From Caldimonas brevitalea (GTDB taxonomy: Bacteria > Pseudomonadota > Gammaproteobacteria > Burkholderiales > Burkholderiaceae_C), in the NCBI RefSeq assembly GCF_001017435.1, contig NZ_CP011371.1:4712001-4776000 (forward strand): 64,000 nt of DNA, given 5' to 3'. The notes under the pieces are model-generated. The model saw nothing but the letters and a program-made list of their open reading frames with translations, did no database searches and was not told the DNA's origin. Position 1 is the first letter of the stretch; each line of letters starts with the position of its first letter. The position numbers and the translations under genes were made by a program. Positions 1-64,000 of the stretch are shown here, piece by piece.

Positions 1-37
1 GTGGGTCATCGACACCCAGGAGGCTGCGCAATGCTGA
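1..37 (+). CDS. 3' end of a phage gene, partial
   Basis: Reading from base 2, an open frame gives WVIDTQEAAQC and stops at TGA 35-37. The stop overlaps the ATG of the next gene in an ATGCTGA arrangement, which is common between co-translated phage genes. Only eleven residues are visible, so no function can be given, and the segment could also be just leader sequence. Confidence 0.3.
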   Translation, partial: WVIDTQEAAQC

Positions 38-240
38 CGCCACACCACCGCTACCGCTGCGCGCTTGGCAAGCTGCAGCCGAACCGCACCGACCTCGACG
101 CCGTCAAGGAGGAAGGCTGGCGCAAGCAGCGCATCCTGGTGATCAACGAGGCCGACGAGCGGCTCGACCTGGTGGAGCGCGAGATCGTTCGCCGCATCGG
201 CGAGCGGCTGTACGGCAAGGGAGGACAGCGCGATGGCTGA
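31..240 (+). CDS. small hypothetical phage protein
   Basis: The protein has 69 residues. The ATG at 31 is chosen because an AGGAGG Shine-Dalgarno sequence lies at 20-25, while the GTG at base 1 has no visible leader. It is basic in the first half (KLQPNRTDL, WRKQR) and has an amphipathic C-terminal half with alternating acidic and basic residues (ADERLDLVEREIVRRIGERL). No domain is recognised. Its stop overlaps the start of the DUF6362 gene by eight bases, so the two are probably translationally coupled and belong to the phage region before the terminase. Confidence 0.6.
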   Translation: MLTPHHRYRCALGKLQPNRTDLDAVKEEGWRKQRILVINEADERLDLVEREIVRRIGERLYGKGGQRDG

Positions 241-622
241 GCAATGGACCGTCGAGGCCGTGGCCATGCGCTTTGCCGACGCAGCGGACACCGCACGCCG
301 GCTGCCGCCGGTCAGGGTGCAGGGCTACCTGAGCGCCTGGCCGCAGGTGGCGCGCGAGTCCTGGGAGGCGCTCGGGCGCGACGATGACCGCCCCCTGACC
401 TTCCCGCCCAGCCCGCAGGCGGTCGAGCGCATGCTGCAGGCCATGCGGTGGGTGCAGTGGCTCGAAGTCGAGCAGCGGCACCTGGTGTGGATGCGCGCGA
501 AACGCTATGGCTGGAGCGAGATCGGAAAGCGCTTCGGCTGCGACCGCAACACGGCGTGGCGCCGCTGGCTGGTGGCCCTCGGCGCCGTCGCCGACCGGCT
601 CAACCAGCAGCAGCTGCCTTAG
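233..622 (+). CDS. DUF6362 family phage protein
   Basis: The protein has 129 residues and resembles the DUF6362 family found in tailed-phage and prophage regions of proteobacteria. The C-terminal third reads WSEIGKRFGCDRNTAWRRWL (about residues 93-112), a typical helix-turn-helix with a basic recognition helix, so DNA binding is likely. The N-terminal part (WTVEAVAMRFADAADTARRLP) is the conserved family signature. It overlaps the gene before it and ends directly in front of a set of phased GCGGG repeats, which makes those repeats a candidate target, although this is only positional inference. Family assignment is from memory of the signature. Confidence 0.75.
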   Translation: MAEQWTVEAVAMRFADAADTARRLPPVRVQGYLSAWPQVARESWEALGRDDDRPLTFPPSPQAVERMLQAMRWVQWLEVEQRHLVWMRAKRYGWSEIGKRFGCDRNTAWRRWLVALGAVADRLNQQQLP

Positions 623-998
623 CCCGGAACCACAGCGGGAAATAGCGGGTTGTGGCGGGCCCCCGGGGGGCAGAGCGGGCTCGCGCGGGCTACTGCGGGA
701 ATTGGCCGTGCAGCATTTCGGGCCGGTTTTGGCTACAGTTCCAGCTATGGTGACGCAAGGACCAGCAGTAGCAAACGCCCCCTGAAGTCAAGCCCTCAGG
801 CTGCCTTTCAGGGCTCTCAGAGAAGAGTTTGCGGGTCCTTCCTTTTGGTACCCAATGCGGGCGGGAAACGCGCGATGCTTTTTTAGCGTCTGAGTGCGAA
901 CCCAGGTTCGCGCGGTTCGCGTCTATCGCCGCTACGCTTCTCTCGCACTTTCTCCGTTCCTTCCTTTCTTCGACCCCGGCCGCCCACCACGGCCGTTG
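623..998. other. non-coding phage regulatory stretch
   Basis: No convincing gene is found between the DUF6362 stop and the hairpins in front of the methyltransferase. Open frames here are short, lack Shine-Dalgarno sequences and have no recognisable composition. The stretch holds the GCGGG iterons at its left end, then a lower-GC part around 720-900 with pyrimidine-rich tracts (for example CTTCCTTTTGG near 840). It probably carries regulatory or packaging sites. Confidence 0.5.
635..699 (+). repeat. seven GCGGG iterons at 10-bp spacing
   Basis: GCGGG begins at 635, 645, 655, 675, 685 and 695, and a degenerate GGGGG lies at the expected place, 665. The spacing is exactly ten bases throughout, about one helical turn, so all copies face the same side of the DNA. 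The flanking bases of each unit differ (for example AATAGCGGGT and TACTGCGGGA), so this is an array of short binding sites and not a microsatellite. It starts 12 bases after the DUF6362 stop. Its function is not known; a protein-binding or packaging site is possible. Confidence 0.8.
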
Positions 999-1040
999 AA
1001 CGGCCCGCTCCCGACGTCTGTCGGCCGGGCCGTTCTCTTT
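999..1040 (+). terminator. rho-independent terminator
   Basis: Arms AACGGCCCG (999-1007) and CGGGCCGTT (1026-1034) are perfectly complementary over nine pairs and are followed by TCTCTTT. This would end transcription coming from the DUF6362 region before the methyltransferase gene. Confidence 0.7.
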
Positions 1041-1076
1041 GCCTGCGTTTCCTCCTGACGCCGCGCGAGCGGCCTT

Positions 1077-1113
1077 CGGCCCGCCTCCGATTCGTCGGGG
1101 CGGGCCGCCTTTC
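1077..1113 (+). terminator. second hairpin before the methyltransferase
   Basis: Arms CGGCCCGCC (1077-1085) and GGCGGGCCG (1099-1107) pair over nine bases with a 13-base loop, followed by CCTTTC. It lies 19 bases before the methyltransferase ATG and may act as a second terminator or as a structure that limits translation of that gene. Confidence 0.5.
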
Positions 1114-1125
1114 ATCGCACGCCGA

Positions 1126-2415
1126 ATGCCGTCACCCAGCTTCTCCGATCCGCTCAAGCTCGAACACTGGCCCACGGCCAGGCTCATCGCTTACGCGAGG
1201 AACCCGAGGAAAAACGACCACGCAGTGGATCGGATGGCGGCGGTCATCGCCGAGTTTGGGTTTCGAATTCCGATTTGCGCCAAGAGCACCGGCGAAGTCG
1301 TCGACGGGCACTTGCGGCTCAAGGCCGCGATCAAGCTCGGCATGCCGCAGGTCCCAGTCGTGTTGGCCGATGAGCTGACGGACGCACAGATCCGCGCCTT
1401 TCGCCTGCTGGCCAACCGATCCGCGACCTGGGCGGAGTGGGACGATGAGCTGCTGCGGCTCGAGATGGCCGAGCTGAACGAGGCGGAGTTCGACCTGTCG
1501 CTGACCGGCTTCGACGCCGACGAACTTGCCAGCATCCTGGCCGGCGATGAGCCCGCGCACGAGGGCGAGACGGACGACGATGCGGTGCCGGAGGTCGCCG
1601 AGGAATCGGTCTCGCAGCCCGGCGACGTCTGGGTGCTGGGCGACCATCGCCTGCTCTGCGGCGATGCGACGAAGCCGCAGAGCTACGCCTCGCTGCTCGG
1701 CGAAGGCCGGGTCGACATGGTCTTCTGCGACCCGCCCTATGGGGTCAACTATGCGAACACCGCCAAGGACCGGCAGCGCGGCACGGCTCGCCCCATCCTG
1801 AACGACAACCTCGGCGAGGGCTTCTACGATTTCTTGCACGCCGCGCTCTCGGCGATGCTGACACGGTGCGACGGTGCGGTCTACATCGCGATGTCCTCCA
1901 GTGAGCTGGACACGCTGCAGGCGGCTTTCCGGGCGGCGGGCGGCCACTGGTCGACCTTCATCATCTGGGCCAAGGACGCCTTCACCCTGGGCCGCGCGGA
2001 CTACCAGCGCCAGTACGAGCCGATCCTTTACGGATGGCCCGAGGGGGTGAAACGCCACTGGTGCGGCGACCGCGACCAGGGCGACGTCTGGCAGATCAAG
2101 AAGCCGAGGAAGAACGACCTGCACCCGACCATGAAGCCGGTGGAGTTGGTCGAGCGGGCGATCCGCAACTCCAGCAGACCGGGGGACGTCGTGCTGGACC
2201 CGTTCGGCGGTTCTGGCACCACCTTGATCGCCGCCGAGAAGTCGGGCCGCGGGGCCCGGCTCATGGAACTGGACCCGAAGTACGCCGACGTGGCGGTGCG
2301 CCGCTGGCAAGACTGGACGGGCGAGCGTGCCGTCCGGGAACGCGACGGACAGCCCTTCAACGAAGCGGCCTCTGCGCCAGAGGAGGCGTCGAGCCGGAAC
2401 GCAGGGGCTCAGTGA
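1126..2415 (+). CDS. ParB-domain / DNA methyltransferase fusion
   Basis: The protein has 429 residues from the ATG at 1126; an upstream in-frame TTG at 1039 lies inside the terminator and is unlikely. Residues about 10-110 form a ParB/Srx-like nuclease fold (VVDGHLRLKAAIKLG, then ADELTDAQIRAFRLLANRS). Residues about 190-400 are an amino-DNA methyltransferase with motif IV DPPY near residue 202 and the later SAM-binding DPFGGSGTT near 358. That order is of the beta class, so N6-adenine or N4-cytosine is the expected target. No restriction enzyme gene is adjacent, so it is probably an orphan phage methylase protecting the phage DNA or marking it for packaging. It ends four bases before a convergent gene. 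Confidence 0.9.
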   Translation: MPSPSFSDPLKLEHWPTARLIAYARNPRKNDHAVDRMAAVIAEFGFRIPICAKSTGEVVDGHLRLKAAIKLGMPQVPVVLADELTDAQIRAFRLLANRSATWAEWDDELLRLEMAELNEAEFDLSLTGFDADELASILAGDEPAHEGETDDDAVPEVAEESVSQPGDVWVLGDHRLLCGDATKPQSYASLLGEGRVDMVFCDPPYGVNYANTAKDRQRGTARPILNDNLGEGFYDFLHAALSAMLTRCDGAVYIAMSSSELDTLQAAFRAAGGHWSTFIIWAKDAFTLGRADYQRQYEPILYGWPEGVKRHWCGDRDQGDVWQIKKPRKNDLHPTMKPVELVERAIRNSSRPGDVVLDPFGGSGTTLIAAEKSGRGARLMELDPKYADVAVRRWQDWTGERAVRERDGQPFNEAASAPEEASSRNAGAQ

Positions 2416-2418
2416 GAG

Positions 2419-2781
2419 CTACACGAGCGCTTCGTGCATCGCGGCGGCGATCACAAAGCCGGTCAGGTACGGCAGGCCGCGCGGGATGCCGTGGTACTTC
2501 GACGTCTTGGTGCCGATCCGCCACGTCATCCACCGGTCGATGGCTTTCTGGATCGCCTGGGGAAGGGGCTCGCCAGCGTGCAGCTGGTTGAGAACGTTGT
2601 CGGCGAAGTGCCGGCCCGAGCCGCTGTCCAGGAACGCCCGGACCGACTCCATCGGCTCTCCCGTCGCCTTCGCGATGCCTCGCATGGCGATCGGCCAGGC
2701 GGCCGGTGCGTGTTCACGCATCGTGCCGATGAAGCCCCAGGCCTCGTTTTGTGTGCTCGGGACGTTGTCGATGAAGTTCAT
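2419..2781 (-). CDS. small phage-cassette protein, family A copy 1
   Basis: The protein has 120 residues and begins at an ATG preceded by AGGAGG eleven bases upstream. No known domain is recognised. It is clearly paralogous to the gene at 3018-3380: both carry APAAWPIAM near residue 25, a following amphipathic stretch ending in VRAFLDS or VQAFLNS, a DRWM motif, and a C-terminal LTGF/LTGY. Both are exactly 120 residues long. It is the last gene of the minus-strand array and is convergent with the methyltransferase gene, with only three bases between stops. It is driven by its own copy of the shared promoter module (2823-2851). Confidence 0.75.
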   Translation of the reverse strand: MNFIDNVPSTQNEAWGFIGTMREHAPAAWPIAMRGIAKATGEPMESVRAFLDSGSGRHFADNVLNQLHAGEPLPQAIQKAIDRWMTWRIGTKTSKYHGIPRGLPYLTGFVIAAAMHEALV

Positions 2782-2822
2782 GTTGCGTTCCTCCTGCGGT
2801 TGGTTTGCCTTGCGGTGCCTCT

Positions 2823-2895
2823 ATTCACGCTCCTTGTGACGCAGATGCCAAGCGATGTAAGGCACCGTTTTTGATACCAGTGGATAGCGGGGCCG
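2823..2895 (-). promoter_or_regulatory. shared promoter module, copy 8
   Basis: On the minus strand TTGGCA (2846-2851) is followed after 17 bases by GTGAAT (2823-2828), the -35/-10 layout shared by all eight minus-strand cassette genes. Upstream, CGGCCCCGCTATCCA and GTATC are shared with copy 7 only. It is the most diverged copy. Confidence 0.55.
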
Positions 2896-2988
2896 CATCC
2901 GGAGACGGCGCTCCCGGCCGTCAGGCGTGTGGGAGCGATCCTCCGCAATGACGTCGACCACCGGGAGGCCGGTGTCGTCTTGTTGGGA

Positions 2989-3005
2989 CGGCGCTGGTCG
3001 CGCCG
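2989..3005 (-). terminator. weak hairpin after family A copy 2
   Basis: CGGCGC and GCGCCG form a six-pair stem with a five-base loop just beyond the stop of the 3018-3380 gene. There is no clear U-run, so this is only a candidate. Confidence 0.3.
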
Positions 3006-3017
3006 CCTGGTGGCTCG

Positions 3018-3380
3018 TTAGGCCGCCCGCTCTTCGGCCCCGGTCACCATCACGTAGCCGGTGAGCGAGGGCGTGTCAGCCGCAACTTCCCAGTCCCGGA
3101 AGGCATCGATTTGCACACACCGGCTCATCCACCGATCAGCCACCGTCTGGAGGGCGTCGGTCAGGGACAGGCCGGCAAACAACCAGTCAAGCGTGTCCTC
3201 GGCGAAGGACCAGCCGTATTCGCTGTTCAGGAAGGCCTGGACCGCCTCCTCCGGTTGGGCGGTCGTCTTGGCGACGACGGTCATCGCGATCGGCCAGGCG
3301 GCCGGGGCCGGTTCGCCCATCGCGCCGTAGAAGCCGGCGGTTCCGTTCTTCTGCCTGTCGATCTTCGCTTGTTGGTTCAT
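3018..3380 (-). CDS. small phage-cassette protein, family A copy 2
   Basis: The protein has 120 residues when started at MNQQAKIDRQ, where AAAGGA lies nine bases upstream; longer in-frame extensions lack such a leader and run through the promoter. It shares APAAWPIAM, the VQAFLNSEYGWSFAEDTL segment, DRWM and LTGYV with the protein at 2419-2781, at the same spacing. Both look like compact alpha-helical, cytosolic proteins. No function is known to me. The pair most likely arose by duplication of a whole cassette, promoter included. Confidence 0.75.
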   Translation of the reverse strand: MNQQAKIDRQKNGTAGFYGAMGEPAPAAWPIAMTVVAKTTAQPEEAVQAFLNSEYGWSFAEDTLDWLFAGLSLTDALQTVADRWMSRCVQIDAFRDWEVAADTPSLTGYVMVTGAEERAA

Positions 3381-3426
3381 TCTTCGATCCTTTCTTTGTG
3401 AAGCGCCGCTTGTGTGCGACGCCTTC

Positions 3427-3499
3427 ATTGACGCTCTACGTGCCAAGGTAGACAAGCGGTGTGGGCGCTTGTTTTGGATACAAATGGATAGCGGGGCCG
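3427..3499 (-). promoter_or_regulatory. shared promoter module, copy 7
   Basis: On the minus strand TTGTCT (3450-3455) is followed after 17 bases by GTCAAT (3427-3432), with the common AGAGC just before the -10. The upstream half matches copy 8 (CGGCCCCGCTATCCA, GTATC, AAAAC, CGCTTG). Confidence 0.6.
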
Positions 3500-3508
3500 A
3501 GGCCCCGC
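3491..3508 (-). terminator. hairpin after family B copy 1
   Basis: GCGGGGCC (3491-3498) and GGCCCCGC (3501-3508) are perfectly complementary. The hairpin lies seven bases beyond the stop of the 3515-3892 gene on the minus strand and abuts the upstream end of the next promoter module. Confidence 0.55.
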
Positions 3509-3514
3509 AACGCG

Positions 3515-3892
3515 TCAACCGAGCCGTGCGACGTAGCGTGCGTAGTCCGCGCCCTCGGGATTCACGTACAGGATCGGGCGGCCCGGCGCGATCAGCTCGA
3601 CGCACACCCAGGCGTCCCAGATCTGCCCGCCCTCGCGGGTCAGCCATTCGCGCCGGCGCAAGAGATCGCTGGCGAAATCGTCGTACTCGTCGGTCGTCAG
3701 CTCGCGGGTCCTGGTCACGAAAATCCGCTGCGGCTCGCCGCCGCCCACGTCTTCAAGCGCCTGCGGCTTGCGCGTGAAGGGAAGCCGAATGCCCAGCTCG
3801 TGAACCAAGACCTGGTCCGAGCCAATCGTGACGGTGCGGGGGATGCGAGCGATGCGAATCGTCAGCTCGCTGGGGGAAACCTTGGTGTCCAT
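3515..3892 (-). CDS. small phage-cassette protein, family B copy 1
   Basis: The protein has 125 residues from the ATG at 3892 (MDTKVSPSEL), which has AGGAAGAACAG upstream; an ATG 24 bases earlier has no ribosome site. The C-terminal half, with a REGGQ segment, a CVELIAPGRP strand pair and VNPEGADYARYVARLG, matches the protein at 4790-5170 (GEGGH, CVELVTP, INPEGGDTPLYVASID). The N-terminal halves also share a strand followed by FTRKP. No known domain is recognised. The repeated beta-rich pattern suggests a small soluble fold. It has its own promoter module. Confidence 0.72.
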   Translation of the reverse strand: MDTKVSPSELTIRIARIPRTVTIGSDQVLVHELGIRLPFTRKPQALEDVGGGEPQRIFVTRTRELTTDEYDDFASDLLRRREWLTREGGQIWDAWVCVELIAPGRPILYVNPEGADYARYVARLG

Positions 3893-3936
3893 CTTTCTGT
3901 TCTTCCTTGGTGTCATCGCGTTGTTGCGATGGCTCT

Positions 3937-4001
3937 ATGAACGCTCTGTTCGGGGACGAAGCCAACGGGTTGCCGGCCTCGAAGGTGATAGCGTTTGATA
4001 G
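3937..4001 (-). promoter_or_regulatory. shared promoter module, copy 6
   Basis: On the minus strand TTGGCT (3960-3965), 17 bases, then GTTCAT (3937-3942). GAACAGAGCGTTCATAG around the -10 is identical to copies 1 and 2; the distal box is diverged (CTATCAAACGCTATCACC). Confidence 0.65.
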
Positions 4002-4112
4002 GTCGGACCGTTGCGGTGCAGTCGGACGCCGCGGGCTGGGCCAGTACCCCAAGCCGCCTCGTTGAGGCCGTGTGCGGGCGCAGCGGGCCGCTGTGACAGG
4101 CACCGCTGCGTC

Positions 4113-4134
4113 AACCGCCCCGTGCGGGGCGGTT
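4113..4134 (-). terminator. terminator hairpin after family C copy 1
   Basis: AACCGCCCC (4113-4121) and GGGGCGGTT (4126-4134) form a nine-pair stem with a four-base loop, five bases beyond the stop of the 4139-4618 gene. The A/T pairs at the base give short T tracts on both strands. Confidence 0.6.
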
Positions 4135-4138
4135 TGGC

Positions 4139-4618
4139 TTAGAGCCTTGCTTGCTTCATGTTCTCGCCGCGCACCTGCACGGGCGGGCGGTCGTCGTAGT
4201 CCTGCGGGTCGGCTTCGAAAGCGGCCAATGCCATCCGCAGCACCTTGCGCAAGGCCCCGGCCCGATCTGCCAGCGGGCTGAGCCAAAGGAGACAGCCGGC
4301 GACCTTGTCGACGTCGAACCAGCGGTCGCTCCGGATCGTTTCGCAGAGCTCGCACCAGACCGAGATCCAGTACACCGCGAGGTAGCCGTCCACCGCGGGG
4401 ATGACCGCCGGCACGCGGCGGTCGATGCGGGTCCAATCCGAATCGCCCGGTTGGGAGGCGAAATCCGCGACGACCCGCACGTGCAGCCCGAGCAGAGGGT
4501 CTTGCGTGTAAACCGCGCCGAGGGGGCGCATGCCGTGCTGCCGGGCGATGCGGTTTACCTCGCTCAGGAAGGCATCGCAGCGGGACAGGTCCGTGTGGCT
4601 GGTGTTGAAGGTGTTCAT
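4139..4618 (-). CDS. phage-cassette protein, family C copy 1 (long form)
   Basis: The protein has 159 residues. Its C-terminal 70 residues (WCELCETIRSDRWFDVDKV, then RAGALRKVLRMALAAFEADP and a DDRPPVQVRGENM tail) match almost the whole 91-residue protein at 6767-7042, whereas its first 85 residues have no counterpart there. So the two are paralogues that differ by an N-terminal part gained or lost. AAGGAAC lies upstream of the ATG at 4618. No known domain is recognised; the predicted content is mixed alpha and beta with no signal peptide. Confidence 0.72.
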   Translation of the reverse strand: MNTFNTSHTDLSRCDAFLSEVNRIARQHGMRPLGAVYTQDPLLGLHVRVVADFASQPGDSDWTRIDRRVPAVIPAVDGYLAVYWISVWCELCETIRSDRWFDVDKVAGCLLWLSPLADRAGALRKVLRMALAAFEADPQDYDDRPPVQVRGENMKQARL

Positions 4619-4662
4619 TCTTCGTTCCTTGTGTTGGTTGCGTCGCCAAGCGCGACAACGAC

Positions 4663-4717
4663 ATGAACGCTCTTCACGGGCCTAGTCATCAACGGTTCAG
4701 ATGATGCTGGTTGATTC
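4663..4717 (-). promoter_or_regulatory. shared promoter module, copy 5
   Basis: On the minus strand GAATCAACCAGCATCA, then TTGATG (4687-4692), 18 bases, and GTTCAT (4663-4668). It is closest to copy 4, with which it also shares the leader GCGACGCAACCAAC. Confidence 0.7.
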
Positions 4718-4758
4718 ACAGGTGAGAGAACCGCGACGGTGAGGCCCCACACGGTTCA

Positions 4759-4780
4759 GCGGGGCCGTGGTCGGCCCCGC
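4759..4780 (-). terminator. terminator hairpin after family B copy 2
   Basis: GCGGGGCCG (4759-4767) and CGGCCCCGC (4772-4780) pair perfectly with a four-base loop, ten bases beyond the stop of the 4790-5170 gene. No strong T tract follows. Confidence 0.55.
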
Positions 4781-4789
4781 CCGCCTAGA

Positions 4790-5170
4790 TCAGTCGATCG
4801 AGGCCACGTAGAGGGGCGTGTCGCCCCCTTCCGGGTTGATCAGCAGCCTGCCGTAGGTTGGGGTGACCAGCTCGACGCAAAGGAAGGCGTCGGCGGTGTG
4901 GCCGGTGCCGAGGTGGCCGCCCTCGCCGCGCAGGAAGTTGAAGCGCTTGTCGCGGTCGCCGACCAGCTCCTCCCAGACCGTGTCGGCCACGTGAACCGTC
5001 TTGGTGATGTAGGCGGTGGCGAGCAGGCCCGGCTTGTCGAAGTCCTCATCGCACGCCGGCTTGCGGGTGAACTCCAGGGCCGGGGTGATCTGCTCGACGT
5101 GCAGCGAGCGGCCGTTGTAGAACAGGATGGCGGGGCGGCGGGTGTAGCGGGTCTTGTTGGTTGTGGTCAT
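4790..5170 (-). CDS. small phage-cassette protein, family B copy 2
   Basis: The protein has 126 residues and is the paralogue of the 3515-3892 product. It shares FTRKP in the first half and GEGGH, a DAFLCVELVTP strand and INPEGGDTPLYVASID in the second. Identity is modest, so the duplication is not recent. No signal peptide or membrane segment is seen and no function is known. The short leader (AAGCCAAGCAAC) contains only a weak ribosome site. The gene has its own promoter module and a perfect nine-pair hairpin behind it, so it looks like a self-contained transcription unit. Confidence 0.72.
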   Translation of the reverse strand: MTTTNKTRYTRRPAILFYNGRSLHVEQITPALEFTRKPACDEDFDKPGLLATAYITKTVHVADTVWEELVGDRDKRFNFLRGEGGHLGTGHTADAFLCVELVTPTYGRLLINPEGGDTPLYVASID

Positions 5171-5212
5171 GTTGCTTGGCTTGTTGGTTGCGTCGCCAAT
5201 CGCGACACCGCT

Positions 5213-5267
5213 ATGAACGCTCTACGGCGCCCCACCTAGCAACGGTTCAGGTGATGCTGGTTGATAC
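5213..5267 (-). promoter_or_regulatory. shared promoter module, copy 4
   Basis: On the minus strand GTATCAACCAGCATCA, then TTGCTA (5237-5242), 18 bases, and GTTCAT (5213-5218) inside GTAGAGCGTTCATAGCG. Confidence 0.7.
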
Positions 5268-5507
5268 GTGGCTGAAGCGCACCGGCGGCCTTTGCGCTGG
5301 GCAACCGCAAGGCGGGGTGGACCGCACCCTGCTGCGCTCGGGCGACCTCCGGGCTTTGGTGCCCGTACGGGGCCGCTCGCTTGCGGCGCCGAGGGTCAGA
5401 AGCGGTAGGCGTTGGTCTCAGCCCGTTCTGCTTCTGTGCCGGCGCGGCCTGTGCCAACGCGGCAACGGGAGCCGCCCCGGGAGGGCGGCCCCCGGGGCGC
5501 GGCTGCG
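5268..5507. other. gap without a clear gene
   Basis: Between promoter copy 4 and the DUF6900 gene the sequence is very GC-rich and holds short frames only, none with a leader or recognisable content. The hairpin after the DUF6900 gene lies at its right end. It may be the remnant of a lost cassette, since the other spaces in the array are shorter. Confidence 0.35.
5471..5489 (-). terminator. hairpin after the DUF6900 gene
   Basis: GCCGCCC (5471-5477) and GGGCGGC (5483-5489) form a seven-pair stem with a five-base loop about 20 bases beyond the stop. No U-run follows. Confidence 0.35.
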
Positions 5508-5705
5508 TTACGGCTGGGCCGGTTCCTGCTGCTGGGCCTCGAGACCGCGTTCGTAGCCGGCCTTGAAGGCTGCGTCGAGCGCGCGGCGGACCTCCCAGAC
5601 CGCGACCTCAGGGAAGTCCAGCTGGTCGCTGTTCCGCGTTTCGAGGGTTTCGATCCTCAGGTGCTTGCGGGCGATGCTGGCAAAGAGGGCGTTGAGGTTT
5701 TCCAT
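5508..5705 (-). CDS. DUF6900 domain protein
   Basis: The protein has 65 residues. The central part, ARKHLRIETLETRNSDQLDF followed by EVAVWEVRRALDAAFKAGYERG, matches the short DUF6900 family of phage and plasmid proteins, whose job is unknown. It is acidic in the middle and helical at the C-terminus. AAAGGAA stands nine bases before the ATG. It belongs to the minus-strand cassette array and has its own promoter module (5742-5795). Assignment is from the recognisable family signature. Confidence 0.75.
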   Translation of the reverse strand: MENLNALFASIARKHLRIETLETRNSDQLDFPEVAVWEVRRALDAAFKAGYERGLEAQQQEPAQP

Positions 5706-5741
5706 CGTTTTTTCCTTTCGGGTTGGGGTTGCGATGGCTCT

Positions 5742-5795
5742 ATGAACGCTCTTGTCGGGCGAGCCAGCAACGACTGAATTGATGCTGGTTGATTC
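5742..5795 (-). promoter_or_regulatory. shared promoter module, copy 3
   Basis: On the minus strand GAATCAACCAGCATCA, TTGCTG (5765-5770), 17 bases, GTTCAT (5742-5747). The segment AAGAGCGTTCATAG is shared with the other copies. Confidence 0.7.
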
Positions 5796-5916
5796 ACGGC
5801 GCGGCGGGGCGGGCCCGGTGCGGCGCAGCCCGCAAGGTGATCTCAGCCTCCCCCGGCCGCGATTGCGCTGCCTTGTGGCCGTGCTCTGCGGGCAGGGTCG
5901 CCGGCGGCCCCGGACA

Positions 5917-6621
5917 TCAAGCAGCCTCGCCCTCGATCGCCTCGGCCTGTTGCGAGGGTTGCTGATCGCTCTCCGCCTCGGCCTCGGCCTCGGCCTCGGC
6001 CTCGACGATGCGGTAAACGCGCTCGTCGTCGGTGCTTTTCTCCGAGACCACGTTCAAGCCGAGCCGCTTCTTGAAGGTGCCGGCGAAGGCGCCGCGCACC
6101 GTGTGCGCCTGCCAGCCGGTGAGGTGGCGGATCTCGTCGATGGTGGCGCCTTCCGGGCGGCGCAGCAGGGCGATCACCTGGGCCTGCTTGCTGTTGCTGC
6201 GCGGCTCGCGCGTCACCTGGGCGGCCGGCTCAGCCGCCGGGTCTGCGCTCTCAGCCTCAGCGTCCGGTTCCGCCGAGGCCTTGGCCCAGGACGCTTCGGC
6301 GGCGGCGACCTCCTGCTCCAGGTCGTCTTGTGCCTCTGCGGCCGTCACCGCCGAGGCGGCAACTTTGCGCTTGCCCTTGGCTTTGGCCTTGGGCGCCCGC
6401 GTCGTGGGCCGCTTCCGTCCGAGCGCCGCGTAGCCGGCGTCGGTCACGACGTGGTGCCCACCCTCCTCGGCGATCAGCTCGCGCGTCAGCAGGCCTTGCA
6501 GCACCTTCGCGATGGCACCGCCTTTGACGCTGGCCGGGAACCACTCGATGCGGCCGTCGGTGTGCTGGACGGCGAACTCGAGGGTCTCGCGCTGGGTGGC
6601 GGTCAGGGTGATGGCGTTCAT
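5917..6621 (-). CDS. DUF3489 domain protein
   Basis: The protein has 234 residues from the ATG at 6621, with AAAGGAACC upstream. Residues 1-70 (TLTATQRETLEFA, then GRIEWFP and VTDAGYAALG) look like a small winged-helix unit. A basic linker (RKRPTTRAPKAKAKGKRK) and an acidic, alanine-rich linker follow. Residues about 150-205 (SKQAQVIALLRRPEGATIDE, then TGWQAHTVRGAFAGTFKKRLG) are the DUF3489 helix-turn-helix domain, which suggests DNA binding. The protein ends in a Glu-Ala repeat that is a simple GGCCTC run in DNA. Such proteins are common in phages and mobile elements of alpha- and betaproteobacteria. It could regulate the shared promoters of this array, but that is inference. Confidence 0.82.
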   Translation of the reverse strand: MNAITLTATQRETLEFAVQHTDGRIEWFPASVKGGAIAKVLQGLLTRELIAEEGGHHVVTDAGYAALGRKRPTTRAPKAKAKGKRKVAASAVTAAEAQDDLEQEVAAAEASWAKASAEPDAEAESADPAAEPAAQVTREPRSNSKQAQVIALLRRPEGATIDEIRHLTGWQAHTVRGAFAGTFKKRLGLNVVSEKSTDDERVYRIVEAEAEAEAEAESDQQPSQQAEAIEGEAA

Positions 6622-6667
6622 GTTTGGGTTCCTTTGCGTTGGTTGGTTGTCGTTGTGCGACGTCGCT

Positions 6668-6721
6668 ATGAACGCTCTGTTCGGGCTGTGCAGCAACGAA
6701 TGAATTGATGCGGGTTGATTC
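6668..6721 (-). promoter_or_regulatory. shared promoter module, copy 2
   Basis: On the minus strand GAATCAACCCGCATCA, TTGCTG (6691-6696), 17 bases, GTTCAT (6668-6673). From the middle of the spacer into the leader it is identical to copy 1 over about 30 bases. Confidence 0.72.
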
Positions 6722-6727
6722 CTGGCT

Positions 6728-6749
6728 GGGCGCCACTTGAAAGGCGCCC
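6728..6749 (-). terminator. hairpin after family C copy 2
   Basis: GGGCGCC (6728-6734) and GGCGCCC (6743-6749) form a seven-pair stem with an eight-base loop 17 bases beyond the stop of the 6767-7042 gene. There is no U-run. Confidence 0.4.
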
Positions 6750-6766
6750 CGTGGGGCACCACCGAC

Positions 6767-7042
6767 TCAAACCTTGGCGTACTCCATGTCGTCACCCCTC
6801 GTCTCGACCGGCGCCTCATGCTCGTAGGCTTCGGGTCGCCGCGCGTAGTCGGCCAGCACGGCCCGCAGAACCGAACGCAGAACGCGGCCTCGATTCGGGA
6901 AACCGCGCAAACAAGGGAGTCGGTTTGCCGTCTCCGTCACGTCGAACCATTCGTCTGCACGGACCTCATCGCACAACTCCGTCCAAATCTGGTCGCAGAT
7001 TCGCTCGGTGGACTCGGCGGCGCTGAAAGTCGTCTTGCTCAT
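6767..7042 (-). CDS. small phage-cassette protein, family C copy 2 (short form)
   Basis: The protein has 91 residues and corresponds to the C-terminal half of the 4139-4618 product (WTELCDEVRADEWFDVTETA, then GRVLRSVLRAVLADYARRPE and the ETRGDDMEYAKV tail). Its first 17 residues are unrelated. GAAAGGAACC precedes the ATG, in a leader that is almost identical to that of the DUF3489 gene. No known function. It is the first gene of the minus-strand array and points away from the terminase genes. Confidence 0.72.
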   Translation of the reverse strand: MSKTTFSAAESTERICDQIWTELCDEVRADEWFDVTETANRLPCLRGFPNRGRVLRSVLRAVLADYARRPEAYEHEAPVETRGDDMEYAKV

Positions 7043-7089
7043 GTTTGGGTTCCTTTCGGTGGGTGGTTGGTGTGTCTTGCGACGTCGCT

Positions 7090-7143
7090 ATGAACGCTCT
7101 GTTCGGGCCGCGCCGCAACGGCTGAATTGATGCGAGTTGATTC
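7090..7143 (-). promoter_or_regulatory. shared promoter module, copy 1
   Basis: On the minus strand GAATCAACTCGCATCA, TTGCGG (7113-7118), 17 bases, GTTCAT (7090-7095). The transcript leader would be about 45 bases and carries the common AAAGGAACCCAAAC ribosome site. Confidence 0.72.
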
Positions 7144-7219
7144 GGCGCCGGCATGACGCCGCGACGCGAAGGCAGGCCTGGGTCGCCGCGCCTTTAAGAA
7201 CATATGAAGCAAGCTGCCG

Positions 7220-7741
7220 ATGGGAATGTCGATACGGGCCTATGCCCGCCACCGCGGTGTCAGCGACACCGCCGTGCGCAAGGCCATCCAGGCGGGCCGC
7301 ATCACGCCGGAGCCGGACGGGACCATCGATGCGGAACGGGCCGACGCGGACTGGGCGCAGAACACCGAAGAGCCGCGCGTCGGCACGCGGCAAAAAGCGC
7401 CGCGCGTGCAGAGCGACCTGGTGGATCGCGGCGCGTCCCCGGCCGGCGGCACCTCGCTGCTGCAGGCACGGACCGTCAACGAGGTGGTCAAGGCCCAAGC
7501 CAACAAGGTCCGGCTGGCCCGCCTGAAGGGCGAGCTGGTTGACCGCTCGCAAGCCCTGGCCCACGTGTTCAGGATGGCGCGCGCCGAGCGCGACGCGTGG
7601 CTCAACTGGCCGGGACGGGTGTCGTCGGAGCTGGCCGCACGGCTCGGCGTGGACCCGCACGAGATGCACGTGGCGCTGGAGAGGGCCGTGCGCGAGCAGT
7701 TGCAGGAACTGGGCGAGGTGGCGCCAAGGGTCGACGGATGA
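7220..7741 (+). CDS. terminase small subunit (Nu1-like)
   Basis: The protein has 173 residues (171 if the second ATG at 7226 is used). The N-terminus (MSIRAYARHRGVSDTAVRKA, then IQAGRI) is a winged helix-turn-helix as in lambda Nu1, which binds the packaging site. The middle holds a helical linker (NEVVKAQANKVRLARLKGEL) and the C-terminus the region expected to contact the large subunit. Its TGA overlaps the ATG of the large subunit (ATGA). The stretch before it, 7144-7219, is where a cos or pac site would be expected by analogy with lambda, but no motif was identified. Confidence 0.85.
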   Translation: MGMSIRAYARHRGVSDTAVRKAIQAGRITPEPDGTIDAERADADWAQNTEEPRVGTRQKAPRVQSDLVDRGASPAGGTSLLQARTVNEVVKAQANKVRLARLKGELVDRSQALAHVFRMARAERDAWLNWPGRVSSELAARLGVDPHEMHVALERAVREQLQELGEVAPRVDG

Positions 7742-9726
7742 ACGAGTTCAACTACGAGGGTGCCGTCGAGATCGAGCGCGCCTGGCGCGAGGGCCTGACG
7801 CCGGACCCCTTGCTGACGGTCTCCGAATGGGCCGACCGCCACCGCATCCTCTCCAGCAAGGCCTCGGCCGAGCCGGGCCGCTGGCGCACCGCCCGCACGC
7901 CCTACCTGCGCGAGATTCTCGACTGCCTGTCGCCGACCTCGCCCACCGAACGCGTGGTGGTGATGAAAGGCGCCCAGCTGGGTTTCACGGAAGCGGGCAG
8001 CTGTTTCATTGGCTACGTCATCCACCACGCTCCGGGCCCGATGATGGCCGTGTGGCCCACGGTGGAGATGGCCAAGCGCAACTCCAAGCAGCGGATCGAT
8101 CCGCTGGTGGAAGAGACGCCAGCCCTTGCCGAACTGATCGCGCCGGCCCGCAGCCGCGACGCCGGCAACACCATCCTCGCCAAGGAGTTCCGCGGCGGCG
8201 TGCTGGTGATGACCGGCGCCAACAGCGCGGTCGGCCTGCGCTCGATGCCGGTGCGCTACCTCTTCCTCGACGAGGTGGATGGTTACCCGCTGGACGTCGA
8301 GGGCGAAGGCGACGCGATCTCGCTGGCCGAAGCCCGCACGCGCACCTTCGCGCGCCGCAAGATCTTCATCGTCAGCACCCCGACGATTGCAGGCGCGTCG
8401 ACCATCGAGCGCGAGTACGAAGCGTCGGACCAGCGCCGCTACTTCGTACCCTGTCCGCACTGCGGCCACAGCCAGTGGCTGCGCTTCGAGCGGCTGCGCT
8501 GGGAGCGCAGCCGGCCGGAGACCGTGGCCTACGTCTGTGAGGACTGCGAGGAGCCCATCCCGGAGCACCACAAGACGTGGATGCTGGAGCGCGGGCAGTG
8601 GCGCCCGACCGCCACTGGCGCCCGGCGCACGGCGGGTTTTCATCTGTCGTCGCTCTACAGCCCCATCGGCTGGCGCTCCTGGCGGGACATCGCCGCGGCC
8701 TGGGAGAGCGCGACCGCGAAGGAATCGCGCTCCTCGGCGGCGATCAAGACGTTCAAAAACACGGAGCTCGGCGAGACCTGGGTCGAGGACGGCGAGGCTC
8801 CTGACTGGCAGCGATTGCTGGAGCGGCGCGAGAGCTACCGACCCGGCACGGTGCCGTGGGGCGGCCTGCTGCTCGTGGCCGGCGCCGACGTGCAGAAGGA
8901 CCGCATCGAGGTCTCGGTATGGGCCTGGGGCCGGGGCAAGGAGTCCTGGCTGGTCGAGCACCGGGTGCTGATGGGCGACACAGTCCGCGCGGACGTGTGG
9001 CAGCAGCTGCGTGCGCTGCTGGACGAGACCTGGACCCACGAGAGCGGTGTGCAGATGCCGCTGGCGAAGCTGGCGCTGGACACCGGCTTTGCGACGCAGG
9101 AGGCGTATGCCTTCGTAAGGTCCTGTCACGACAGCCGTGTGATGGCGGTCAAGGGCGTGTCCAAGGGCGCGGCCTTGATCGGCACACCGACGGCGGTGGA
9201 CGTCACGGCCGGTGGGCGCCGGCTGCGCCGTGGCATCAAGGTGTTCAGCGTGGTGGTCGGCATCGCCAAGCAGGAGCTGTACAGCAACCTGCGCAAGGTC
9301 CCGACCGTCGACGATGTGACCGGCGAGATCGCCTACCCGCCTGGCTACGTGCACCTGCCTCCAATGGACGCGGAGTACCTGCAGCAGTTGTGCGCGGAGC
9401 AGCTGGTCACGCGCCGTGACCGCAACGGCTTCCCGGTGCGCGAGTGGCAAAAGATGCGCGAGCGCAACGAGGGCCTGGATTGTTTCAACTATGCAAGGGC
9501 TGCTGCGGCGGCTTGCGGCCTGGACCGTTTCGAAGAGCGCCACTGGCGCGAGCTGGAGCGGCCCTTCGGGACGACGGCGGCGCCACCCCAACCTGTCGTT
9601 CAGGACCGCCCGCCCGATCCGTTTTCCTCTGCCCCGCCCGAAGCCACCGACCCCGGTGGCTTCGGTGCTTCTGAGCCACCGCGGCGAGCTCGCCGCGTCG
9701 TCAAAAGCCGCTGGCTGTCCCGGTGA
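7738..9726 (+). CDS. terminase large subunit, gpA family
   Basis: The protein has 662 residues, close to lambda gpA (641). It packages DNA into the prohead using ATP and cuts concatemers. A Walker-A-like KGAQLGFTE begins at Lys77 and Walker B LFLDEVDG holds Asp178-Glu179. A zinc-ribbon-like pair (CPHCGHSQW and CEDCEEP) lies near residues 240-265. The C-terminal nuclease half has GADVQKDRIEV and LALDTGFAT. The start is fixed by the ATGA overlap with the small subunit; an upstream in-frame extension lies inside that gene. The last 60 residues are Pro- and Arg-rich. Confidence 0.95.
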   Translation: MNEFNYEGAVEIERAWREGLTPDPLLTVSEWADRHRILSSKASAEPGRWRTARTPYLREILDCLSPTSPTERVVVMKGAQLGFTEAGSCFIGYVIHHAPGPMMAVWPTVEMAKRNSKQRIDPLVEETPALAELIAPARSRDAGNTILAKEFRGGVLVMTGANSAVGLRSMPVRYLFLDEVDGYPLDVEGEGDAISLAEARTRTFARRKIFIVSTPTIAGASTIEREYEASDQRRYFVPCPHCGHSQWLRFERLRWERSRPETVAYVCEDCEEPIPEHHKTWMLERGQWRPTATGARRTAGFHLSSLYSPIGWRSWRDIAAAWESATAKESRSSAAIKTFKNTELGETWVEDGEAPDWQRLLERRESYRPGTVPWGGLLLVAGADVQKDRIEVSVWAWGRGKESWLVEHRVLMGDTVRADVWQQLRALLDETWTHESGVQMPLAKLALDTGFATQEAYAFVRSCHDSRVMAVKGVSKGAALIGTPTAVDVTAGGRRLRRGIKVFSVVVGIAKQELYSNLRKVPTVDDVTGEIAYPPGYVHLPPMDAEYLQQLCAEQLVTRRDRNGFPVREWQKMRERNEGLDCFNYARAAAAACGLDRFEERHWRELERPFGTTAAPPQPVVQDRPPDPFSSAPPEATDPGGFGASEPPRRARRVVKSRWLSR

Positions 9727-9757
9727 CAGCCGCTCAACCAGCAAGGAGCCCTTCCCC

Positions 9758-9967
9758 GTGGCCTACACGCCAGAAGACCTGCAGCGCCTGCAAGCCGCCC
9801 TCGCCAAGGGCGAGCGCCGCGTGAGCTTCGGCGACAAGACGGTCGAGTACCGCGACGTCGACGAGCTGCAGTCAGCCATCCGTGAGGTCAAGCGAGACCT
9901 CGCCGCCCAGGGCCGGGTCGTCCGCCCGCCGCGCCAGATCCGCATCACCACGAGCAAGGGCACCTGA
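9758..9967 (+). CDS. gpW-like head-tail joining protein
   Basis: The protein has 69 residues from a GTG start with AAGGAG ten bases upstream. YTPEDLQRLQAALAKGERRV and the following FGDKTVEYRDVDELQSAI match the gpW family, the small protein that seals the portal before tail attachment in lambda. Its place between the terminase large subunit and portal is that of lambda gene W. Its stop overlaps the portal ATG (TGATG), which implies coupled translation. Confidence 0.88.
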   Translation: MAYTPEDLQRLQAALAKGERRVSFGDKTVEYRDVDELQSAIREVKRDLAAQGRVVRPPRQIRITTSKGT

Positions 9968-11445
9968 TGGGCTGGTTCGCCAAAATCAGGCGCCGCCTGT
10001 TCGGCGGCACGCCGACCTACGACGGCGTGGGCGGCGGGCGGCGCGCCCTGGCCTGGATCGTCGGCAACCCGGGCGCCGTCGCCGCGCTGGCCTTCTCCCA
10101 AGATGAGCTGCGCGCGAAGAGCCGGGACCTGGTGCGGCGAAATGCGTGGGCGGCGGCCGGCACTGAAGCCTTTGTCGCCAATGCCATCGGCACCGGCATC
10201 AAGCCGCAGTCGATGGTGCTGGACATCGCACAGCGCGAGGCCATCCAGGCGCTCTGGCGCGACTGGTGCGAGGACGCGGACGCCGCCGGCCTGACCGATC
10301 TCTACGGATTGCAGGCATTGGCGTGCCGGGCGATGCTGGAAGGCGGCGAGGCCATCGTGCGGCTGCGCTACCGCCGGCCCGAGGACCGGCTGCCGGTGGC
10401 GCTGCAGATCCAGGTGCTGGAGCCCGAACACCTGCCGGTCACGCTCAACGTCGAGCTGCCCAACGGCAACCTCGTTCGAGCGGGAATCGAGTTCGACCGG
10501 CTCGGCCGGCGTGTCGCGTATCACCTGTACCGCTCGCACCCCAACGACGGCGCGCTGGCTCCGATGTCGGGTACGGGCGGTATGGACACCGTGCGCATCC
10601 CGGCGAGCGAGGTGATCCACCTGTTCCGCCCGCTGCGACCCGGTCAGATCCGCGGCGAGCCCTGGCTCGCGCGGGCGCTCGTGAAGCTGCACGAGCTGGA
10701 CCAGTACGACGACGCCGAGCTGGTGCGCAAGAAGACGGCGGCGATGTTTGCCGGCTTTATCACCCGCGCAGCGCCCGAGGACAACCTGATGGGCGAAGGC
10801 GAGCCGGACGCCCAAGGCGTGGCCCTCGGCGGCCTGGAGCCCGGCACGCTGCAGTTCCTGGAGCCCGGCGAAGACATCAGATTCTCCGCGCCGGCCGACG
10901 TCGGCAGTTCCTACGCCGAGTTCATGCGGCAACAGTTCCGGGCTGTGGCGGCGGCCATGGGCATCACCTACGAGATGCTCACCGGCGACCTGACCCAGGT
11001 GAACTACTCGTCCATCCGGGCCGGGCTGCTGGAGTTCCGGCGCCGCTGCGAGGCACTGCAGCACGGCGTGATCGTGCACCAGCTGTGCCGCCCGATCTGG
11101 CGGGCCTGGATGACCCAAGCGGTGCTGGAGGGCGCGCTGGAGCTGCCCGGATACGCGCGGCGGCGCCGCCAGTACCAGGCCGTGAAGTGGATTCCCCAGG
11201 GCTGGCAGTGGGTCGATCCGAAAAAGGAGTTCGACGCGATGAACACCGCCATCCGCTCTGGCCTGCTGTCGCGGTCCGAAGCGATCTCGTCCTCGGGCTA
11301 CGACGCCGAGGACATCGACCGCGAGATCGCGGCCGACAACCAGCGCGCTGACGAACTCGGCCTGGTTTTCGACTCGGACCCGCGCCACGACCGCCCGGCA
11401 GCGGCGGCGCCCGCTGCACCGCCTCCCGACGAACAGGACCTCTGA
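9967..11445 (+). CDS. portal protein, lambda gpB family
   Basis: The protein has 492 residues, the usual length for the lambda-type portal. It forms the dodecameric ring at the packaging vertex. Recognisable stretches are RDLVRRNAWAAAGTEAFVAN, IGTGIKP, RYRRPEDRLPVALQIQVLEP, VIHLFRPLRPGQIRGEPWLA and LTGDLTQVNYSSIRAGLLEF. The C-terminus is Ala/Pro-rich, as is common where portals are processed by the neighbouring protease. It starts inside the gpW stop and ends two bases before the protease gene. Confidence 0.95.
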   Translation: MGWFAKIRRRLFGGTPTYDGVGGGRRALAWIVGNPGAVAALAFSQDELRAKSRDLVRRNAWAAAGTEAFVANAIGTGIKPQSMVLDIAQREAIQALWRDWCEDADAAGLTDLYGLQALACRAMLEGGEAIVRLRYRRPEDRLPVALQIQVLEPEHLPVTLNVELPNGNLVRAGIEFDRLGRRVAYHLYRSHPNDGALAPMSGTGGMDTVRIPASEVIHLFRPLRPGQIRGEPWLARALVKLHELDQYDDAELVRKKTAAMFAGFITRAAPEDNLMGEGEPDAQGVALGGLEPGTLQFLEPGEDIRFSAPADVGSSYAEFMRQQFRAVAAAMGITYEMLTGDLTQVNYSSIRAGLLEFRRRCEALQHGVIVHQLCRPIWRAWMTQAVLEGALELPGYARRRRQYQAVKWIPQGWQWVDPKKEFDAMNTAIRSGLLSRSEAISSSGYDAEDIDREIAADNQRADELGLVFDSDPRHDRPAAAAPAAPPPDEQDL

Positions 11446-11446
11446 T

Positions 11447-12721
11447 ATGTCCCTGCCTCACCTGGCATCCCGCCTCTACGGGACGCCGCTGCTCATCGCG
11501 CGTCCCAAGCTGGACGTGATCCTGGCCGTGCTCGGCTCACGCATCGGACTGCCGGAGACGGACGCCCTCGTGCCCTTGCTGCCGCCCAAGCAGGCGGTCC
11601 CGCCGGCACCCGGCATCGCCGTCATCCCGATCCACGGCACGCTGGTGCGGCGGACGATGGGGCTGGAGGCCGCTTCGGGCCTGACGTCCTATGCCGAGAT
11701 CGCGGGCTGGCTGGACGCCGCGCTGGCCGATCCCGACGTCAAAGGCGTCCTGCTCGACATCGACTCGCCGGGCGGCGAGGCCGGCGGCGTCTTCGAGCTG
11801 GCCCAGCGCATCCGGGCGGCAAGCCGGACCAAGCCGGTCTGGGCCCACGCCAACGATGCCGCCTTCTCTGCCGCCTACGCCATCGGCTCGGCCGCGAGCC
11901 GGCTCACGCTCTCGCAGACGGCCGGCGTCGGCTCCATCGGCGTCATCGCGCTGCACGTCGACCAGTCGGTCAAGGACGCCAAGGACGGCCTCGCCTACCG
12001 GGCGCTCTACGCCGGCCACCACAAGAACGATTTCAGCCCGCACGCGCCGCTGACGCCCGAAGCCGCCTCCGCGCTGCAGGCCGAGGTCGATCGCCTCTAC
12101 GGGATCTTCGTCGCCTCGGTAGCGCAGATGCGCGCCTTGAGCGAGGAAGCCGTCCGTGCCACGGAAGCCAGGCTCCTGTTCGGCGAAGACGCCGTGGTGG
12201 CGGGGCTGGCCGATGGTGTCGCGGGCTTCGACGAGGTGCTCGCCGACTTCACCTCCCGCCTGAGCCCGGTCCCGCGCCGGATCTCCGGCTCCTCGGCCGG
12301 CGCTCCCACCGGCCGGCTTGCTCCGTCCCCTTCCACTTTTCTCAGCCACAAGGACCCCACCGTGAACATCGAAGAGCACATGGCGCCGCCGCACGAAGCC
12401 GTAGCCGGGACCGCTGCACCATCCGTCCCTGAAACGCCGCCTGCCGCGCCGCCTCCTGTGGCGAGTGATGCGCACGCGGCAGATGCCGCCCGCCACGAAG
12501 CCCAGACGATCGCCGAGCTGTGCCTGATCGCAGGCGCGCCGGAGCGCACCGCCGAGTTCCTCGCCGCCGGCTTCAGCCAGGAGAAGGTCCGCCGGACGCT
12601 CCTGGCCGCCCGCGCCGACCAGCCCGAGATCGCCTCCCGCATCACTCCCGACGCTGGCGCCGCCGCTTCTCCCGAGTCCAGTCCGCTGATCGCGGCCGTC
12701 AAGAAGCTCATCAAGGCCTGA
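11447..12721 (+). CDS. S49 head maturation protease with scaffold tail (gpC-like)
   Basis: The protein has 424 residues. Residues about 55-265 are an S49 (SppA/ClpP-fold) serine peptidase: LLDIDSPGGEAGG forms the oxyanion strand, Ser141 in AFSAAYA is the likely nucleophile and Lys193 in HHKNDFSP the likely general base. After a Ser/Pro-rich linker the last 119 residues are helical and end in PLIAAVKKLIKA, as in the scaffold part of lambda gpC. An internal GTG with its own ribosome site could produce that scaffold alone. The protease is expected to trim the scaffold and portal during head assembly. Confidence 0.92.
   Translation: MSLPHLASRLYGTPLLIARPKLDVILAVLGSRIGLPETDALVPLLPPKQAVPPAPGIAVIPIHGTLVRRTMGLEAASGLTSYAEIAGWLDAALADPDVKGVLLDIDSPGGEAGGVFELAQRIRAASRTKPVWAHANDAAFSAAYAIGSAASRLTLSQTAGVGSIGVIALHVDQSVKDAKDGLAYRALYAGHHKNDFSPHAPLTPEAASALQAEVDRLYGIFVASVAQMRALSEEAVRATEARLLFGEDAVVAGLADGVAGFDEVLADFTSRLSPVPRRISGSSAGAPTGRLAPSPSTFLSHKDPTVNIEEHMAPPHEAVAGTAAPSVPETPPAAPPPVASDAHAADAARHEAQTIAELCLIAGAPERTAEFLAAGFSQEKVRRTLLAARADQPEIASRITPDAGAAASPESSPLIAAVKKLIKA
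12362..12721 (+). CDS. probable internal scaffold protein (Nu3-like)
   Basis: A GTG codon at 12362 lies in frame with the protease and has AAGGA (12350-12354) seven bases upstream. It would yield a 119-residue protein starting at the natural linker between protease and scaffold, MNIEEHMAPPHEAVAG, with the helical C-terminus shared with the long form. In lambda, Nu3 is made in the same way inside gene C. The arrangement is seen in the sequence; its use is inference from lambda. Confidence 0.55.
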   Translation: MNIEEHMAPPHEAVAGTAAPSVPETPPAAPPPVASDAHAADAARHEAQTIAELCLIAGAPERTAEFLAAGFSQEKVRRTLLAARADQPEIASRITPDAGAAASPESSPLIAAVKKLIKA

Positions 12722-12722
12722 C

Positions 12723-13100
12723 ATGCCCGTTGCACGTGAACCCCACAACCTCGGCGACCTGCTCAAGTACGAAGCGCCGAACCTCTACTCCCGCGACGTG
12801 GCCACCGTCGCCTCGGGCCGCAAGCTAGCGCTCGGCACCGTGGTCGGCCGCGACACCGCCACCGGCAAGCTCAAGGCACTGGCGCCCGCGGCCACCGACG
12901 GCACCCAGATCGCGGCCGGCGTGCTCGCGTTCGATGTCGATGCCACGCAGGCCGACCGCCCCGACGCGATCCTGATCGCCCGCCATGCCACTGTGGCCAG
13001 CCAGGCGCTGGTCTGGCCGGCCGGCATCACGCCCGTCCAGCACGCTGCCGCGGTCGAGCAGCTGCAAACGCTGGGCATCGTGGTGCGCACCAGCGCCTGA
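12723..13100 (+). CDS. head decoration protein, gpD family
   Basis: The protein has 125 residues. LKYEAPNLYSRDVATVASGR, the GTVVGRDTATGKLKAL hairpin and ILIARHATVASQALVWPAG match the gpD family, whose trimers stabilise the expanded capsid. Gene order (protease, decoration, capsid) is that of lambda C-D-E. It starts one base after the protease stop. A strong terminator-like hairpin follows it, so decoration and capsid proteins may be made at different levels. Confidence 0.92.
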   Translation: MPVAREPHNLGDLLKYEAPNLYSRDVATVASGRKLALGTVVGRDTATGKLKALAPAATDGTQIAAGVLAFDVDATQADRPDAILIARHATVASQALVWPAGITPVQHAAAVEQLQTLGIVVRTSA

Positions 13101-13137
13101 ACGCTGCGGCGGTCTGCCGCTTTCCTTCCTTCCCTGA

Positions 13138-13174
13138 ACCCGCCCGGCGCGCAGCGCCCGGCGGGTTTTCTTTT
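13138..13174 (+). terminator. terminator between decoration and capsid genes
   Basis: ACCCGCCCGGCGC and GCGCCCGGCGGGTT form a twelve-pair stem with one mismatch and a three-base loop, followed by TTCTTTT. It should partly stop transcription coming from the left, unless antitermination acts on the late transcript. Confidence 0.65.
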
Positions 13175-13184
13175 GTGCACCCCC

Positions 13185-14186
13185 ATGCAGAACCCATTCA
13201 ACAACCCGGCTTTCTCGATGGCGGCGCTGACGGCCGCCATCAACCTCCTGCCCAACCGCTACGGCCGGCTGGAGTCCTTGGGCCTGATGCCGGTCAAACC
13301 GGTGCGCCTGCGCCAGATCCTCGTGGAGGAGCGCAACGGCGTGCTCAACCTGCTGCCGACCTTGCCGCCCGGTGCGCCGGGGACGGTGGGCAAACGCGGC
13401 AAGCGAACCGTGCGCTCCTTCGTCGTGCCGCACATTCCGCACGACGACGTGGTGCTGCCCGAGGAGGTCCAGGGCATCCGGGCCTTCGGCACCGAAACCG
13501 AGCTGGAAACCGTGGCCGGCGTCCTGGCCGGCCATTTGGAGACCATGCGCAACAAACACGCCATCACCCTGGAGCACCTGCGCATGGGTGCGCTCAAGGG
13601 CGTGATCCTCGACGCCGATGGTTCGGTGCTCTACGACCTCTATCGCGAGTTCGAGATCCCCGCAAAGACGGTGGCCTTCGAACTCGCCAATGAAAAGACC
13701 AACGTCAAGGGCAAGTGCCTGGAGGTGCTCGGCCACATCGAGGACAACCTCAAGGGCGAGTTCATGAACGGGGTGCACTGCCTGTGCTCGCCGGAGTTTT
13801 TTACGGCGCTTACCGGGCACGCCAAGGTGGTCGAGGCCTACCTGCGCTGGCAGGACGGGGCGGTGCTGATCGCCGACATGCGACGGGGTTTCAGCTACGG
13901 GGGGATGACCTTCGAGGAGTACCGCGGCCAGGCGACGGACGCCGAGGGCAACGTGCGGCGTTTTATTGCGGCGGGCGAGGCGCACGCGTTTCCGACCGGG
14001 ACGGTGGACACCTTCGCGACCTACGTTGCGCCGGCCGACTTCAACGAGAGCGTCAATACCCTCGGCCAACCGCTGTACGCCAAGCAGGAGCCGCGCAAGT
14101 TCGAACGCGGCACCGACCTGCACACCCAAAGCAACCCGCTGCCGATGTGCCACCGGCCGGGTGTGCTGGTGAAGCTCAAAGCCTGA
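13185..14186 (+). CDS. major capsid protein, gpE family
   Basis: The protein has 333 residues from the ATG at 13185; an upstream TTG at 13173 is within the terminator tail. NPAFSMAALTAAINLLPN, the RYGRLESLG segment, RTVRSFVVPHIPHDD and the C-terminal ADFNESVNTLGQPLYAKQEP are typical of capsid protein E, with HK97-like fold. It builds the icosahedral head. It is one of the best-conserved parts of the prophage and is intact in length. Confidence 0.95.
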   Translation: MQNPFNNPAFSMAALTAAINLLPNRYGRLESLGLMPVKPVRLRQILVEERNGVLNLLPTLPPGAPGTVGKRGKRTVRSFVVPHIPHDDVVLPEEVQGIRAFGTETELETVAGVLAGHLETMRNKHAITLEHLRMGALKGVILDADGSVLYDLYREFEIPAKTVAFELANEKTNVKGKCLEVLGHIEDNLKGEFMNGVHCLCSPEFFTALTGHAKVVEAYLRWQDGAVLIADMRRGFSYGGMTFEEYRGQATDAEGNVRRFIAAGEAHAFPTGTVDTFATYVAPADFNESVNTLGQPLYAKQEPRKFERGTDLHTQSNPLPMCHRPGVLVKLKA

Positions 14187-14188
14187 CC

Positions 14189-14470
14189 GTGCGAGTCGAG
14201 GACCTCTACGAAGCCGCCGCGCGAGCGGGCCTCCTCACGGAGGTGGAAGTGAACAGCCGCCCGGTGCCAGTCGAATTCCGCTCCCCGGACGACACCGTGC
14301 TCGACGGCCTGGCGCTGTCCACCGACCACACGATCCGCTACCCGGCGTCGTGGCTGCCCGACCTGGCCGCCGGCCAGTCCCTGCGCATCGGCGGCGTGTC
14401 CTACCGGGTCCGGGACGTCCGTTCTGTCGGCGACGGCAGCGAACGCCGGGCCCTGCTCACCCGAACCTGA
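14189..14470 (+). CDS. head-tail joining protein (gpFII-like)
   Basis: The protein has 93 residues from a GTG two bases after the capsid stop. RVEDLYEAAARAGLL, then TIRYPASWLPDLAAGQSLRIG and YRVRDVRSVGDGSERRALL show the small beta-barrel pattern of lambda FII and related attachment proteins that connect the head to the tail terminator. Its position directly after the capsid gene supports the assignment. It has no separate ribosome site, so translation is probably coupled to the capsid gene. Confidence 0.7.
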   Translation: MRVEDLYEAAARAGLLTEVEVNSRPVPVEFRSPDDTVLDGLALSTDHTIRYPASWLPDLAAGQSLRIGGVSYRVRDVRSVGDGSERRALLTRT

Positions 14471-14481
14471 CCCGCCTGTCC

Positions 14482-14919
14482 ATGACCTCCGTCCGCGAGC
14501 GCCTCTTGCGGGCGGTGCTGGCGCGCCTGTCCGCTGCCGTGGCGCCGGTCCCGGTGCTGCGCGCACCGACCTCCCCGGTGCGCCGCGACGACAGCCCGGC
14601 GCTGCTGCTGTTCCCAGAAACCGACGCCGTCACCGGCCACGCCAACGCCCTCGTCGACCGCGCGCTGACCTTCCGCCTTGTCGCCATCGCCCGGGGAATC
14701 CCCGACCTCGACAGCGCCTTCGACGTGGCCGACCGGCTCGTCGTCGCCGCCCACGCCGCCCTGTTCGCCGATCCCAACCTCGGCGGGCTCGCGATCGCCC
14801 TGCGCGAGATCGACAGCGAATGGGACGCCGAGGACGCGGATGCCGGCGCGGTGGCGATGCCGGTCCGCTACGAGATCCGCTACCGAACCCATGCCCAAGA
14901 CCTCACCCGACCCGGTTGA
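14482..14919 (+). CDS. tail terminator-like protein (gpU/gpZ role)
   Basis: The protein has 145 residues. SVRERLLRAVLARLSAAVAP followed by VLRAPTSPVRRDDSPALLLF and a TFRLVAIARG strand, then a helical DVADRLVVAAHAAL, is the pattern of minor tail or tail-completion proteins in lambda-like phages. It would cap the tail tube or join it to the head. The identification rests on pattern and position between the joining protein and tail tube, not on a unique motif. Its end overlaps the next gene by 29 bases. Confidence 0.65.
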   Translation: MTSVRERLLRAVLARLSAAVAPVPVLRAPTSPVRRDDSPALLLFPETDAVTGHANALVDRALTFRLVAIARGIPDLDSAFDVADRLVVAAHAALFADPNLGGLAIALREIDSEWDAEDADAGAVAMPVRYEIRYRTHAQDLTRPG

Positions 14920-15094
14920 CCGCCGCCGCCTGCGTGAGCTGCAGCCCGTCTCCGACCTGCGCCACGGCCGTGGCCGCCTGCTCGATTCCAACGAAACCGG
15001 CCAGCGCCAGCTGGCCGAGCTGGGGCTCACCGAGGCGGCCGAAGCGCTGGCCTCGACCCCTTCCTACCCCGACCCAACCAACGAAAGCGATTAA
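14891..15094 (+). CDS. small phage tail-region protein
   Basis: The protein has 67 residues, MPKTSPDPVDRRRLRELQPV at the N-terminus and a helical LAELGLTEAAEALAS near the end. It starts inside the preceding gene and stops two bases before the tail tube ATG. It is hydrophilic with no signal peptide. No function is known; proteins of this size at this place are often missing from annotations. Confidence 0.6.
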   Translation: MPKTSPDPVDRRRLRELQPVSDLRHGRGRLLDSNETGQRQLAELGLTEAAEALASTPSYPDPTNESD

Positions 15095-15096
15095 CC

Positions 15097-15852
15097 ATGT
15101 CCTACTTCTCCGGCCAAGGCCGCGTCTACGTCGGCTCGCGCGATGCCCTCGGCCGCCCGCTCGGCTTGTCCTATGTCGGCAACGTGCCCGAACTCAAGGT
15201 GTCCCTGTCCGTCGAGACGCTGGAACACCAGGAATCGACCAGTGGTCAGCGCCTGACCGACCTGCAGCTGATCAAGACCAAAAAGGGGGAGTTCTCCTGC
15301 ACCCTGGAAGAGCTGATCCCCGTGAACCTGGCGCTGGGCCTGTACGGCACGACCTTCAGCCAAGCGGCCGGCAGCGTGACCGCCGAGGCCCTGCCCAACC
15401 CGACGACGGTCGGCAGCCTCTACCTGCTGGCCAAGCAGAACGTCTCGGCCGTCGTGGTCAAGGACTCCACGGGTGGCACGGCCAAGACGCTGCCGGCTGC
15501 CCAGTACAGCGTCAACACCAAACACGGTTCGATCGTGATCAACGACAAGACGGCCGGCGGCCCCTACGTCGAGCCCTTCAAAGTCGACTACGCGTACGGT
15601 CCCGCGCAGGTGACCTCGATGTTCACGCAGCCGCTGCCCGAGCGCTGGGTGCGCTTCGAGGGGCTCAACACCGCTGACGGCAACAGCGAGGTGGTGATCG
15701 ACCTGTACCGCGTCGCCATCAATCCGGCCAAGGAGCTGTCGGTCATCACCGACGACCTGCTGAAGTTCGAACTGTCGGGACAGGTGTTGGCCGACACGCT
15801 CAAGCCGGCCGCAGGCGATCTCGGCCAGTTCGGAAAAATTGTTTTGCTGTGA
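15097..15852 (+). CDS. major tail tube protein
   Basis: The protein has 251 residues. The N-terminus GQGRVYVGSRDALGRPLGLS, then LKVSLSVETLEHQESTSGQR and RWVRFEGLNTADGN are typical of tail tube proteins of siphoviruses with lambda gpV-like fold. It polymerises into the non-contractile tube through which DNA leaves. Its place before a chaperone pair and the tape measure gene is standard for siphoviruses. No sheath gene is present, so the tail is non-contractile. Confidence 0.88.
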   Translation: MSYFSGQGRVYVGSRDALGRPLGLSYVGNVPELKVSLSVETLEHQESTSGQRLTDLQLIKTKKGEFSCTLEELIPVNLALGLYGTTFSQAAGSVTAEALPNPTTVGSLYLLAKQNVSAVVVKDSTGGTAKTLPAAQYSVNTKHGSIVINDKTAGGPYVEPFKVDYAYGPAQVTSMFTQPLPERWVRFEGLNTADGNSEVVIDLYRVAINPAKELSVITDDLLKFELSGQVLADTLKPAAGDLGQFGKIVLL

Positions 15853-15862
15853 AACATCGGAC

Positions 15863-16255
15863 ATGAGTACCTCCTCCGATCTGGAGATCCTGGTTCCGCC
15901 AGCACAGCAACTGGACATCGCGGGCGAGCGCCTGGAGATCCGGCCGCTGGTCCTCGGCGAGCTGCCGGCGGTGCTGAAGGCCGTCCGGCCTTTTGCTGCG
16001 CAGCTGGCCGGCGGGCCGGACTGGCTCGCGCTGTTCGCCGAGCACGGCGAAGCGCTGCTGCAGACGCTCACGCTGACGGCACGCAAGCCGCGCGAGTGGG
16101 TGGACCAGCTGGCCGTCGACGACGCGCTGGCGCTGGCCGCTGCCGTGTTCGAGGTGAACGCCGATTTTTTCGTGCGGCGGGTGGCGCCGCGGATCGGCGA
16201 CCTGGCGCAGCAGCTGAGCACCCGGCTGGCTGGGCCGACGCCGTCGCCCGGCTGA
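15863..16255 (+). CDS. tail assembly chaperone, zero-frame product (gpG role)
   Basis: The protein has 130 residues and resembles DUF6631, whose members sit between tail tube and tape measure. Residues 1-30 form beta strands (LEILVPPAQQLDIAGERLEI) and the rest is helical (REWVDQLAVDDALALAAAVF). It ends ARLAGPTPSPG-like in the zero frame at TGA 16253-16255. A T-TTT-TTC heptamer at 16165-16171 lies in the right phase for a -1 shift into the next frame, which has no start codon of its own nearby. The product should chaperone the tape measure protein during tail assembly. Confidence 0.8.
   Translation: MSTSSDLEILVPPAQQLDIAGERLEIRPLVLGELPAVLKAVRPFAAQLAGGPDWLALFAEHGEALLQTLTLTARKPREWVDQLAVDDALALAAAVFEVNADFFVRRVAPRIGDLAQQLSTRLAGPTPSPG
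16165..16171 (+). other. candidate -1 frameshift slippery site
   Basis: The codons GAT TTT TTC give the heptamer T TTT TTC in the phase required for tandem -1 slippage. It is the only heptamer of the X XXY YYZ type in the last 90 bases before the zero-frame stop at 16255. The downstream sequence is GC-rich and could form a stimulating structure. Confidence 0.6.
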
Positions 16256-16446
16256 TCCGCGCCGGCCACCGGCACCCGGATGTCCTGGGCTACACGCTGG
16301 CCCAGGTCAATGCGTTCCTCGCCGCCGACGCGCGGCTGGAGCACGAGCGGCTCGCCGCACTGCTCACGGTCGCGGCGGTGGCGGCGCAGGGCAGCCGCGA
16401 CTCGATCCAACAGCTGCAGCGCGAGCTGCAGCGGCACAGCCGATGA
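16165..16446 (+). CDS. frameshift extension of the tail chaperone (gpGT role)
   Basis: In the -1 frame the reading continues from the slippery site to TGA 16444-16446 and gives, after a short junction, WADAVARLIRAGHRHPDVLG, a helical part with YTLAQVNAFLAADARLEHER, and QQLQRELQRHSR. The fused protein would have 194 residues. There is no ATG, GTG or TTG in this frame between the slippery site and the conserved part, which favours frameshifting over independent translation. The stop overlaps the ATG of the DUF6441 gene (ATGA). Confidence 0.6.
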   Translation, partial: FFRAAGGAADRRPGAAAEHPAGWADAVARLIRAGHRHPDVLGYTLAQVNAFLAADARLEHERLAALLTVAAVAAQGSRDSIQQLQRELQRHSR

Positions 16447-17099
16447 ATCTCCAGTTCACTGCCTCCGGGCTGCTCGATGCAAACGGCTTCCGGGCGTGGC
16501 ACGACTCGACGTGGCGCACCTTGCGCGGCCAGGTGGCGAGTGCCATGCGCAAGGTGGGCGACCAGATGGAAGACCGCGTGCGGGCCGAGATGCGCACCAG
16601 CTTCGGGTCGGCGAAGCCGGCGTTCCTGCGCTCCATGCGGGCGAAGCTCTACAACGCCAAGATGGACCGGTTCCCCGCCTTGCACATCGGCTCGAAGATC
16701 CCGTGGCTGGGCATCCACGAGCAAGGCGGCGTCATCCAGGGCCGCATGCTCATTCCGCTGCTGCCGCAGCACCGGCGCATCGGGCCGAAGGCGTTCAAGC
16801 GCGTGATCCGTGATCTCCTGGACTCGGGCAACGCGTATTTCATCAAGAAGGACGGCCGCGCGATTCTGATGGCCGAGAACCTCTCCGCCAACAGCCGGAC
16901 CTTGACCCGGTTCCGGCGTGCCGAGCGCGAGCGCACGGCGCTCAAGCGCCTGCCGCGACGCCACGAGATCCCCATCGCGGTCCTCGTGCGCCGCGTCACG
17001 CTGCGGCGTCGTTTCGACTTGCGGCACATCGTGGCCCGCGAGCTTCCCCGGCTGACCGCCTCGATCGAGAACGACTACGTCAAGATTTACGTCCCCTGA
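16443..17099 (+). CDS. DUF6441 family phage tail protein
   Basis: The protein has 218 residues and fits the DUF6441 family of siphovirus tail-region proteins. Visible landmarks are WRTLRGQVASAMRKVGDQME, FLRSMRAKLYNAKMDRFPAL, the IPWLGIHEQGGVI strand-turn and a basic C-terminal third (RFRRAERERTALKRLPRRHE). It is soluble and without signal peptide. Its place between tail chaperones and tape measure suggests a tail completion or minor tail role like lambda gpZ, but this is inferred from order. Confidence 0.75.
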   Translation: MNLQFTASGLLDANGFRAWHDSTWRTLRGQVASAMRKVGDQMEDRVRAEMRTSFGSAKPAFLRSMRAKLYNAKMDRFPALHIGSKIPWLGIHEQGGVIQGRMLIPLLPQHRRIGPKAFKRVIRDLLDSGNAYFIKKDGRAILMAENLSANSRTLTRFRRAERERTALKRLPRRHEIPIAVLVRRVTLRRRFDLRHIVARELPRLTASIENDYVKIYVP

Positions 17100-17104
17100 T
17101 CACC

Positions 17105-20100
17105 ATGGCGCTCAATCGGGCTCAGATCCTCATCACCGCCGTCGACGACACGCGGCGGGCGTTTCAAACCATCCAGGCCAGTCTCACGCAGCTGCGGGAG
17201 CAAGCCGGACTGGTCGGCATCTCCCTGCGCGGTGTGGGTGCCGCCATTGGCACCGGCGCCGGGGTGCGTGAGCTACAGGCCGCCGCCTCGCAGTACGACG
17301 CGCTGCAGGGCCGGCTGCAGCTGGCAGCCGCCTCCCAGGAGACCTTCAATCGGGCCGAGGCCGAGCGCCTCGACATCGCGCGGCGCAACCAGGCGGCGTT
17401 GGCCGAAACCGTGGCGATGTATGCCCGCCTGACGCCGGCCGCGCGCACGGCGGCCCGCTCGCAAGGCGAGGTCGTGTCCGCCACTGCGGAGATCGGCCGG
17501 GCTGCTGCCCAGTCCGCACGAGCGCTGCAGCCGCTCCAGTCCGGCCTGGCCCGGCTGCGGGCCGAAGCCGGCGAACTCGGCGCTGCCCTCGGCCGCATCG
17601 GCGTGGCCATCGGGGTCGGTCTCGGCGTGCGCGAGCTGGCCGCCGCCGCCGATCAGTACAAGGAGCTGCAGGCCCGCCTCAAGTTGGCGGTGACCTCCCA
17701 GGAGGAGTTCAACCGCGCCGAGGGTGAGCTCTTCGAGATGGCCCAGCGCAACCGCGCCCCCTGGGCCGAGACGGTGTCGCTCTACGGCAAGCTGGCTCCG
17801 GCGATGCAGGCGCTGGGCCGCTCGCAGTCCGAGGCACTGGCCACGACCGATGCGGTCGGCCAGGCCATCGCGCTGTCCGGGGGGTCCGCCGAAGGGGCTG
17901 CGGGCGCCCTGCTGCAGTTCGGCCAGGCCGTGGACGGGGGGGTGTTGCGCGCCGAGGAGTTCAACTCGATCATCGAACAGACGCCCCGGTTGGCCAGGGC
18001 CCTCGCAGATGGCCTGGGCGTACCGCGAGGTGCACTGCGCGGGCTGGTCGAGCAAGGCAAGATCACGTCGGCCGCCATGATTGACGCGCTTCTGAAGCAG
18101 CGCGATCGACTCGCTGAGGAGTATGGCAGTCTGCCGGACACCGTGTCCGGCGCCCTGACCCGGCTGCGCAATGCCTTCGTGCGGGCCTTCGGCCGCTGGG
18201 ACTCGGGCAGCGGGGTGTCCGCTGGACTCGCCCAGGCGATCCAGCTGATCGCCCAGCACATCGAGACCTTGATCAACCTGGTCGGTGTGGCGCTGATGGC
18301 TGCCTTTGGCCGCATGATCAGCGGGCTGGTGGCCAGCGCCGCGGCAGCCCGTGCGGAAGCCGCGATGCGGCTGGTTCAGCTGCGGGGGCTGGAGGCCGAG
18401 GCAATCATGCGGATGCGCGTGGCGACGGCTGCGTTGGCACAAGCTCGGGCGCAAGGCTCCACGGCCGTGGCCCTGGCCGCCGACGCCGTGCAGGCCCGCA
18501 AGCAGGCCACCGCTGCGACGGCCGCCGTCACCCAGGCGGTGGCCTCGACCACCCTGCTCGGGCGGGCTGCCGGACTGTTGCGTGGCGCCTTGGCCCTGCT
18601 CGGCGGGCCGGTGGGCATTGTCGTGACCGTCATCGGACTGCTTGGGACAGCGCTCTACTCGGCGCGCGATGCGGTGGTCGAGTTTGGCGGCAGGACGGCG
18701 TCCATCCGGCAGATCGTCGTCGCCACCTGGGAGCTGGTGGCCGAGAAGGTCCGGGCGGTTTGGCAGGTGCTCGCCGAACTGGTGCAAATCAACGACAGCA
18801 CCTGGGCCCGACTGCGCGATGCCGTGTCGGCCGGCGCGGGTGCGGTCGGCAGTGTGCTGCGGCGCATGGTCAACGGCGTGATCGGGTCGTTCAACGCGCT
18901 CGGCCAGGTCGCGGGCAAAACCGCCGGCTTCCTGGTGGAGCGGTTCCGCACGGCGTTCTCGAACGTGGGCGCCATGGCCGAAGCCCTCGGCCGGGATGTC
19001 TCGGCCGCCTTCTCGGGCGACTTCTCGATGAGTGCGCTGAAGGCGCAGTTCTCCAGCAACCTGCAGCAGATGCGGGGCTTCGGCGACGAGCTGGCCGGCA
19101 CGGTCCGTGAGGCCCTGGGCCGGGACTACCTCGGCGAGGCGGCGCAAGCGATTGCGGCCCGTATCCAACCGGACGCCAAGAAGAAAGAGACCTATGCGCA
19201 GCCTCCGAAACCCGGAGCCGCTCCGGCGACGCAGGCCGGCGCCTCGTCCCGGCAGGCACTGCTCAAGGCCCAGGCCGACGCCGAGTTCCAGCTGCTCAAG
19301 GACGGGCTGGAGCGCGCCCAGGTCGCCCTCGACCGCGCGCTGGAAGACCGCACGATCTCCATCCGTGCCTACCACGAGGGCAAGGCCCGGCTGGAGCAGC
19401 AGGAGATCGACGCGGAGATCGCACGCACCCGACAACTGCTGGCCGAGCAGCAGCGCCTCGCCAGGCCCAGCAACAAGCCCGGTGACAAACCGGGCGACAA
19501 GCCTGATGACAAGCCGGACGAGCGCCTGAAGGCGCGGGCCGAGATCGCCAAGATCGAGGCCGACCTGGCGGTGCTGAACAACAGGCGGGCCGACGTCGCA
19601 GTGGCGAACGCCCGCAAGGCGGCGCAGGCCGAACGCGAGCTGCGCGAGGAGCTGGCCCGGGTGCGGCAGGAGCTGTTCGACATGACCGGCGTAGCCACCG
19701 GGCAGGACCGGCGTGCGGCGATAGAGCAGCAGTACCGGCCGCTGATCGAGCGGCTGCGCGCCGAAGGCGACTCCGAGGGCGTGGCCACGGTGGGCCGGCT
19801 CGTCGACGTGCAGGCGGCAACCGCCGACCTCGCCGTCTACGAGCGCGAGTTCGATGGCACGTTGTCCCGGATGCGGGCGCTGGAGCAGTCCATCGACCTG
19901 CAGCGCCAGGCCGGGCGAATCACCGAGTCGCAGGCACAGCAGCAGATCCTCGCCCTGCACCGGGAAACGGGCGTCGCGCTGGATGCCCTGCTGCCCAAGC
20001 TGGAGGCCACCGCCGCCGCCATCGGCCCCGAGGCCGTCGCGCGCGTGCAAGGCTGGAAGAACGAGATCGCCCAGGTCAAGCTGCCGGTCGACGCCGTGGC

Positions 20101-20698
20101 CCTGTCCATCAACGGAGCCGTGCAGAACGGTTTCGGGCAGTTGTTCCAGGATATCGGCAGCGGCGCGAAGTCGGCCAAGGACGCGTTCAGCGAATTCGGC
20201 CGCTCCGTCCTGAACACCATCAACCGCATCGCGTCGCAGAAGCTCGCGGAGGCGCTGTTCGGCAACCTGTTTTCAGGGGCTGGAGGCGGTGGAGGGTTCG
20301 GAGGTCTTGTCTCTTCGCTATTCCAGGGCTTCGCCCGGGGCGGCTATGTGACCGGCCCTGGCACCTCGACCAGCGACTCGATCCCGGCGCGGCTGTCGGC
20401 CGGCGAGTTCGTGGTGAACGCCGCTGCTGTCCGCCGGGTCGGAGTCGCGTTCCTGCACTCCCTCAACGGCATCTCCCGAGGCCCGCAGGTCCACGGCCCG
20501 GCGCTCGCCTTCGCCGCAGGCGGCCTGGTGCCCGACGTGCAGCCGCCACAGCCCGCCCCGCAAGGCCAGGGCGTGCGCATCGTCAACGTCATCGATCCGG
20601 CGATGGCTGGCGACTACCTCAACTCGTCCGCGGGCGAGAAAACCATCCTCAACATCTTGCAGCGCAATGCCGGCGCCATCCGGCAGGTGCTGGCCTAA
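17105..20698 (+). CDS. tape measure protein
   Basis: The protein has 1197 residues and sets tail length. The first 290 residues contain two tandem copies of one unit: GVRELQAAASQYDALQGRLQ with NRAEAERLDIARRNQAALAE, and GVRELAAAADQYKELQARLK with NRAEGELFEMAQRNRAPWAE. The second copy runs on into the usual tape-measure domain (FNSIIEQTPRLARALADGLG). Hydrophobic helices lie at about residues 380-405 and 495-520, expected to enter the host membrane. Later come a NKPGDKPGDKPDDKPDER repeat, long coiled coils, and a conserved C-terminal FARGGYVTGPGTSTSDSIPA with LSAGEFVVNAAAV. At 1197 residues the tail would be near 180 nm if the usual length ratio holds. Confidence 0.95.
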   Translation: MALNRAQILITAVDDTRRAFQTIQASLTQLREQAGLVGISLRGVGAAIGTGAGVRELQAAASQYDALQGRLQLAAASQETFNRAEAERLDIARRNQAALAETVAMYARLTPAARTAARSQGEVVSATAEIGRAAAQSARALQPLQSGLARLRAEAGELGAALGRIGVAIGVGLGVRELAAAADQYKELQARLKLAVTSQEEFNRAEGELFEMAQRNRAPWAETVSLYGKLAPAMQALGRSQSEALATTDAVGQAIALSGGSAEGAAGALLQFGQAVDGGVLRAEEFNSIIEQTPRLARALADGLGVPRGALRGLVEQGKITSAAMIDALLKQRDRLAEEYGSLPDTVSGALTRLRNAFVRAFGRWDSGSGVSAGLAQAIQLIAQHIETLINLVGVALMAAFGRMISGLVASAAAARAEAAMRLVQLRGLEAEAIMRMRVATAALAQARAQGSTAVALAADAVQARKQATAATAAVTQAVASTTLLGRAAGLLRGALALLGGPVGIVVTVIGLLGTALYSARDAVVEFGGRTASIRQIVVATWELVAEKVRAVWQVLAELVQINDSTWARLRDAVSAGAGAVGSVLRRMVNGVIGSFNALGQVAGKTAGFLVERFRTAFSNVGAMAEALGRDVSAAFSGDFSMSALKAQFSSNLQQMRGFGDELAGTVREALGRDYLGEAAQAIAARIQPDAKKKETYAQPPKPGAAPATQAGASSRQALLKAQADAEFQLLKDGLERAQVALDRALEDRTISIRAYHEGKARLEQQEIDAEIARTRQLLAEQQRLARPSNKPGDKPGDKPDDKPDERLKARAEIAKIEADLAVLNNRRADVAVANARKAAQAERELREELARVRQELFDMTGVATGQDRRAAIEQQYRPLIERLRAEGDSEGVATVGRLVDVQAATADLAVYEREFDGTLSRMRALEQSIDLQRQAGRITESQAQQQILALHRETGVALDALLPKLEATAAAIGPEAVARVQGWKNEIAQVKLPVDAVALSINGAVQNGFGQLFQDIGSGAKSAKDAFSEFGRSVLNTINRIASQKLAEALFGNLFSGAGGGGGFGGLVSSLFQGFARGGYVTGPGTSTSDSIPARLSAGEFVVNAAAVRRVGVAFLHSLNGISRGPQVHGPALAFAAGGLVPDVQPPQPAPQGQGVRIVNVIDPAMAGDYLNSSAGEKTILNILQRNAGAIRQVLA

Positions 20699-20712
20699 GG
20701 AGAGCTTCACCG

Positions 20713-21645
20713 ATGGCATTCGAAACCGGCACCGCCACCGACTACCGCGACCTGCTGGAGCGCTTCCGTGCCTTCCTGACCAAAAACCCGGCCCTCGTCG
20801 CCGCGAACCAGCAATGGACCGAGCTGCGCTGGATCAGCACCGACGCCGGCCAGCAGCTGCTGCTCCGGGCCCCTGGCCTGGCCGGTGCGGAGGAGATCTA
20901 CTGCGGCATCCGGTCCTACTCCAACCCGACCTCGGGCTACTACATGTGGGACCTGATCGGCAGCATCGGTTTCAACCCGGCCAACGGTTTCACGGACCAG
21001 CCGGGCGCCCTGACCGGCTGGCTGCCGATGATGAGCCTGTGGAATGCCGCGATGCCCTACTGGTTTGTGGCGAGCGGCCGGCGCGCCGTGGTGGTGACCA
21101 AGGTTTCCACCCTCTACGAGGCGGCCTACCTCGGGCTGATCCTGCCCTACGCCACGCCGGGCCAGTACCCCTACCCGCTGTTCATCGGCGGCTCGATGAC
21201 CGGGCAGCGGGGTCGCAACTACAGCACCACGGGCCCGAACCACCGGCACTTTGTGGATCCGGGCGACGATGGGCAAAACAACGGCAACACGGCCGCGATG
21301 CTGCGCGGGCCCTCGGGCGCCTGGCTGCCGTTCCAGAACGTGGCCTATTCGTCGGGCGAGTACCGCTATGACAACGCGCGCATCGTCTGGCCGACCATCT
21401 ACAGCTACCTCGGCAACCTGCGCGAGGCACCGGACGGCACCTACGTGCTGACGCCCTTGGTGCTGACGCAATGGAACTCCGGCAGCGATCACGACCTCTT
21501 CGGCGAGCTCGACGGCGTCTACCACGTCAGCGGCTTCAACAACGCCGCCGAGAACCTGATCAAGGTGGGCGGCGTGGACCACCTGGTGGTGCAGAACGTC
21601 TACCGCACCTCGGTACGCGACTACTGGGCCCTCCGCCTCGCCTGA
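20713..21645 (+). CDS. tail-tip region protein, paralogue 1
   Basis: The protein has 310 residues and is preceded by AAGGAG. No named domain is recognised. It has the same layout as the next gene: a helical start (RDLLERFRAFLTKN or LLDALRVFATANG), a QWTELRW / GWTELRW motif, GQQL, a glycine-rich strand with IGFNPANGF-like content, and a C-terminal YGHAVRL-like YWALRLA end. Position between tape measure and tail-tip genes points to a structural role in the distal tail. The aromatic, Gly/Asn-rich composition is usual for phage surface proteins. Confidence 0.75.
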   Translation: MAFETGTATDYRDLLERFRAFLTKNPALVAANQQWTELRWISTDAGQQLLLRAPGLAGAEEIYCGIRSYSNPTSGYYMWDLIGSIGFNPANGFTDQPGALTGWLPMMSLWNAAMPYWFVASGRRAVVVTKVSTLYEAAYLGLILPYATPGQYPYPLFIGGSMTGQRGRNYSTTGPNHRHFVDPGDDGQNNGNTAAMLRGPSGAWLPFQNVAYSSGEYRYDNARIVWPTIYSYLGNLREAPDGTYVLTPLVLTQWNSGSDHDLFGELDGVYHVSGFNNAAENLIKVGGVDHLVVQNVYRTSVRDYWALRLA

Positions 21646-21662
21646 GCAAAGGAAACACATCG

Positions 21663-22631
21663 ATGGCTTATTTGACTGGCTCCGCCACGGGGCCCAGCCA
21701 GCTGCTGGACGCGCTGCGGGTCTTTGCCACGGCGAACGGCTGGACGGAACTGCGCTGGGGGGCGTCCGGCCCCGGCCAGCAGCTGTCCCTGCAAAACGGA
21801 ACCCAGTTCGTGCACCTGCGCAGCGCCGTGAACGAAGCCGCGCGTCCCGGCTATGGCAGCGTGAACGGGATCTTCCTGACCGGCTCGAGTGCCTTCGAGG
21901 CCGCCCAGCCCTGGAACAACCAGCCCGGCACCATCCGCAACACCGGCAACCAGATCGAGGTCTGCGGTCTCTACGAGGTCGGGGCGAGCAGCACCTACCA
22001 CCTGTTCGCGCTCGACGCACCCGCTCTGCTCCTGCTGGTGGCCGAGGTCACGCCCGGGGTCTACCACCACCTTGCTTTCGGCAACCTCGCCAAGTACGGC
22101 AACTACCCCGGCGGCGCCTTCGTCTCGGGCGCCTTCGCCTCGGACAACTACATCTACGGCGGCAGCAGCAGCGGCGACTACATCTTTGGCCACGCGCAGG
22201 ACCGCCATCCCGGTCTGCCGTTCAACGACTACAAGCACTACGGCGGCAACTACGTGCGCGGCCAGGTGGACGGATTCGACGGCTGGTTCTCCGTCTGCCG
22301 GACCAATCCGCACACTGGCAAGCGGGCCAAGTCGACCTGGGAGGACGGCACGGGCGGTACCCGCGAGAGCCTGGCGCGCTACTGGTGGGCGCACACGCCC
22401 AACACGCTGAACGGCGTCGCGCCGATGCAGCCGTTTTATGTCTTCGTCGAGCGGCCGGACGGCTACTTCTCTCCGTTCGGCTACACCCCGCACTTGCGCT
22501 ACATGAACATCCAGCACTACACCGCGGCCGAGCCCTTCGCCATCGGGCGGGAGGAGTGGATGGCCTTTCCCGGGCACTCCAAAAACGGCAAGTCCGGCGC
22601 GCACGGCTACGCGGTGCGCTTGGTGCGGTAA
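21663..22631 (+). CDS. tail-tip region protein, paralogue 2
   Basis: The protein has 322 residues from the ATG at 21663, with AAAGGAAAC upstream. It is related to the gene before it: LLDALRVFATANGWTELRWG, GPGQQLSLQNG, and AFEAAQPWNNQPGTIRNTGN align with matching parts of paralogue 1, and both have a long aromatic C-terminal half (YDYDNAR- or FNDYKHYGGNY-type). The two genes are separated by 17 bases. Both are likely virion components; receptor contact or a lattice around the tail tip are possibilities that the sequence alone does not decide. Confidence 0.75.
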   Translation: MAYLTGSATGPSQLLDALRVFATANGWTELRWGASGPGQQLSLQNGTQFVHLRSAVNEAARPGYGSVNGIFLTGSSAFEAAQPWNNQPGTIRNTGNQIEVCGLYEVGASSTYHLFALDAPALLLLVAEVTPGVYHHLAFGNLAKYGNYPGGAFVSGAFASDNYIYGGSSSGDYIFGHAQDRHPGLPFNDYKHYGGNYVRGQVDGFDGWFSVCRTNPHTGKRAKSTWEDGTGGTRESLARYWWAHTPNTLNGVAPMQPFYVFVERPDGYFSPFGYTPHLRYMNIQHYTAAEPFAIGREEWMAFPGHSKNGKSGAHGYAVRLVR

Positions 22632-22634
22632 ACG

Positions 22635-24326
22635 ATGGCCACGTTGCCCGGCAGCCTCCTGCCCGGCTCGATCGTCCAGGAGCCGACCAACTACCGCCGC
22701 TCGCCCGAGATCTCGGAGTTCGAGCGCGTCACCTATCCCTTCGACGCGCGGGACAGCGCCGCACCGGCGTCGGGCGCCAAGGCCGACACCCAGCCAGTCG
22801 AGGAACTGCGGATATCCCATTCGGGGGACTACCTCCCGAGCTTCGTCGGCGACTGGTACCACCGCATCCACCTCATCCCCGCGCGCATCGACCTGGGCAA
22901 CGTCATCAGCCCGGTAGAGCGGCGGTTGGAGGTGTGGAACGCCTACCTCGAAGCACACACCCTCAACGCGATCGAGGCGACGGCAACCGACGGGTTGACG
23001 CTGTCAGGGCCACCGCAGCCGCCGCTGGACTTCGGTCCGCTGCAAACCCGGCTCTACCGTTTCACGGCCAGCAGCCGCGGCGCGCCCCTGATCGACGCCC
23101 GCTACACCTTCCGCTTCGCCAGTGGCCTGGTGGCGGTGCTGCCGGTGACGGGCCGGCGGGTGGTGGTGTTCGGCATCCGGCCGAACTGGGCCGCAGGCAT
23201 CACGGAGCGGCTGGAGTGGCTGACCGAGGTGCTGGAAGCGCACGACGGCACCGAGCAGCGCATCCGGCTGCGCCAGATGCCGAGGCGGGGTTTTGAGTAC
23301 GGCTTCCTGCTGGAGGGGCAAGACGCGCGGGTGCTGGACCACCTGCTGTTTGCCTGGGGCGGGCGGACGTACTGCCTGCCGGTGTGGACCGACATCGCCT
23401 ATCTGGCCGAAGAGGTCCGGGCGGGAGCGACGGCATTGCAGGTGCAAGACGCCGCCAACAGCGACTACCACCCCGGCGGCATGGCGGTGCTGTGGCGGTC
23501 GGTGCTGGACAACGAAGCCGTGCAGGTCCTCTCGGTCGCCGGCAACACGCTGACGCTGAACCTCGCCCTCGGCCGCAGCTGGCCCGCCGGCACCCAGGTG
23601 TTCCCGGCGCGGCTGGCTCGGCTCGATGGGCAGACCGCCGTCCGCCGCCCGACGGACACCATTGCCGAGGGCCGCTGCCGGTTCACGGTCGAGGACCTGA
23701 CCGCACCCGCGGTGTCGGAGCCGGGCCCGGCCTACCAGGGCTACCGCATCTTCGACTGGCCGCCCGATCGCAGCGAGGACCTGGAGGACAACTGGCAGCG
23801 CAAGCTGGCGGTGCTGGACCACGGCACCGGCGTGCGGGGCTACGACGACGAGTCGGGGACGGCGCAGATGGGCCGCCGGCTGGCCTGGCTGCTCCCGGAT
23901 CGCTCGCAAGTGAGCCGCTTTCGTGCATGGCTCGCGGCGCGCGCCGGCCGGGCCAACCCCGCGTGGCTGCCGACCTTCGAGTCGGATCTGGTGGTCACCC
24001 GCCCGGTGGCCACTGCCGACAGCGGCCTCACCGTGCGCAACGTCGGCTACAGCCACTTCGTGGCCGGACACCCGCAACGCCGTGACCTGGTGCTGCGCAC
24101 CACCGCGGGGGTGTTCTATCGCCGCGTCACGGGCGCCGACGAGCTCTCGGCGGATGAAGAGCTGATCTCGCTCGACGCCCCGCTGGGCGTGACCGTCGCG
24201 CCTGCGCAGTTCCTGCAGATCTCCTGGCTCGAGCTGGCCCGCCTCGACCAGGACGCGGTGGAGCTGTTCTGGGAGACCGACCAGGTCGCCCGTCTTCAAC
24301 TCTCGACCCGGACCTTGAGTTCATGA
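22635..24326 (+). CDS. phage tail protein upstream of DUF2163 protein
   Basis: The protein has 563 residues. LPGSLLPGSIVQEPTNYRRS begins a domain rich in beta strands, and the C-terminal half contains GRRLAWLLPDRSQVSRFRAW and GRANPAWLPTFESDL, a pattern seen in siphovirus minor tail proteins that precede the DUF2163/BR0599 protein. Its job is probably in the distal tail hub. The stop overlaps the next start by four bases (ATGA). Confidence 0.75.
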   Translation: MATLPGSLLPGSIVQEPTNYRRSPEISEFERVTYPFDARDSAAPASGAKADTQPVEELRISHSGDYLPSFVGDWYHRIHLIPARIDLGNVISPVERRLEVWNAYLEAHTLNAIEATATDGLTLSGPPQPPLDFGPLQTRLYRFTASSRGAPLIDARYTFRFASGLVAVLPVTGRRVVVFGIRPNWAAGITERLEWLTEVLEAHDGTEQRIRLRQMPRRGFEYGFLLEGQDARVLDHLLFAWGGRTYCLPVWTDIAYLAEEVRAGATALQVQDAANSDYHPGGMAVLWRSVLDNEAVQVLSVAGNTLTLNLALGRSWPAGTQVFPARLARLDGQTAVRRPTDTIAEGRCRFTVEDLTAPAVSEPGPAYQGYRIFDWPPDRSEDLEDNWQRKLAVLDHGTGVRGYDDESGTAQMGRRLAWLLPDRSQVSRFRAWLAARAGRANPAWLPTFESDLVVTRPVATADSGLTVRNVGYSHFVAGHPQRRDLVLRTTAGVFYRRVTGADELSADEELISLDAPLGVTVAPAQFLQISWLELARLDQDAVELFWETDQVARLQLSTRTLSS

Positions 24327-25132
24327 ACTACCTGACGCAAGAGCAGTCGGTGCACCACGGGCAGCCGCAGGAGCTGTACCGCTTCGCGCAAGGCACCCAG
24401 CGCTGGCTCTACACCTCGGTGCAAGAGAGCATTGGCTACCAGTCGGAGACCTACGAGCCGGCACCGATCACCCGCAGCCAGATCGAGCAGAGCAACGAGC
24501 TGTCGCGCAACGGCATCGAGGTGCGCGTGCCGCGGGACCTGCCGCTGGCGGCGCTCTTCATTGCCGCCCCGCCGGAGGGCGTGGTGAGCCTGACGATCTA
24601 CCGCCGGCACACCGGGCCGGGCGCCGAGGCCAGCGAGTTCGTCACGTACTGGAAGGGCCGCGTGATGGTGGCGCGCCTGGCGGGCGCGGAAGCAACACTG
24701 AAATGTGAGCCGGTCGGCTCCTCGCTCAAGCGGCTCGGGCTGCGGGCGCGTTACCAGATCAACTGCCGGCACGTTCTGTACTCGTCCGGCTGCGGCGCGC
24801 TGCGCGACAGCTTCCGGGTCGACGGTTCGGTCGCCGCAGTCAGTGGCATCAGCGTCCAGGTCGCGACGGCAGCCAGCCGCGAAAACGGCTACTTCGTCGG
24901 CGGCTACCTCCAGTCGACGGCCGGCGCTCGCATGGTGGTGGCGCACGCCGGCATCGATCTGACGCTCGCCGCACCACTGCTTGGCCTGGCGGTCGGCGAC
25001 CCCGTCCAGCTCTATGCCGGTTGCGATCACTCCACGAGCCACTGCCACAAGCGCTTCAACAACCTCGACAACTTCGGCGGTTTTCCGTTCATCCCCTGGA
25101 AGAACCCGTTCTCGGGCGACGCCATCGTTTAA
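24323..25132 (+). CDS. phage BR0599 / DUF2163 family tail protein
   Basis: The protein has 269 residues. ELYRFAQGTQRWLYTSVQES, VRVPRDLPLAALFIAAPPEG and the C-terminal AGCDHSTSHCHKRFNNLDNF with NFGGFPFIPWKNPF are strong signatures of the BR0599 family. The Cys/His cluster (CDHSTSHCHKRF) with earlier INCRHVLYSSGCG suggests a metal or disulphide-stabilised hub protein. Related proteins occur in gene transfer agents and siphoviruses between the distal tail and the tip. It is intact in length. Confidence 0.9.
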   Translation: MNYLTQEQSVHHGQPQELYRFAQGTQRWLYTSVQESIGYQSETYEPAPITRSQIEQSNELSRNGIEVRVPRDLPLAALFIAAPPEGVVSLTIYRRHTGPGAEASEFVTYWKGRVMVARLAGAEATLKCEPVGSSLKRLGLRARYQINCRHVLYSSGCGALRDSFRVDGSVAAVSGISVQVATAASRENGYFVGGYLQSTAGARMVVAHAGIDLTLAAPLLGLAVGDPVQLYAGCDHSTSHCHKRFNNLDNFGGFPFIPWKNPFSGDAIV

Positions 25133-25144
25133 AGCCAGCACCCC

Positions 25145-25384
25145 ATGTGGGCACAGATCATCGTCTGGATCGTCACGACGGTCCTCTCGGCGCTGCTCGC
25201 GCCAAAACCGAGAACCCAGGAGGCCCAGCCGGGCCAGATCGGGGACAAGGACGTCCCCATCGCGTCCCAGGACGCGCCGATCCCGGTGCTGTTCGGCACC
25301 CGGGTGATCTCCGGCCCCAACGTCGTCTGGTACGGCGACGTGCAGGTCAAACCCATCAAGAAGAAGGGCGGAGGCAAGAAGTGA
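25145..25384 (+). CDS. small tail-tip assembly protein
   Basis: The protein has 79 residues with one hydrophobic N-terminal segment (IIVWIVTTVLSALLAP), then a soluble part with PIPVLFGTRVISGPNVVWYG and a lysine tail. The latter motif resembles the start of tail-tip J-type proteins, where VLFGTR marks the conserved entry. It could be a detached N-terminal part of the tip protein. Its TGA overlaps the GTG of the next gene. Confidence 0.7.
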   Translation: MWAQIIVWIVTTVLSALLAPKPRTQEAQPGQIGDKDVPIASQDAPIPVLFGTRVISGPNVVWYGDVQVKPIKKKGGGKK

Positions 25385-25593
25385 GCGACGTCATCGCAAG
25401 GCTGGAGCATGCACGCGCGCTCGGCTACTGCGCCCGGGGCATGCGCCGCTGGTTCGAGGGGCGCGAGCGGACCTGGGTGGAGTTCGTCGAGCAGGGCGTG
25501 CCCGCCGACTGGCTCCGCAGCAGCGGCGACGCCCTGGCGCTGAGGGTCGCCGAGCAGGCGGAGCAGGCCGCGGCCGAGGAGCCCCACCGATGA
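25381..25593 (+). CDS. small phage protein before the tip protein
   Basis: The protein has 70 residues from a GTG overlapping the preceding stop (GTGA). MSDVIARLEHARALGYCARG, then MRRWFEGRERTWVEFVEQGV and PADWLRSSGDALALRVAEQA are helical and charged. Small proteins of this kind often occur just before the siphovirus host-specificity protein and may assist its assembly. It overlaps the next ATG by four bases. Confidence 0.7.
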   Translation: MSDVIARLEHARALGYCARGMRRWFEGRERTWVEFVEQGVPADWLRSSGDALALRVAEQAEQAAAEEPHR

Positions 25594-27797
25594 GCGGCGG
25601 CGGCAGCAAAAAGAAGGTCACGGTCGGCCATTGGTACGGGCTCGGGGCGCAGCTGGTGCTGTGCCATGGGCCCGTGGACGCCATCACCGAGATCCGGGTC
25701 GGCGAGCGGGTGGCCTGGTCCGGGCAGGCGACCAGCACCACCTCAATTGGGATCAACCGGCGGGACCTGTTCGGGGGCGAGGAGCGCGAGGGCGGCGTCG
25801 AGGGCACGGTGGACCTCCTCATGGGCGAGCCGGGGCAAGGCCGCAACACCTACCTGCAGGAGCACCTCGGCCCGGACATCCCAGCCTTCCGGGGGGGCGT
25901 GTCGCTGGTGCTGCGCCGTGCCTGGGTTGCCGCGATGAACCCCTACATCAAGCCCTGGTCGGTACGGGCCCGGCGGGTGCCGCGCGGTTGGTATCCCGAG
26001 CGATCGCGCATCGGCGACGACGCCAACCCGGCCCACATCATCCGCGAGTGCCTGACCAACGCCGACTGGGGCATGGGGTATCCGGCGGGCGACATGGACG
26101 AGGTGAGCTTCCGTAGGGCGGCCGACACGCTGCACGCCGAGGGGTTTGGGCTGTCGCTGCTGTGGTCGCAGGAAGAAACCATCGAGAGCTTTGCACTTTC
26201 GGTGCTCAAGCACATCGACGGCGTGCTGTACGTGCACCCGCGCACCGGCCTCTTCGTGCTCCAGCTGGCCCGCGCCGACTATCAGCTGGAGCGGCTGCCG
26301 GTGTTCGACCCGTCCAACATCCTTCGCATCGATGAGTTCACCCGGCCCTCCTGGGGTGAGACCGTCAACCAGGTGACGGTGGTCTACCGCGATGCGGCGA
26401 GCGACAAGGATGCCTCGGTCACGGTGCAGGACATTGCGGCGGTGCACCTCAATGGCGGCGTGGTGGCCACCTCGCTCCAGTACCCGGGCATCAGCCACGG
26501 GGCGCTCGCCACCCGGGTCGCCATGCGGGAACTAAAGCAGCTGTCGGCGAGCCTCGCCAAGTGTACTTTTATCGCCAACCGGCAGGCCGCCGCGCTGCAG
26601 ATCGGCGACGTGGTGAAACTGTCCTGGCCGCCCTACGGTATCGCGCAGCTGCCGATGCGCATCGTGCGCATCGCGTATGGCGAGCTGGCGAGCGGCGCCG
26701 TGCGGGTCGACTGCGTGCAGGACATCTTCGGATTGCCGCAATCGGTCTACTCGGCGCCGCCCTCGTCCGGCTGGAAGGAGCCCACCAGCGAACCCTTGCC
26801 CTGCCCGCAAGAGGTGCTGTTCGAGGTGCCGTACTGGTGGATCGTCCAGGACCTCACGGGCGAGTCCGACAGCCGGCTCGGGGACATCGGCGACCTGGAC
26901 GGGCTGGTGGCGGCCTGCGGCGCCCGGCCCAGCGGTGACGCCTTCGGGTTCAAGGTCATGGCCCGCCTGGGCGGTGGCTGGGAAGACAAGGGTCAGGGTA
27001 GCTTCACGCCGACCGTGATCCTTGCGGCAGCGCTGCCGCAATCAGCCAGCCAGGTGCGTGTGTCATTGGCGAACGGCATCGGTTTGGAGGATATCGAGGC
27101 GGGAGGGCTCGCCCTCGTGAACGGGGAGTGGCTCAAGGTCGCTTCGCTCGACCGGGCGGCAGCCGGAGGCCCGGCCGCGGTGTTCGAGCGCGGCCTGCTC
27201 GACACGGTGCCCGTGGGCCACCCCGCCGGCAGCCGGGTGTGGTTCGTCGAGGAGGCGCGCCACTACCTGCAGCCGGAGTACGTGCAGGGCGAGACGGTGC
27301 GCGCCCGGCTGCTGACGCAGACAGCGCGCGGCACCTTGCCGCTGGGCGAAGCGCCGGAGATGAGCCTGACGCTCGCCAAGCGCTTCATCCGGCCCTACTG
27401 CCCCGGCAACCCCCGCGTCAACGGCCGGGCCTACCCGGCGGCGGTGGCGGGGGAGATCACGGTCAGCTGGGCCACGCGCAACCGCCGCACGCAGACGGCT
27501 TACCTGGTGCTGCAGACCGAAGGTGAGGTGACGCCGGAGGCGGGGCAGACCACCACGGTGCGCATTTTCGGCGAGGGCGGTTCGCTGCGCCGCACCCTGG
27601 CCGGGCTCGCGGGCAACAGCGCGACGTGGCCGCTGGCGCAGGAGCTGGCCGACTCGGGGCTCGGGCGAGTCAACGCGAAGCTGCGCGTGGAGATCGAGTC
27701 CGTCAGGGACGGCCACGTGTCCTGGCAGAAGCACAGCATCGAATTCGAGCGGGCCGGCTACGGCCTGCACTACGGCAACTACTACGGAGGCGTTTGA
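25590..27797 (+). CDS. tail-tip / host-specificity protein (J-like)
   Basis: The protein has 735 residues. The N-terminal KKKVTVGHWYGLGAQLVLCH, the YIKPWSVRARRVPRGW segment, NPAHIIRECLTNADWGMGYP and FALSVLKHIDGVLYVHPRTG belong to the phage tail-tip family related to the central part of lambda J. The C-terminal third contains Fn3-like strands (VAGEITVSWATRNRRTQTAY) and ends with a tyrosine-rich YGLHYGNYYGGV. It would form the central tail spike that contacts the host receptor. It is shorter than lambda J (1132) and lacks the long C-terminal receptor domain. Confidence 0.88.
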   Translation: MSGGGSKKKVTVGHWYGLGAQLVLCHGPVDAITEIRVGERVAWSGQATSTTSIGINRRDLFGGEEREGGVEGTVDLLMGEPGQGRNTYLQEHLGPDIPAFRGGVSLVLRRAWVAAMNPYIKPWSVRARRVPRGWYPERSRIGDDANPAHIIRECLTNADWGMGYPAGDMDEVSFRRAADTLHAEGFGLSLLWSQEETIESFALSVLKHIDGVLYVHPRTGLFVLQLARADYQLERLPVFDPSNILRIDEFTRPSWGETVNQVTVVYRDAASDKDASVTVQDIAAVHLNGGVVATSLQYPGISHGALATRVAMRELKQLSASLAKCTFIANRQAAALQIGDVVKLSWPPYGIAQLPMRIVRIAYGELASGAVRVDCVQDIFGLPQSVYSAPPSSGWKEPTSEPLPCPQEVLFEVPYWWIVQDLTGESDSRLGDIGDLDGLVAACGARPSGDAFGFKVMARLGGGWEDKGQGSFTPTVILAAALPQSASQVRVSLANGIGLEDIEAGGLALVNGEWLKVASLDRAAAGGPAAVFERGLLDTVPVGHPAGSRVWFVEEARHYLQPEYVQGETVRARLLTQTARGTLPLGEAPEMSLTLAKRFIRPYCPGNPRVNGRAYPAAVAGEITVSWATRNRRTQTAYLVLQTEGEVTPEAGQTTTVRIFGEGGSLRRTLAGLAGNSATWPLAQELADSGLGRVNAKLRVEIESVRDGHVSWQKHSIEFERAGYGLHYGNYYGGV

Positions 27798-28148
27798 ATG
27801 GCGAGCATCGATCCCAACCTCGGGTTGACCTATGGCTGGGCCCAGGGGGAACACAACTGGAATGGCGGCATGGACGCCGATCTCAAACGGCTGGGCGCCG
27901 TGGTGGGCTTGTCGGTCAAGGACCGTGATCTCACCGCGCCGCCGGCCACGCCGGTGGATGGCGACCGCTACATCGTTCCGGCAGGCGCCACCGGCGCCTG
28001 GGCCGGGAAGACGGGACAGGTCGCGGTGCGCATCGCAGGCACCTGGGAGTACCACGCGCCCAAGGTCGGCTGGCTCTGCTTCCTTGAGGACGAGAACAAG
28101 TTGAGCGTCTACAAGGCGGCCGGCTGGAGCCCTGGCATCGCGCTCTGA
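27798..28148 (+). CDS. DUF2793 domain protein
   Basis: The protein has 116 residues and starts directly after the tip gene stop. NLGLTYGWAQGEHNWNGGMD, DLTAPPATPVDGDRYIVPAG and WLCFLEDENKLSVYKAAGW are diagnostic of DUF2793, a small domain found in tail-tip or tail-fibre proteins of many prophages. It probably decorates the tip or fibre. A terminator follows, so it closes the tail transcription unit. Confidence 0.88.
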   Translation: MASIDPNLGLTYGWAQGEHNWNGGMDADLKRLGAVVGLSVKDRDLTAPPATPVDGDRYIVPAGATGAWAGKTGQVAVRIAGTWEYHAPKVGWLCFLEDENKLSVYKAAGWSPGIAL

Positions 28149-28172
28149 CCCTTTTCACTCTCACCCCAACCC

Positions 28173-28200
28173 GAACCCGCCCGAGTGGCGGGTTCTTTCA
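28173..28200 (+). terminator. terminator after the tail genes
   Basis: GAACCCGCC (28173-28181) and GGCGGGTTC (28187-28195) form a nine-pair stem with a five-base loop followed by TTTCATTT. Confidence 0.75.
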
Positions 28201-28214
28201 TTTGAAGACCACCG

Positions 28215-28517
28215 ATGACTGAAGAGAACAAGCCCGCCCTCGTCGACAACATGCTGGTGTTGAACAAGGAGGACTTCGACGACCTGCTGGACCGTGCCGC
28301 CGAGCGTGGCGCCGAGCGCGTGCTGATGCTGCTCGGCTTCGATGACCGGGGCGATGCGGCGCGCGATTTGCGCGAGCTGCGCGACCTGCTGGACGCCTGG
28401 CGCGATGCCCGTCGCACCGCGTGGCGCACCGTGGTCAAGGTGTTCACCACCGGCCTGTTGGCCGCGCTGCTGATCGGCGCCTCCATCAAGTTCAACCCGT
28501 GGGGAGGCAATCCGTGA
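28215..28517 (+). CDS. DUF6127 family membrane protein, lysis region
   Basis: The protein has 100 residues. The first 70 are charged and helical (KEDFDDLLDRAAERGAERVL, then DLRELRDLLDAWRDARR) and residues about 76-92 form one membrane helix (VFTTGLLAALLIGASI). This fits DUF6127 proteins found next to phage lysis genes. A holin-accessory or membrane anchor role is possible. Its stop overlaps the GTG of the next gene. Confidence 0.72.
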   Translation: MTEENKPALVDNMLVLNKEDFDDLLDRAAERGAERVLMLLGFDDRGDAARDLRELRDLLDAWRDARRTAWRTVVKVFTTGLLAALLIGASIKFNPWGGNP

Positions 28518-28993
28518 TCGAGACGCTGCTGGGCGGCTTGCTCGGCGGCGCCTTCCGGCTTGCGCCCGAACTGCTGAAGTGGCTGGACCGGGCGGGCGAG
28601 CGCGCGCACGAGCTGGCCATGCAGGACAAGGCGCTGGAGTTCGAGCGGCTCAGGGGCGCGCAGCGCATGGCCGAGATTGGGGCGGCGGCCGACGTCGCGT
28701 GGAACGTCGGGGCGATGCAGGCGCTGAAAGAGGCGATTGCAGCCCAGGGCCAGCCGTCGGGCGTGCGCTGGGTCGATGCGTTGTCAACGAGTGTGCGGCC
28801 GGTGATCACTTACCTGCTGGTGTCGATGTACTGCGGGGTCAAGGCCGCCACCTTCATCGGGTCGGTGCAGATGGGTTCCGGCTTTGGCACCGCTCTCTTC
28901 GCCGCCTGGACTGAATCGGACCAGACGCTGCTGGCCGGCATCTTGAACTACTGGTTCCTGAATAGGACCTTAGAGAAGTGGCGGGGTGCGTGA
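28514..28993 (+). CDS. holin-like membrane protein
   Basis: The protein has 159 residues from a GTG overlapping the previous stop. It has a hydrophobic N-terminus (IETLLGGLLGGAFRLAPELL), a long charged helix, then two membrane-type segments (VRPVITYLLVSMYCGVKAAT and ALFAAWTESDQTLLAGILNYWF). Similar proteins lie before endolysins in many prophages and are annotated as holins or 3TM-type phage membrane proteins. The role in lysis is inferred from topology and position. Its stop overlaps the HNH gene start. Confidence 0.65.
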   Translation: MIETLLGGLLGGAFRLAPELLKWLDRAGERAHELAMQDKALEFERLRGAQRMAEIGAAADVAWNVGAMQALKEAIAAQGQPSGVRWVDALSTSVRPVITYLLVSMYCGVKAATFIGSVQMGSGFGTALFAAWTESDQTLLAGILNYWFLNRTLEKWRGA

Positions 28994-29466
28994 TGGCGCG
29001 CACTGGCAGACCTGAAACGCCCCTGTATTTGCGCTTCCTGGCCAAGTTCAGGATCGACCCGCCGACGCAGTGCTGGAACTGGACCGGGGCTGCGTGCCGC
29101 CAGGGCTACGGCTTTCTGAAGCGCAAGGATGGCGTGCAACTGCGCGCGCACCGCGTTGCGTACGAACTGTACAACGGAGAGATTCCCCCGGGGTGGTGTG
29201 TTTGCCATCGGTGCGATAACCCGCGATGCGTGAACCCGGCTCATCTGTTTGTCGGTACGTACAGGGACAACGCGGCCGATATGGTCGCCAAGGGGCGGGT
29301 GGCTCGACGTCCAGGTGAGCGCAACCCAGCTGCTCGCCTTACCGCCGACCAAGTGCGTTGCATCCGCAGCGAGACCGGTTCTCATGCTCAGCTTGCGCGC
29401 CGCTTCGGTGTGTCGCCGACGCAGGTCGGCTTGATCAAACGGGGCAAGCGATGGGCGCACTTGTGA
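28993..29466 (+). CDS. HNH endonuclease
   Basis: The protein has 157 residues. CWNWTGAACRQGYGFL, then AHRVAYELYNGEIPPGWCVC, HRCDNPRCVNPAHLFVGTYR and DNAADMVAKGR are the canonical HNH fold with its zinc-binding cysteines and the catalytic His. The C-terminal part (LTADQVRCIRSETGSHAQLA, RRFGVSPTQVGLIKRGKRW) is a helix-turn-helix that would recognise DNA, as in phage homing-type HNH enzymes. It overlaps both neighbours, which is unusual for an inserted selfish gene, and sits inside the lysis cassette. It could help packaging, as other HNH proteins do in phages with cos sites, or be a free-standing homing enzyme. Confidence 0.9.
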   Translation: MARTGRPETPLYLRFLAKFRIDPPTQCWNWTGAACRQGYGFLKRKDGVQLRAHRVAYELYNGEIPPGWCVCHRCDNPRCVNPAHLFVGTYRDNAADMVAKGRVARRPGERNPAARLTADQVRCIRSETGSHAQLARRFGVSPTQVGLIKRGKRWAHL

Positions 29467-29930
29467 TCGAGGTGCCTCCGCAGGCCATCGAGCTGGCCAA
29501 GCGGTTCGAGGGCTTCCACCGCGTTCCGAAGCACGATCCTCTGCGCCGGGCCCACCCGTACATCTGCCCGGCGGGGTATTACACCATCGGGTTTGGTCAT
29601 CTCTGCCGGCCCGACCACCCGCCCATCACCGAGGCCGAGGCCGAGATCTACCTGATGCAGGACCTGGCCAAGGCGCTTGAGGCGACGCTGCGCTACTGCC
29701 CGGGGCTAGCAGCCGAGCCGCCGGGGCGGCTCGCGGCCATCGTCGACTTCACCTTCAACCTCGGAGCGGGTCGCTTGCAGACCTCAACGCTACGCCGCCG
29801 TGTCAATGAGCGCGACTGGCTTGCTGCGGCGCGCGAGTTGCGCCGCTGGGTCTACGGCGGCGGCAAGGTGCTGCCCGGGTTGGTGACTCGGCGAGAAGCT
29901 GAAGCACGTTGGCTTTTGAACGGCACGTAG
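29451..29930 (+). CDS. GH24 lysozyme-type endolysin
   Basis: The protein has 159 residues and breaks peptidoglycan at the end of the lytic cycle. Glu20 in KRFEGF, Cys39 in YICPAG and Thr45 in YYTIGFGH correspond to the E...C/D...T triad of T4-like lysozymes; the loop between Glu20 and Cys39 is longer than usual. FNLGAGRLQTSTLRRRVN and GLVTRREAEARWLL complete the fold. No signal-anchor is present, so it needs a holin. It overlaps the HNH gene by 16 bases and is the last recognisable phage gene. Confidence 0.92.
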   Translation: MGALVIEVPPQAIELAKRFEGFHRVPKHDPLRRAHPYICPAGYYTIGFGHLCRPDHPPITEAEAEIYLMQDLAKALEATLRYCPGLAAEPPGRLAAIVDFTFNLGAGRLQTSTLRRRVNERDWLAAARELRRWVYGGGKVLPGLVTRREAEARWLLNGT

Positions 29931-30173
29931 AGCAAGGTCGCTTGCAGCCCCTGCTGAGCCGAGCATTGAGGGCTCCTCGTAACGCAGTCGCCAGAGGGGG
30001 TGTACTTCACCTCGCCCAGCGCTTGCCGGAGTCACACAGCCATCGACTGCCCTGGGGGCTTATGCGTCCAATCGTAAAGACTGCGCTTATTTGATGCTCA
30101 AATTCCCCAACCAGTCGATGCCGTCTTACAAGGTGGAGGATTTCTCACGCCTCTTAACCCGCCGGAGACAGTG
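29931..30173. other. junction between prophage and copper island
   Basis: No gene is seen in these 243 bases. GC content falls in the right part (for example TTTGATGCTCAAATTCCCC near 30090), unlike both sides. A right attachment site would be expected here, but the left end of the prophage is outside the window, so no direct repeat can be named. Confidence 0.4.
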
Positions 30174-31667
30174 ATGAAGAAGACGAACGTTCATGCATGG
30201 GCAAGACTTCTGCTCGCCTGCGCTGCTTTCGCGCTTGCAGCGCCGGTTGTCGCGTTCGAAGAGCCTGGTCACAGAGATAAGGCGCTGCAACGGAAGATGC
30301 GCCTGCTCGCCAGTGCGCCGAACGGCACTCAAGCGATCAACTCGGACGCCGCGTTCTGGGGTAACAAGGCCTTTGTTGGCAACTACGACGGCTTCAGGAT
30401 CTTTGACATCTCCAATCCGTCGCAGCCGGTGCTGATCACCGATTTCCGCTGTTACGGACCGCAGAACGATCTGTCGGTGTACGACCGCAACGGCGACGGC
30501 GAGGCCGACTTGCTCATCGCGTCCGTGGACCGCACGCTCACCGGCCCTGCCTGCGGCTCCGCCGCCACCCTGAACCACGACGACCCAGGCGGCTGGGAGG
30601 GCTTGCGCATCTTCGACATCTCCAACTTGGCAGCCCCGGTGCTCCTCGCCACTGTCTATCAGGACTGCGGTTCGCACACGCACACACTGATTCCGCAGCC
30701 CGAGCGCGGCCGCTTGCTGGTCCTCAACTCCTCGTACCCGCTTCGCCCTGGCCCCACCTGCGGCCCGGTGCGCGGACCGCAGGCCAAGCGTGACCCGCTG
30801 CACGGGGTGATCCAGGTGGTGGAGATTCCTCTCGCCGCTCCGGCCGCCGCGTTCGAGCTCACCGAGCTGCCGATCAACTATCCGGGCGACCCCGACAACA
30901 AGTTCGACCCAGCCGAGCACGGGCTGGAGGGCTTGGATTCATTGCGTGCCTGCCATGACATCGCAGTGTTCATGCCACTCGGCCTGGTGGCTGGCGCCTG
31001 TGCTGAACAGGCGCAAATGTGGCGCATCGATCCCATCTCCGGCCTGCCCGACACCGTGCGTCCGTTGTGGGTCTACCACGACAGCGTCGATTCGGACGGC
31101 GCTGGCGGTGGAGATGTGGCGGTGGATTTCTGGCATTCGGCCACTTTCAGCTGGGACGGCAGGACGGTCATCTTCATCGACGAATCCTTGGGCACCGGTT
31201 GCCCGACAACCACACCCATAAAGGGCGTGGCGAGCGACACGGGCCGCATGTTCTTCCTGAAGGCCGCCACAGGCGAGAAGCTCAGCCACTATTTCATCGA
31301 GCGCGAGCCCCAGGCTGATGACCCGGTACAGTACTGCTCGGCGCACCTGGGCAACACCGTGCCGTCGTATGGGCGTGATCTGCTGGTCAACGCTTGGTAC
31401 ACCGGCGGCGTCGACGTAATCGACTTCACCAACCCACGCAAGCCCAGGGAAATCGCGTTCTACGACGTTCGAGGCGACAACTGGTCGGCGTACTGGTACG
31501 AGCATGGGCACGGCTTTGACATCGGCCCCATGAACATCTACGGCACTCACGGTGTCGAGGTACCGGCCGATGGCTTGGGTTTCCAGTCATTTGAGGCTTA
31601 CACGGCAACCTTGCGCGTGCGGGTACGAGGCCTGAATCCGCAAACGCAGGAGTTCATGCTGAAGTAA
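30174..31667 (+). CDS. LVIVD-type beta-propeller, secreted
   Basis: The protein has 497 residues from the ATG at 30174 with CGGAG upstream; the GTG three bases earlier is possible too. It has a Sec signal peptide (LLLACAAFALAAPVVAF). Repeats of the form GFRIFDISNPSQPVLITDF, GLRIFDISNLAAPVLLATVY and GVDVIDFTNPRKPREIAFYD show the LVIVD repeat, a propeller blade pattern. Such proteins are periplasmic or cell-surface and of unknown job. It is rich in His/Trp near the end (SAYWYEHGHGF). Placement next to copper genes is seen; a role in metal handling is inference. Confidence 0.82.
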   Translation: MKKTNVHAWARLLLACAAFALAAPVVAFEEPGHRDKALQRKMRLLASAPNGTQAINSDAAFWGNKAFVGNYDGFRIFDISNPSQPVLITDFRCYGPQNDLSVYDRNGDGEADLLIASVDRTLTGPACGSAATLNHDDPGGWEGLRIFDISNLAAPVLLATVYQDCGSHTHTLIPQPERGRLLVLNSSYPLRPGPTCGPVRGPQAKRDPLHGVIQVVEIPLAAPAAAFELTELPINYPGDPDNKFDPAEHGLEGLDSLRACHDIAVFMPLGLVAGACAEQAQMWRIDPISGLPDTVRPLWVYHDSVDSDGAGGGDVAVDFWHSATFSWDGRTVIFIDESLGTGCPTTTPIKGVASDTGRMFFLKAATGEKLSHYFIEREPQADDPVQYCSAHLGNTVPSYGRDLLVNAWYTGGVDVIDFTNPRKPREIAFYDVRGDNWSAYWYEHGHGFDIGPMNIYGTHGVEVPADGLGFQSFEAYTATLRVRVRGLNPQTQEFMLK

Positions 31668-31717
31668 GCCCCGACAACGACCGGTCGATCTGATCGTTTG
31701 GCAGTCAGTGCGCCACA

Positions 31718-31736
31718 AGCAGCGGAATGCGCTGCT
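31718..31736. terminator. hairpin between convergent genes
   Basis: AGCAGCG and CGCTGCT form a seven-pair stem with a five-base loop between the convergent LVIVD and DUF4148 genes. There is no clear T-run. Confidence 0.3.
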
Positions 31737-31785
31737 GCGGCTCTGTCGAGTTTCGCCACCTCCCGGCTGGAAGGCCGGTGGTGGC

Positions 31786-32133
31786 TCAGCGATCGGCCTG
31801 CTCCAGCGAACGGTGTCCCGAGTTGGAGTTGATGCGCCCATAGGAGCCGTCCTCCTTGGAGGCCTCCAGTTCCTGGCGCACCTGTTCGCGCGTCTTGCTG
31901 GTTTCGCCAGTGTCGTCTTCCAACCAACGGTACGGGGAGTTGGCGTTGATGCGCTCATAAGAGCCATCGCGCCGCGAGGCTTCCAGCTCCTGGCGGACCT
32001 GCTCGCGCGTCTTGCCGACCGAGGCGCCCGGCGCCTTCGCCTCGACCCGCGTGTAGCCGTTGCTTGCAAGCGCCAGCGGTGCGGCCAGAGCGGTGATGGT
32101 GACGGCGAGAACGGTAGAGATGCGAATCGACAT
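31786..32133 (-). CDS. DUF4148 periplasmic protein
   Basis: The protein has 115 residues from the ATG at 32133, with AGGAG eight bases upstream. A signal peptide (ISTVLAVTITALAAPLALAS) is followed by two tandem copies of one unit: KTREQVRQELEASRRDGSYE with RINANSPYRWLED, and KTREQVRQELEASKEDGSYG with RINSNSGHRSLEQ. The unit TREQVRQEL is the core of DUF4148, a family largely limited to Burkholderiales. The product is small, charged and periplasmic. It is divergent from the YVTN gene and has a copy of the CATTTGTAATG element in its promoter region, so it may be co-regulated with it. Confidence 0.85.
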   Translation of the reverse strand: MSIRISTVLAVTITALAAPLALASNGYTRVEAKAPGASVGKTREQVRQELEASRRDGSYERINANSPYRWLEDDTGETSKTREQVRQELEASKEDGSYGRINSNSGHRSLEQADR

Positions 32134-32248
32134 GGTGAACTCCTGTTCAAGGTGAATGACTGGGCTGCCGCTTGGCAACACCAGAGACACTCTCGTTGTG
32201 TCAGGGCTCCACTATGAAAGCCAGGTCCCAACAGCGGCCTTGCAGGCG

Positions 32249-32259
32249 CATTACAAATG
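32249..32259 (-). promoter_or_regulatory. CATTTGTAATG element for the DUF4148 gene
   Basis: The minus strand reads CATTTGTAATG, with the inner TGTAAT usable as a -10 or as a regulator half site. The same eleven bases occur on the plus strand at 32385, in the same orientation relative to the divergent YVTN gene. Confidence 0.5.
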
Positions 32260-32384
32260 GGCAATCTGCGATCGATGATCGGCCTACACGATCGCCGGGT
32301 GCGCCTGAGGATGGTCGATTTGATGCTGCGTCTGCGATATGGAGGGTTTGCCTTGACGTGAATCAAGCGCAAGCCCGGGGATGG

Positions 32385-32395
32385 CATTTGTAATG
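32385..32395 (+). promoter_or_regulatory. CATTTGTAATG element for the YVTN gene
   Basis: An exact inverted copy of the element at 32249-32259, 67 bases before the ATG of the YVTN gene. Both end in GTAATG, as does the palindrome in front of copR (35805-35822), which points to CopR as a possible shared regulator. Confidence 0.5.
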
Positions 32396-32462
32396 AGGTC
32401 AAGTCCCGCGCAGTAGCCTTCCTCTCGGAGGACGCCGCTGGGATCTACCTCAAGGAGCCCAT

Positions 32463-33485
32463 ATGTTGTCTCGCACCCATCTCAATGTTCGCGTTTGCAG
32501 CCGCCTGTTGGGCATTGCGCTCGCCGTCGCGGCCGCTTCCGCTGCAGGAGCTCCCGCCGGGACCGTCTACACCGCCAACGAGCGCGACGGTTCGATCACC
32601 CGCATCGAGCTGCAAAGCGGCGCGCAGCAGACCACCCGCTTGGCGGTTTCTCCCCACAACGTGCAGATCAGCCCCGATGGCAAGCGCGTGTTGGCCGTGG
32701 GGGTGTCCAGCCATGCAGGGCACGGCGGCGGCGGTGGCGCCAAGGGAAAGCTCGTGGTGATGGAGGCGTCGAGCGGGAGCCCTGAGCCCGTCCTCTTGGA
32801 CGCTGGCGACCACCCGGCCCATGTGGTGACCGATGCTGCAGGTGCCCGGGCCTTCGTTTCGGACTCCGGTGCGAACGTGGTCCACGTCATCGACTTGGCG
32901 AGCCAGCGCAGCATCGGCCAGGTGGCGACGGACAGGTACCCGCACGGACTGAGGCTCAGCCCGGATGGCAAGACCTTGTATGTGGCCAACATGCGGGGTG
33001 GGACCGTGTCCGTCATCGACGTGGACTCCCTGAAGGAGACCCAGAGGATTGCGGTTGGCAAAGGGCCGGTGCAGGTCGGCTTCTCACCGGACGGCGCTCG
33101 GGCCTTCGTCTCCCTCAGCGCGGAGAACCGTTTGGGCATCATTGACACCTCCAAGGGCCGGCTGGTGAAGAAGGTCGCGGTGGGCAGCATGCCGATTCAG
33201 ATGGATGCCACCCCGGACGGACGACGCGTCTACGTGGCCAACCAAGGGACGTCCAGCAAGCCCGCCGACACGGTGTCGGTGGTCGACCCGGTGGCTGGCA
33301 AGGTGGTGGCGACCGTGACAACCGACAAGGGCGCGCACGGTGTCGCGATGAGCAAGGACGGCCGTTATGTCTTTGTCACCAATATCGAGGCCGGCACGCT
33401 GAGCGTCATCGACACCGCCGTCAACCAGGTGGTGTCGACCCATCGAGTGGGCGCGGGGCCGAACGGCGTGACGTATTCGGAATAG
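32463..33485 (+). CDS. YVTN beta-propeller protein, periplasmic
   Basis: The protein has 340 residues and a signal peptide (LLGIALAVAAASAAGAPA). About seven blades follow, for example VYTANERDGSITRIELQSG, RAFVSDSGANVVHVIDLASQ, KTLYVANMRGGTVSVIDVDS and RYVFVTNIEAGTLSVIDTAV, the YVTN/YncE pattern. AAGGAG stands nine bases before the ATG. A His/Gly loop (HAGHGGGGG) interrupts the second blade and might bind metal. YncE-like proteins are periplasmic with no settled function. With the LVIVD gene it gives two different propellers within 3 kb at the edge of the copper island. Confidence 0.87.
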   Translation: MLSRTHLNVRVCSRLLGIALAVAAASAAGAPAGTVYTANERDGSITRIELQSGAQQTTRLAVSPHNVQISPDGKRVLAVGVSSHAGHGGGGGAKGKLVVMEASSGSPEPVLLDAGDHPAHVVTDAAGARAFVSDSGANVVHVIDLASQRSIGQVATDRYPHGLRLSPDGKTLYVANMRGGTVSVIDVDSLKETQRIAVGKGPVQVGFSPDGARAFVSLSAENRLGIIDTSKGRLVKKVAVGSMPIQMDATPDGRRVYVANQGTSSKPADTVSVVDPVAGKVVATVTTDKGAHGVAMSKDGRYVFVTNIEAGTLSVIDTAVNQVVSTHRVGAGPNGVTYSE

Positions 33486-33671
33486 TGCCGCGGTGCGCCC
33501 TGCAAAGAACAGGCGACGGCCGAGGTCGCACGAACACCCAGGCGCGTTTGCATCAGCTGGGCAGGGCCTCACCCAGGTCCCGGCTTAGATGCGGCCCACC
33601 CACGCCAGGGGCCTCGTGTCGCTCACGGTCCTGAGGCTGGCCTGGCCCTTTCCATGTGACACGCCGTTGTG

Positions 33672-35093
33672 TCACGCGCTATGGTTGGGTGCGGCCACGG
33701 CTGGCAGGGACGGGCGGTGCAGAGTGTCGCTGCGCGGTTGCGCGGGAAACTCCAAGCCGATCTCCGTCCAGCCCTCGGCGCACTGCGCCAACGTGCGCCC
33801 TCCGTGCATCACCGCGATCGCCCGCACAATCGCCAAGCCCAGCCCGTGGTGACTGCCCGAGCGCTCGCGGGCACTGTTGGCGCGGAAAAATCGCTCGAAC
33901 AGGCGCGGCATCGATTCGGCGGGGATCGGCGGCCCCGGATTGCGCACCGCCAGCCGCACCCGGCCTTCGTGCTCGCTCACGTCCACATGGATACAGCCTC
34001 CCGCCGCGGTGTAGCGGGTCGCATTGCCCACCAGGTTGACGAGTGCCCGGCGCACCAGCGCAGGGTTGCACAGCGCCGTCGCGCCGCCCTCGACCTGCAC
34101 CCGTTGCTGCAGCTCCTCCAGCAGCGGTTCGAAGTATTCCGCCACGCGCTGCGCTTCGCTGTGCAGGTCGGTCGGCGTGAGGCTGTCGGCCAGCCGACCG
34201 CGGTCGGCCTGCGCCAAGAACAGCATGTCGTTGACCAGGGCCGACTGCTCGCGCAGCACCTCCAGGTTCAGTTGCAGCGTCTCGCGCAACTCGTCGGCCG
34301 AGCGCTCCCGGCGCAAGGCCACCTCGGTGGCGTTGATCATCGTCGCCAGGGGTGTGCGCAGCTCGTGGGCGACATCGGCGTTGAAGCCTTCCAGCTGGCC
34401 ATAGGCCGCCTCGACCCGGTCCAGCGCCCGGTTGAAGGCGTCGACCAGCAGCTGCAGCTCGTGCGTTTGCACGGGGGACAACCGTGCCGCCAGCGCGGTC
34501 GGGCTGAGCGAGGCAGCCTCCTGCGACAGCCGGTGGACCGGCCGCAGCGATCGCCGCGCGATCCAGGCCGTCAACAGCACGGTCAGCGCCACGCCCAGGC
34601 CGCACACCATGGCGATGGTGGCGCGGTAGCGCCGCAGCAGGGCGGCCTGAGGCCGGGTGTCCACCGCGACGACCAGCTCGGACGCGGGCAGTACCTGGGT
34701 TGACGGCAGGCGAACGCGGCGCCCCTCCATCGGCAACCCGTCCTCGCGCCGGACCTGCACGCGGTCGCCGGCCCGCGGTGTGAGCTCGGGTGGACGCTGG
34801 CCGCCGTACAGCACGCCCCCGTCGTCGCGCATCAGCCAAATCCGCATCTCGCCGTCGCCGATCAGCACGTCGTCCAGGTGGTGGCGCAGCTCCCCCAGGT
34901 CCTGGGCGGACTGGATCTCGTCGACAAAATGCCGCACCACGTCGACCTTGCCGGCCAGGTCCTGGTCCAGGGTGCGGTGCAGCTCCTCTTGCAGGGCGCG
35001 CTGCAGCAGCACCGCCACGGTGACGAACACCACGACCGCCACCAACGACAGCGCCAAGGTCAGGTGCGCGGCCATGGAGCGCGTTGCCCTCAA
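33672..35093 (-). CDS. copS: heavy-metal sensor histidine kinase (CusS/CopS)
   Basis: The protein has 473 residues. Two membrane helices ([20 protein letters not shown] and [20 protein letters not shown]) enclose a periplasmic sensor of about 130 residues. A HAMP segment is followed by the dimerisation helix with His243 in [10 protein letters not shown], and an ATPase domain with [14 protein letters not shown] and HHGLGLAIV. The TTG start at 35093 has GGAGG seven bases upstream and overlaps the stop of the regulator gene; an ATG six codons later is an alternative. It should sense periplasmic copper or silver and phosphorylate the neighbouring CopR. Confidence 0.93.
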
Positions 35094-35770
35094 CCGCGCG
35101 CCTCCAGCACGTAGCCCATGCCCCGCACCGTGTGCAGCAGGGGGCGATCGAATGCGTCGTCCAGCTTGGCGCGCAGCCGCCGCACCGCCACGTCGATCAC
35201 GTTGGTCTCGCTGTCGAAATGCATGTCCCAGACCTGCTCGGCCAGCACGGTGCGCGACAGCACTTCACCCTGGTGGCGCAACAACAAGGTCAGCAGCGTG
35301 AACTCTTTGGGCGTCAGATCCAAGCGCTTGCCCGCCCGCGTTGCCTTGCGGCGGGCCAGGTCCACTTCGAGGTCGGCCAGGCGCAGGGTCGTCACAGGCT
35401 GACCGCCTTTGCCAGCGCCGCGGCGCAACAGCGCCTCCACGCGGGCCAGCAGCTCGGTGAATGCAAACGGCTTGACCAGGTAGTCGTCGGCGCCCCCCTT
35501 GAGACCCTGCACCCGGTCTTCGACCTTGTCCCGCGCGGTCAGCATCAGCACCGGCGTGTCCTTGCGCGCGCGCAGCTCGCGCAGCACCCCGAAACCGTCG
35601 ATGCCGGGCAGCATCACGTCCAGCACCACCAGGTCGTATTCGCCCTCGACCGCGAGGTGTTTGCCGTCGATGCCGTCGTGCGCGAGATCGACCACATAGC
35701 CGTTCTCGCTCAGGCCCTTTTTGAGGTAGTCCGCCAGCCGGACTTCATCTTCCACCACCAAGATGCGCAT
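35090..35770 (-). CDS. copR: copper response regulator (CusR/CopR)
   Basis: The protein has 226 residues, standard for OmpR-type regulators. The receiver domain has Glu/Asp at 7-9, phospho-acceptor Asp51 in [10 protein letters not shown] and Lys in [10 protein letters not shown]. The winged-helix domain reads [20 protein letters not shown] and [17 protein letters not shown]. It is read divergently from the copF operon, and a palindrome ending in GTAATG lies 35 bases before its ATG. It should activate the periplasmic copper genes and perhaps itself. The kinase follows with a four-base overlap. Confidence 0.94.
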
Positions 35771-35804
35771 GTCTGCAGTGTCGCCCAGGAGCGCCACGGC
35801 GTCA

Positions 35805-35822
35805 CATTACGAAACCGTAATG
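35805..35822. promoter_or_regulatory. probable CopR operator (perfect palindrome)
   Basis: CATTACG (35805-35811), AAAC, CGTAATG (35816-35822) is a perfect inverted repeat in the intergenic region between copR and copF. Its arms have the GTAATG form seen in the promoters of the DUF4148 and YVTN genes. Its place suits control of both divergent promoters. Confidence 0.65.
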
Positions 35823-35947
35823 AACTTGTACGGGTGCCGTGGGGGGCGGCTGTCTACAGTCGCGGTCACGGTGTGGCGATCGGTGGCAGCGGTAGTTCGC
35901 TCGCCCTGTGGCGCCGTCCTCAACGAAACTGGGAATCGGAGCAGACG

Positions 35948-36268
35948 ATGAATTTCAGAGCCGTGATCCTGGCCGCGGGCCTGGCCTCCCTGGCACCGTG
36001 GATCGCCCTGGCGGCGAGTGAGGCGCCGGTCGCCACGGCAACACCGGCGGCCGGCTATGCCCAGGCGGAGGTGAAGAAGATCGATGTCGAGCAAGGCAAG
36101 ATCACCCTCAAGCACGGCCCGATCGAGAACCTCGGGATGCCGGGCATGACGATGGTGTTCCGCGCCGACGCGGCGACGCTCGCCGGCGTGAAAGTGGGCG
36201 ACCAGGTGAAGTTCAAGGCCGACAAGGTCGATGGCGCGATCAAGGTGACCGAACTCGCCCCGCAATGA
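35948..36268 (+). CDS. periplasmic copper chaperone CusF-like, copy 1
   Basis: The protein has 106 residues with a signal peptide cut after about residue 23. The OB-fold domain reads KITLKHGPIENLGMPGMTMV, then VKVGDQVKFKADKV. His56, Met67 and Met69 match the CusF metal ligands. The tryptophan of E. coli CusF that stacks on the copper ion is replaced by Met64 (LGMPGM where E. coli has NWPEM). It would carry Cu(I) or Ag(I) to an efflux pump. It is the first gene of the copper operon on the plus strand. Confidence 0.88.
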   Translation: MNFRAVILAAGLASLAPWIALAASEAPVATATPAAGYAQAEVKKIDVEQGKITLKHGPIENLGMPGMTMVFRADAATLAGVKVGDQVKFKADKVDGAIKVTELAPQ

Positions 36269-36365
36269 GATCTGTGGCGCAGTCGGGTGTCGGTGACATC
36301 CGGTTGCGCCCTGATTCCGCGTCGGATATCTCACGTTTGAACAACATCCAATAGACTGTCGTTTC

Positions 36366-36827
36366 ATGTGGCGTGTCATTCGGTCCGCTCTGTTATGGGT
36401 GCTTGCCGTCGCGCTGCCGTTCCAAGGAGCGGTGGCAGCGACGATGATCGCCTGCGGCCCGCATCACCACATGACCGGCGTCGTCGCCTCCCAACCCGCG
36501 TCGCACGGGACACATGACGAGGCCGGCGGGCACGCCGAGCACGGCCATGGGCCGCATGCGCACGGGCCTTCGACGTCGGCAGAGGACACCCCCGACGCCC
36601 AGGGTACAACCGCAGCCGACGCCCAGCCCGACGCCGAAGCGCACAAACCCGTGGCGTCGAAGTGCAGCGTCTGCGCGTCCTGCTGCTCGGCAGCCGCGTT
36701 GCCGGCCTCGGCGATCGTGATCGACCCGTCCCCGGTCGCCCACAGTGTGCGCCCGAGCGTCGAGTCGCACCCCGCGGTCTTCATGACCGACGGCCCCGAG
36801 CGGCCGCCCCGAACCTTCCTCGCCTGA
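36366..36827 (+). CDS. His- and Cys-rich secreted protein, family D copy 1
   Basis: The protein has 153 residues. A signal peptide (RSALLWVLAVALPFQGAVAA) is followed by CGPHHHMTG, a long His/Gly/Glu-rich linker (GGHAEHGHGPHAHG) and SKCSVCASCCSAAALPASAI. The same architecture (signal, ACGPxHH, His-rich linker, KCSxCAxCCxAxALP) occurs in the protein at 62385-62909. This resembles DUF2946/CopL-like proteins seen in copper operons. It is probably a periplasmic copper-binding protein; the His run and four cysteines could buffer metal. No function is established by sequence. Confidence 0.7.
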   Translation: MWRVIRSALLWVLAVALPFQGAVAATMIACGPHHHMTGVVASQPASHGTHDEAGGHAEHGHGPHAHGPSTSAEDTPDAQGTTAADAQPDAEAHKPVASKCSVCASCCSAAALPASAIVIDPSPVAHSVRPSVESHPAVFMTDGPERPPRTFLA

Positions 36828-36947
36828 CACCGCCGTGGTGCGCCTCGGTGGACGCCCAGGTGCGTCCTGAGGCCGCCGTCTTCCACCGCCGCTGGCGTGG
36901 GGCGCCCTTGGTGCCCGCCGTGACGCGGAGTGCTTTGCGAGGAATTC

Positions 36948-37427
36948 ATGTCCCACTGGAACACCGCCTGCCTGGCGGCTGCGCTCGGCGTTGTGCTGCC
37001 GATCGCGCACGCCCAACCACCCGCTGCCACTCCCGCCCCGGGCGCTTCGGCGCCATCGACCCAGCCCAGCGCGCGGGCCGCCGCGCCGCGTCCTGACGGC
37101 ACCTACCGTTCCGCCTTCGAGGGCTACCCCCGTTACGCCGACGAGCCGGTGGTGTCCTGGAAAGAGGCCAACGACCATGTCGGCCGCATCGGCGGGTGGC
37201 GGACCTACGCGGCAGAGGCGGCGGGCGAGCAGGGCGGCGGCCATGCAGGCCACGGCGCTGCCCCGGCCTCGTCCGGCCAAACCCCGCCGCGCGCCGGCAC
37301 GGCGAACACCGAGAAGCCCTTTGGTCAGACGGAAATGACCACCCCGCCGAAGACGGCACCGAAGCCGTCACCGGCTCCGGCGGCATCGCAGCCCGCGGCG
37401 CCCGCCGGCCACTCGCAACATCATTGA
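36948..37427 (+). CDS. secreted Pro/Ala-rich protein of the copper operon
   Basis: The protein has 159 residues from the ATG at 36948 with CGAGGA upstream. A signal peptide (CLAAALGVVLPIAHA) precedes a low-complexity Pro/Ala/Ser region, a short conserved core GTYRSAFEGYPRYADEPVVS followed by WKEANDHVGRIGGWRTYA, and a tail ending in HSQHH. Such genes are regularly found directly before the TolC gene in betaproteobacterial copper operons, where the core is the only conserved part. Periplasmic or envelope location is likely; its role is unknown. Confidence 0.65.
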   Translation: MSHWNTACLAAALGVVLPIAHAQPPAATPAPGASAPSTQPSARAAAPRPDGTYRSAFEGYPRYADEPVVSWKEANDHVGRIGGWRTYAAEAAGEQGGGHAGHGAAPASSGQTPPRAGTANTEKPFGQTEMTTPPKTAPKPSPAPAASQPAAPAGHSQHH

Positions 37428-37437
37428 GGAGTCCCGC

Positions 37438-38877
37438 ATGACCTTCAGGGCTGTACCACGCCCTCGGCTCACCGCCGTGGTGGCGGTGACCGCGGCGCTG
37501 CTGCTGGGCGGCTGCGCCAGCACGGCGATCGACCAAAATTTCCAAGGCGCCCAGCGCCTGACCCAGAGCCACCTCGGGGCCGAGGTGAAGTGGCTCACCA
37601 GCGACGAGGCTCGCCGCCAGGCACAGGCCGACGTGGACGCGACGCTCGCCAAGCCGCTCACGGCCGATGATGCGGTGCGGCTGGCGCTCGCGCACAGCCC
37701 GGCGCTGCAGGCGGCGCTCTTTGAGAGCGCCGCTGCCTCGGCCGGCGCGACCCAGTCCGCCCGACTGCCCAACCCGATCTTCACCTTCGAGCGCCTGGTG
37801 CGCCGAGAAGGCGGGGAAACCGAGCTCGACATCGGCCGCATGCTCGGCATCTCGGTGTTCGACTTCCTGCTGCTGCCCTCACGGCTGCGCATGGCGGATT
37901 TCCAGCAGCAGCAGCTCCAGCTGCGGCTGGCCAGCGACGTGGTGCAGGCGGCCAGTGACGCACGCCAGAACTGGGTGCGCGCGGTGGCCGCGCAGCAGTC
38001 GCTGCAGTACTTCGAGCAGGTCAAGCAGGCGGCCGATGCCAGTGCCGAACTGGCCCGCAGGATGCAATCGGTGGGCAACTTCAACCGGCTGCAACGGGCA
38101 CGTGAACAAGCGTTCGCGGCCGACGCCGTCGCGCAGCTCACCCGCGCCCGCCAGGTGGCGCAGAGCACCCGCGAAGCGCTGGTGCGCTCGCTGGGGCTGA
38201 ACGAGGCACAGGCGCGGCGTTTGACGCTGCCCGAGCGACTGCCTGACCTGCCCAAGGCGCCGAAGCAGGAAGCCGACATCGCGCAGCAGGCGCTCGACCA
38301 GCGGCTCGATGTGCGGCTGGCGCGTGCCGACCTGGAGTTCACGGCTCGCGACCAGGGACTGACGCGAGTGACGAGCTTCGTCAACGGGTTGCACGTCGCC
38401 GCCGTGCGCAACAGCGAGACCGGCGAGCCGCCCCAAAAGGGCTACGAGCTGGAGCTGCCCCTGCCGATCTTCGACTTCGGCGACGCCAGCCGCGCGCGCT
38501 CGCAAGCGACCTACATGGCCGCACTGAACCGCACGGCGCAGATTGGCGTGGACGCCAGTTCGCAGGTGCGCGAAAGCTACGGCGCCTACCGCACCACTTA
38601 CGACGTGGCCAAGCACTACCTAGAAGAAGTGGTGCCGCTGCGCAAGACGATCGCCGACGAAAACCTGCTTCGCTACAACGGCATGCTGATCGGCGTGTTC
38701 GAACTGCTCGCCGACGCGCGCGAGCAAGTCGGCAGCGTGGTGCAGGCGATCGAAGCCCAACGTGATTTCTGGCTGGCCGACGCCGCCTTGCAGGCGGCCC
38801 TGATCGGCAAACCCACCGGCGGCGTGTCGATGCAGGCGGCCCCGGCGGCCTCAGGCGGCGGCGATGGCGGCCATTGA
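37438..38877 (+). CDS. TolC-family outer-membrane lipoprotein
   Basis: The protein has 479 residues. The signal ends in LLLGGCAS, a lipobox, so the mature protein is a lipoprotein. Two halves of the TolC fold are visible (ADDAVRLALAHSPALQAALF and LTRARQVAQSTREALVRSLG, then DIAQQALDQRLDVRLARADL). No membrane fusion or RND gene is adjacent, unlike the cusCBA set at 56274-62276, so either it pairs with that pump or it works in passive export of copper oxidised in the periplasm. The C-terminus has a Gly/His end (GGGDGGH). Confidence 0.88.
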   Translation: MTFRAVPRPRLTAVVAVTAALLLGGCASTAIDQNFQGAQRLTQSHLGAEVKWLTSDEARRQAQADVDATLAKPLTADDAVRLALAHSPALQAALFESAAASAGATQSARLPNPIFTFERLVRREGGETELDIGRMLGISVFDFLLLPSRLRMADFQQQQLQLRLASDVVQAASDARQNWVRAVAAQQSLQYFEQVKQAADASAELARRMQSVGNFNRLQRAREQAFAADAVAQLTRARQVAQSTREALVRSLGLNEAQARRLTLPERLPDLPKAPKQEADIAQQALDQRLDVRLARADLEFTARDQGLTRVTSFVNGLHVAAVRNSETGEPPQKGYELELPLPIFDFGDASRARSQATYMAALNRTAQIGVDASSQVRESYGAYRTTYDVAKHYLEEVVPLRKTIADENLLRYNGMLIGVFELLADAREQVGSVVQAIEAQRDFWLADAALQAALIGKPTGGVSMQAAPAASGGGDGGH

Positions 38878-38899
38878 ACCTCTAGACGGAGTACCTCCC

Positions 38900-40318
38900 A
38901 TGACAACGAGTCGACGCCGCTTCCTGACCGGCACCGCCGCAGCGGGCGCCGCCGTGGCGGCCTCCACGGTGAGCAAGGTCGCGATGGCGGCCTTGCCCGA
39001 GCCGGTCATCCAGACCAGTCCACTGACGGCACCGCCGCTGGTGCCCAACACCGGCCGGCCCTACAACCCCATGGTCACGCTCAACGGCTGGAGCCTGCCC
39101 TGGCGCATGAACAACGGCATCAAAGAGTTCCACCTGGTGGCCGAGCCGGTGGTGCGCGAGTTCGCGCCCGGCATGAAGGCCCACCTGTGGGGCTACAACG
39201 GCAGCTCGCCGGGTCCCACGATCGAAGCGGTCGAAGGCGATCGGGTGCGCATCTTCGTGACCAACAAGCTGCCCGAGCACACGACCATTCACTGGCACGG
39301 CCTGCGGCTGCCTAACGGCATGGACGGCGTCGGCGGCTTGACCCAGCCGCACATCCAGCCCGGCAAAACCTTCGTCTACGAGTTCGTCGTGCGGCGCAGC
39401 GGCACCTTCAAGTACCACCCCCACGCCGACGAGATGGTGCAGATGGCGATGGGTATGTACGGCATGTTCATCGCCCACCCGAAGGACCCGAAGTTCATGG
39501 CCGTGGACCGTGACTACGGCTTCATCCTCACCGCCTTCGACATCGAGCCGGGCAGTTTCACCCCTCGGGTGAGCGAGATGACGGACTTCAACCTGTGGAC
39601 CTTCAACTCGCGCGTGTTCCCGGGGATCGATTCGATGGTGGCGCGGCTCGGCGAGCGGGTGCGCATCCGCATGGGCAACCTGACGATGACAAATCACCCC
39701 ATCCACCTGCACGGCCACGAGTTCATGGTCACGGGCACCGATGGCGGCTGGACCCGCGAGAGTGCCCGCTGGAACGAGGTGACGACCGATGTGGCCGTCG
39801 GCCAGATGCGCGTGGTGGAGTTCTTGGCCGATGAGCCGGGCGACTGGGCGTTCCACTGCCACAAGAGCCACCACACCATGAATGCGATGGGCCATGACCT
39901 ACCTACGATGATCGGCGTGGACCACCGCGGCATCGCCCAACAGGTCCACAAGCTGATCCCCGACTACATGGTGATGGGCGAGCGCGGCATGGCCGACATG
40001 GCCGAGATGGAGATGCCGATCCCCGACAACACGCTGCCGATGATGACCGGCCAGGGCCCGTTCGGCCCGGTGGAGATGGGCGGCATGTTCACGGTGATGA
40101 AGGTGCGCGCGGACCAGAAGCGCGGCGACTTCAAAGACCCGGGCTGGTACCAGCACCCCAAGGGCGAGGTGGCCTACGAGTTCACCGGCACGCTGCCCGA
40201 GCCAGCCCGCTCCTTCGCGGCCGGCGGCCAGTCGATGCCGTTGGCGCGCAAGCCGACCAAAAACGTCGAGATGCGCGTGCGCAAGCCCACCGGCGGGGGC
40301 GGCCACAACGGGCACTGA
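38900..40318 (+). CDS. Tat-exported multicopper oxidase
   Basis: The protein has 472 residues from the ATG at 38900. TTSRRRFLTG is a Tat signal, fitting export of a folded, copper-loaded enzyme. The four copper motifs are IHWHGLRLP (about residue 131), YHPHADEM (171), HPIHLHGHEF (266) and HCHKSHHTM (319). After the oxidase core the last 150 residues contain a methionine-rich part (MVMGERGMADMAEMEMPIP) that could bind Cu(I). It probably oxidises Cu(I) to the less toxic Cu(II). The gene order TolC-oxidase-cupredoxin suggests one operon. Confidence 0.93.
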   Translation: MTTSRRRFLTGTAAAGAAVAASTVSKVAMAALPEPVIQTSPLTAPPLVPNTGRPYNPMVTLNGWSLPWRMNNGIKEFHLVAEPVVREFAPGMKAHLWGYNGSSPGPTIEAVEGDRVRIFVTNKLPEHTTIHWHGLRLPNGMDGVGGLTQPHIQPGKTFVYEFVVRRSGTFKYHPHADEMVQMAMGMYGMFIAHPKDPKFMAVDRDYGFILTAFDIEPGSFTPRVSEMTDFNLWTFNSRVFPGIDSMVARLGERVRIRMGNLTMTNHPIHLHGHEFMVTGTDGGWTRESARWNEVTTDVAVGQMRVVEFLADEPGDWAFHCHKSHHTMNAMGHDLPTMIGVDHRGIAQQVHKLIPDYMVMGERGMADMAEMEMPIPDNTLPMMTGQGPFGPVEMGGMFTVMKVRADQKRGDFKDPGWYQHPKGEVAYEFTGTLPEPARSFAAGGQSMPLARKPTKNVEMRVRKPTGGGGHNGH

Positions 40319-40370
40319 CACAGCCCCGCGTCCGATTTGCCCATCACCGATTCACTTCCAAGGAGCTCAC

Positions 40371-40886
40371 ATGACCTTCCATTCGATCGCCGTCACCCTG
40401 GCGCTGGCGCTGGCGGCGTCGGCCAGCTGGGCCGGCGACAGCCACGCCGGCGGCCACGGCCACGGCAGCGAGACCAGCCCGATCGGCGCACCCGGCGTGG
40501 CCGCCAAGGTGACGCGCACCGTCACGGTCGACATGACCGACGGCATGCGTTTCAGTCCGTCCAGCATCAGCGTCAAGCAAGGCGAAACCATCCGCTTCAA
40601 GGTGAAGAACTCCGGACAGCTGAAGCACGAATTCGTGCTCGGCACCGAGCAGGACCTGCAGGAGCACTACCAGCTGATGATCAAGAACCCGGAGATGGAG
40701 CACGAGGAGCCCAACATGGTGACGCTGGCCGGCGGCAAGACCGGCGAGTTGATCTGGCACTTCACCCAATCCGGCACCGTCCACTTCGGCTGCCTGCAGC
40801 CCGGCCACTGGGACGCGGGCATGAAGGGCGCGGTGACCGTGGCCAAGGGCCAGGCGCAGCGCGCTGCGGCGCACCACCATCACTGA
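40371..40886 (+). CDS. cupredoxin, copy 1
   Basis: The protein has 171 residues and a signal peptide ending in SASWA. A His-rich N-terminus (HAGGHGHG) precedes the cupredoxin fold: MRFSPSSISVKQGETIRFKV, LKHEFVLGT with the first His ligand, and GCLQPGHWDAGMKG with Cys, His and Met, a type-1 copper site. It ends in AAAHHHH. It should be a periplasmic copper or electron carrier for the oxidase coded just before it. AAGGAG precedes the ATG. Confidence 0.9.
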   Translation: MTFHSIAVTLALALAASASWAGDSHAGGHGHGSETSPIGAPGVAAKVTRTVTVDMTDGMRFSPSSISVKQGETIRFKVKNSGQLKHEFVLGTEQDLQEHYQLMIKNPEMEHEEPNMVTLAGGKTGELIWHFTQSGTVHFGCLQPGHWDAGMKGAVTVAKGQAQRAAAHHHH

Positions 40887-40896
40887 GCGAGGCGGC

Positions 40897-41394
40897 ATGA
40901 GCACCATCCATACCCTCGTACTCGTGACGCTGCTAGGCGTCACGGCTGCGGTCCACGCCCACGGCGACGACGACCACGCCAAAAAAGACGCCAGCCAGCC
41001 GGTCAAGAAGGAGCAGAAGGCCTGGGGCATCGCCGGCGATGCCAAGGCGGTCAAGCGCACCATTGAAATCAAGATGACCGATGACATGCGCTTCACGCCC
41101 GACCGACTGAGCGTGCAGCAAGGCGAGACGGTCAAGTTCGTGATCCGCAACGCCGGCCAGGTGATGCACGAGCTGGTCATCGGCACCAAGCAGGAACTCG
41201 ACGAGCACGCGGCCTTGATGGCCAAGTTCCCGGAGATGGAGCACGACGAGCCCTACATGGCGCATGTCAAACCGGGCAAGACGGGGGAGTTGATCTGGAC
41301 CTTCAACCGTCCGGGTGAGTTTGACTTCGCCTGCCTGATCGCCGGCCACTACCAGGCGGGCATGGTCGGCAAGATCAAGGTGGCTGCCAAATGA
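40897..41394 (+). CDS. cupredoxin, copy 2
   Basis: The protein has 165 residues with a signal peptide ending in AAVHA. It is a tandem paralogue of the gene before it: MRFTPDRLSVQQGETVKFVI, VMHELVIGT and ACLIAGHYQAGMVGK align with the same ligands (His, Cys, His, Met). The spacer between the genes is ten bases. Between the first His and Cys both have an unusual acidic helix (EMEHDEP or EMEHEEP), typical of this cupredoxin subgroup. The stop overlaps the DUF411 start by four bases. Confidence 0.9.
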   Translation: MSTIHTLVLVTLLGVTAAVHAHGDDDHAKKDASQPVKKEQKAWGIAGDAKAVKRTIEIKMTDDMRFTPDRLSVQQGETVKFVIRNAGQVMHELVIGTKQELDEHAALMAKFPEMEHDEPYMAHVKPGKTGELIWTFNRPGEFDFACLIAGHYQAGMVGKIKVAAK

Positions 41395-41846
41395 AGCGCC
41401 GCGATTTCGTCATGGCCGGTGCGGCGCTCGGGCTGACCGCCAGTGTCTACGCCAAGCCCACGCCGACCGCCATCGAGGTGTGGAAGTCGCCCGAGTGCGG
41501 TTGCTGCAAAGGGTGGATCGCGCACCTGGAGAAAAACGGCTTTGTCGCCATCGTCCACAACGAAGGCAACACCGACGCGCGCAAGGCACTGGGCCTCCCT
41601 CTGCAGTTCGGCTCGTGCCACACGGCCAAGGTCGGCGGCTACGCGATCGAGGGCCATGTGCCGGCGCGCGAGATCCGGCGGCTGCTGCAAGAGCGGCCCA
41701 AGGCGGTCGGGCTGGCCGTGCCGGCCATGCCCTTGGGCAGCCCGGGCATGGACGGCCCCGACTTTGACCACCAGACCCAACCCTACGACGTGCTGCTCGT
41801 CCTCCAAGACGGCAGCACCCGCGTGTACCAGTCGTACTTCCGCTGA
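41391..41846 (+). CDS. DUF411 metal-binding protein
   Basis: The protein has 151 residues. MKRRDFVMAGAALGLTASVY is a Tat-type signal. The mature part has a thioredoxin-like start with IEVWKSPECGCCKGWIAHLE, where CGCC is the likely metal or redox site, and FGSCHTAKVGGYAIEGHVPA, then AMPLGSPGMD. DUF411 proteins accompany copper, silver and cadmium resistance genes. It is translationally coupled to the cupredoxin by an ATGA overlap. It may deliver copper or reduce it; this is inferred from the family context. Confidence 0.9.
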   Translation: MKRRDFVMAGAALGLTASVYAKPTPTAIEVWKSPECGCCKGWIAHLEKNGFVAIVHNEGNTDARKALGLPLQFGSCHTAKVGGYAIEGHVPAREIRRLLQERPKAVGLAVPAMPLGSPGMDGPDFDHQTQPYDVLLVLQDGSTRVYQSYFR

Positions 41847-41866
41847 ACTCTCAAAGGAGCATCTTC

Positions 41867-42217
41867 ATGAACAACAAATCTCTGCTTGCCCTGCTGGCGG
41901 CCGTCTCGCTGGTGACCAGCACCGCGGCGTTCGCCGCGCAGCAGGCCGCCAGTGGCTCAGACGCCAATGCCGCCGCGGCTTCGACGGCGGCAGGCGAGCT
42001 GGTCGAGGGCGAGGTCCGCAAGATCGACACGGCGAACAAGAAGATCACCTTGAAGCACGGCGAGATCAAGAACCTCGGCATGCCCGGCATGACGATGGTC
42101 TTCCAGGTGAAGGACGCGTCGCTGTTGGACAAGGTCAAGGTCGGTGACAAGGTGCGATTCGCGGCTGAAAAGTCCAACGGCGCCATCGTGATCACAGAGC
42201 TGCAACCGGCTCAGTGA
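41867..42217 (+). CDS. periplasmic copper chaperone CusF-like, copy 2
   Basis: The protein has 116 residues with a signal peptide ending in TAAFA. The core KITLKHGEIKNLGMPGMTMV is almost identical to copy 1 and again lacks the CusF tryptophan; DKVKVGDKVRFAAEKSNGAI follows. It closes the plus-strand periplasmic operon. Two stand-alone CusF copies 6 kb apart suggest that the first and last genes of the operon came from duplication of one gene. An imperfect hairpin that begins in its stop codon (TGAAGC-CAGC-GCTTCA) may reduce read-through. Confidence 0.88.
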   Translation: MNNKSLLALLAAVSLVTSTAAFAAQQAASGSDANAAAASTAAGELVEGEVRKIDTANKKITLKHGEIKNLGMPGMTMVFQVKDASLLDKVKVGDKVRFAAEKSNGAIVITELQPAQ

Positions 42218-42458
42218 AGCCAGCGCTTCAGGGTATCGCCCTGGTGAACGCCGATCCGCGTTGCAAGAAGGACAAGCACATGTAGACATCACCTGAGCGA
42301 CTAGAAGAAATTTCAACGCACCGACCGATGTCGCGCAGAACGTGCACGGCAGGGATTGGTGCGATGTTGCTTTGCGCTCAAACGGTCTGTCCAGCTAGGA
42401 CTGTCGCTTGCTTTTCAGCCAGTGCCGAATCCCCGGCGCTCTGACTTGGAGAGACAAG

Positions 42459-42833
42459 ATGGCTCATGAACAGTACACATCGTGCATCGAAGCTTGCAGC
42501 GCGTGTGCGGTGGAGTGCAACCACTGCGCGACCGCCTGCCTGCAGGAGCAGGACGTGAAGATGATGGCGCGCTGCATCGCGTTGGACATGGATTGTGCCG
42601 CTATCTGCCAGCTCGCCGCGGCCGCAATGGCGCGGGGCAGCGAGCAGGCCCAGGCGATCTGCGCGCTGTGCGCGGACATCTGCGAAGCCTGTGGCGAGGA
42701 GTGTGCCAAGCACCCAATGGACCATTGCCAGTCCTGCGCGGCCGCCTGTCGCCGTTGTGCCGACGAGTGCCGTCGGATGTCGCAGATGCCGCGCACGCAA
42801 GCAGGCCAATCCGTGACCGGTCACGCACATTGA
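42459..42833 (+). CDS. cytosolic four-helix copper storage protein (Csp3-like)
   Basis: The protein has 124 residues from the ATG at 42459 with GGAGAG upstream. It contains 19 cysteines spaced along four helices, mostly as CxxxC and CxxC pairs (SCIEACSACAVECNHCATAC, CALCADICEACGEECAKH, CQSCAAACRRCADEC). There is no signal peptide, as in cytosolic Csp3 of methanotrophs and other bacteria, which fill the core of the bundle with Cu(I). It belongs to the DUF326 family. It should store or buffer Cu(I) in the cytosol. It stands as a single gene with a 240-base leader region. Confidence 0.9.
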   Translation: MAHEQYTSCIEACSACAVECNHCATACLQEQDVKMMARCIALDMDCAAICQLAAAAMARGSEQAQAICALCADICEACGEECAKHPMDHCQSCAAACRRCADECRRMSQMPRTQAGQSVTGHAH

Positions 42834-42998
42834 TCGAGAGGAACTGTCGCGTCAGCGTCTGAAGCGCTGATGTGGCCCTCGGGCTTGTGCTCTGGCTGCT
42901 GTGCCGGTGAGGCGTCAGTGGCGCGGCGCCGCTGCCCGTCGTAGATTTCTCGATGGCGTTTGTCAACGCCATTGCCTTGTACCCCTTGGGAGCTCGCC

Positions 42999-43715
42999 AT
43001 GTTCACCATCCCTGCTATGAGGCGCCCGTTAGCCGCCGTTTTCGCTTGTGTGACGCTGTCGCTGTCCCCCGCCTCTCATGCCGATGCCCCGGGCGCCGGC
43101 CACACGGCCGGGTTTGAGGTCGAGTTCATGCAGATGACCATCGACCATCACTTTTCTGCGCTGCGCATCACCGAGCTCGCTGCCGGCACCGACCTGCAAC
43201 GCAACGGGGACATCGCCCCCAACGAAGGCGTGTCCCCGACGCCGGGTTTTGGCGCCACGCCGGCCAAGGCAACTTTGGACGATCTGAAGTCGCTGGCACG
43301 CCGCAACAACCGCATGCAGCGGGAAGAGATCATGACGCTGCAGCGCTTCCTGCACGACTGGTACGGCATCGACTACGAACCCAAACTCCGCCGCGACGGC
43401 CGCGAGATGATCGAGCTGCTGGAGCAGGCGCGCCCGGGCGCGGACTTCAACCACCTCTTTTATGAAGTGTTCAGCCGCCATCACTACACCTTGATGGAGC
43501 CGGTCAACGGCTGCGTCGCCGGTGTCGACTTGACGCACGAGGACCTGCGGCATGAGTGCAGCAACATGTGGCACAGCCAGACGGCCGACATCCACATGAT
43601 GCGCAAGGAGTTGCGCAAGCACTTCGGCATCGACGACTACCAGCCGTTCAAGGGACGCGAGCCGCTGCGTGATCGCTTTTGGGGACCGCGCGGGCAGCAC
43701 AGCCGTCACGACTGA
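42999..43715 (+). CDS. DUF305-like secreted metal-binding protein
   Basis: The protein has 238 residues with a signal peptide (VFACVTLSLSPASHA). MQMTIDHHFSALRITELA, then MQREEIMTLQRFLHDWYG, and a second half with FNHLFYEVFSRHHYTLMEPV and MWHSQTADIHMMRKELRK show two copies of the ferritin-like DUF305 pattern, rich in His and Met, with a pair of cysteines. It is likely periplasmic. The genes around it handle copper, so it probably binds copper, though its fold match is weaker than for the protein at 55317. Confidence 0.7.
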   Translation: MFTIPAMRRPLAAVFACVTLSLSPASHADAPGAGHTAGFEVEFMQMTIDHHFSALRITELAAGTDLQRNGDIAPNEGVSPTPGFGATPAKATLDDLKSLARRNNRMQREEIMTLQRFLHDWYGIDYEPKLRRDGREMIELLEQARPGADFNHLFYEVFSRHHYTLMEPVNGCVAGVDLTHEDLRHECSNMWHSQTADIHMMRKELRKHFGIDDYQPFKGREPLRDRFWGPRGQHSRHD

Positions 43716-43785
43716 TGCGGCGTGCTGCGGCTGACCGATGGCGGGCAAAGGGCCGAGCGAAGGTCTTCGCGACGGAAAGGACAGG

Positions 43786-45315
43786 ATGAGCACGACTTCC
43801 GTCTGGACTGACAAACGCACCTCTGCAGGATGGCCCACCCTGACGGAGGACGTGTCGACCGATGTCGCCGTCGTCGGTGGCGGCATCACGGGCGTGACCG
43901 CTGCGCTGCTCTTGGCGCAGGGCGGCCTGCGCGTGGTGTTGCTAGAAGCACACCGCGTCGGCGCGGGCGCTACCGGGTACTCGACGGGCAACCTGTATCA
44001 GACGGTCAGTCATGGCTTGCACGCAACCCGCAGCAGATGGGACGGTGAGGTCGCCTCGCAGGTCGCGCAGTCGCGACGTGATGCGATCGCCTTTGTCGAA
44101 CGGCAAGCGGCGTTGGAGCAGAACGAACAGGGCAACCTTTGCGGCTTCCGGCGTTGTCCCCTCTACTTCTATGCTGCCGGCGCCGAGGCGGAGGGCACGG
44201 TGTACGACGAGTACCAGGCTGCGCAACAAGCCGGCATGGCGGCCCGTCTGGTCGGAACACTCCCGGAAGGCCTCACCCCAGCGGCTCATGGGCCGGTGCT
44301 GGTGATGGAGGGCCAGGCCCAGTTCCATCCGCTGGCGTACGTTCAAGCGCTCGCACGGCGTGCGCACGGTGCCGGCGCGCTGATCTACGAACGCTCGCCC
44401 GTCGTCGTATGCGATGCGTCCGAGCGCTCGCTGCGCACGCCGGTGGCGCACGTGCAAGCTCGCGAGATCGTGCTCGCCACACACTCACCGTGCGGACGGC
44501 ATCCAGTCCAGGCGGGGCTGCTCCCCGGCCGCGAGTACGGCGTGGCGTACCGACTGGCCACGGACAGCCCATGCCCGCCCGGCATCTTTTGGGCACAAGG
44601 GGCTGAACGCCTGTCGCTGCGGGGCCTTGAGGACGAGCCGGGACGGTACTGGCTGGCGGTGGGTGTGAACCACGGCACCGGCCAGCGCGATGCCGTGCGG
44701 GCGATGCAAGAACTTGAGGATCGGGCCGAGCGGCAGCTGGGCCTGCGCGATCCTGCGTACCGCTGGTCGGGGCAGCATTTCCACTCGCCCGACGGCCTGC
44801 CCTACATCGGACGGGACGCGGCGGGTACCTACATCGCGACCGGCTTCGGGACTGACGGACTGACGTACGGCACCCTGGCCGCCCAACTGATCGCCGAGCA
44901 ACTGGTGGAAGGCAGGCGCTCGGCCTGGAGCGAGCTGTACCGCCCGGATCGGCTCGCTCTTCGCCAGTCTCTGCGCGGCATGTTCGAGGGAGTCCGCAAC
45001 ACGGCCAAAGCATGGCTTTACGACTACCTGACACATCGCCACGGCCCCCCACTGCAACACGTGCAGCCGCACCAAGGCGCGATCGTGGAGGTCGACGGCG
45101 AGCGCTGCGCCGCGTATCGCGATCCGCAAGGTGACGTGCACCTGGTGTCGCCGGTGTGCACCCACATGAAGTGCATCGTTCGCTGGAACGCCCTGGAAAC
45201 CAGCTGGGACTGCCCGTGCCACGGGAGCCGCTTTGCCCCGGACGGGCGCGTGCTAGAAGGCCCAGCGATGCGGCCGCTGGAGCGGAAGGTGGTCGCGATC
45301 CACAGGCAGGAGTAA
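43786..45315 (+). CDS. FAD-dependent oxidoreductase with C-terminal Rieske domain
   Basis: The protein has 509 residues from the ATG at 43786 with GAAAGGA upstream. Residues about 20-395 form a DadA/glycine-oxidase type FAD enzyme: DVAVVGGGITGVTAALLLAQ binds FAD and YIATGFGTDGLTYGTLAA is the second FAD contact. Residues about 420-509 form a Rieske [2Fe-2S] domain with CTHMKC and CPCHGSRF. No signal peptide is seen, so it is cytosolic. The reaction is not known; the family includes amine and amino-acid oxidases. In this setting, a role in redox protection during copper stress is possible. Confidence 0.88.
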   Translation: MSTTSVWTDKRTSAGWPTLTEDVSTDVAVVGGGITGVTAALLLAQGGLRVVLLEAHRVGAGATGYSTGNLYQTVSHGLHATRSRWDGEVASQVAQSRRDAIAFVERQAALEQNEQGNLCGFRRCPLYFYAAGAEAEGTVYDEYQAAQQAGMAARLVGTLPEGLTPAAHGPVLVMEGQAQFHPLAYVQALARRAHGAGALIYERSPVVVCDASERSLRTPVAHVQAREIVLATHSPCGRHPVQAGLLPGREYGVAYRLATDSPCPPGIFWAQGAERLSLRGLEDEPGRYWLAVGVNHGTGQRDAVRAMQELEDRAERQLGLRDPAYRWSGQHFHSPDGLPYIGRDAAGTYIATGFGTDGLTYGTLAAQLIAEQLVEGRRSAWSELYRPDRLALRQSLRGMFEGVRNTAKAWLYDYLTHRHGPPLQHVQPHQGAIVEVDGERCAAYRDPQGDVHLVSPVCTHMKCIVRWNALETSWDCPCHGSRFAPDGRVLEGPAMRPLERKVVAIHRQE

Positions 45316-45385
45316 CTCTGTGAGGACTTTAGAGGTCCCGTACGGGCGGACCGACCGGGACGCATTTTCGGTGAAAGCCCATCCA

Positions 45386-47317
45386 TCAGCCTTGCACGTC
45401 GAGCACCATGGTCAGGCCGCCGCCGCCCTTGTGCTCGACGTTGTTGTTGGTGGTGTGGTGGGGGATGTGGCAGTGGATCAGCCACTTGCCGGGGCGGCGA
45501 GCCCTCCAGACCACGTCGTAGCGCTGCCCGGGCCCGACGTTGACCGTGTCAGCTTCGAAGCGCGCGCCCTCGGCCAGTGTGTAGCCGTCACGCGCCACCA
45601 CGGTGAAGGGCCCCCCGTGGACATGCATCGGGTGCACGAAGTTGTTGTGGGTGCCAATGAAACGCAGCTTGATGGTCTCGCCCACCTTCATCGAGATCGT
45701 GTCCGTCTGCGGGTAGGCCTTGCCGTTGATGGTGAAGTAATTCGGCAGGGCGCCTTCCATGAGCATGGCCGGGTAGGTCAGGCCCTGGCGTTGGAGCCAC
45801 TCCTGCAGCTGGATCACGTACTCCTTGTCGGCTCTCGGCTCGCGGGTGGTGTCCCTTGGGTCGATGATCAGCGCGCCGTACAGGCCGAGCGCCTGCTGCC
45901 GGTCGGCGTGGTCGTGCGTGTGATAGAAGAAGGTGCCCGCCTGCTCTGTCGTGAACTCGTAGGTGTAGCTTCCCCCAGGCGGAATAGGGTCCTGCGTGAT
46001 CTCGGCCGGCCCATCCATGCGATTCGGCAGGATGAGCCCGTGCCAGTGCACGGTGGTGGACTCGGGCAGCCGATTGGTTACCTTGATGCGCACACGGTCG
46101 CCCTCGGTCACGCGGATGCGCGGACCAGGGATCTGGCCGTTGAAGGCATAGCCTTCGACCCGCACATCGGGCAGCACATTCCAGCGCACCACGCCGGCCT
46201 CCAACTCGAAGACCTTGACGCCGTTCTCCAGCCTGGGATGCAGGGGCTGGTCGCCACGGGCGGTGCTCTGCGCGGTGCGCTGCACCAGGCGCGGGTGCAC
46301 GGCGCCCATCTCGCGCATCGATTCCGCTGGTGTATCCCAGCCCATGATCATGCCCGGCGGCATGATGGCGCCGTCGACGTCGCGGGCGGACAGTTGCAGG
46401 TTCACGAAAAGCGCCGGCACGGTCATGCCGCCGAGCAGCAGGAGTGTCGTGCTCAAAGTGACGGCCGCGAGCTGCGCGCGCGTCACGTTGGGCGTCATCC
46501 CGTGGTGCTCGTGCGTCGTTCCGCTGTGCGGCGCTTGCCCATGCCCCGGGCCGGCCTGGTCGCCCGCATGGCCGTGACCTGCGGTATGCGCCGCACGGTG
46601 CGGCTCCGCCGACGCGTCGGTGTGGCGCTGCCCGGTCGCCGTGTTGCCCGTGCCGCGCTCGGTCATCAACCCGTGCTTGAGCTTGCGTGCCACCATCCAC
46701 ACGTTGACGGGGTAGCAGGTGGCGAAGCCGACGATGACGCCCAGCGACATCACCCCCCAAAACAGCAACTCGGTCGGCTCCATCGCGCGCATGTCGCGGC
46801 CCATCATCAGCAGCGACATGGTCGGCGCCATGCCGGCCATCATCGCGTTCATGCTGATGAACTCAGGCCTGAACGACCGGCGAACGTTCTCCCAGTAGCC
46901 GCCGCCCATCATGTTCTTCATGAACAACGCCTGGAAGATGAACAGGCCAAAGCAAAAGCCCGCCACGTATTCGACGATCAGGTCGATCCACATCGGCAGC
47001 CCCAGCGCGGCGGTGACCGCGGCCGCCAGGATGATGCCGGTCGCGTCGCCGGCCACGCAGTGGATCGAGGAGCCGGCGCCTTGCTTCCACAGCGGCTTGA
47101 TGAACTCTTCGTGGGTGCCTGGTGCGGGTTCCTTGTCGGCCATCACGTACAGCAGCAACCCGATCGGTCCCATGTACAGGGTGATGAGCACGAAGCCCCA
47201 TTTCATGACCACCGGCTCGGGGTTGTGACGGAACTGGTCCCAGGCGACATAGGCCGTCGACATGACGGCCAGTGCAAACCAGGCGATGAGGAAGTAGTCG
47301 ATCGGCTGCGCAATCAT
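45386..47317 (-). CDS. DUF4396 - multicopper oxidase fusion
   Basis: The protein has 643 residues from the ATG at 47317 with AAGGAAG upstream. The first 235 residues are a DUF4396 membrane domain with about five hydrophobic helices (for example YFLIAWFALAVMSTAYVAW and LLFWGVMSLGVIVGFATCY). A His-rich linker (HTAGHGHAGDQAGPGHGQAP, then THEHHGM) and one more membrane helix lead into a multicopper oxidase with VHWHGLILP, FFYHTHDHADRQ, HPMHVHGGPF and HCHIPHHT. So the oxidase is anchored to the inner membrane, facing the periplasm. A CueR-type promoter precedes it. The fusion would join metal handling in the membrane with oxidation. Confidence 0.92.
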   Translation of the reverse strand: MIAQPIDYFLIAWFALAVMSTAYVAWDQFRHNPEPVVMKWGFVLITLYMGPIGLLLYVMADKEPAPGTHEEFIKPLWKQGAGSSIHCVAGDATGIILAAAVTAALGLPMWIDLIVEYVAGFCFGLFIFQALFMKNMMGGGYWENVRRSFRPEFISMNAMMAGMAPTMSLLMMGRDMRAMEPTELLFWGVMSLGVIVGFATCYPVNVWMVARKLKHGLMTERGTGNTATGQRHTDASAEPHRAAHTAGHGHAGDQAGPGHGQAPHSGTTHEHHGMTPNVTRAQLAAVTLSTTLLLLGGMTVPALFVNLQLSARDVDGAIMPPGMIMGWDTPAESMREMGAVHPRLVQRTAQSTARGDQPLHPRLENGVKVFELEAGVVRWNVLPDVRVEGYAFNGQIPGPRIRVTEGDRVRIKVTNRLPESTTVHWHGLILPNRMDGPAEITQDPIPPGGSYTYEFTTEQAGTFFYHTHDHADRQQALGLYGALIIDPRDTTREPRADKEYVIQLQEWLQRQGLTYPAMLMEGALPNYFTINGKAYPQTDTISMKVGETIKLRFIGTHNNFVHPMHVHGGPFTVVARDGYTLAEGARFEADTVNVGPGQRYDVVWRARRPGKWLIHCHIPHHTTNNNVEHKGGGGLTMVLDVQG

Positions 47318-47387
47318 GGTGGTTCTTCCTTGTCGATTCCCTGTGTCAGCCGAGCTCGGGGATCGGCTGCCCGCGGATGGACCGTTG

Positions 47388-47418
47388 AGTCTGCGCCTTG
47401 CCCCTATGGGAAGGTCAA
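47388..47418 (-). promoter_or_regulatory. CueR-type promoter of the oxidase fusion
   Basis: On the minus strand TTGACC (47413-47418) is followed by a 19-base spacer that contains the dyad CCCATAGGGG and by CAGACT (47388-47393). The over-long spacer with central dyad is the hallmark of MerR-family promoters. Confidence 0.8.
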
Positions 47419-47465
47419 GCACCGCCTCAGTCCCCGCCCGCGGTGGGGTTTTGTCGGAGGCTCGC

Positions 47466-47496
47466 TGGACTTTGCCATGGTGGGAAGCTTCAAAGT
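47466..47496 (+). promoter_or_regulatory. CueR-type promoter of copZ
   Basis: TGGACT (47466-47471), a 19-base spacer with CCATGGTGGGAAGCTT, then CAAAGT (47491-47496). The right half of the spacer is identical to that of the copA promoter at 52289. Confidence 0.8.
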
Positions 47497-47538
47497 TCCC
47501 TCACCGGATACCCCAGACCCCTAGTGAAGGAGCTTGAG

Positions 47539-47796
47539 ATGATTTCATTTGAAGTGAACGACATGACCTGTGGCCACTGCGTGAGCGCGATCACCAAGGC
47601 GGTCAAGCAGACCGACCGCGGTGCGGTCGTCGCCGTCGACCTCGGCAGCAAGCGCGTGCAGATCGATTCGAAGGTCGCCGACGAGGCCGAGTTGAAGGCA
47701 GCCATCGAAGAGGCCGGTTACACGCCGGTCAAGGCGGCGGCTGCCGCCGAGGCATCGGGCCAGTCCGGCGGGAGCTGCTGTGGCAGCTGCCACTGA
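47539..47796 (+). CDS. copZ: CopZ-like copper chaperone
   Basis: The protein has 85 residues. The HMA fold starts with MISFEVNDMTCGHCVSAITK, whose CxxC motif binds Cu(I), and ends with IEEAGYTPV. An added C-terminal tail, GGSCCGSCH, supplies three more cysteines and a histidine, unlike classical CopZ of about 69 residues. AAGGAGC lies upstream of the ATG. It should pass Cu(I) to the ATPases or to CueR. It has a CueR promoter and begins the plus-strand unit with a DUF2933 gene and an ATPase. Confidence 0.92.
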   Translation: MISFEVNDMTCGHCVSAITKAVKQTDRGAVVAVDLGSKRVQIDSKVADEAELKAAIEEAGYTPVKAAAAAEASGQSGGSCCGSCH

Positions 47797-47854
47797 GCGC
47801 GATGGATTGATTGAGGTCAAGGGGCTCGGCAGCGTCTTCCAGGAGCATGGCGTC

Positions 47855-48115
47855 ATGAAGACCTCCTCGACTGCCTCTTCGAGCCGCGCCCGGCGCCTGC
47901 TCGCCATTGCCGCTTGGCTACTCGGTGCCGTCGGCGCGTACTTTCTGCTGACGCGCCACTTCGATCACGCGCTGCAGGCGGTGCCTTACCTGCTGCTGTT
48001 GGCCTGCCCGTTGATGCATGCTTTCGGGCACCGGCATGGGCAGAACGGACACCACGACGCGCACCACGCCCATGGGAACGCCCGTGACAAGGCCGGCGAC
48101 AGAACCGGTGAATGA
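47855..48115 (+). CDS. DUF2933 membrane protein
   Basis: The protein has 86 residues from the ATG at 47855 with AGGAG upstream. Two hydrophobic helices ([19 protein letters not shown] and [18 protein letters not shown]) enclose RHFDHAL, and the C-terminus is His-rich ([17 protein letters not shown]). This is the DUF2933 pattern, with conserved ACPLMH and His tail, common in copper clusters. The His tail probably binds metal at the membrane. It lies between copZ and the ATPase, probably in one transcript. Confidence 0.88.
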
Positions 48116-48163
48116 GGCCGGTGCCCTGACGGTCGCCGACTTGCTCTCTGCACTGGAGCGGCT

Positions 48164-48385
48164 GTGCTGGGCGCCGGGATCGCGCTGCTGTGGCCGAGCT
48201 TGGCCGAGCATGCGGTGGCGCTGCTCGTGGTCGGCTCGCTGGTCCATGCCACCGGCATGGGACTCAAACACCGCCTGCAACTCGACCAGGCGCAGCCGCG
48301 CTGGAGTCGCTGGCTCGTGGCGCTGTGCTGGGTCGCCCTGGCCGTGCTGGCGGCCACGCTCGCCTGGCACATCGGTTTCAGATGA
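48164..48385 (+). CDS. small membrane protein before the ATPase
   Basis: The protein has 73 residues from a GTG with GGAG six bases upstream. It has two membrane helices ([20 protein letters not shown] and [20 protein letters not shown]) joined by a basic loop ([16 protein letters not shown]). It is the kind of short copper-cluster membrane protein that often lies between DUF2933 and the P-type ATPase. No function is known. A 6-codon frame after it (48382) has no apparent meaning. Confidence 0.6.
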
Positions 48386-48398
48386 ACGGAGCAGAAGA

Positions 48399-50825
48399 AT
48401 GAACCCACACCGGCACGATCCCCCCGGACGCCCAGTCCCCCCTTCGGCGGCTGCGCCCAGCGGCGCCGCTGTCTACACCTGCCCCATGCACCCCGAGGTC
48501 CGGCAGGACCGCCCGGGCAATTGCACCAAGTGCGGCATGCACTTGGTGCCTGAAGGCGCCGTTGGGTCTGCAACGGCGCATGCGCACCACGGCCATGGCG
48601 GTATGCCGCGCCACGAGGCCGCGCATGGGCATGACCACGGCCAGGGGCATCACCGTGGCGACGGTGCCGGTCCAGAAGCCCGACCGGCGCCGGCAAAGGC
48701 TCCCGCCGCGGCCCCGGCCACTCCCGGCGCCATCTACACCTGTCCGATGCATCCGGAGATCCGGCAGGACCGCCCCGGCAACTGCCCCAAGTGCGGCATG
48801 ACGCTGGAGCCGTTGATCCCGGAGGCCACGGCGGACGACAACAACCCAGAACTGCGGGACTTCTCCCGGCGCTTCTGGTGGACGCTGCCGCTGACGGTGG
48901 CGGTCACGGTCCTGGCGATGGCCGGACACCGGCTGGGTTGGATGGATCCCGTCAAGCAGAGCTGGCTGGAACTGGTGCTCTCGCTGCCGATCGTCCTGTG
49001 GGCCGGCTGGCCCTTCTTTGTGCGCTGCGCCCAGTCGTTCCGGCATCGCAGCCCGAACATGTGGACGCTGATCGGCATCGGCACGGGAGCCGCCTTCCTC
49101 TACAGCGTCGTCGCCACCGTCGCGCCGCAGCTGTTCCCGGCCAGCTTCATGGCCCACGGCCGCATCGGCGTGTACTTCGAGGCCGCCGCGGTCATCATCT
49201 CGCTGACCCTGCTCGGGCAGATGCTGGAGCTGCGGGCGCGCTCGCAGACCTCCGCGGCGATCAAGTCGCTGCTCGGCCTGGCGCCCAAGACGGCCCGGCG
49301 GATCGAGCCGGACGGCAGCGAGGCGGATGTGCCGCTCACTCACGTCCATGTCGGCGATCGCCTGCGCATCCGCCCAGGCGAGAAGGTGCCAGTCGACGGT
49401 GTCGTGCTCGAAGGCACGAGCGCCATCGACGAGGCCATGCTGACGGGCGAGCCGGTCCCGGTCACCAAGCGGCCCGGCGACAAGGTCATCGGTGCCACGA
49501 TCAACACCTCCGGCTCGCTGGTGATGCGTTCGGAGCGGGTCGGCTCGCAAACCATGCTGTCGCAGATCGTGCAGATGGTCGCGCAGGCCCAGCGCTCCAA
49601 GGCACCGATGCAGCGCATGGCCGACCAGGTCGCCGGCTGGTTTGTGCTGGTGGTCATCAGCATTGCCCTGGCGTCGTTTTTCACCTGGGGCTTGCTGGGC
49701 GGCGAACAGGGCTGGCAGTACGGGCTGATCAACGCCGTGTCGGTGCTGATCATCGCGTGTCCTTGCGCCCTGGGACTGGCCACGCCGATGTCCATCATGG
49801 TGGCCACCGGCAGGGCGGCCAGCCAGGGCATCCTGTTTCGCGACGCATCGGCGATCGAGCACTTCCGGCGGGTCAACACGATGATCGTCGACAAGACCGG
49901 AACGCTGACCGAAGGCAAGCCCGCCTTCGACCGCGCCGTGCCGGTGACGGGCGCCACCGAGGACGACGTGCTGCGCCTGGCGGCCAGCCTCGACCAGGGC
50001 AGCGAGCACCCCTTGGCACAGGCCATCGTGGAAGCGGCCCGCGGCCGGGGCCTGCGCCTGTCGGATGCGGTGGACTTCGAGTCGTCCACCGGCATCGGGG
50101 TGCGAGGTTTTGTCGACGGGCAGCGCCTGGCGCTCGGCAACACGGCGCTGATGGCGCAGGAAGGCGTTGATGTCGCCTCGCTGACGGGCGCGGCCGAGGA
50201 ACTGCGCCAGCAGGGCAGCAGCGTGATGTTCCTGGCCCGCGACGGGCGCGCCGTGGGCCTGCTGGCCGTCTCCGACCCGATCAAGCCGAGCACGCCCGAG
50301 GCAGTCGAGAGCCTGCACCAGGCCGGGATGCAGGTGGTGATGGCCACCGGCGACGGTCTCACCACCGCACGGTCCGTCGCCCGGCAGCTCGGCATCGACG
50401 AGGTGCACGGCGAGGTGAAGCCCGCCGACAAGCTCGCACTGGTCGACCGACTGCAGCGCGAGGGACGTGTGGTCGGGATGGCAGGCGACGGCATCAACGA
50501 CGCGCCGGCCCTGGCCAAGGCCGATGTGGGCGTGGCGATGGGCACGGGCACGGACGTGGCGATGAACAGCGCCCAGGTCACGCTGGTCAAGGGCGACCTG
50601 CGGGGCATCGCGCGGGCCCGGACGATCTCTCAAGGCACCGTGGCGAACATGCGGCAGAACTTGGTGTTCGCGTTCCTGTACAACGCCCTGGGGGTGCCGC
50701 TCGCTGCGGGCCTGCTCTATCCCCTGACCGGCTGGCTGTTGTCGCCGATGATCGCCGCGCTGGCGATGAGCCTCTCGTCGCTCAGCGTGGTGGCCAACTC
50801 ACTGCGCTTGCGGGCGGGGAAGTAG
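48399..50825 (+). CDS. copA: copper P1B-type ATPase with two HMBD domains
   Basis: The protein has 808 residues. In place of HMA domains it has two copies of the short heavy-metal-binding domain, [20 protein letters not shown] and [20 protein letters not shown] (about residues 26-52 and 112-138), joined by a His-rich linker ([22 protein letters not shown]). The pump core has the TGEP actuator loop, CPC in [13 protein letters not shown], the phosphorylated Asp in [11 protein letters not shown], an SEHPLAQA motif and [20 protein letters not shown]. It exports Cu(I), possibly Ag(I), from the cytosol. It closes the copZ operon. Confidence 0.93.
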
Positions 50826-50868
50826 TCGGGCCGGGGACGAGATCGAGGCTACACGCGCTCTTCCCCGC

Positions 50869-50896
50869 CCCACCGTCCCGGGCCCCGAGCGGTGGG
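50869..50896 (+). terminator. hairpin after the first copper ATPase
   Basis: CCCACCG (50869-50875) and CGGTGGG (50890-50896) form a seven-pair stem with a GC-rich loop in the region between convergent genes. Only TTC follows. Confidence 0.4.
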
Positions 50897-50930
50897 TTCA
50901 CGTGGACGGCGGCGGCGTGCCGCTTGTCAT

Positions 50931-51491
50931 TCAATACCCGCGTAGCCGGCCGTAGGCGGCGACCTGGGCGGGGGTGAGGACGTCCACCATCAGCAGGTGG
51001 TACCGGAGATGCGCCGCCCGCAGCTGGCCTTGCACCCGGGCCGCGGTGGCCACTGCGGTGGCCACTGCGCCCGCGCTGGCGTGCCGTTCGAGGAAAAGCC
51101 GGTCCAGCGCCGCTTCCGCCGCGATGAACTGCTCGCCCAGGGCTGCGGCCTCGGTTTTCATGCGGTCGGCCAATTGCTGGGTCCGCTGGACCTGTTGCGC
51201 GCTCAATGCGAGCGGCTCGGCCAGCTCAAGCACATGCGTCGGGCCGGGGTAGCCATGGAGTTCGGCCGGCAGTGCCATCGCCATGCCGCGGCCCGCGCGG
51301 AGATCGGCGATCTGCTCTGCCGAGAGGGCCTTGATCTCACGGTGGTGCAGGCCGGCGTAGTGGGAGCGCGTGTGGCCGGTTCCACCTGCATCCCGGCCAT
51401 CTGCTGCGCGAGGCGGGTGGTGGTCGTGCTGCTGGGCGGCTGCGGACGTGGCGAGCGCGAGAAGGAGGGTGAGCTGCAGGTGACGTTTCAT
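50931..51491 (-). CDS. Spy/CpxP-like periplasmic protein
   Basis: The protein has 186 residues with a signal peptide (LTLLLALATSAAAQ) and a His-rich N-terminus (QQHDHHPP). The core has the Spy pattern: long helices with ALSAEQIADLRAGRGMAMAL, LELAEPLALSAQQVQRTQQL and LTPAQVAAYGRLRGY. Such proteins act as periplasmic chaperones or metal sensors. It is divergent from the Crp-type regulator, with a 16-base palindrome between them, so that regulator may control it. AGGGAGGTGAGG-like purines lie upstream of its start. Confidence 0.82.
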   Translation of the reverse strand: MKRHLQLTLLLALATSAAAQQHDHHPPRAADGRDAGGTGHTRSHYAGLHHREIKALSAEQIADLRAGRGMAMALPAELHGYPGPTHVLELAEPLALSAQQVQRTQQLADRMKTEAAALGEQFIAAEAALDRLFLERHASAGAVATAVATAARVQGQLRAAHLRYHLLMVDVLTPAQVAAYGRLRGY

Positions 51492-51547
51492 GGCGCAGGG
51501 AGGTGAGGCAACCGCTTCACATCGTCCCAAGATCCGGCCCCTCTCGC

Positions 51548-51563
51548 TATGATTGCAATCATA
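51548..51563. promoter_or_regulatory. 16-bp perfect palindrome between divergent genes
   Basis: TATGATTGCAATCATA is fully self-complementary and lies eight bases before the ATG of the Crp/Fnr gene and 57 bases before the Spy-like gene. It resembles the half sites bound by Crp/Fnr proteins only loosely. Autoregulation by the adjacent gene product is the simplest reading. Confidence 0.6.
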
Positions 51564-51570
51564 CGAGCCG

Positions 51571-52200
51571 ATGCTCTCGGTTGTTGAGCCCCCTCCTCCG
51601 CAGGAACTCCCTTTGGTGTCCACCTTCCCCTTCGAACTCGGCGTCGATCCGACACGCCGAACCGTTCCCGCTGGAGGTGTGCTGTTTCGCCAAGGATCCG
51701 TGTCCGTGGGGGTGTTCCAGCTGGTCTCGGGACGTCTTCGCCTGATGCGCTCGACGCCCGGCGGTGCGGACGTCCCCATGCACACGGTCCGGCCCGGCGA
51801 ACTGTTCGCCGAAGCGTCCCTGTTCTCCTCGCACTACCACTGTGACGCCGTGGCGCTGGACAACTGCGAGGCCCGGCTGTACCCGAAGGCGGCAGTGCTG
51901 CGCCATTTCGCTGACCGCCCAGAGGCCTTGTGGGCCTTCACGCAAGAGCTGGCCCACCGGCTCCAGAACGTTCGTACCCGTTTGGAGATCAAGCAGATCC
52001 GCTCGGCGACCGAGCGTGTCCTGCAGTACCTGCGCCTGATGAGCGACTCGAAGGGCGTGTGGCAACGCCCGGGCCCGCTCAAGCACCTGGCCGAGGACAT
52101 CGGGCTGACGCACGAGGCGCTTTACCGGGCGCTGGCCAAACTCGAACGCGAGGGATGGATCCACCGAAGCGGTGCAGAGATCCGCCTGTGTCCGCCATAG
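51571..52200 (+). CDS. Crp/Fnr family transcription regulator
   Basis: The protein has 209 residues. The effector domain contains GVLFRQGSVSVGVFQLVSGR and VRPGELFAEASLF, as in cyclic-nucleotide-type beta barrels. The C-terminal winged helix reads LKHLAEDIGLTHEALYRALA followed by KLEREGWIHRSG. There is no N-terminal cysteine cluster, so it is not an oxygen-sensing Fnr. The ATG at 51571 lies only eight bases behind a palindrome and has a poor ribosome site; a later GTG at 51616 is an alternative start. It sits between the two copper ATPase units. Confidence 0.85.
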   Translation: MLSVVEPPPPQELPLVSTFPFELGVDPTRRTVPAGGVLFRQGSVSVGVFQLVSGRLRLMRSTPGGADVPMHTVRPGELFAEASLFSSHYHCDAVALDNCEARLYPKAAVLRHFADRPEALWAFTQELAHRLQNVRTRLEIKQIRSATERVLQYLRLMSDSKGVWQRPGPLKHLAEDIGLTHEALYRALAKLEREGWIHRSGAEIRLCPP

Positions 52201-52288
52201 CGGGCCACCCGTTTGGGGAGCAGCCGGCCCCGGGAGAGGGCAAGGCGGCTCTCCGGGGCGGGCCCAGGAATTTATTCTGCGAAGGCGC

Positions 52289-52319
52289 TTGACTCTCCCA
52301 TGATGGGAAGCTTGAGACT
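52289..52319 (+). promoter_or_regulatory. CueR-type promoter of the second copper ATPase
   Basis: TTGACT (52289-52294), 19-base spacer with the dyad CTCCCATGATGGGAAG, then GAGACT (52314-52319). The match to known CueR promoters is close. Confidence 0.88.
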
Positions 52320-52358
52320 TCCTGCAAGCCGGAGATGTCCCGGCAGCAAAGGAATGCC

Positions 52359-54779
52359 ATGAGCACACTTGCCACCCATGTTCCGCCGCCGTCCCGCCGC
52401 TGGTCTTTTCCGGTGGAAGGCATGACCTGCGCCTCCTGCGTCGCCCGCGTCGAAAAGTTCCTGGCCGCCGTCCCGGGGGTGAAGGACGCCACCGTCAACC
52501 TGGCCACCGAAGCCGCCACCGTGGAGGCCGACGCGGCCGTGGGACTGGACAGTTTGCGGTCCGCGGTCGAAAAGGCCGGCTACCAGCTCGCCGAGCAGAC
52601 GGTGGAGCTGCAGATCGAGGGCATGACCTGTGCCTCCTGTGTCGGGCGGGTCGAGAAGGCCCTGCGCCGTGTCCCGGGGGTGGTGGCGGCCGAGGTGAAC
52701 CTGGCGACCGAGCGGGCGCTGGTGCGCGTCGCCGCCCGCGAGGCGGACAGCAGCTCGCTCGTCGCCGCCGTCGAGAAGGCCGGATATGCCGCGGCACCGG
52801 TCGCAGCGATGGCCGGGCAGGCGCCCGCCACTGCGGTTCGGCGGGGTGCGGACTGGTGGCCCATTGCGCTGGCGGCGGCGCTGTCGTTGCCCCTCGTGCT
52901 GCCGATGTTCGGGGCGCTGTGGGGCTCGGACTGGATGCTGCCCGGGTGGGTCCAGTGGGCGCTGGCCACGCCGGTGCAGTTCTGGCTCGGCGCCCGGTTC
53001 TACCGGGCTGGCTGGAAGGCGCTGCGGGCGGGCGCAGGCAACATGGACCTGCTGGTGGCGCTGGGCACCAGTGCCGGGTATGGCTTGAGCGTGTACCAGT
53101 TGGGGGTGCACGGCGACCACGGCATGCCGCACCTGTATTTCGAAGCCTCCGCCGTCGTCATCACCTTGGTGCTGCTCGGCAAATGGCTGGAGGCTCGCGC
53201 CAAGCGGCAGACCACCGAAGCGATCCGGGCGCTGAACGCCTTGCGCCCGGAGCGAGCCCGGGTGCGTCGCCGAGGGGTGGACGTGGATGTGCCGGTGGGC
53301 GAGGTCCAGCCGGGCGACCTGGTGGTGGTCCGGCCCGGCGAGCGGGTGCCGGTGGACGGCGAGGTGGTGGAAGGCGCCAGCCAGATCGACGAGTCGCTCA
53401 TCACCGGCGAGAGCTTGCCGGTGGCCAAGCACCTTGGTGATCCGGTCACCGGGGGCTCGGTGAACGCCGAGGGCCTGCTCTTGGTGCGCACGACGGCGGT
53501 GGGCGCTGAGTCGACGCTGTCCCGGATCGTCCGCCTGGTGGAGTCGGCCCAAGCCAAGAAAGCGCCGATCCAGCGCCTGGTGGACCGTGTCAGTGCGGTG
53601 TTTGTCCCGGTGGTCATCGGCATCGCGGCGCTGACTTTGCTCGGCTGGGGCGGGGTCACCGGCGACTGGGAGGCCGCCATCCTGAACGCGGTCGCCGTGC
53701 TCGTGATCGCCTGCCCCTGTGCGCTGGGCTTGGCCACGCCGACCGCCATCATGGCCGGTACGGGCGTCGCGGCACGGCGCGGCATCCTGATCAAGGACGC
53801 CGAGGCGCTGGAGGTGGCGCACGGGGTCAAGGTGGTGGCCTTCGACAAGACCGGCACGCTGACCGAAGGCAAACCGGAATTGGTCGCCTTCGAGGCGGCC
53901 GATGGCGACCACCGGGCCCTGCTGGGAGCGAGCGCCGCGATCCAGGCCAACAGCGAACATCCCCTGGCCCGTGCGGTCATGGACGCGGCCAAGCGCCACC
54001 AGGTAGGTGTGCCGCCAGCGACTGAGGTTCGGGCGGTGGCCGGTCGCGGCATGGCCGCACTCGTGCGCGGGCGCTCGCTGCGCCTGGGCAGCAGCCGCTT
54101 CATGCAGGAACTGAAGGTCGACCTCTCGCCGCTGAGCGCGCGTGCCGAGCAGCTCCAGTCGCAGGGTCGCACAGTGTCCTGGCTGGCCGATGTCGGGGCC
54201 GCGCAGCCGCGCCTGATCGGCTTGCTGGCCTTCGGCGATGCGGTCAAGGCCAACGCTTTCGACGCGGTCCGCCGACTGCACCAGCTGAGCATCACCACCG
54301 TGCTCGTGACCGGCGACAACCATGGCAGCGCCCGAGTGGCCGGCGAGCAGCTGGGCATCGACCGCATCGAGGCAGAGGTGCTGCCGGAGGACAAGGCGAA
54401 CATCGTGGCCCGCCTGAAGCAGGGCGGACAGCGCGTCGCCATGGTCGGCGACGGCATCAACGACGCCCCGGCACTGGCCGCGGCCGACGTCGGCATCGCG
54501 ATGTCGACCGGGACGGACGTGGCGATGCACGCGGCCGGCGTCACCCTGATGCGCGGCAACCCGGCGCTGGTCGCCGATGCGATCGACATTTCGCGGCGCA
54601 GTTACGCCAAGATCCGCCAGAACCTGTTCTGGGCCTTTGTCTACAACGTGGTCGGCATCCCGCTGGCGGCCTTCGGCCTGCTCAGTCCCGTCATCGCCGG
54701 CGCGGCGATGGCTTTCAGCAGCGTGAGCGTGGTCACCAATGCGCTGATGTTGCGGCGCTGGAAAGGAAGCGAACAATGA
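52359..54779 (+). CDS. copA: copper P1B-type ATPase with two HMA domains
   Basis: The protein has 806 residues from the ATG at 52359 with AAAGGA upstream. Two HMA domains each hold GMTCASC (about residues 29 and 96). The core shows TGES, CPC in [33 protein letters not shown] and [20 protein letters not shown]. The membrane part has [10 protein letters not shown] and [14 protein letters not shown] in the last helices, typical of Cu(I) pumps. It is the classical CopA of the CueR regulon, with its own CueR promoter, and overlaps cueR by four bases. Confidence 0.95.
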
Positions 54780-55192
54780 ACGAGGCGACCTTGTCCTCGG
54801 GGCCGTTCAACATTGGCGAGGCGGCCAGCCGCTCGGGGGTGTCCGCCAAGATGGTGCGGCACTACGAATCGCTGGGTTTGTTGCCCAAGGTCGGGCGCAC
54901 CGACGCTGGCTACCGGCAGTACACCGACAAGGAGGTGCACACGCTGCGCTTCATCCGCCGCGCCCGGGATCTGGGCTTCAGCATGGCGGAGATCGCCGAG
55001 TTGCTCAAGCTGTGGCAAGACCGGCGACGCGCCAGCGCCAACGTCAAGCGCATCGCTTTGGCGCACGTCGCCGATCTCGACCGCCGCATGAAAGAAATGG
55101 ACGCGATGAAGCGCACGCTGGAGCGCCTGGCCGCCTGCTGCCACGGCGACCACCGCCCGGACTGCCCGATCCTCGACGAGCTGGCGGATTGA
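54776..55192 (+). CDS. cueR: copper-responsive MerR regulator CueR
   Basis: The protein has 138 residues. [20 protein letters not shown] is the DNA-binding winged helix. The metal loop near the C-terminus holds Cys122 and Cys130 in a C-x7-C spacing (CHGDHRPDC), as in Cu(I)-sensing CueR, with an additional Cys121. It should act at the three 19-bp-spaced promoters in this window. It is co-translated with the ATPase by an ATGA overlap, which gives an autoregulatory loop from the promoter at 52289. Confidence 0.94.
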
Positions 55193-55316
55193 ACCGCCGC
55201 GATGTCCACGTGTGTGAGGAAAACGCGGGGGCTGTAGGCCATCGGTTTAGGAGCGCTGATTGCTTGGCTCGAAGGCGCGGGGATAACCCGTGACCTTCGA
55301 CTTCTCAGGAGTGCGC

Positions 55317-55667
55317 ATGAACCCTCACCTGACCCGATCGCTCCGTTGGGCCCTCTGCCCGCTCGTCGTTGCCGCCGGCCTGATCAGTGGCGCCGCGGTG
55401 GCCCAGTCCGCCCAGCACGGCTCCGAGCAGATGCACCAGTCCATGATGTCCGGCATGCAGGCCATGCAAGACATGAAGCCAAGCGGCGACACCGACAAGG
55501 ACTTCGCGATGATGATGAAGATGCACCATCAGCAAGCCCTGGACATGGCCAAGGCGGAAGTGGAGCACGGCAAGTCGCCCGAGATGAAGGCCATGGCCCA
55601 GAAGATCATCAAGGACCAGACGAAGGAAATCCAGAAACTGGACAGCTGGCTGGAGAAACAAAAGTAA
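55317..55667 (+). CDS. DUF305 periplasmic protein
   Basis: The protein has 116 residues with a signal peptide (LVVAAGLISGAAVAQS). The mature part is methionine- and histidine-rich: EQMHQSMMSGMQAMQDMKPS, then DFAMMMKMHHQQALDMAKAE and MAQKIIKDQTKEIQKLDSWL. It is a single DUF305 unit, a ferritin-like helical fold. The many Met and paired His suggest periplasmic Cu(I) binding. CAGGAG lies upstream of the ATG. It follows cueR by about 120 bases. Confidence 0.88.
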   Translation: MNPHLTRSLRWALCPLVVAAGLISGAAVAQSAQHGSEQMHQSMMSGMQAMQDMKPSGDTDKDFAMMMKMHHQQALDMAKAEVEHGKSPEMKAMAQKIIKDQTKEIQKLDSWLEKQK

Positions 55668-55792
55668 ATGGGACGGCGGCGGCCGGCGCGCAACGGCCGG
55701 CGCAGTCGCATTGCAAGGACCAACTGGCACTTTTTTGCGCCACCGCAAAGCCCGCCGTGCGCCGCCGGCACTGTGCCCTGTAAACTGAGAAT

Positions 55793-56191
55793 ATGAAGCT
55801 GAACAAGGTGGCCCGACGCTGGGTGGCGAGTCTGCTCGCCGCGGTGTTGGTGTGCCTGCAGCTCGTCACCGCCGCCTATGCCTGCATGGGGTCCCAGTCA
55901 TCCGAGGTCATCGCGATGGCGGACATGCCCGACTGCGAGGGTATGTCGGCAGCGGATACGCCACAGCCGCAGTTGTGCAAGGCGCACTGCGACCGCGACA
56001 AGCAGACGGTGAACAGCGCGCCGGTTGTCGACGCGCTGGCCCCGCCCGTGCTCGACTGGCTGATCACTCGCCTGCTGCTGGTGTTGCCGACGCTGAACGG
56101 GGAGGCCCTGCCCGCCACCGTCGCTGCGCACACCGGTCCCCCCGACGGCGCCCCTCCCCCGTACCTCGCCTTTCTCGTTCTCCGCAATTGA
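55793..56191 (+). CDS. secreted copper-cluster protein before cusC
   Basis: The protein has 132 residues with a hydrophobic signal (SLLAAVLVCLQLVTAAYA). Four cysteines (AYACMGSQ, MPDCEGMS, QLCKAHCDRD) and Met residues lie in the first half; the second half has a membrane-like helix (VLDWLITRLLLVLPTLNG) and a Pro-rich end. It shares the place and style of CopL/DUF2946-like proteins that precede cusCBA in betaproteobacteria. It may bind copper in the periplasm; the family assignment is uncertain. Confidence 0.62.
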   Translation: MKLNKVARRWVASLLAAVLVCLQLVTAAYACMGSQSSEVIAMADMPDCEGMSAADTPQPQLCKAHCDRDKQTVNSAPVVDALAPPVLDWLITRLLLVLPTLNGEALPATVAAHTGPPDGAPPPYLAFLVLRN

Positions 56192-56273
56192 GCCGTGACG
56201 CCTCGTGCGCGGCTGCCTTGACGCAGCGGCGCTGACACGTGGTGTTCGTTTTGGGTCATTGTGGAGAACCGTC

Positions 56274-57557
56274 ATGGCATTCTGTCTGGGCGAGGGCTTA
56301 GGGGCCCGCCCGTCCGCCGCGAGCCGCGCTCGCGCCCCCCTACGCGCTGCCTTGGTTGCGGCAGCGCTTCTATCCGGGGCCGTACACGCCGCCCCCCTCT
56401 CGTTCGAACAGGCGCTCGCGCTGTCGGAAGAACGCGCCGCCAGCTTGCAGGCGCGGCGGGCGGCAGTCGAAGGGGCTCAGCAAGCGCGGGTGGCCGCAGG
56501 CCAGCTGCCCGACCCTCAACTCGCCGTCGGCGTCGAGAACTACCCGGTCTCAGGTCCGGAGCGCTTCAGTTGGACCCGCGAGTCCATGACCATGCGCCGC
56601 ATCGGCGTGATGCAGGAGGTGCCCAACGCTGCCAAGCGGGCTGCGCAGCGCGATTCCGCTGACGCCACGGCCGAGCGCGAGCGCGCCATGCTGGAGGCCG
56701 AACGGCTGGCGGTGCGCCGCGAGGCGGCGCTCGCCTGGCTCGGGTTGCACTTCGCCGAGCGCAAGCTCACCGTCTTCACCGTCCTCGAGCAAGAGAACCA
56801 GGTGCTCCAGGACACCCTGGCGGCACGCGTGGCGGCCGGCACGGCGATGCCCGCCGACGCGCTGATGGCACGCCAGGAAGCCCTGGAGCTGGCCGATCGC
56901 CGCGACGAGCTGCGAGCCGACGTCGAGCGGGCACAGGCCCAGCTGCGGCGCTGGACCGGGGAGTTGCCAGACCTGTCGGCGCGCGCCGAAGCTCCCGCGC
57001 TGCGGCTGGATCTCGCACGGCTGCTGAGCGGGCTCGATCGGCACGCCGAGCTGCTCGCCTATGCGCCGATGCAGGCCATGGCCCGCGCCGACTTCGACGA
57101 GGCGGTGGCCATGCGACGAGGCGACTGGGGTTGGGAGCTGGCCTACGCCAACCGGGACCGCGCCTTCGGCGACATGGTGTCGTTCCAGCTGACCTTCGAG
57201 CTGCCCGTCTCGCGCGCCACCCGCCAGGAGCCGCTGATCGCGTCCCGCCAGAAGGCGGTTGAGCGGCTGCAGGCCGAGCGCGAGGACGCGCTGCGCCGCA
57301 TCCGCGCAGAGGTGGACGCCCAGGTGGCCGAGCTGCAACGACTGGAGCGCACGCTGCAGCGGCAACAGAGCGCCGCGCTGCCGCTCGCACAGGAGCGCGC
57401 GAAGGTGACGCTGACCAGCTACCAGTCCGGGCGCGCCGACCTCGGCGCCGTGCTCGCGGCGCGCAAGAGCGCCGCCGAAGCGCAGCTGCGCGGCCTGGAT
57501 CTCCAAGCCCAGGTGATGGCCCAGCAGGCCCGCCTGGCCTACCTCATTGCGGAGTGA
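56274..57557 (+). CDS. cusC: CusC-like outer-membrane channel
   Basis: The protein has 427 residues from the ATG at 56274 with GTGGAG upstream. A signal peptide ends at SGAVHAAP and no lipobox cysteine is present, unlike E. coli CusC. The two TolC repeats start with LSFEQALALSEERAASLQAR and SYQSGRADLGAVLAARKSAA. It should form the outer-membrane duct for the Cus pump. It is separated from cusB by four bases, so the three genes form one operon. Confidence 0.9.
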   Translation: MAFCLGEGLGARPSAASRARAPLRAALVAAALLSGAVHAAPLSFEQALALSEERAASLQARRAAVEGAQQARVAAGQLPDPQLAVGVENYPVSGPERFSWTRESMTMRRIGVMQEVPNAAKRAAQRDSADATAERERAMLEAERLAVRREAALAWLGLHFAERKLTVFTVLEQENQVLQDTLAARVAAGTAMPADALMARQEALELADRRDELRADVERAQAQLRRWTGELPDLSARAEAPALRLDLARLLSGLDRHAELLAYAPMQAMARADFDEAVAMRRGDWGWELAYANRDRAFGDMVSFQLTFELPVSRATRQEPLIASRQKAVERLQAEREDALRRIRAEVDAQVAELQRLERTLQRQQSAALPLAQERAKVTLTSYQSGRADLGAVLAARKSAAEAQLRGLDLQAQVMAQQARLAYLIAE

Positions 57558-57561
57558 CGCC

Positions 57562-59097
57562 ATGACCGCCAACAAGAAGCTTTTCGTCGCCGCCGGGCTG
57601 CTCGTCGCCCTGGGAGCTGGGCTGGGTTACGGTGTCGCCCATTGGCGCTCCGGGTCGGGGCCTGCCTCACATTCCGAGACGTCCCCTGTCGCAGGTGCTG
57701 CCAGTGCTCCAGCGTCCGGCGAGCGCAGGGTGCTCTATTGGTACGACCCGATGGTGCCGCAGCAGAAGTTCGACAAACCCGGCAAGTCGCCCTTCATGGA
57801 CATGCAGCTGGTGCCGAAGTATGCCGACGAAGCGCCTGCCGGCGGGGTTGCGGTCGACCCGCGTGTCGCCCAGACACTGGGCGTGCGCACCGCGGTGGTC
57901 GAGAAGCAGCGTATCGGCGCCTCGGTCGAAGTGCCCGCCACCGTACAGCTCAACGAGCGTGACGTGGCCATCGTGCAGGCGCGTGCCACCGGCTTTGTGC
58001 AACGGGTGGCGCGGCTGGCGCCGGGCGACGTGGTCGCGCCTGGCGCTGTCATCGCCGAGCTGCTGGTGCCCGAGTGGGCCGGCGCGCAACAGGAGTTCCT
58101 GGCGGTGCGCCGCACCGGCGATGAGGCGTTGGCGGCGGCTGCGCGGCAACGCCTGGTGCTGCTGGGCATGCCCGCTGCAGTCATCCAGCAGGTCGAGCGC
58201 AGCGGCCAGGTGCAGGCCTTGGCCCTGATACACGCCCCGACCGGCGGGCTCGTGCAGGAACTGATGGTGCGCCCCGGCATGACCGTCTCGCAGGGCATGA
58301 GCTTGGCACGCATCACCGGGCTGTCCACCGTCTGGGTGGAGGCCTCGCTGCCGGAGGCGCAAACCTGGGCCGCCCGCGTGGGACAGCCGGTCGAGGTGCA
58401 GCTGTCGGCGTTTCCCGGCGAGACGCTGCGCGGCAAGGTGACCTCGGTGCTGCCGGAGGCCAACACCGAGACGCGCACGCTGCGGTTGAGGGCGGAGCTG
58501 CCGAATCCTCAGGGCCGGCTGCGCGCCGGCATGTTCGCTCAGATGCGCTTCGGCACCCAGGCGGAAGAAGCGCTTTTGGTGCCGACGGAAGCCGTCATCC
58601 GCACCGGACAGCGCGCACTGGTCTACGTCGTCGAGCAGCCGGGTCGCTTCCGCCCCGTGCAGGTGCAGCTCGGCCGCGAGCTGGGTGACCAGCTCGAAGT
58701 GCTGCAGGGCCTGCAGCCGGGCCAGCAGGTCGTGGCCTCCGGCCAGTTCCTGATCGACTCCGAGGCGAGCATGCAGGGCGTCTTGCAGCGTCAGGCCAGC
58801 GCCAGCGCGCCGGCCGCCAGTGCCGCCACAGCACCGGCCCCGTTGCCGGCGGCTGCGCTGCACGAGGGTGTCGGCAGGATCGTGGAGCTGTCTGCGCAGG
58901 AGGTGACGCTGGACCACGGCGCTGTGCCGAGTCTGCGGTGGCCCCCGATGGAGATGGGATTCAAGCTGGCACAGCCGGAGGTGGCGAAGGGCTTCAAGGT
59001 CGGCGACACCGTCCGCTTCATGTTCCGAGAGGGCCAAGACGGCTATGAAGTGACCCGCCTGGAGCGTGAGCAGCACCAGCACGGAGGTGCGCGATGA
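57562..59097 (+). CDS. cusB: CusB-like adaptor with HMBD and CusF domains
   Basis: The protein has 511 residues with an N-terminal membrane anchor or signal ([20 protein letters not shown]). A heavy-metal-binding segment reads [20 protein letters not shown] with [12 protein letters not shown], as in CusB proteins. The barrel-sandwich and helical hairpin parts follow ([40 protein letters not shown]). The last 70 residues are a CusF domain: [20 protein letters not shown] keeps His, Trp and both Met. So the adaptor carries its own chaperone at the C-terminus, with the complete ligand set. GGAG precedes the ATG. Confidence 0.93.
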
Positions 59098-62000
59098 TTG
59101 CCGCCCTCATCCGCTGGTCCGTGGGCAACCGGTTCCTGGTGCTCCTGGCCACGCTGTTTCTCACTGTCGCGGGCGTGCTGTCGCTGCGCTCGACCCCGAT
59201 CGATGCGCTGCCCGATCTGTCGGACGTGCAGGTCATCATCCGCACCAGCTACGCCGGCCAGGCGCCGCAGATCGTCGAGAACCAAGTCACCTACCCGTTG
59301 GCGACTACCATGCTGTCGGTGCCCGGGGCCAAGGCCGTGCGGGCGTTCTCGTTTTTCGGTGACTCCTTCGTCTATGTGCTGTTCGAAGACGGGACGGACC
59401 TGTACTGGGCGCGCTCGCGCGTGCTGGAGTACCTGAGCCAGGTCCAGGGGCGCTTGCCGGCAAGCGCCAAGCCCTCGCTCGGGCCCGACGCGACCGGCGT
59501 CGGCTGGGCCTTCCAGTACGCGCTGGTCGACCGCAGCGGGCGCCACGACCTGTCGCAGCTGCGCGCGCTGCAGGACTGGTTCCTCAAGTTCGAGCTGAAG
59601 TCGGTGGCGAATGTGGCCGAGGTGGCGACCGTCGGCGGCATGGTCAAGCAGTACCAGGTGGTGGTCGACCCGGCCAAGCTGATCGCCTACGGCATCACCC
59701 ACGACCAGGTGCGCGAGGCGCTGATGAACAGCAACCAGGAGACCGGCGGCGCGGTGCTGGAGCTGGCCGAGGCCGAGTACATGGTGCGCTCGGGCGGTTT
59801 TCTAAAGTCGCTGGAGGACTTCCGCAGCATCGTGCTGGACAGCCGGAACGGCGTGCCGGTGCTCCTGAACCAGGTGGCCACGGTGCAGATCGGCCCTGAG
59901 ATGCGCCGCGGCATCACCGAGCTGGACGGCCAGGGTGAGGCAGTCGGCGGCGTGGTGATCCTGCGCACCGGCAAGAACGCCCAGGCGACCATCGCCGCGG
60001 TCAAGGACAAGCTCAAGCAGCTGCAGACCAGCCTGCCTCAGGGGGTGGAGATCGTCACCACCTACGACCGCAGCTCGCTGATCCAGCGCGCCATCGACAA
60101 CCTGTCGATGAAACTGCTCGAGGAGTTCGTCGTGGTCGCGCTCGTCTGCGCGGTGTTCCTCTGGCACCTGCGCTCGGCGCTGGTGGCCATCATCTCGCTG
60201 CCGCTGGGCGTGATGGCCGCGTTCCTGGTGATGCAGCAGCAGGGGCTCAACGCCAACATCATGTCGCTCGGCGGCATCGCCATCGCGATCGGCGCGATGG
60301 TCGACGCGGCCGTGGTCATGATCGAGAACGCGCACAAGAAGCTGGAGGCCTGGCAGCACGCGCACCCGGGGGAGGAGCTGAAGGGCGAAGCGCGCTGGGC
60401 GGTGATCACGGACGCGGCCGTCGAGGTGGGACCGGCACTTTTCTTCTCCCTGCTGATCATCACGCTGTCCTTCATCCCGGTGTTCACGCTGGAGGCGCAG
60501 GAGGGGCGGCTGTTCGGGCCACTCGCCTTCACCAAGACGTACGCCATGGCGGCGGCGGCGGCTCTGTCCATCACCTTGATTCCGGTGCTCATGGGCTACT
60601 GGATCCGCGGCAGGATCCCCGACGAGCAGCGCAATCCCATCACACGCGGGCTGATCGCGGTGTACCGTCCCGCGCTGGACGGGGTGCTCCGCTGGCCCAA
60701 GCTCACGCTGGTGATTGCCGTGGCGGTGTTCGCCACGACCGCCTGGCCGCTGATGCGGCTGGGCGGTGAGTTTCTGCCGCCGCTCGACGAGGGCGACTTG
60801 CTGTACATGCCCTCGGCGCTGCCCGGCCTGTCGGCCCAGAAGGCGTCGGAGCTGCTGCAGATCACGGACCGGATGATCAAGACGGTCCCGGAAGTCGAGC
60901 GCGTGTTTGGCAAGGCAGGGCGTGCGGAAACCGCCACCGACCCGGCGCCGGTCGAGATGTTCGAGACCACCGTGCAGCTCAAGCCGCGCGACCAATGGCG
61001 GCCGGGCATGACGCCCGAAAAGCTGGTGGAAGAACTCGACCGAACGGTCAAGGTGCCCGGGCTGAGCAACATCTGGATCCCGCCGATCCGCAACCGCATC
61101 GACATGCTGGCCACTGGCATCAAGAGCCCGATTGGCGTGAAGGTGTCGGGCACGGACCTCGCTTCGATCGATCGCGTTGCCTCCGCCATCGAGGGCGTGG
61201 CCAAGACGGTACCCGGCGTCAGCTCGGCGCTGGCGGAACGCCTGACGGGCGGCCGCTACGTCGATGTGCAGATCGACCGTGCAGCTGCGGCGCGCTACGG
61301 CCTGAACGTGAGCAACGTGCAGTCGGTCGTCTCCGGGGCCATCGGGGGCGAGAACGTCGGGGAGACGGTGGAGGGCCTGGCGCGTTTTCCGATTAACCTG
61401 CGTTACCCGCGCGAGCTCCGGGACACGCCCGAGAAGCTGCGCAACCTGCCGCTGCTCACGCCCACCGGTCAGCAGATCACCTTGGGGACCGTGGCTCGGG
61501 TGGTGCTGGTCGACGGCCCGCCCATGCTGAAGAGCGAGAACGCGCGCCCATCGGGCTGGGTGTACATCGATGTGCGCGGCCGCGACATCGCGTCGGTGGT
61601 CGGCGATTTGCGACGCGCGGTGGCCGAGAAGGTCAAGCTGGAGCCGGGTGTGAGTCTCGCCTATTCCGGCCAGTTCGAATACATGGAGCGGGCCAACCAG
61701 CGCCTGAAGGTGGTCGTGCCGGCGACCCTGCTGATCATCTTCGTGTTGCTGTACCTGACGTTCCGGCGGTTTGAGGAAGCCCTGCTGATCATGGCCACAC
61801 TACCGTTGGCGCTCACCGGCGGTATCTGGTTCCTCTACCTGCTCGGCTACAACCTGTCGGTGGCGACGGGCGTGGGCTTTATTGCGCTGGCCGGGGTCGC
61901 CGCCGAGTTTGGCGTCGTGATGCTGCTCTACCTCAAACACGCATTGGAGGACCGGGCGCGTGCCGGCGTCGCGATCGATCGAGACGTGGTGCTCGACGCG

Positions 62001-62276
62001 ATCCGAGAAGGTGCGGTCCTGAGGGTGCGCCCGAAGGCGATGACGGTGGCGGTCATCCTCGCAGGTCTGGTGCCGATCGTCTGGGGCTCGGGCACCGGAT
62101 CGGAGGTCATGAGCCGTATCGCCGCACCGATGCTGGGTGGCATGGTGACGGCGCCGCTGCTGTCGCTGTTCGTGGTGCCGGCCGTCTTCCTGCTGATCAG
62201 AGGCAGGCAGCCGTCACGGGGCAGTCGCCTCGACAATCGGCATGTGGGGCTGGACAGCCAGATCCAAGCTGGGTGA
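59094..62276 (+). CDS. cusA: CusA-like heavy-metal RND transporter
   Basis: The protein has 1060 residues, the normal size. It overlaps cusB by four bases. The start has [20 protein letters not shown], and the pump family marks [39 protein letters not shown] and [18 protein letters not shown] are present. The [19 protein letters not shown] segment is the one shared by heavy-metal RND pumps. Proton-driven export of Cu(I) or Ag(I) from the periplasm is expected. It forms CusCBA with the two genes before it. Confidence 0.95.
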
Positions 62277-62312
62277 GGAGGACACGCTGCGGCACTCGCC
62301 TGAACACCGGTC

Positions 62313-62332
62313 GTCCCCCTCAGACGGGGGGA
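62313..62332 (+). terminator. hairpin after cusA
   Basis: TCCCCC and GGGGGGA flank a six-base loop shortly after the cusA stop. There is no U-run; it may be a weak terminator or processing site. Confidence 0.3.
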
Positions 62333-62384
62333 AGCTGCGAGCGCCGCTTGGTAGAGGGCGCGCGCTCACATACACTTCCGGTCC

Positions 62385-62909
62385 ATGTGGAGCATGCTGC
62401 TGCGAGCCGCACTTGTCTGGCTGATCACGATCGCCATACCCGTTCAGGGCATGGCGGCGGCGGCCATGTTGTTTTGCGGACCCGGCCACCACAGTCCAGC
62501 AGGCCCCGAGGATCATCGCGCTCAGCATGCTGCTCTCCTTCACGATCACGACCCGGGCAGCGCGACAGCATCCGACAGTGCCTTGTTGCACGCCGGGGAG
62601 CGGCAGCCGCAAGGACCAGCTGCCGTTCCGGTCCGCGGCGACAGTTGGATCAAGACAGGCTCTGCCGCTTCGGACGGACAGGCCGCAGCAGCCAAAGAGA
62701 AACCGATGGCGGCTCAGCGGTCACTGCCTGCCGTCAAGCACAAGTGCAGTGCCTGCGCTACGTGTTGTACGGCCTTGGCCCTGCCGTCTCAACTCTCGGC
62801 TTTGGACCTGCCTCCGCCGGACCGAGCCGTGGGCATCTGGCTGCGCCGCATGCGGCCTGACTTCCTCATCGACCGCCTTGATCGGCCACCTCGGGCGACG
62901 CGCGCGTGA
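62385..62909 (+). CDS. His- and Cys-rich secreted protein, family D copy 2
   Basis: The protein has 174 residues and is the paralogue of the one at 36366-36827. Signal MWSMLLRAALVWLITIAIPV, then FCGPGHH, a His-rich linker (HRAQHAALLHDHDPG) and KCSACATCCTALALPSQLSA correspond segment by segment. Both end in a short basic stretch with RPPR. The family therefore lies at both edges of the plus-strand copper genes. A periplasmic copper-binding role is inferred from signal, His and Cys content and from context. Confidence 0.7.
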   Translation: MWSMLLRAALVWLITIAIPVQGMAAAAMLFCGPGHHSPAGPEDHRAQHAALLHDHDPGSATASDSALLHAGERQPQGPAAVPVRGDSWIKTGSAASDGQAAAAKEKPMAAQRSLPAVKHKCSACATCCTALALPSQLSALDLPPPDRAVGIWLRRMRPDFLIDRLDRPPRATRA

Positions 62910-62913
62910 CGTT

Positions 62914-62937
62914 CGGCTGGGTCCACCAACCCAGCCG
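62914..62937 (+). terminator. hairpin at the end of the copper island
   Basis: CGGCTGGGT (62914-62922) and ACCCAGCCG (62929-62937) pair perfectly over nine bases with a six-base loop, five bases after the stop of the family D copy 2 gene. Confidence 0.5.
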
Positions 62938-63193
62938 TCCCACGCTTGCCTTGACCCAGCCTTCTCCTGCGCCTGTTTGACGCTGCCTCCCGCCTTCGCG
63001 GCGATGGGCTGCAAAGGCAGGACGCTCGGGTCAGCCAGCCCTGATCGGCCTTACTGCACTTCGCGGTGAGGTAGAGCAGGACCGCTCCAATCACTTCTGT
63101 CGACCCGGCGCCGTCATGCTGGAGCAGCCACGACTGCGTCCGCTGTCCGCCGTACGCCCGATATGTCGACCTCACATCATCAGGACGAGTTTC

Positions 63194-64000
63194 ATGAGTG
63201 CTCTGAACGCCCTCCGCACGGTGGCTTCCGCAGTCGGTGCGCTGCCGGTCATTCGGCCGCTCCGTGAGCGCGCTTACCGCCGCCGGTTCCTGAACAATCG
63301 GAACCAAAACCTTTTCATGGGGGTGTACGCGAGGTTTGAGGACGCCGCAGCGGCGGCCCCCTCGGGCGGCCGTGTCGGCTATGACAATCAGGAGTCTGCC
63401 GAGCTGTACACGCCCGAGATCTACCCCTACGACTACCCCGCATTGTTCTGGCTGCAACGCTCTTTCGACGAGGGCTTGCGCACCGTCTTCGACCTGGGGG
63501 GGCACGTTGGCATCAAGTACTACGCGTTCCGCCGCCACTTGCGATTGCCCGTCGGCCTGCAATGGATGGTTTGTGATGTCCCGGCAGTTGTCGCTCGTGG
63601 CCGGGCCCTTGCCGAGGGTCGGGGACTAGGTGAAGAGCTGCGCTTCACGACCAGCATGAGCGATGCCAGCGGCTTCGACGTGCTCTATGCATCCGGAAGT
63701 CTGCAGTACCTCCCGCGGCGGCTCGGCGAGTTGTTGGCCGACCTGGAGTCGTTGCCCAGGCGTATCGTCCTCAACATCACCGCGGTGCATCCGACGACGA
63801 CGTACTACACCCTGAACAGTATCGGGACAGCCTTTTGCCCTTACAGGGTCCAGGCCCGCGATGAGCTGCTCGACGAAGTGAGCTCCTTTGGGTATGTCAA
63901 GCGGGATGCTTGGGAAAATCCGGCGAAGCTGCTCGTGCTGCCGTTTCGCCGCGGCTTGAGTCTGGACCACTACAGCGGGTTCTGTTTTGACCGCCTGCCG
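63194..64000 (+). CDS. TIGR04325-type methyltransferase, 3' end missing
   Basis: An open frame begins at the ATG at 63194, with AGGACGAG upstream, and continues to the window end without a stop (269 codons). FMGVYARFEDAAAAAPSGGR, ESAELYTPEIYPYDYPALFW, TVFDLGGHVGIKYYAFRRHL and VCDVPAVVARGRALAEGRG fit the TIGR04325 methyltransferase family, with the SAM-binding DLGGHVG; FDVLYASGSLQYLP is the later motif. These enzymes occur in exopolysaccharide and surface glycan gene clusters. So copper genes end before this gene, and its partners lie outside the window. Confidence 0.82.
   Translation, partial: MSALNALRTVASAVGALPVIRPLRERAYRRRFLNNRNQNLFMGVYARFEDAAAAAPSGGRVGYDNQESAELYTPEIYPYDYPALFWLQRSFDEGLRTVFDLGGHVGIKYYAFRRHLRLPVGLQWMVCDVPAVVARGRALAEGRGLGEELRFTTSMSDASGFDVLYASGSLQYLPRRLGELLADLESLPRRIVLNITAVHPTTTYYTLNSIGTAFCPYRVQARDELLDEVSSFGYVKRDAWENPAKLLVLPFRRGLSLDHYSGFCFDRLP

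Follow-up and report, generated by a model that had tools for sequence, protein, structure and literature searches.

Why should eight small genes, oriented against the lytic genes of a prophage, each be preceded by a copy of one promoter-like element, and do these copies mark genes that are controlled together? In the window (i.e., the whole 64-kb stretch of DNA analysed here), these genes, designated A to H, lie on the minus strand with start positions 7042, 6621, 5705, 5170, 4618, 3892, 3380 and 2781. The element is shared with the small genes and the integrase of related viruses, and therefore it probably marks one jointly controlled gene set. We give even weight to the reading that the eight modules represent one promoter class of mobile elements, belonging to a temperate-phage regulon that would include the integrase and be switched on at lysogeny.

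The reverse block and its modules

The block is bordered on the left by a gene for a DNA methyltransferase with a ParB-like N-terminus (1039..2415, plus strand, longest frame), and on the right by the terminase small subunit gene (7220..7741, plus strand, phrog_57). Genes A (6767..7042, 91 aa) and E (4139..4618, 159 aa) are paralogues assigned to no family; gene B (5917..6621, 234 aa) encodes a DUF3489 protein (PF11994, E 5.9e-30) with two predicted winged-helix domains, and gene C (5508..5705, 65 aa) a DUF6900 protein (PF21841). Gene D (4790..5170, 126 aa), which has no family by itself, is a paralogue of gene F (3515..3892, 125 aa, phrog_21303), while genes G (3018..3380) and H (2419..2781), of 120 aa each, are phrog_8020 paralogues. 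An alternative in-frame ATG for gene F is possible at 3916. Regarding a role in defence, none of the eight proteins matched PADLOC at E 0.01.

Upstream of all eight genes we confirmed the arrangement reported in the initial annotation, namely TTGnnn, a spacer of 17 nt (18 nt in D and E) and GTnnAT. The modules, all on the minus strand, were located at 7078..7141 (A, from the direct-repeat box to TCGCA), 6656..6719 (B) and 5730..5793 (C); at 5201..5265 (D) and 4651..4715 (E, the weakest among the eight), both with the 18-nt spacer; and at 3925..3999 (F, with its box about one helical turn higher), 3415..3489 (G) and 2811..2885 (H), where the box is likewise located further up. The proposed shared core GAGCGTTCATAG is exact in five modules and variant in E (GAGCGTTCATGT), G (GAGCGTCAATGA) and H (GAGCGTGAATAG), and TCGC (CCGC in H) follows 5 nt downstream of this 12-base core in all of them. 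Identity among the modules reaches 100% in TTG, 85% in the core and 86% in TCGCA, and falls to 36% in the spacer and 28% in the flank (28% for random sequence); when the -35 was compared with TTGACA, TTG and its spacing were kept in 8/8, and the remaining part of the hexamer was 29% identical.

The upstream box ATCAACCnGCATCA, also noted earlier, is present in five modules (four exact, A with one mismatch), and F, G and H, which lack it, display, 10-11 nt higher up, a related repeat of the form ATC-N7-ATC. Thus, by raw count, a 10-bp direct repeat occurs in 8/8 modules, at -42/-43 or -53 relative to the core; the upstream-motif search used 8 shuffled controls per width. The ATCAACC box is a lineage-specific trait: in its strong form it is limited to the window, Eleftheria and Aquabacterium, and most other lineages lack it or have a dissimilar sequence; the modules of L020 and L025, for instance, are without it. 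The universal part is TTG and GCGTnnAT. By eye, GANTC sites were seen near the box in some modules only.

The similarity between module pairs tracks neighbourhood (A-B 0.87, B-C 0.80, D-E 0.77) above gene paralogy, since the modules of the paralogous genes A-E and D-F are less alike (below 0.5). Together with the assorted small genes found downstream of modules, this would suit a recombination or cassette-exchange site, by which genes are swapped between phages and the likeness to promoters is secondary. However, the promoter spacing, the fixed short distance to the start codon, and the occurrence of the module solely ahead of genes and between dissimilar flanks (28%), render this explanation highly unlikely. 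Further, the proposal of one-gene transcription units was not supported: no minus-strand terminators were found, the three terminator-like sites detected all being on the plus strand (shuffle mean 4.4), and transcripts may consequently run on from one gene into the next.

Statistical support and conservation in relatives

The core alone is weak evidence against chance, with 9 matches in the window at up to 2 mismatches, a shuffle mean of 3.26 and 1 of 100 shuffles reaching 9. A weight matrix of the -35 and core was trained on 41 sites from other records, with the exclusion of the window, its IMG/VR copy, Eleftheria, Aquabacterium and L030. The top eight matrix positions in the window are exactly these eight modules, with scores of 44.9 to 12.1 (next, 10.7); the best scores in 40 dinucleotide shuffles had a mean of 9.1 and a maximum of 22.1, and hence D (21.7) and E (12.1) would be unremarkable were it not for their position. 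This test is partly circular, given that most training sites were found using a window-derived pattern; modules found independently include those of AcaML1 and Eleftheria, reached through block similarity, as well as those from DUF3489 searches. With a covariance model whose training included seven of the eight modules, only these eight were significant in the 6.48-Mb genome (E <= 8.5e-4; next, 0.246). A host regulon was rejected, as the genome displays no significant sites beyond the eight.

Invariant across 35 non-redundant modules are the T of TTG, which lies about 21 columns above the core, the whole of GCGT and the final T of GTnnAT, and the gap is constant across the matches listed in a search that barred gaps of more than 11 nt. 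The distance from TCGCA to the start codon has a median of 22 nt (5-95%, 14-35 nt) in a table of 203 fetched sites. The position of modules near start codons recalls the start-associated sequences (SAS) of cluster K mycobacteriophages, proposed to act in translation (PMC3203893), and a comparable translation-initiation element could be envisaged. Nevertheless, conservation stops 14-35 nt short of the start codon and extends upward to the invariant T of the -35-like TTG, and no RNA structure was detected, which makes this explanation extremely unlikely. An RNA element or conserved leader was likewise rejected, with 0 covarying pairs and no consensus structure in the 35 modules. Spacer dyads of the ACTTC-N5-GAAGT type were observed by eye in some copies and are lost in others.

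The initial annotation had considered that the similarity might be confined to one recent duplication, which comparison with relatives led us to reject, because the module is widespread. Among 399 host-family genomes, 71 match it at E <= 0.01 (about 4 expected by chance) and 52 at 1e-3, usually upstream of small phage genes, and 49 of the 141 host-family genera carry it at E <= 0.01. It is also present on contig NZ_NESN01000001.1 of Limnohabitans parvus II-B4 (L041). The modules of these relatives also support the view that the copies have diverged with their spacing kept, are under selection and are promoter-like. The corresponding reverse block in relatives bears one to six modules, which places one module per gene at the top of the range; locus L025, with 4 modules for 4 block genes, displays this arrangement as well. 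The 110 loci compared include the window itself, along with four records of its own (L006, L007, L034 and L036). One exact pattern match, L030, showed no block proteins by tblastn and was treated as chance; neither the matrices nor the 203-site table include it. A tblastn search with DUF3489 in 50,697 phage records retrieved three AcaML1 records only. Bordetella phage CN1 carries a distant phrog_8020 homologue within a forward gene cluster.

Genes downstream of the modules in the 203-site table are varied and small, with 63 of the 203 first genes matching none of the references, shares that do not represent frequencies since loci were chosen by hand, distal sites were taken on purpose and near-identical copies were kept. 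The table used a threshold of 14 (8 for L006), and weak sites were lost at, e.g., L140, L141, L166 and L182. Some modules depart from the anti-lytic orientation, which counts against the lysogeny reading: they stand behind tail genes and in the same direction as these (L219 and L220), or at a right-end 96-aa gene and a Limnohabitans-type integrase operon oriented opposite to the block. Modules occur in restriction islands as well.

The integrase operon and the candidate regulators

The module set comprises the accessory cassettes, as first described, but not those alone. In relatives including AcaML1, we found a module upstream of an operon of DUF2924 and a large serine recombinase (integrase). 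DUF2924 is the first gene at 23 of the 203 fetched sites, and a recombinase follows in all 23. The distal module, lying 13-18 kb away, was followed by DUF2924 and the recombinase in 5/5 of the first relatives fetched; both genes follow a module in AcaML1 and Eleftheria, and in 7/8 cases from viral contigs, three of the seven being near-identical. The prophage in the window has a weak ninth copy at the same place, not significant alone (E 0.337), and island L221 contains DUF2924 and the recombinase with no module scoring above 14. No repressor gene was recognised among the 203 first genes, 63 of them unclassified.

As for which polymerase factor would read these promoters, no TATAAT-like box was found near the core in any of the eight modules, no consensus sigma-70 promoters were found in the reverse block, and T instead of A occupies -11 (position 2 of the -10) in 35/35 modules. 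The last two of these observations, and the lack of a further significant site in the host genome, argue against ordinary, moron-like promoters of the prophage state for which host RNA polymerase would suffice with no phage factor. The TTG with 17/18-nt spacing and the occurrence of the module in many host genera (49/141) and in restriction islands speak in favour of such promoters, and a serine integrase would be tolerated in the lysogen because it does not excise alone; on balance, we regard them as unlikely.

The DUF3489 protein and a DUF6362 protein (233..622, plus strand, PF19889), whose predicted fold resembles sigma region 4, are the candidate regulators; one regulon is plausible, and the single factor of the initial annotation remains at the level of a candidate. 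The DUF6362 gene sits ahead of the methylase and terminase genes, and sigma region 4 was the best match to its model (E 0.31, probability 0.97), with no match significant. Elsewhere, sequence searches against the PDB gave weak matches only. DUF6362 and the module occur together in 30 genomes, the module alone in 22 and the gene alone in 1. These data, with a -10 unlike that of sigma-70, could indicate that DUF6362 or a functional equivalent acts as a phage sigma-like factor reading the promoters of accessory genes that serve the middle or late lytic phase and not lysogeny. We hold this to be quite unlikely, as tblastn detected no DUF6362 in six module-bearing AcaML1-type loci (L001, L013, L024, L026, L029 and L040, some of them short), none was found near the restriction islands, and an integrase operon is a poor fit for late lytic expression.

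Under the preferred reading of a lysogeny regulon, the promoter would consist of the -35 TTG, 17-18 nt, the -10 GTnnAT within GCGTnnAT, and a transcription-start region around TCGCA, with the start codon usually 14-35 nt beyond it. In the lineage of the window, an activator, probably phage-encoded, would bind the 10-bp direct repeat ATC-N7-ATC, immediately above the -35 or higher by about one helical turn, and aid RNA polymerase at a -10 that sigma-70 should read poorly. The regulon, which would also include the operon of DUF2924 and the serine recombinase, would be on during the establishment or upkeep of lysogeny, yielding the integrase together with the accessory proteins, which are encoded on the reverse strand between the methylase and terminase genes and would be expressed against the lytic direction. 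In a broader and more tentative form, TTG-N17/18-GCGTnnAT-TCGC may constitute an undescribed promoter class which, with a factor encoded by the mobile element (DUF3489 or DUF6362), couples integration to the accessory block in betaproteobacterial temperate phages and AcaML1, and is shared by integrative islands that carry type I restriction genes; these islands might therefore be switched by a co-resident phage.

If this is true, a single, easily recognised element would flag a whole group of unknown phage genes that share their control with the integrase, giving a handle on the DUF3489, DUF6900, DUF2924, phrog_8020 and phrog_21303 proteins and on the commitment to lysogeny in phages with large serine integrases; it would also allow start sites and regulons to be predicted throughout the prophages of Burkholderiales. 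A switch common to the restriction islands as well would point to cross-talk of phages with other integrative elements.

Comparison with known systems

The CII-activated promoters of phage lambda (pRE, pI and paQ) are of one type and anti-lytic; one is located at the integrase and others are antisense to lytic genes, and direct repeats one turn apart lie near the -35. Similarly, the locus studied here has several promoter-like modules of a single type that oppose the lytic direction, one of them at the integrase (its own copy being weak), and direct repeats of the same spacing close to the -35, and the proposed logic would resemble that of pI and paQ. Conversely, TTGC-N6-TTGC around the -35 was found in 0/8 modules, and many small genes, with no repressor recognised among the first genes classified, and a large serine recombinase with DUF2924 are involved. 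P2-type late promoters carry TGT-N12-ACA upstream, a motif found in 0/8 modules. Lambdoid morons are additional small genes, driven by promoters of their own, in the structural half, a description that suits the block genes and their putative promoters; unlike morons, as many as eight of these stand in succession, all reversed, with one promoter type shared with the integrase and no terminators detected on their strand.

SAS of cluster K mycobacteriophages contain the ribosome-binding site and are separated from the start codon by 3-9 bp, and ESAS carry putative -35/-10 promoters and 17-bp imperfect inverted repeats (PMC3203893, PMC11373665). Both resemble the module in being elements repeated ahead of numerous small genes of a temperate phage that are non-structural, whereas the 13-bp GGGATAGGAGCCC, which in SAS lies at the ribosome-binding site, was found in 0/8 modules (up to 3 mismatches). 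The closest counterparts are AcaML1 (Gp27-Gp32), with operon-like packing and three modules, unlike the window, and the Eleftheria terrae plasmid record, which differs in that its four genes are accompanied by three clear modules and a degenerate one (by eye); both harbor a block between methylase and terminase with the same families and the same module.

Architecture and conservation of the modules

In the 6.48-Mb single-contig genome of Caldimonas brevitalea, a prophage carries a reverse block of eight minus-strand open reading frames between the plus-strand genes of a DNA methyltransferase (1039-2415) and the terminase small subunit (from 7220). Lettered from right to left, genes A, D and E have no family, B corresponds to DUF3489, C to DUF6900, F to phrog_21303, and the leftmost two, G and H, to phrog_8020; A-E, D-F and G-H are paralogue pairs with 31-40% identity. 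Upstream of every gene stand TTGnnn, a spacer of 17 nt (18 for D and E) and GTnnAT, the latter within a 12-base core followed 5 nt downstream by TCGC or CCGC. Identity among these eight modules is 100% for TTG, 85% for the core and 86% for TCGCA, as compared to 36% for the spacer and 28%, the random level, for the flanks. A terminator scan found no minus-strand terminators in the block.

The promoter spacing, the short gap to the start codon, and a conservation that ends near a plausible +1 argue for reading the modules as promoters. Their -10 box has T at the position where sigma-70 wants A in 35/35 modules, which makes it likely that an activator or other specificity factor would be needed. 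Further, an ATC-N7-ATC direct repeat is present in 8/8 modules, starting 42-43 nt (A-E) or 53 nt (F-H) upstream of the core, and the same box was recovered by a motif search of 36 upstream regions (width 12, log-likelihood 93.1, and at most 43.2 in 8 shuffled controls). Its strong copies are confined to the window, the Eleftheria terrae plasmid record and Aquabacterium, where the distance to the -35 is either 9-10 or 19-20 nt. The two positions differ by roughly one helical turn, which may reflect an activator acting on one DNA face.

With the window and its closest relatives excluded from training, a weight matrix placed the eight sites at ranks 1-8 in the window; this test is partly circular because most training sites were found with the pattern taken from the window. 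Evidence independent of this pattern comes from phage AcaML1 and Eleftheria, both found by block similarity, and from the DUF3489 places, 45 of 56 of which, in 399 genomes, have a listed module within 1.5 kb. In the host genome, a covariance model built from 35 modules recovered all eight at E <= 8.5e-4, the next match being at 0.246. Module similarity tracks neighbourhood more than gene paralogy, so copying or conversion affected the modules in part independently of the genes behind them.

Distribution and the integrase link

The exact core pattern was found in 33 IMG/VR stretches (two being the window's own phage, and one, L030, seemingly a chance match) and 6 stretches from the genome collection; with TCGCA left free, 86 stretches were obtained, and the gap was 11 in all among the matches listed (8 to 11 permitted). 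Across 110 loci, many of them short, tblastn detected DUF3489 in 92, the methylase in 91, DUF6900 in 84, phrog_21303 in 37, DUF6362 in 29, and phrog_8020 and the terminase in 25-26. Matches to the module were obtained in 71/399 genomes of the family at E <= 0.01 and 52/399 at 1e-3, and at the latter threshold in 31/300 drawn from the order and 9/398 from the phylum. Five of these nine lie outside the order; of two such loci inspected, one (L239) has the module before DUF2924 and recombinase genes, and the other (L238) before no known gene.

By matrix, three of the four annotated reverse genes of Eleftheria have a module upstream, the fourth module being degenerate; the AcaML1 block has three modules, locus L025 four for four block genes, and genomes G499 and G590 clusters of six. 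The module position is the same in L041 (from NZ_NESN01000001.1, Limnohabitans parvus II-B4, grouped with the host in one family of the collection) and in G189 (family f1). An unannotated DUF6900-type frame of AcaML1 (L001:10921-11115, minus; phrog_2555, E 2.5e-20), with its own module, overlaps the annotated Gp33 on the opposite strand. In Thauera plasmid pTha01, a phrog_8020 homologue (L003:8546-8914, minus) adjoins DNA methyltransferases, with no module by the core pattern.

Many prophages carry an extra same-strand module at a distance of 13-18 kb from the block. In the first five such distal sites fetched, a DUF2924 gene invariably begins 36 nt after the core's first base and adjoins the gene of a large serine recombinase or overlaps it. 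The distal module of AcaML1 (3012-3045) lies upstream of Gp4, which matches PF11149 at E 1.9e-49, and of Gp3, annotated as a recombinase. DUF2924 and recombinase genes also follow the distal module of Eleftheria (329905-329938) and 7/8 of those fetched from viral contigs, although three of these seven are near-identical; the remaining one is upstream of a small HTH_17-like protein. The host's own prophage has a weak ninth module outside the window (L006:9355, minus; genome C1:4701345-4701376; E 0.337), behind which are a DUF2924 gene (L006:8833-9312, E 1.7e-46) and a large serine recombinase gene (7421-8836). In prophages of the Limnohabitans type, the genes downstream of a module encode an HTH-NusG-like protein and a serine recombinase, as identified by Pfam in L143 and by similarity in L144, where the first gene is interrupted. 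Among 203 non-identical sites from the fetched loci, the first gene was phrog_8020 in 44, DUF6900 in 24, DUF3489 in 24, DUF2924 in 23 (with the recombinase next in 23/23), phrog_21303/D in 13, a 67-aa family in 5 and others in 7, with 63 unmatched. The module-DUF2924-recombinase start is near-same in AcaML1 of Acidithiobacillus (L223:3024) and the Burkholderiales-family genome G363 (L167:224), hinting at transfer across classes.

Restriction islands and candidate regulators

Three integrative islands combine a module and a phrog_10315/DUF3489-type gene with adjoining type I restriction genes, namely HsdM in L218, and HsdS, HsdM and HsdR in L221 and L222; cross-talk with co-resident phages is possible. 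L218 has a second module before an apparently broken DUF2924 frame and recombinase; in L221 both genes are present but no module scores above 14 there, and in L222 no DUF2924-recombinase pair was seen.

DUF3489 is predicted to contain winged-helix domains at residues 8-66 and 145-206 joined by a low-confidence linker (pLDDT 75.7, pTM 0.37); its best Foldseek matches, all of them above E 1e-3, are winged-helix proteins (e.g., ArsR, TFE and MarR types). DUF6362 (window 233-622) has predicted helices resembling sigma region 4 (best E 0.31), and is a possible phage transcription factor; in Rhodobacter phage RcOceanus, a homologue is encoded by the final annotated gene. With modules at E <= 1e-3 in the 399 genomes, DUF3489 co-occurs in 34 (module alone 18, gene alone 5) and DUF6362 in 30 (22 and 1, respectively); the association is strong for both and confounded by phage descent. 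In the islands, DUF3489 adjoins the module and no DUF6362 was found; we lean weakly towards DUF3489 as the regulator. A literature search by name gave a single mention of DUF3489, in one paper; SAS/ESAS elements are treated in published work (PMC3203893, PMC11373665).

Phase of expression

Some module sites face the other way, namely those of the Limnohabitans-type integrase and of a right-end 96-aa gene, and in L219 and L220 the module comes after tail genes, which speaks against expression in lysogeny. The 96-aa gene, conserved and with no assigned family (MSNRFK start), follows a module in L140, L141, L142, L145 and L166, and in L140-L142 is on the strand opposite to the block, about 25 kb away from it; L219 and L220 have single modules before small genes directly after other prophages' tail genes, in tail-gene direction. 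The repeat of lambda CII promoters was not found in the modules. The integrase and the reverse block taken together suggest, by analogy with lambda CII, a module set that would be on in lysogeny.
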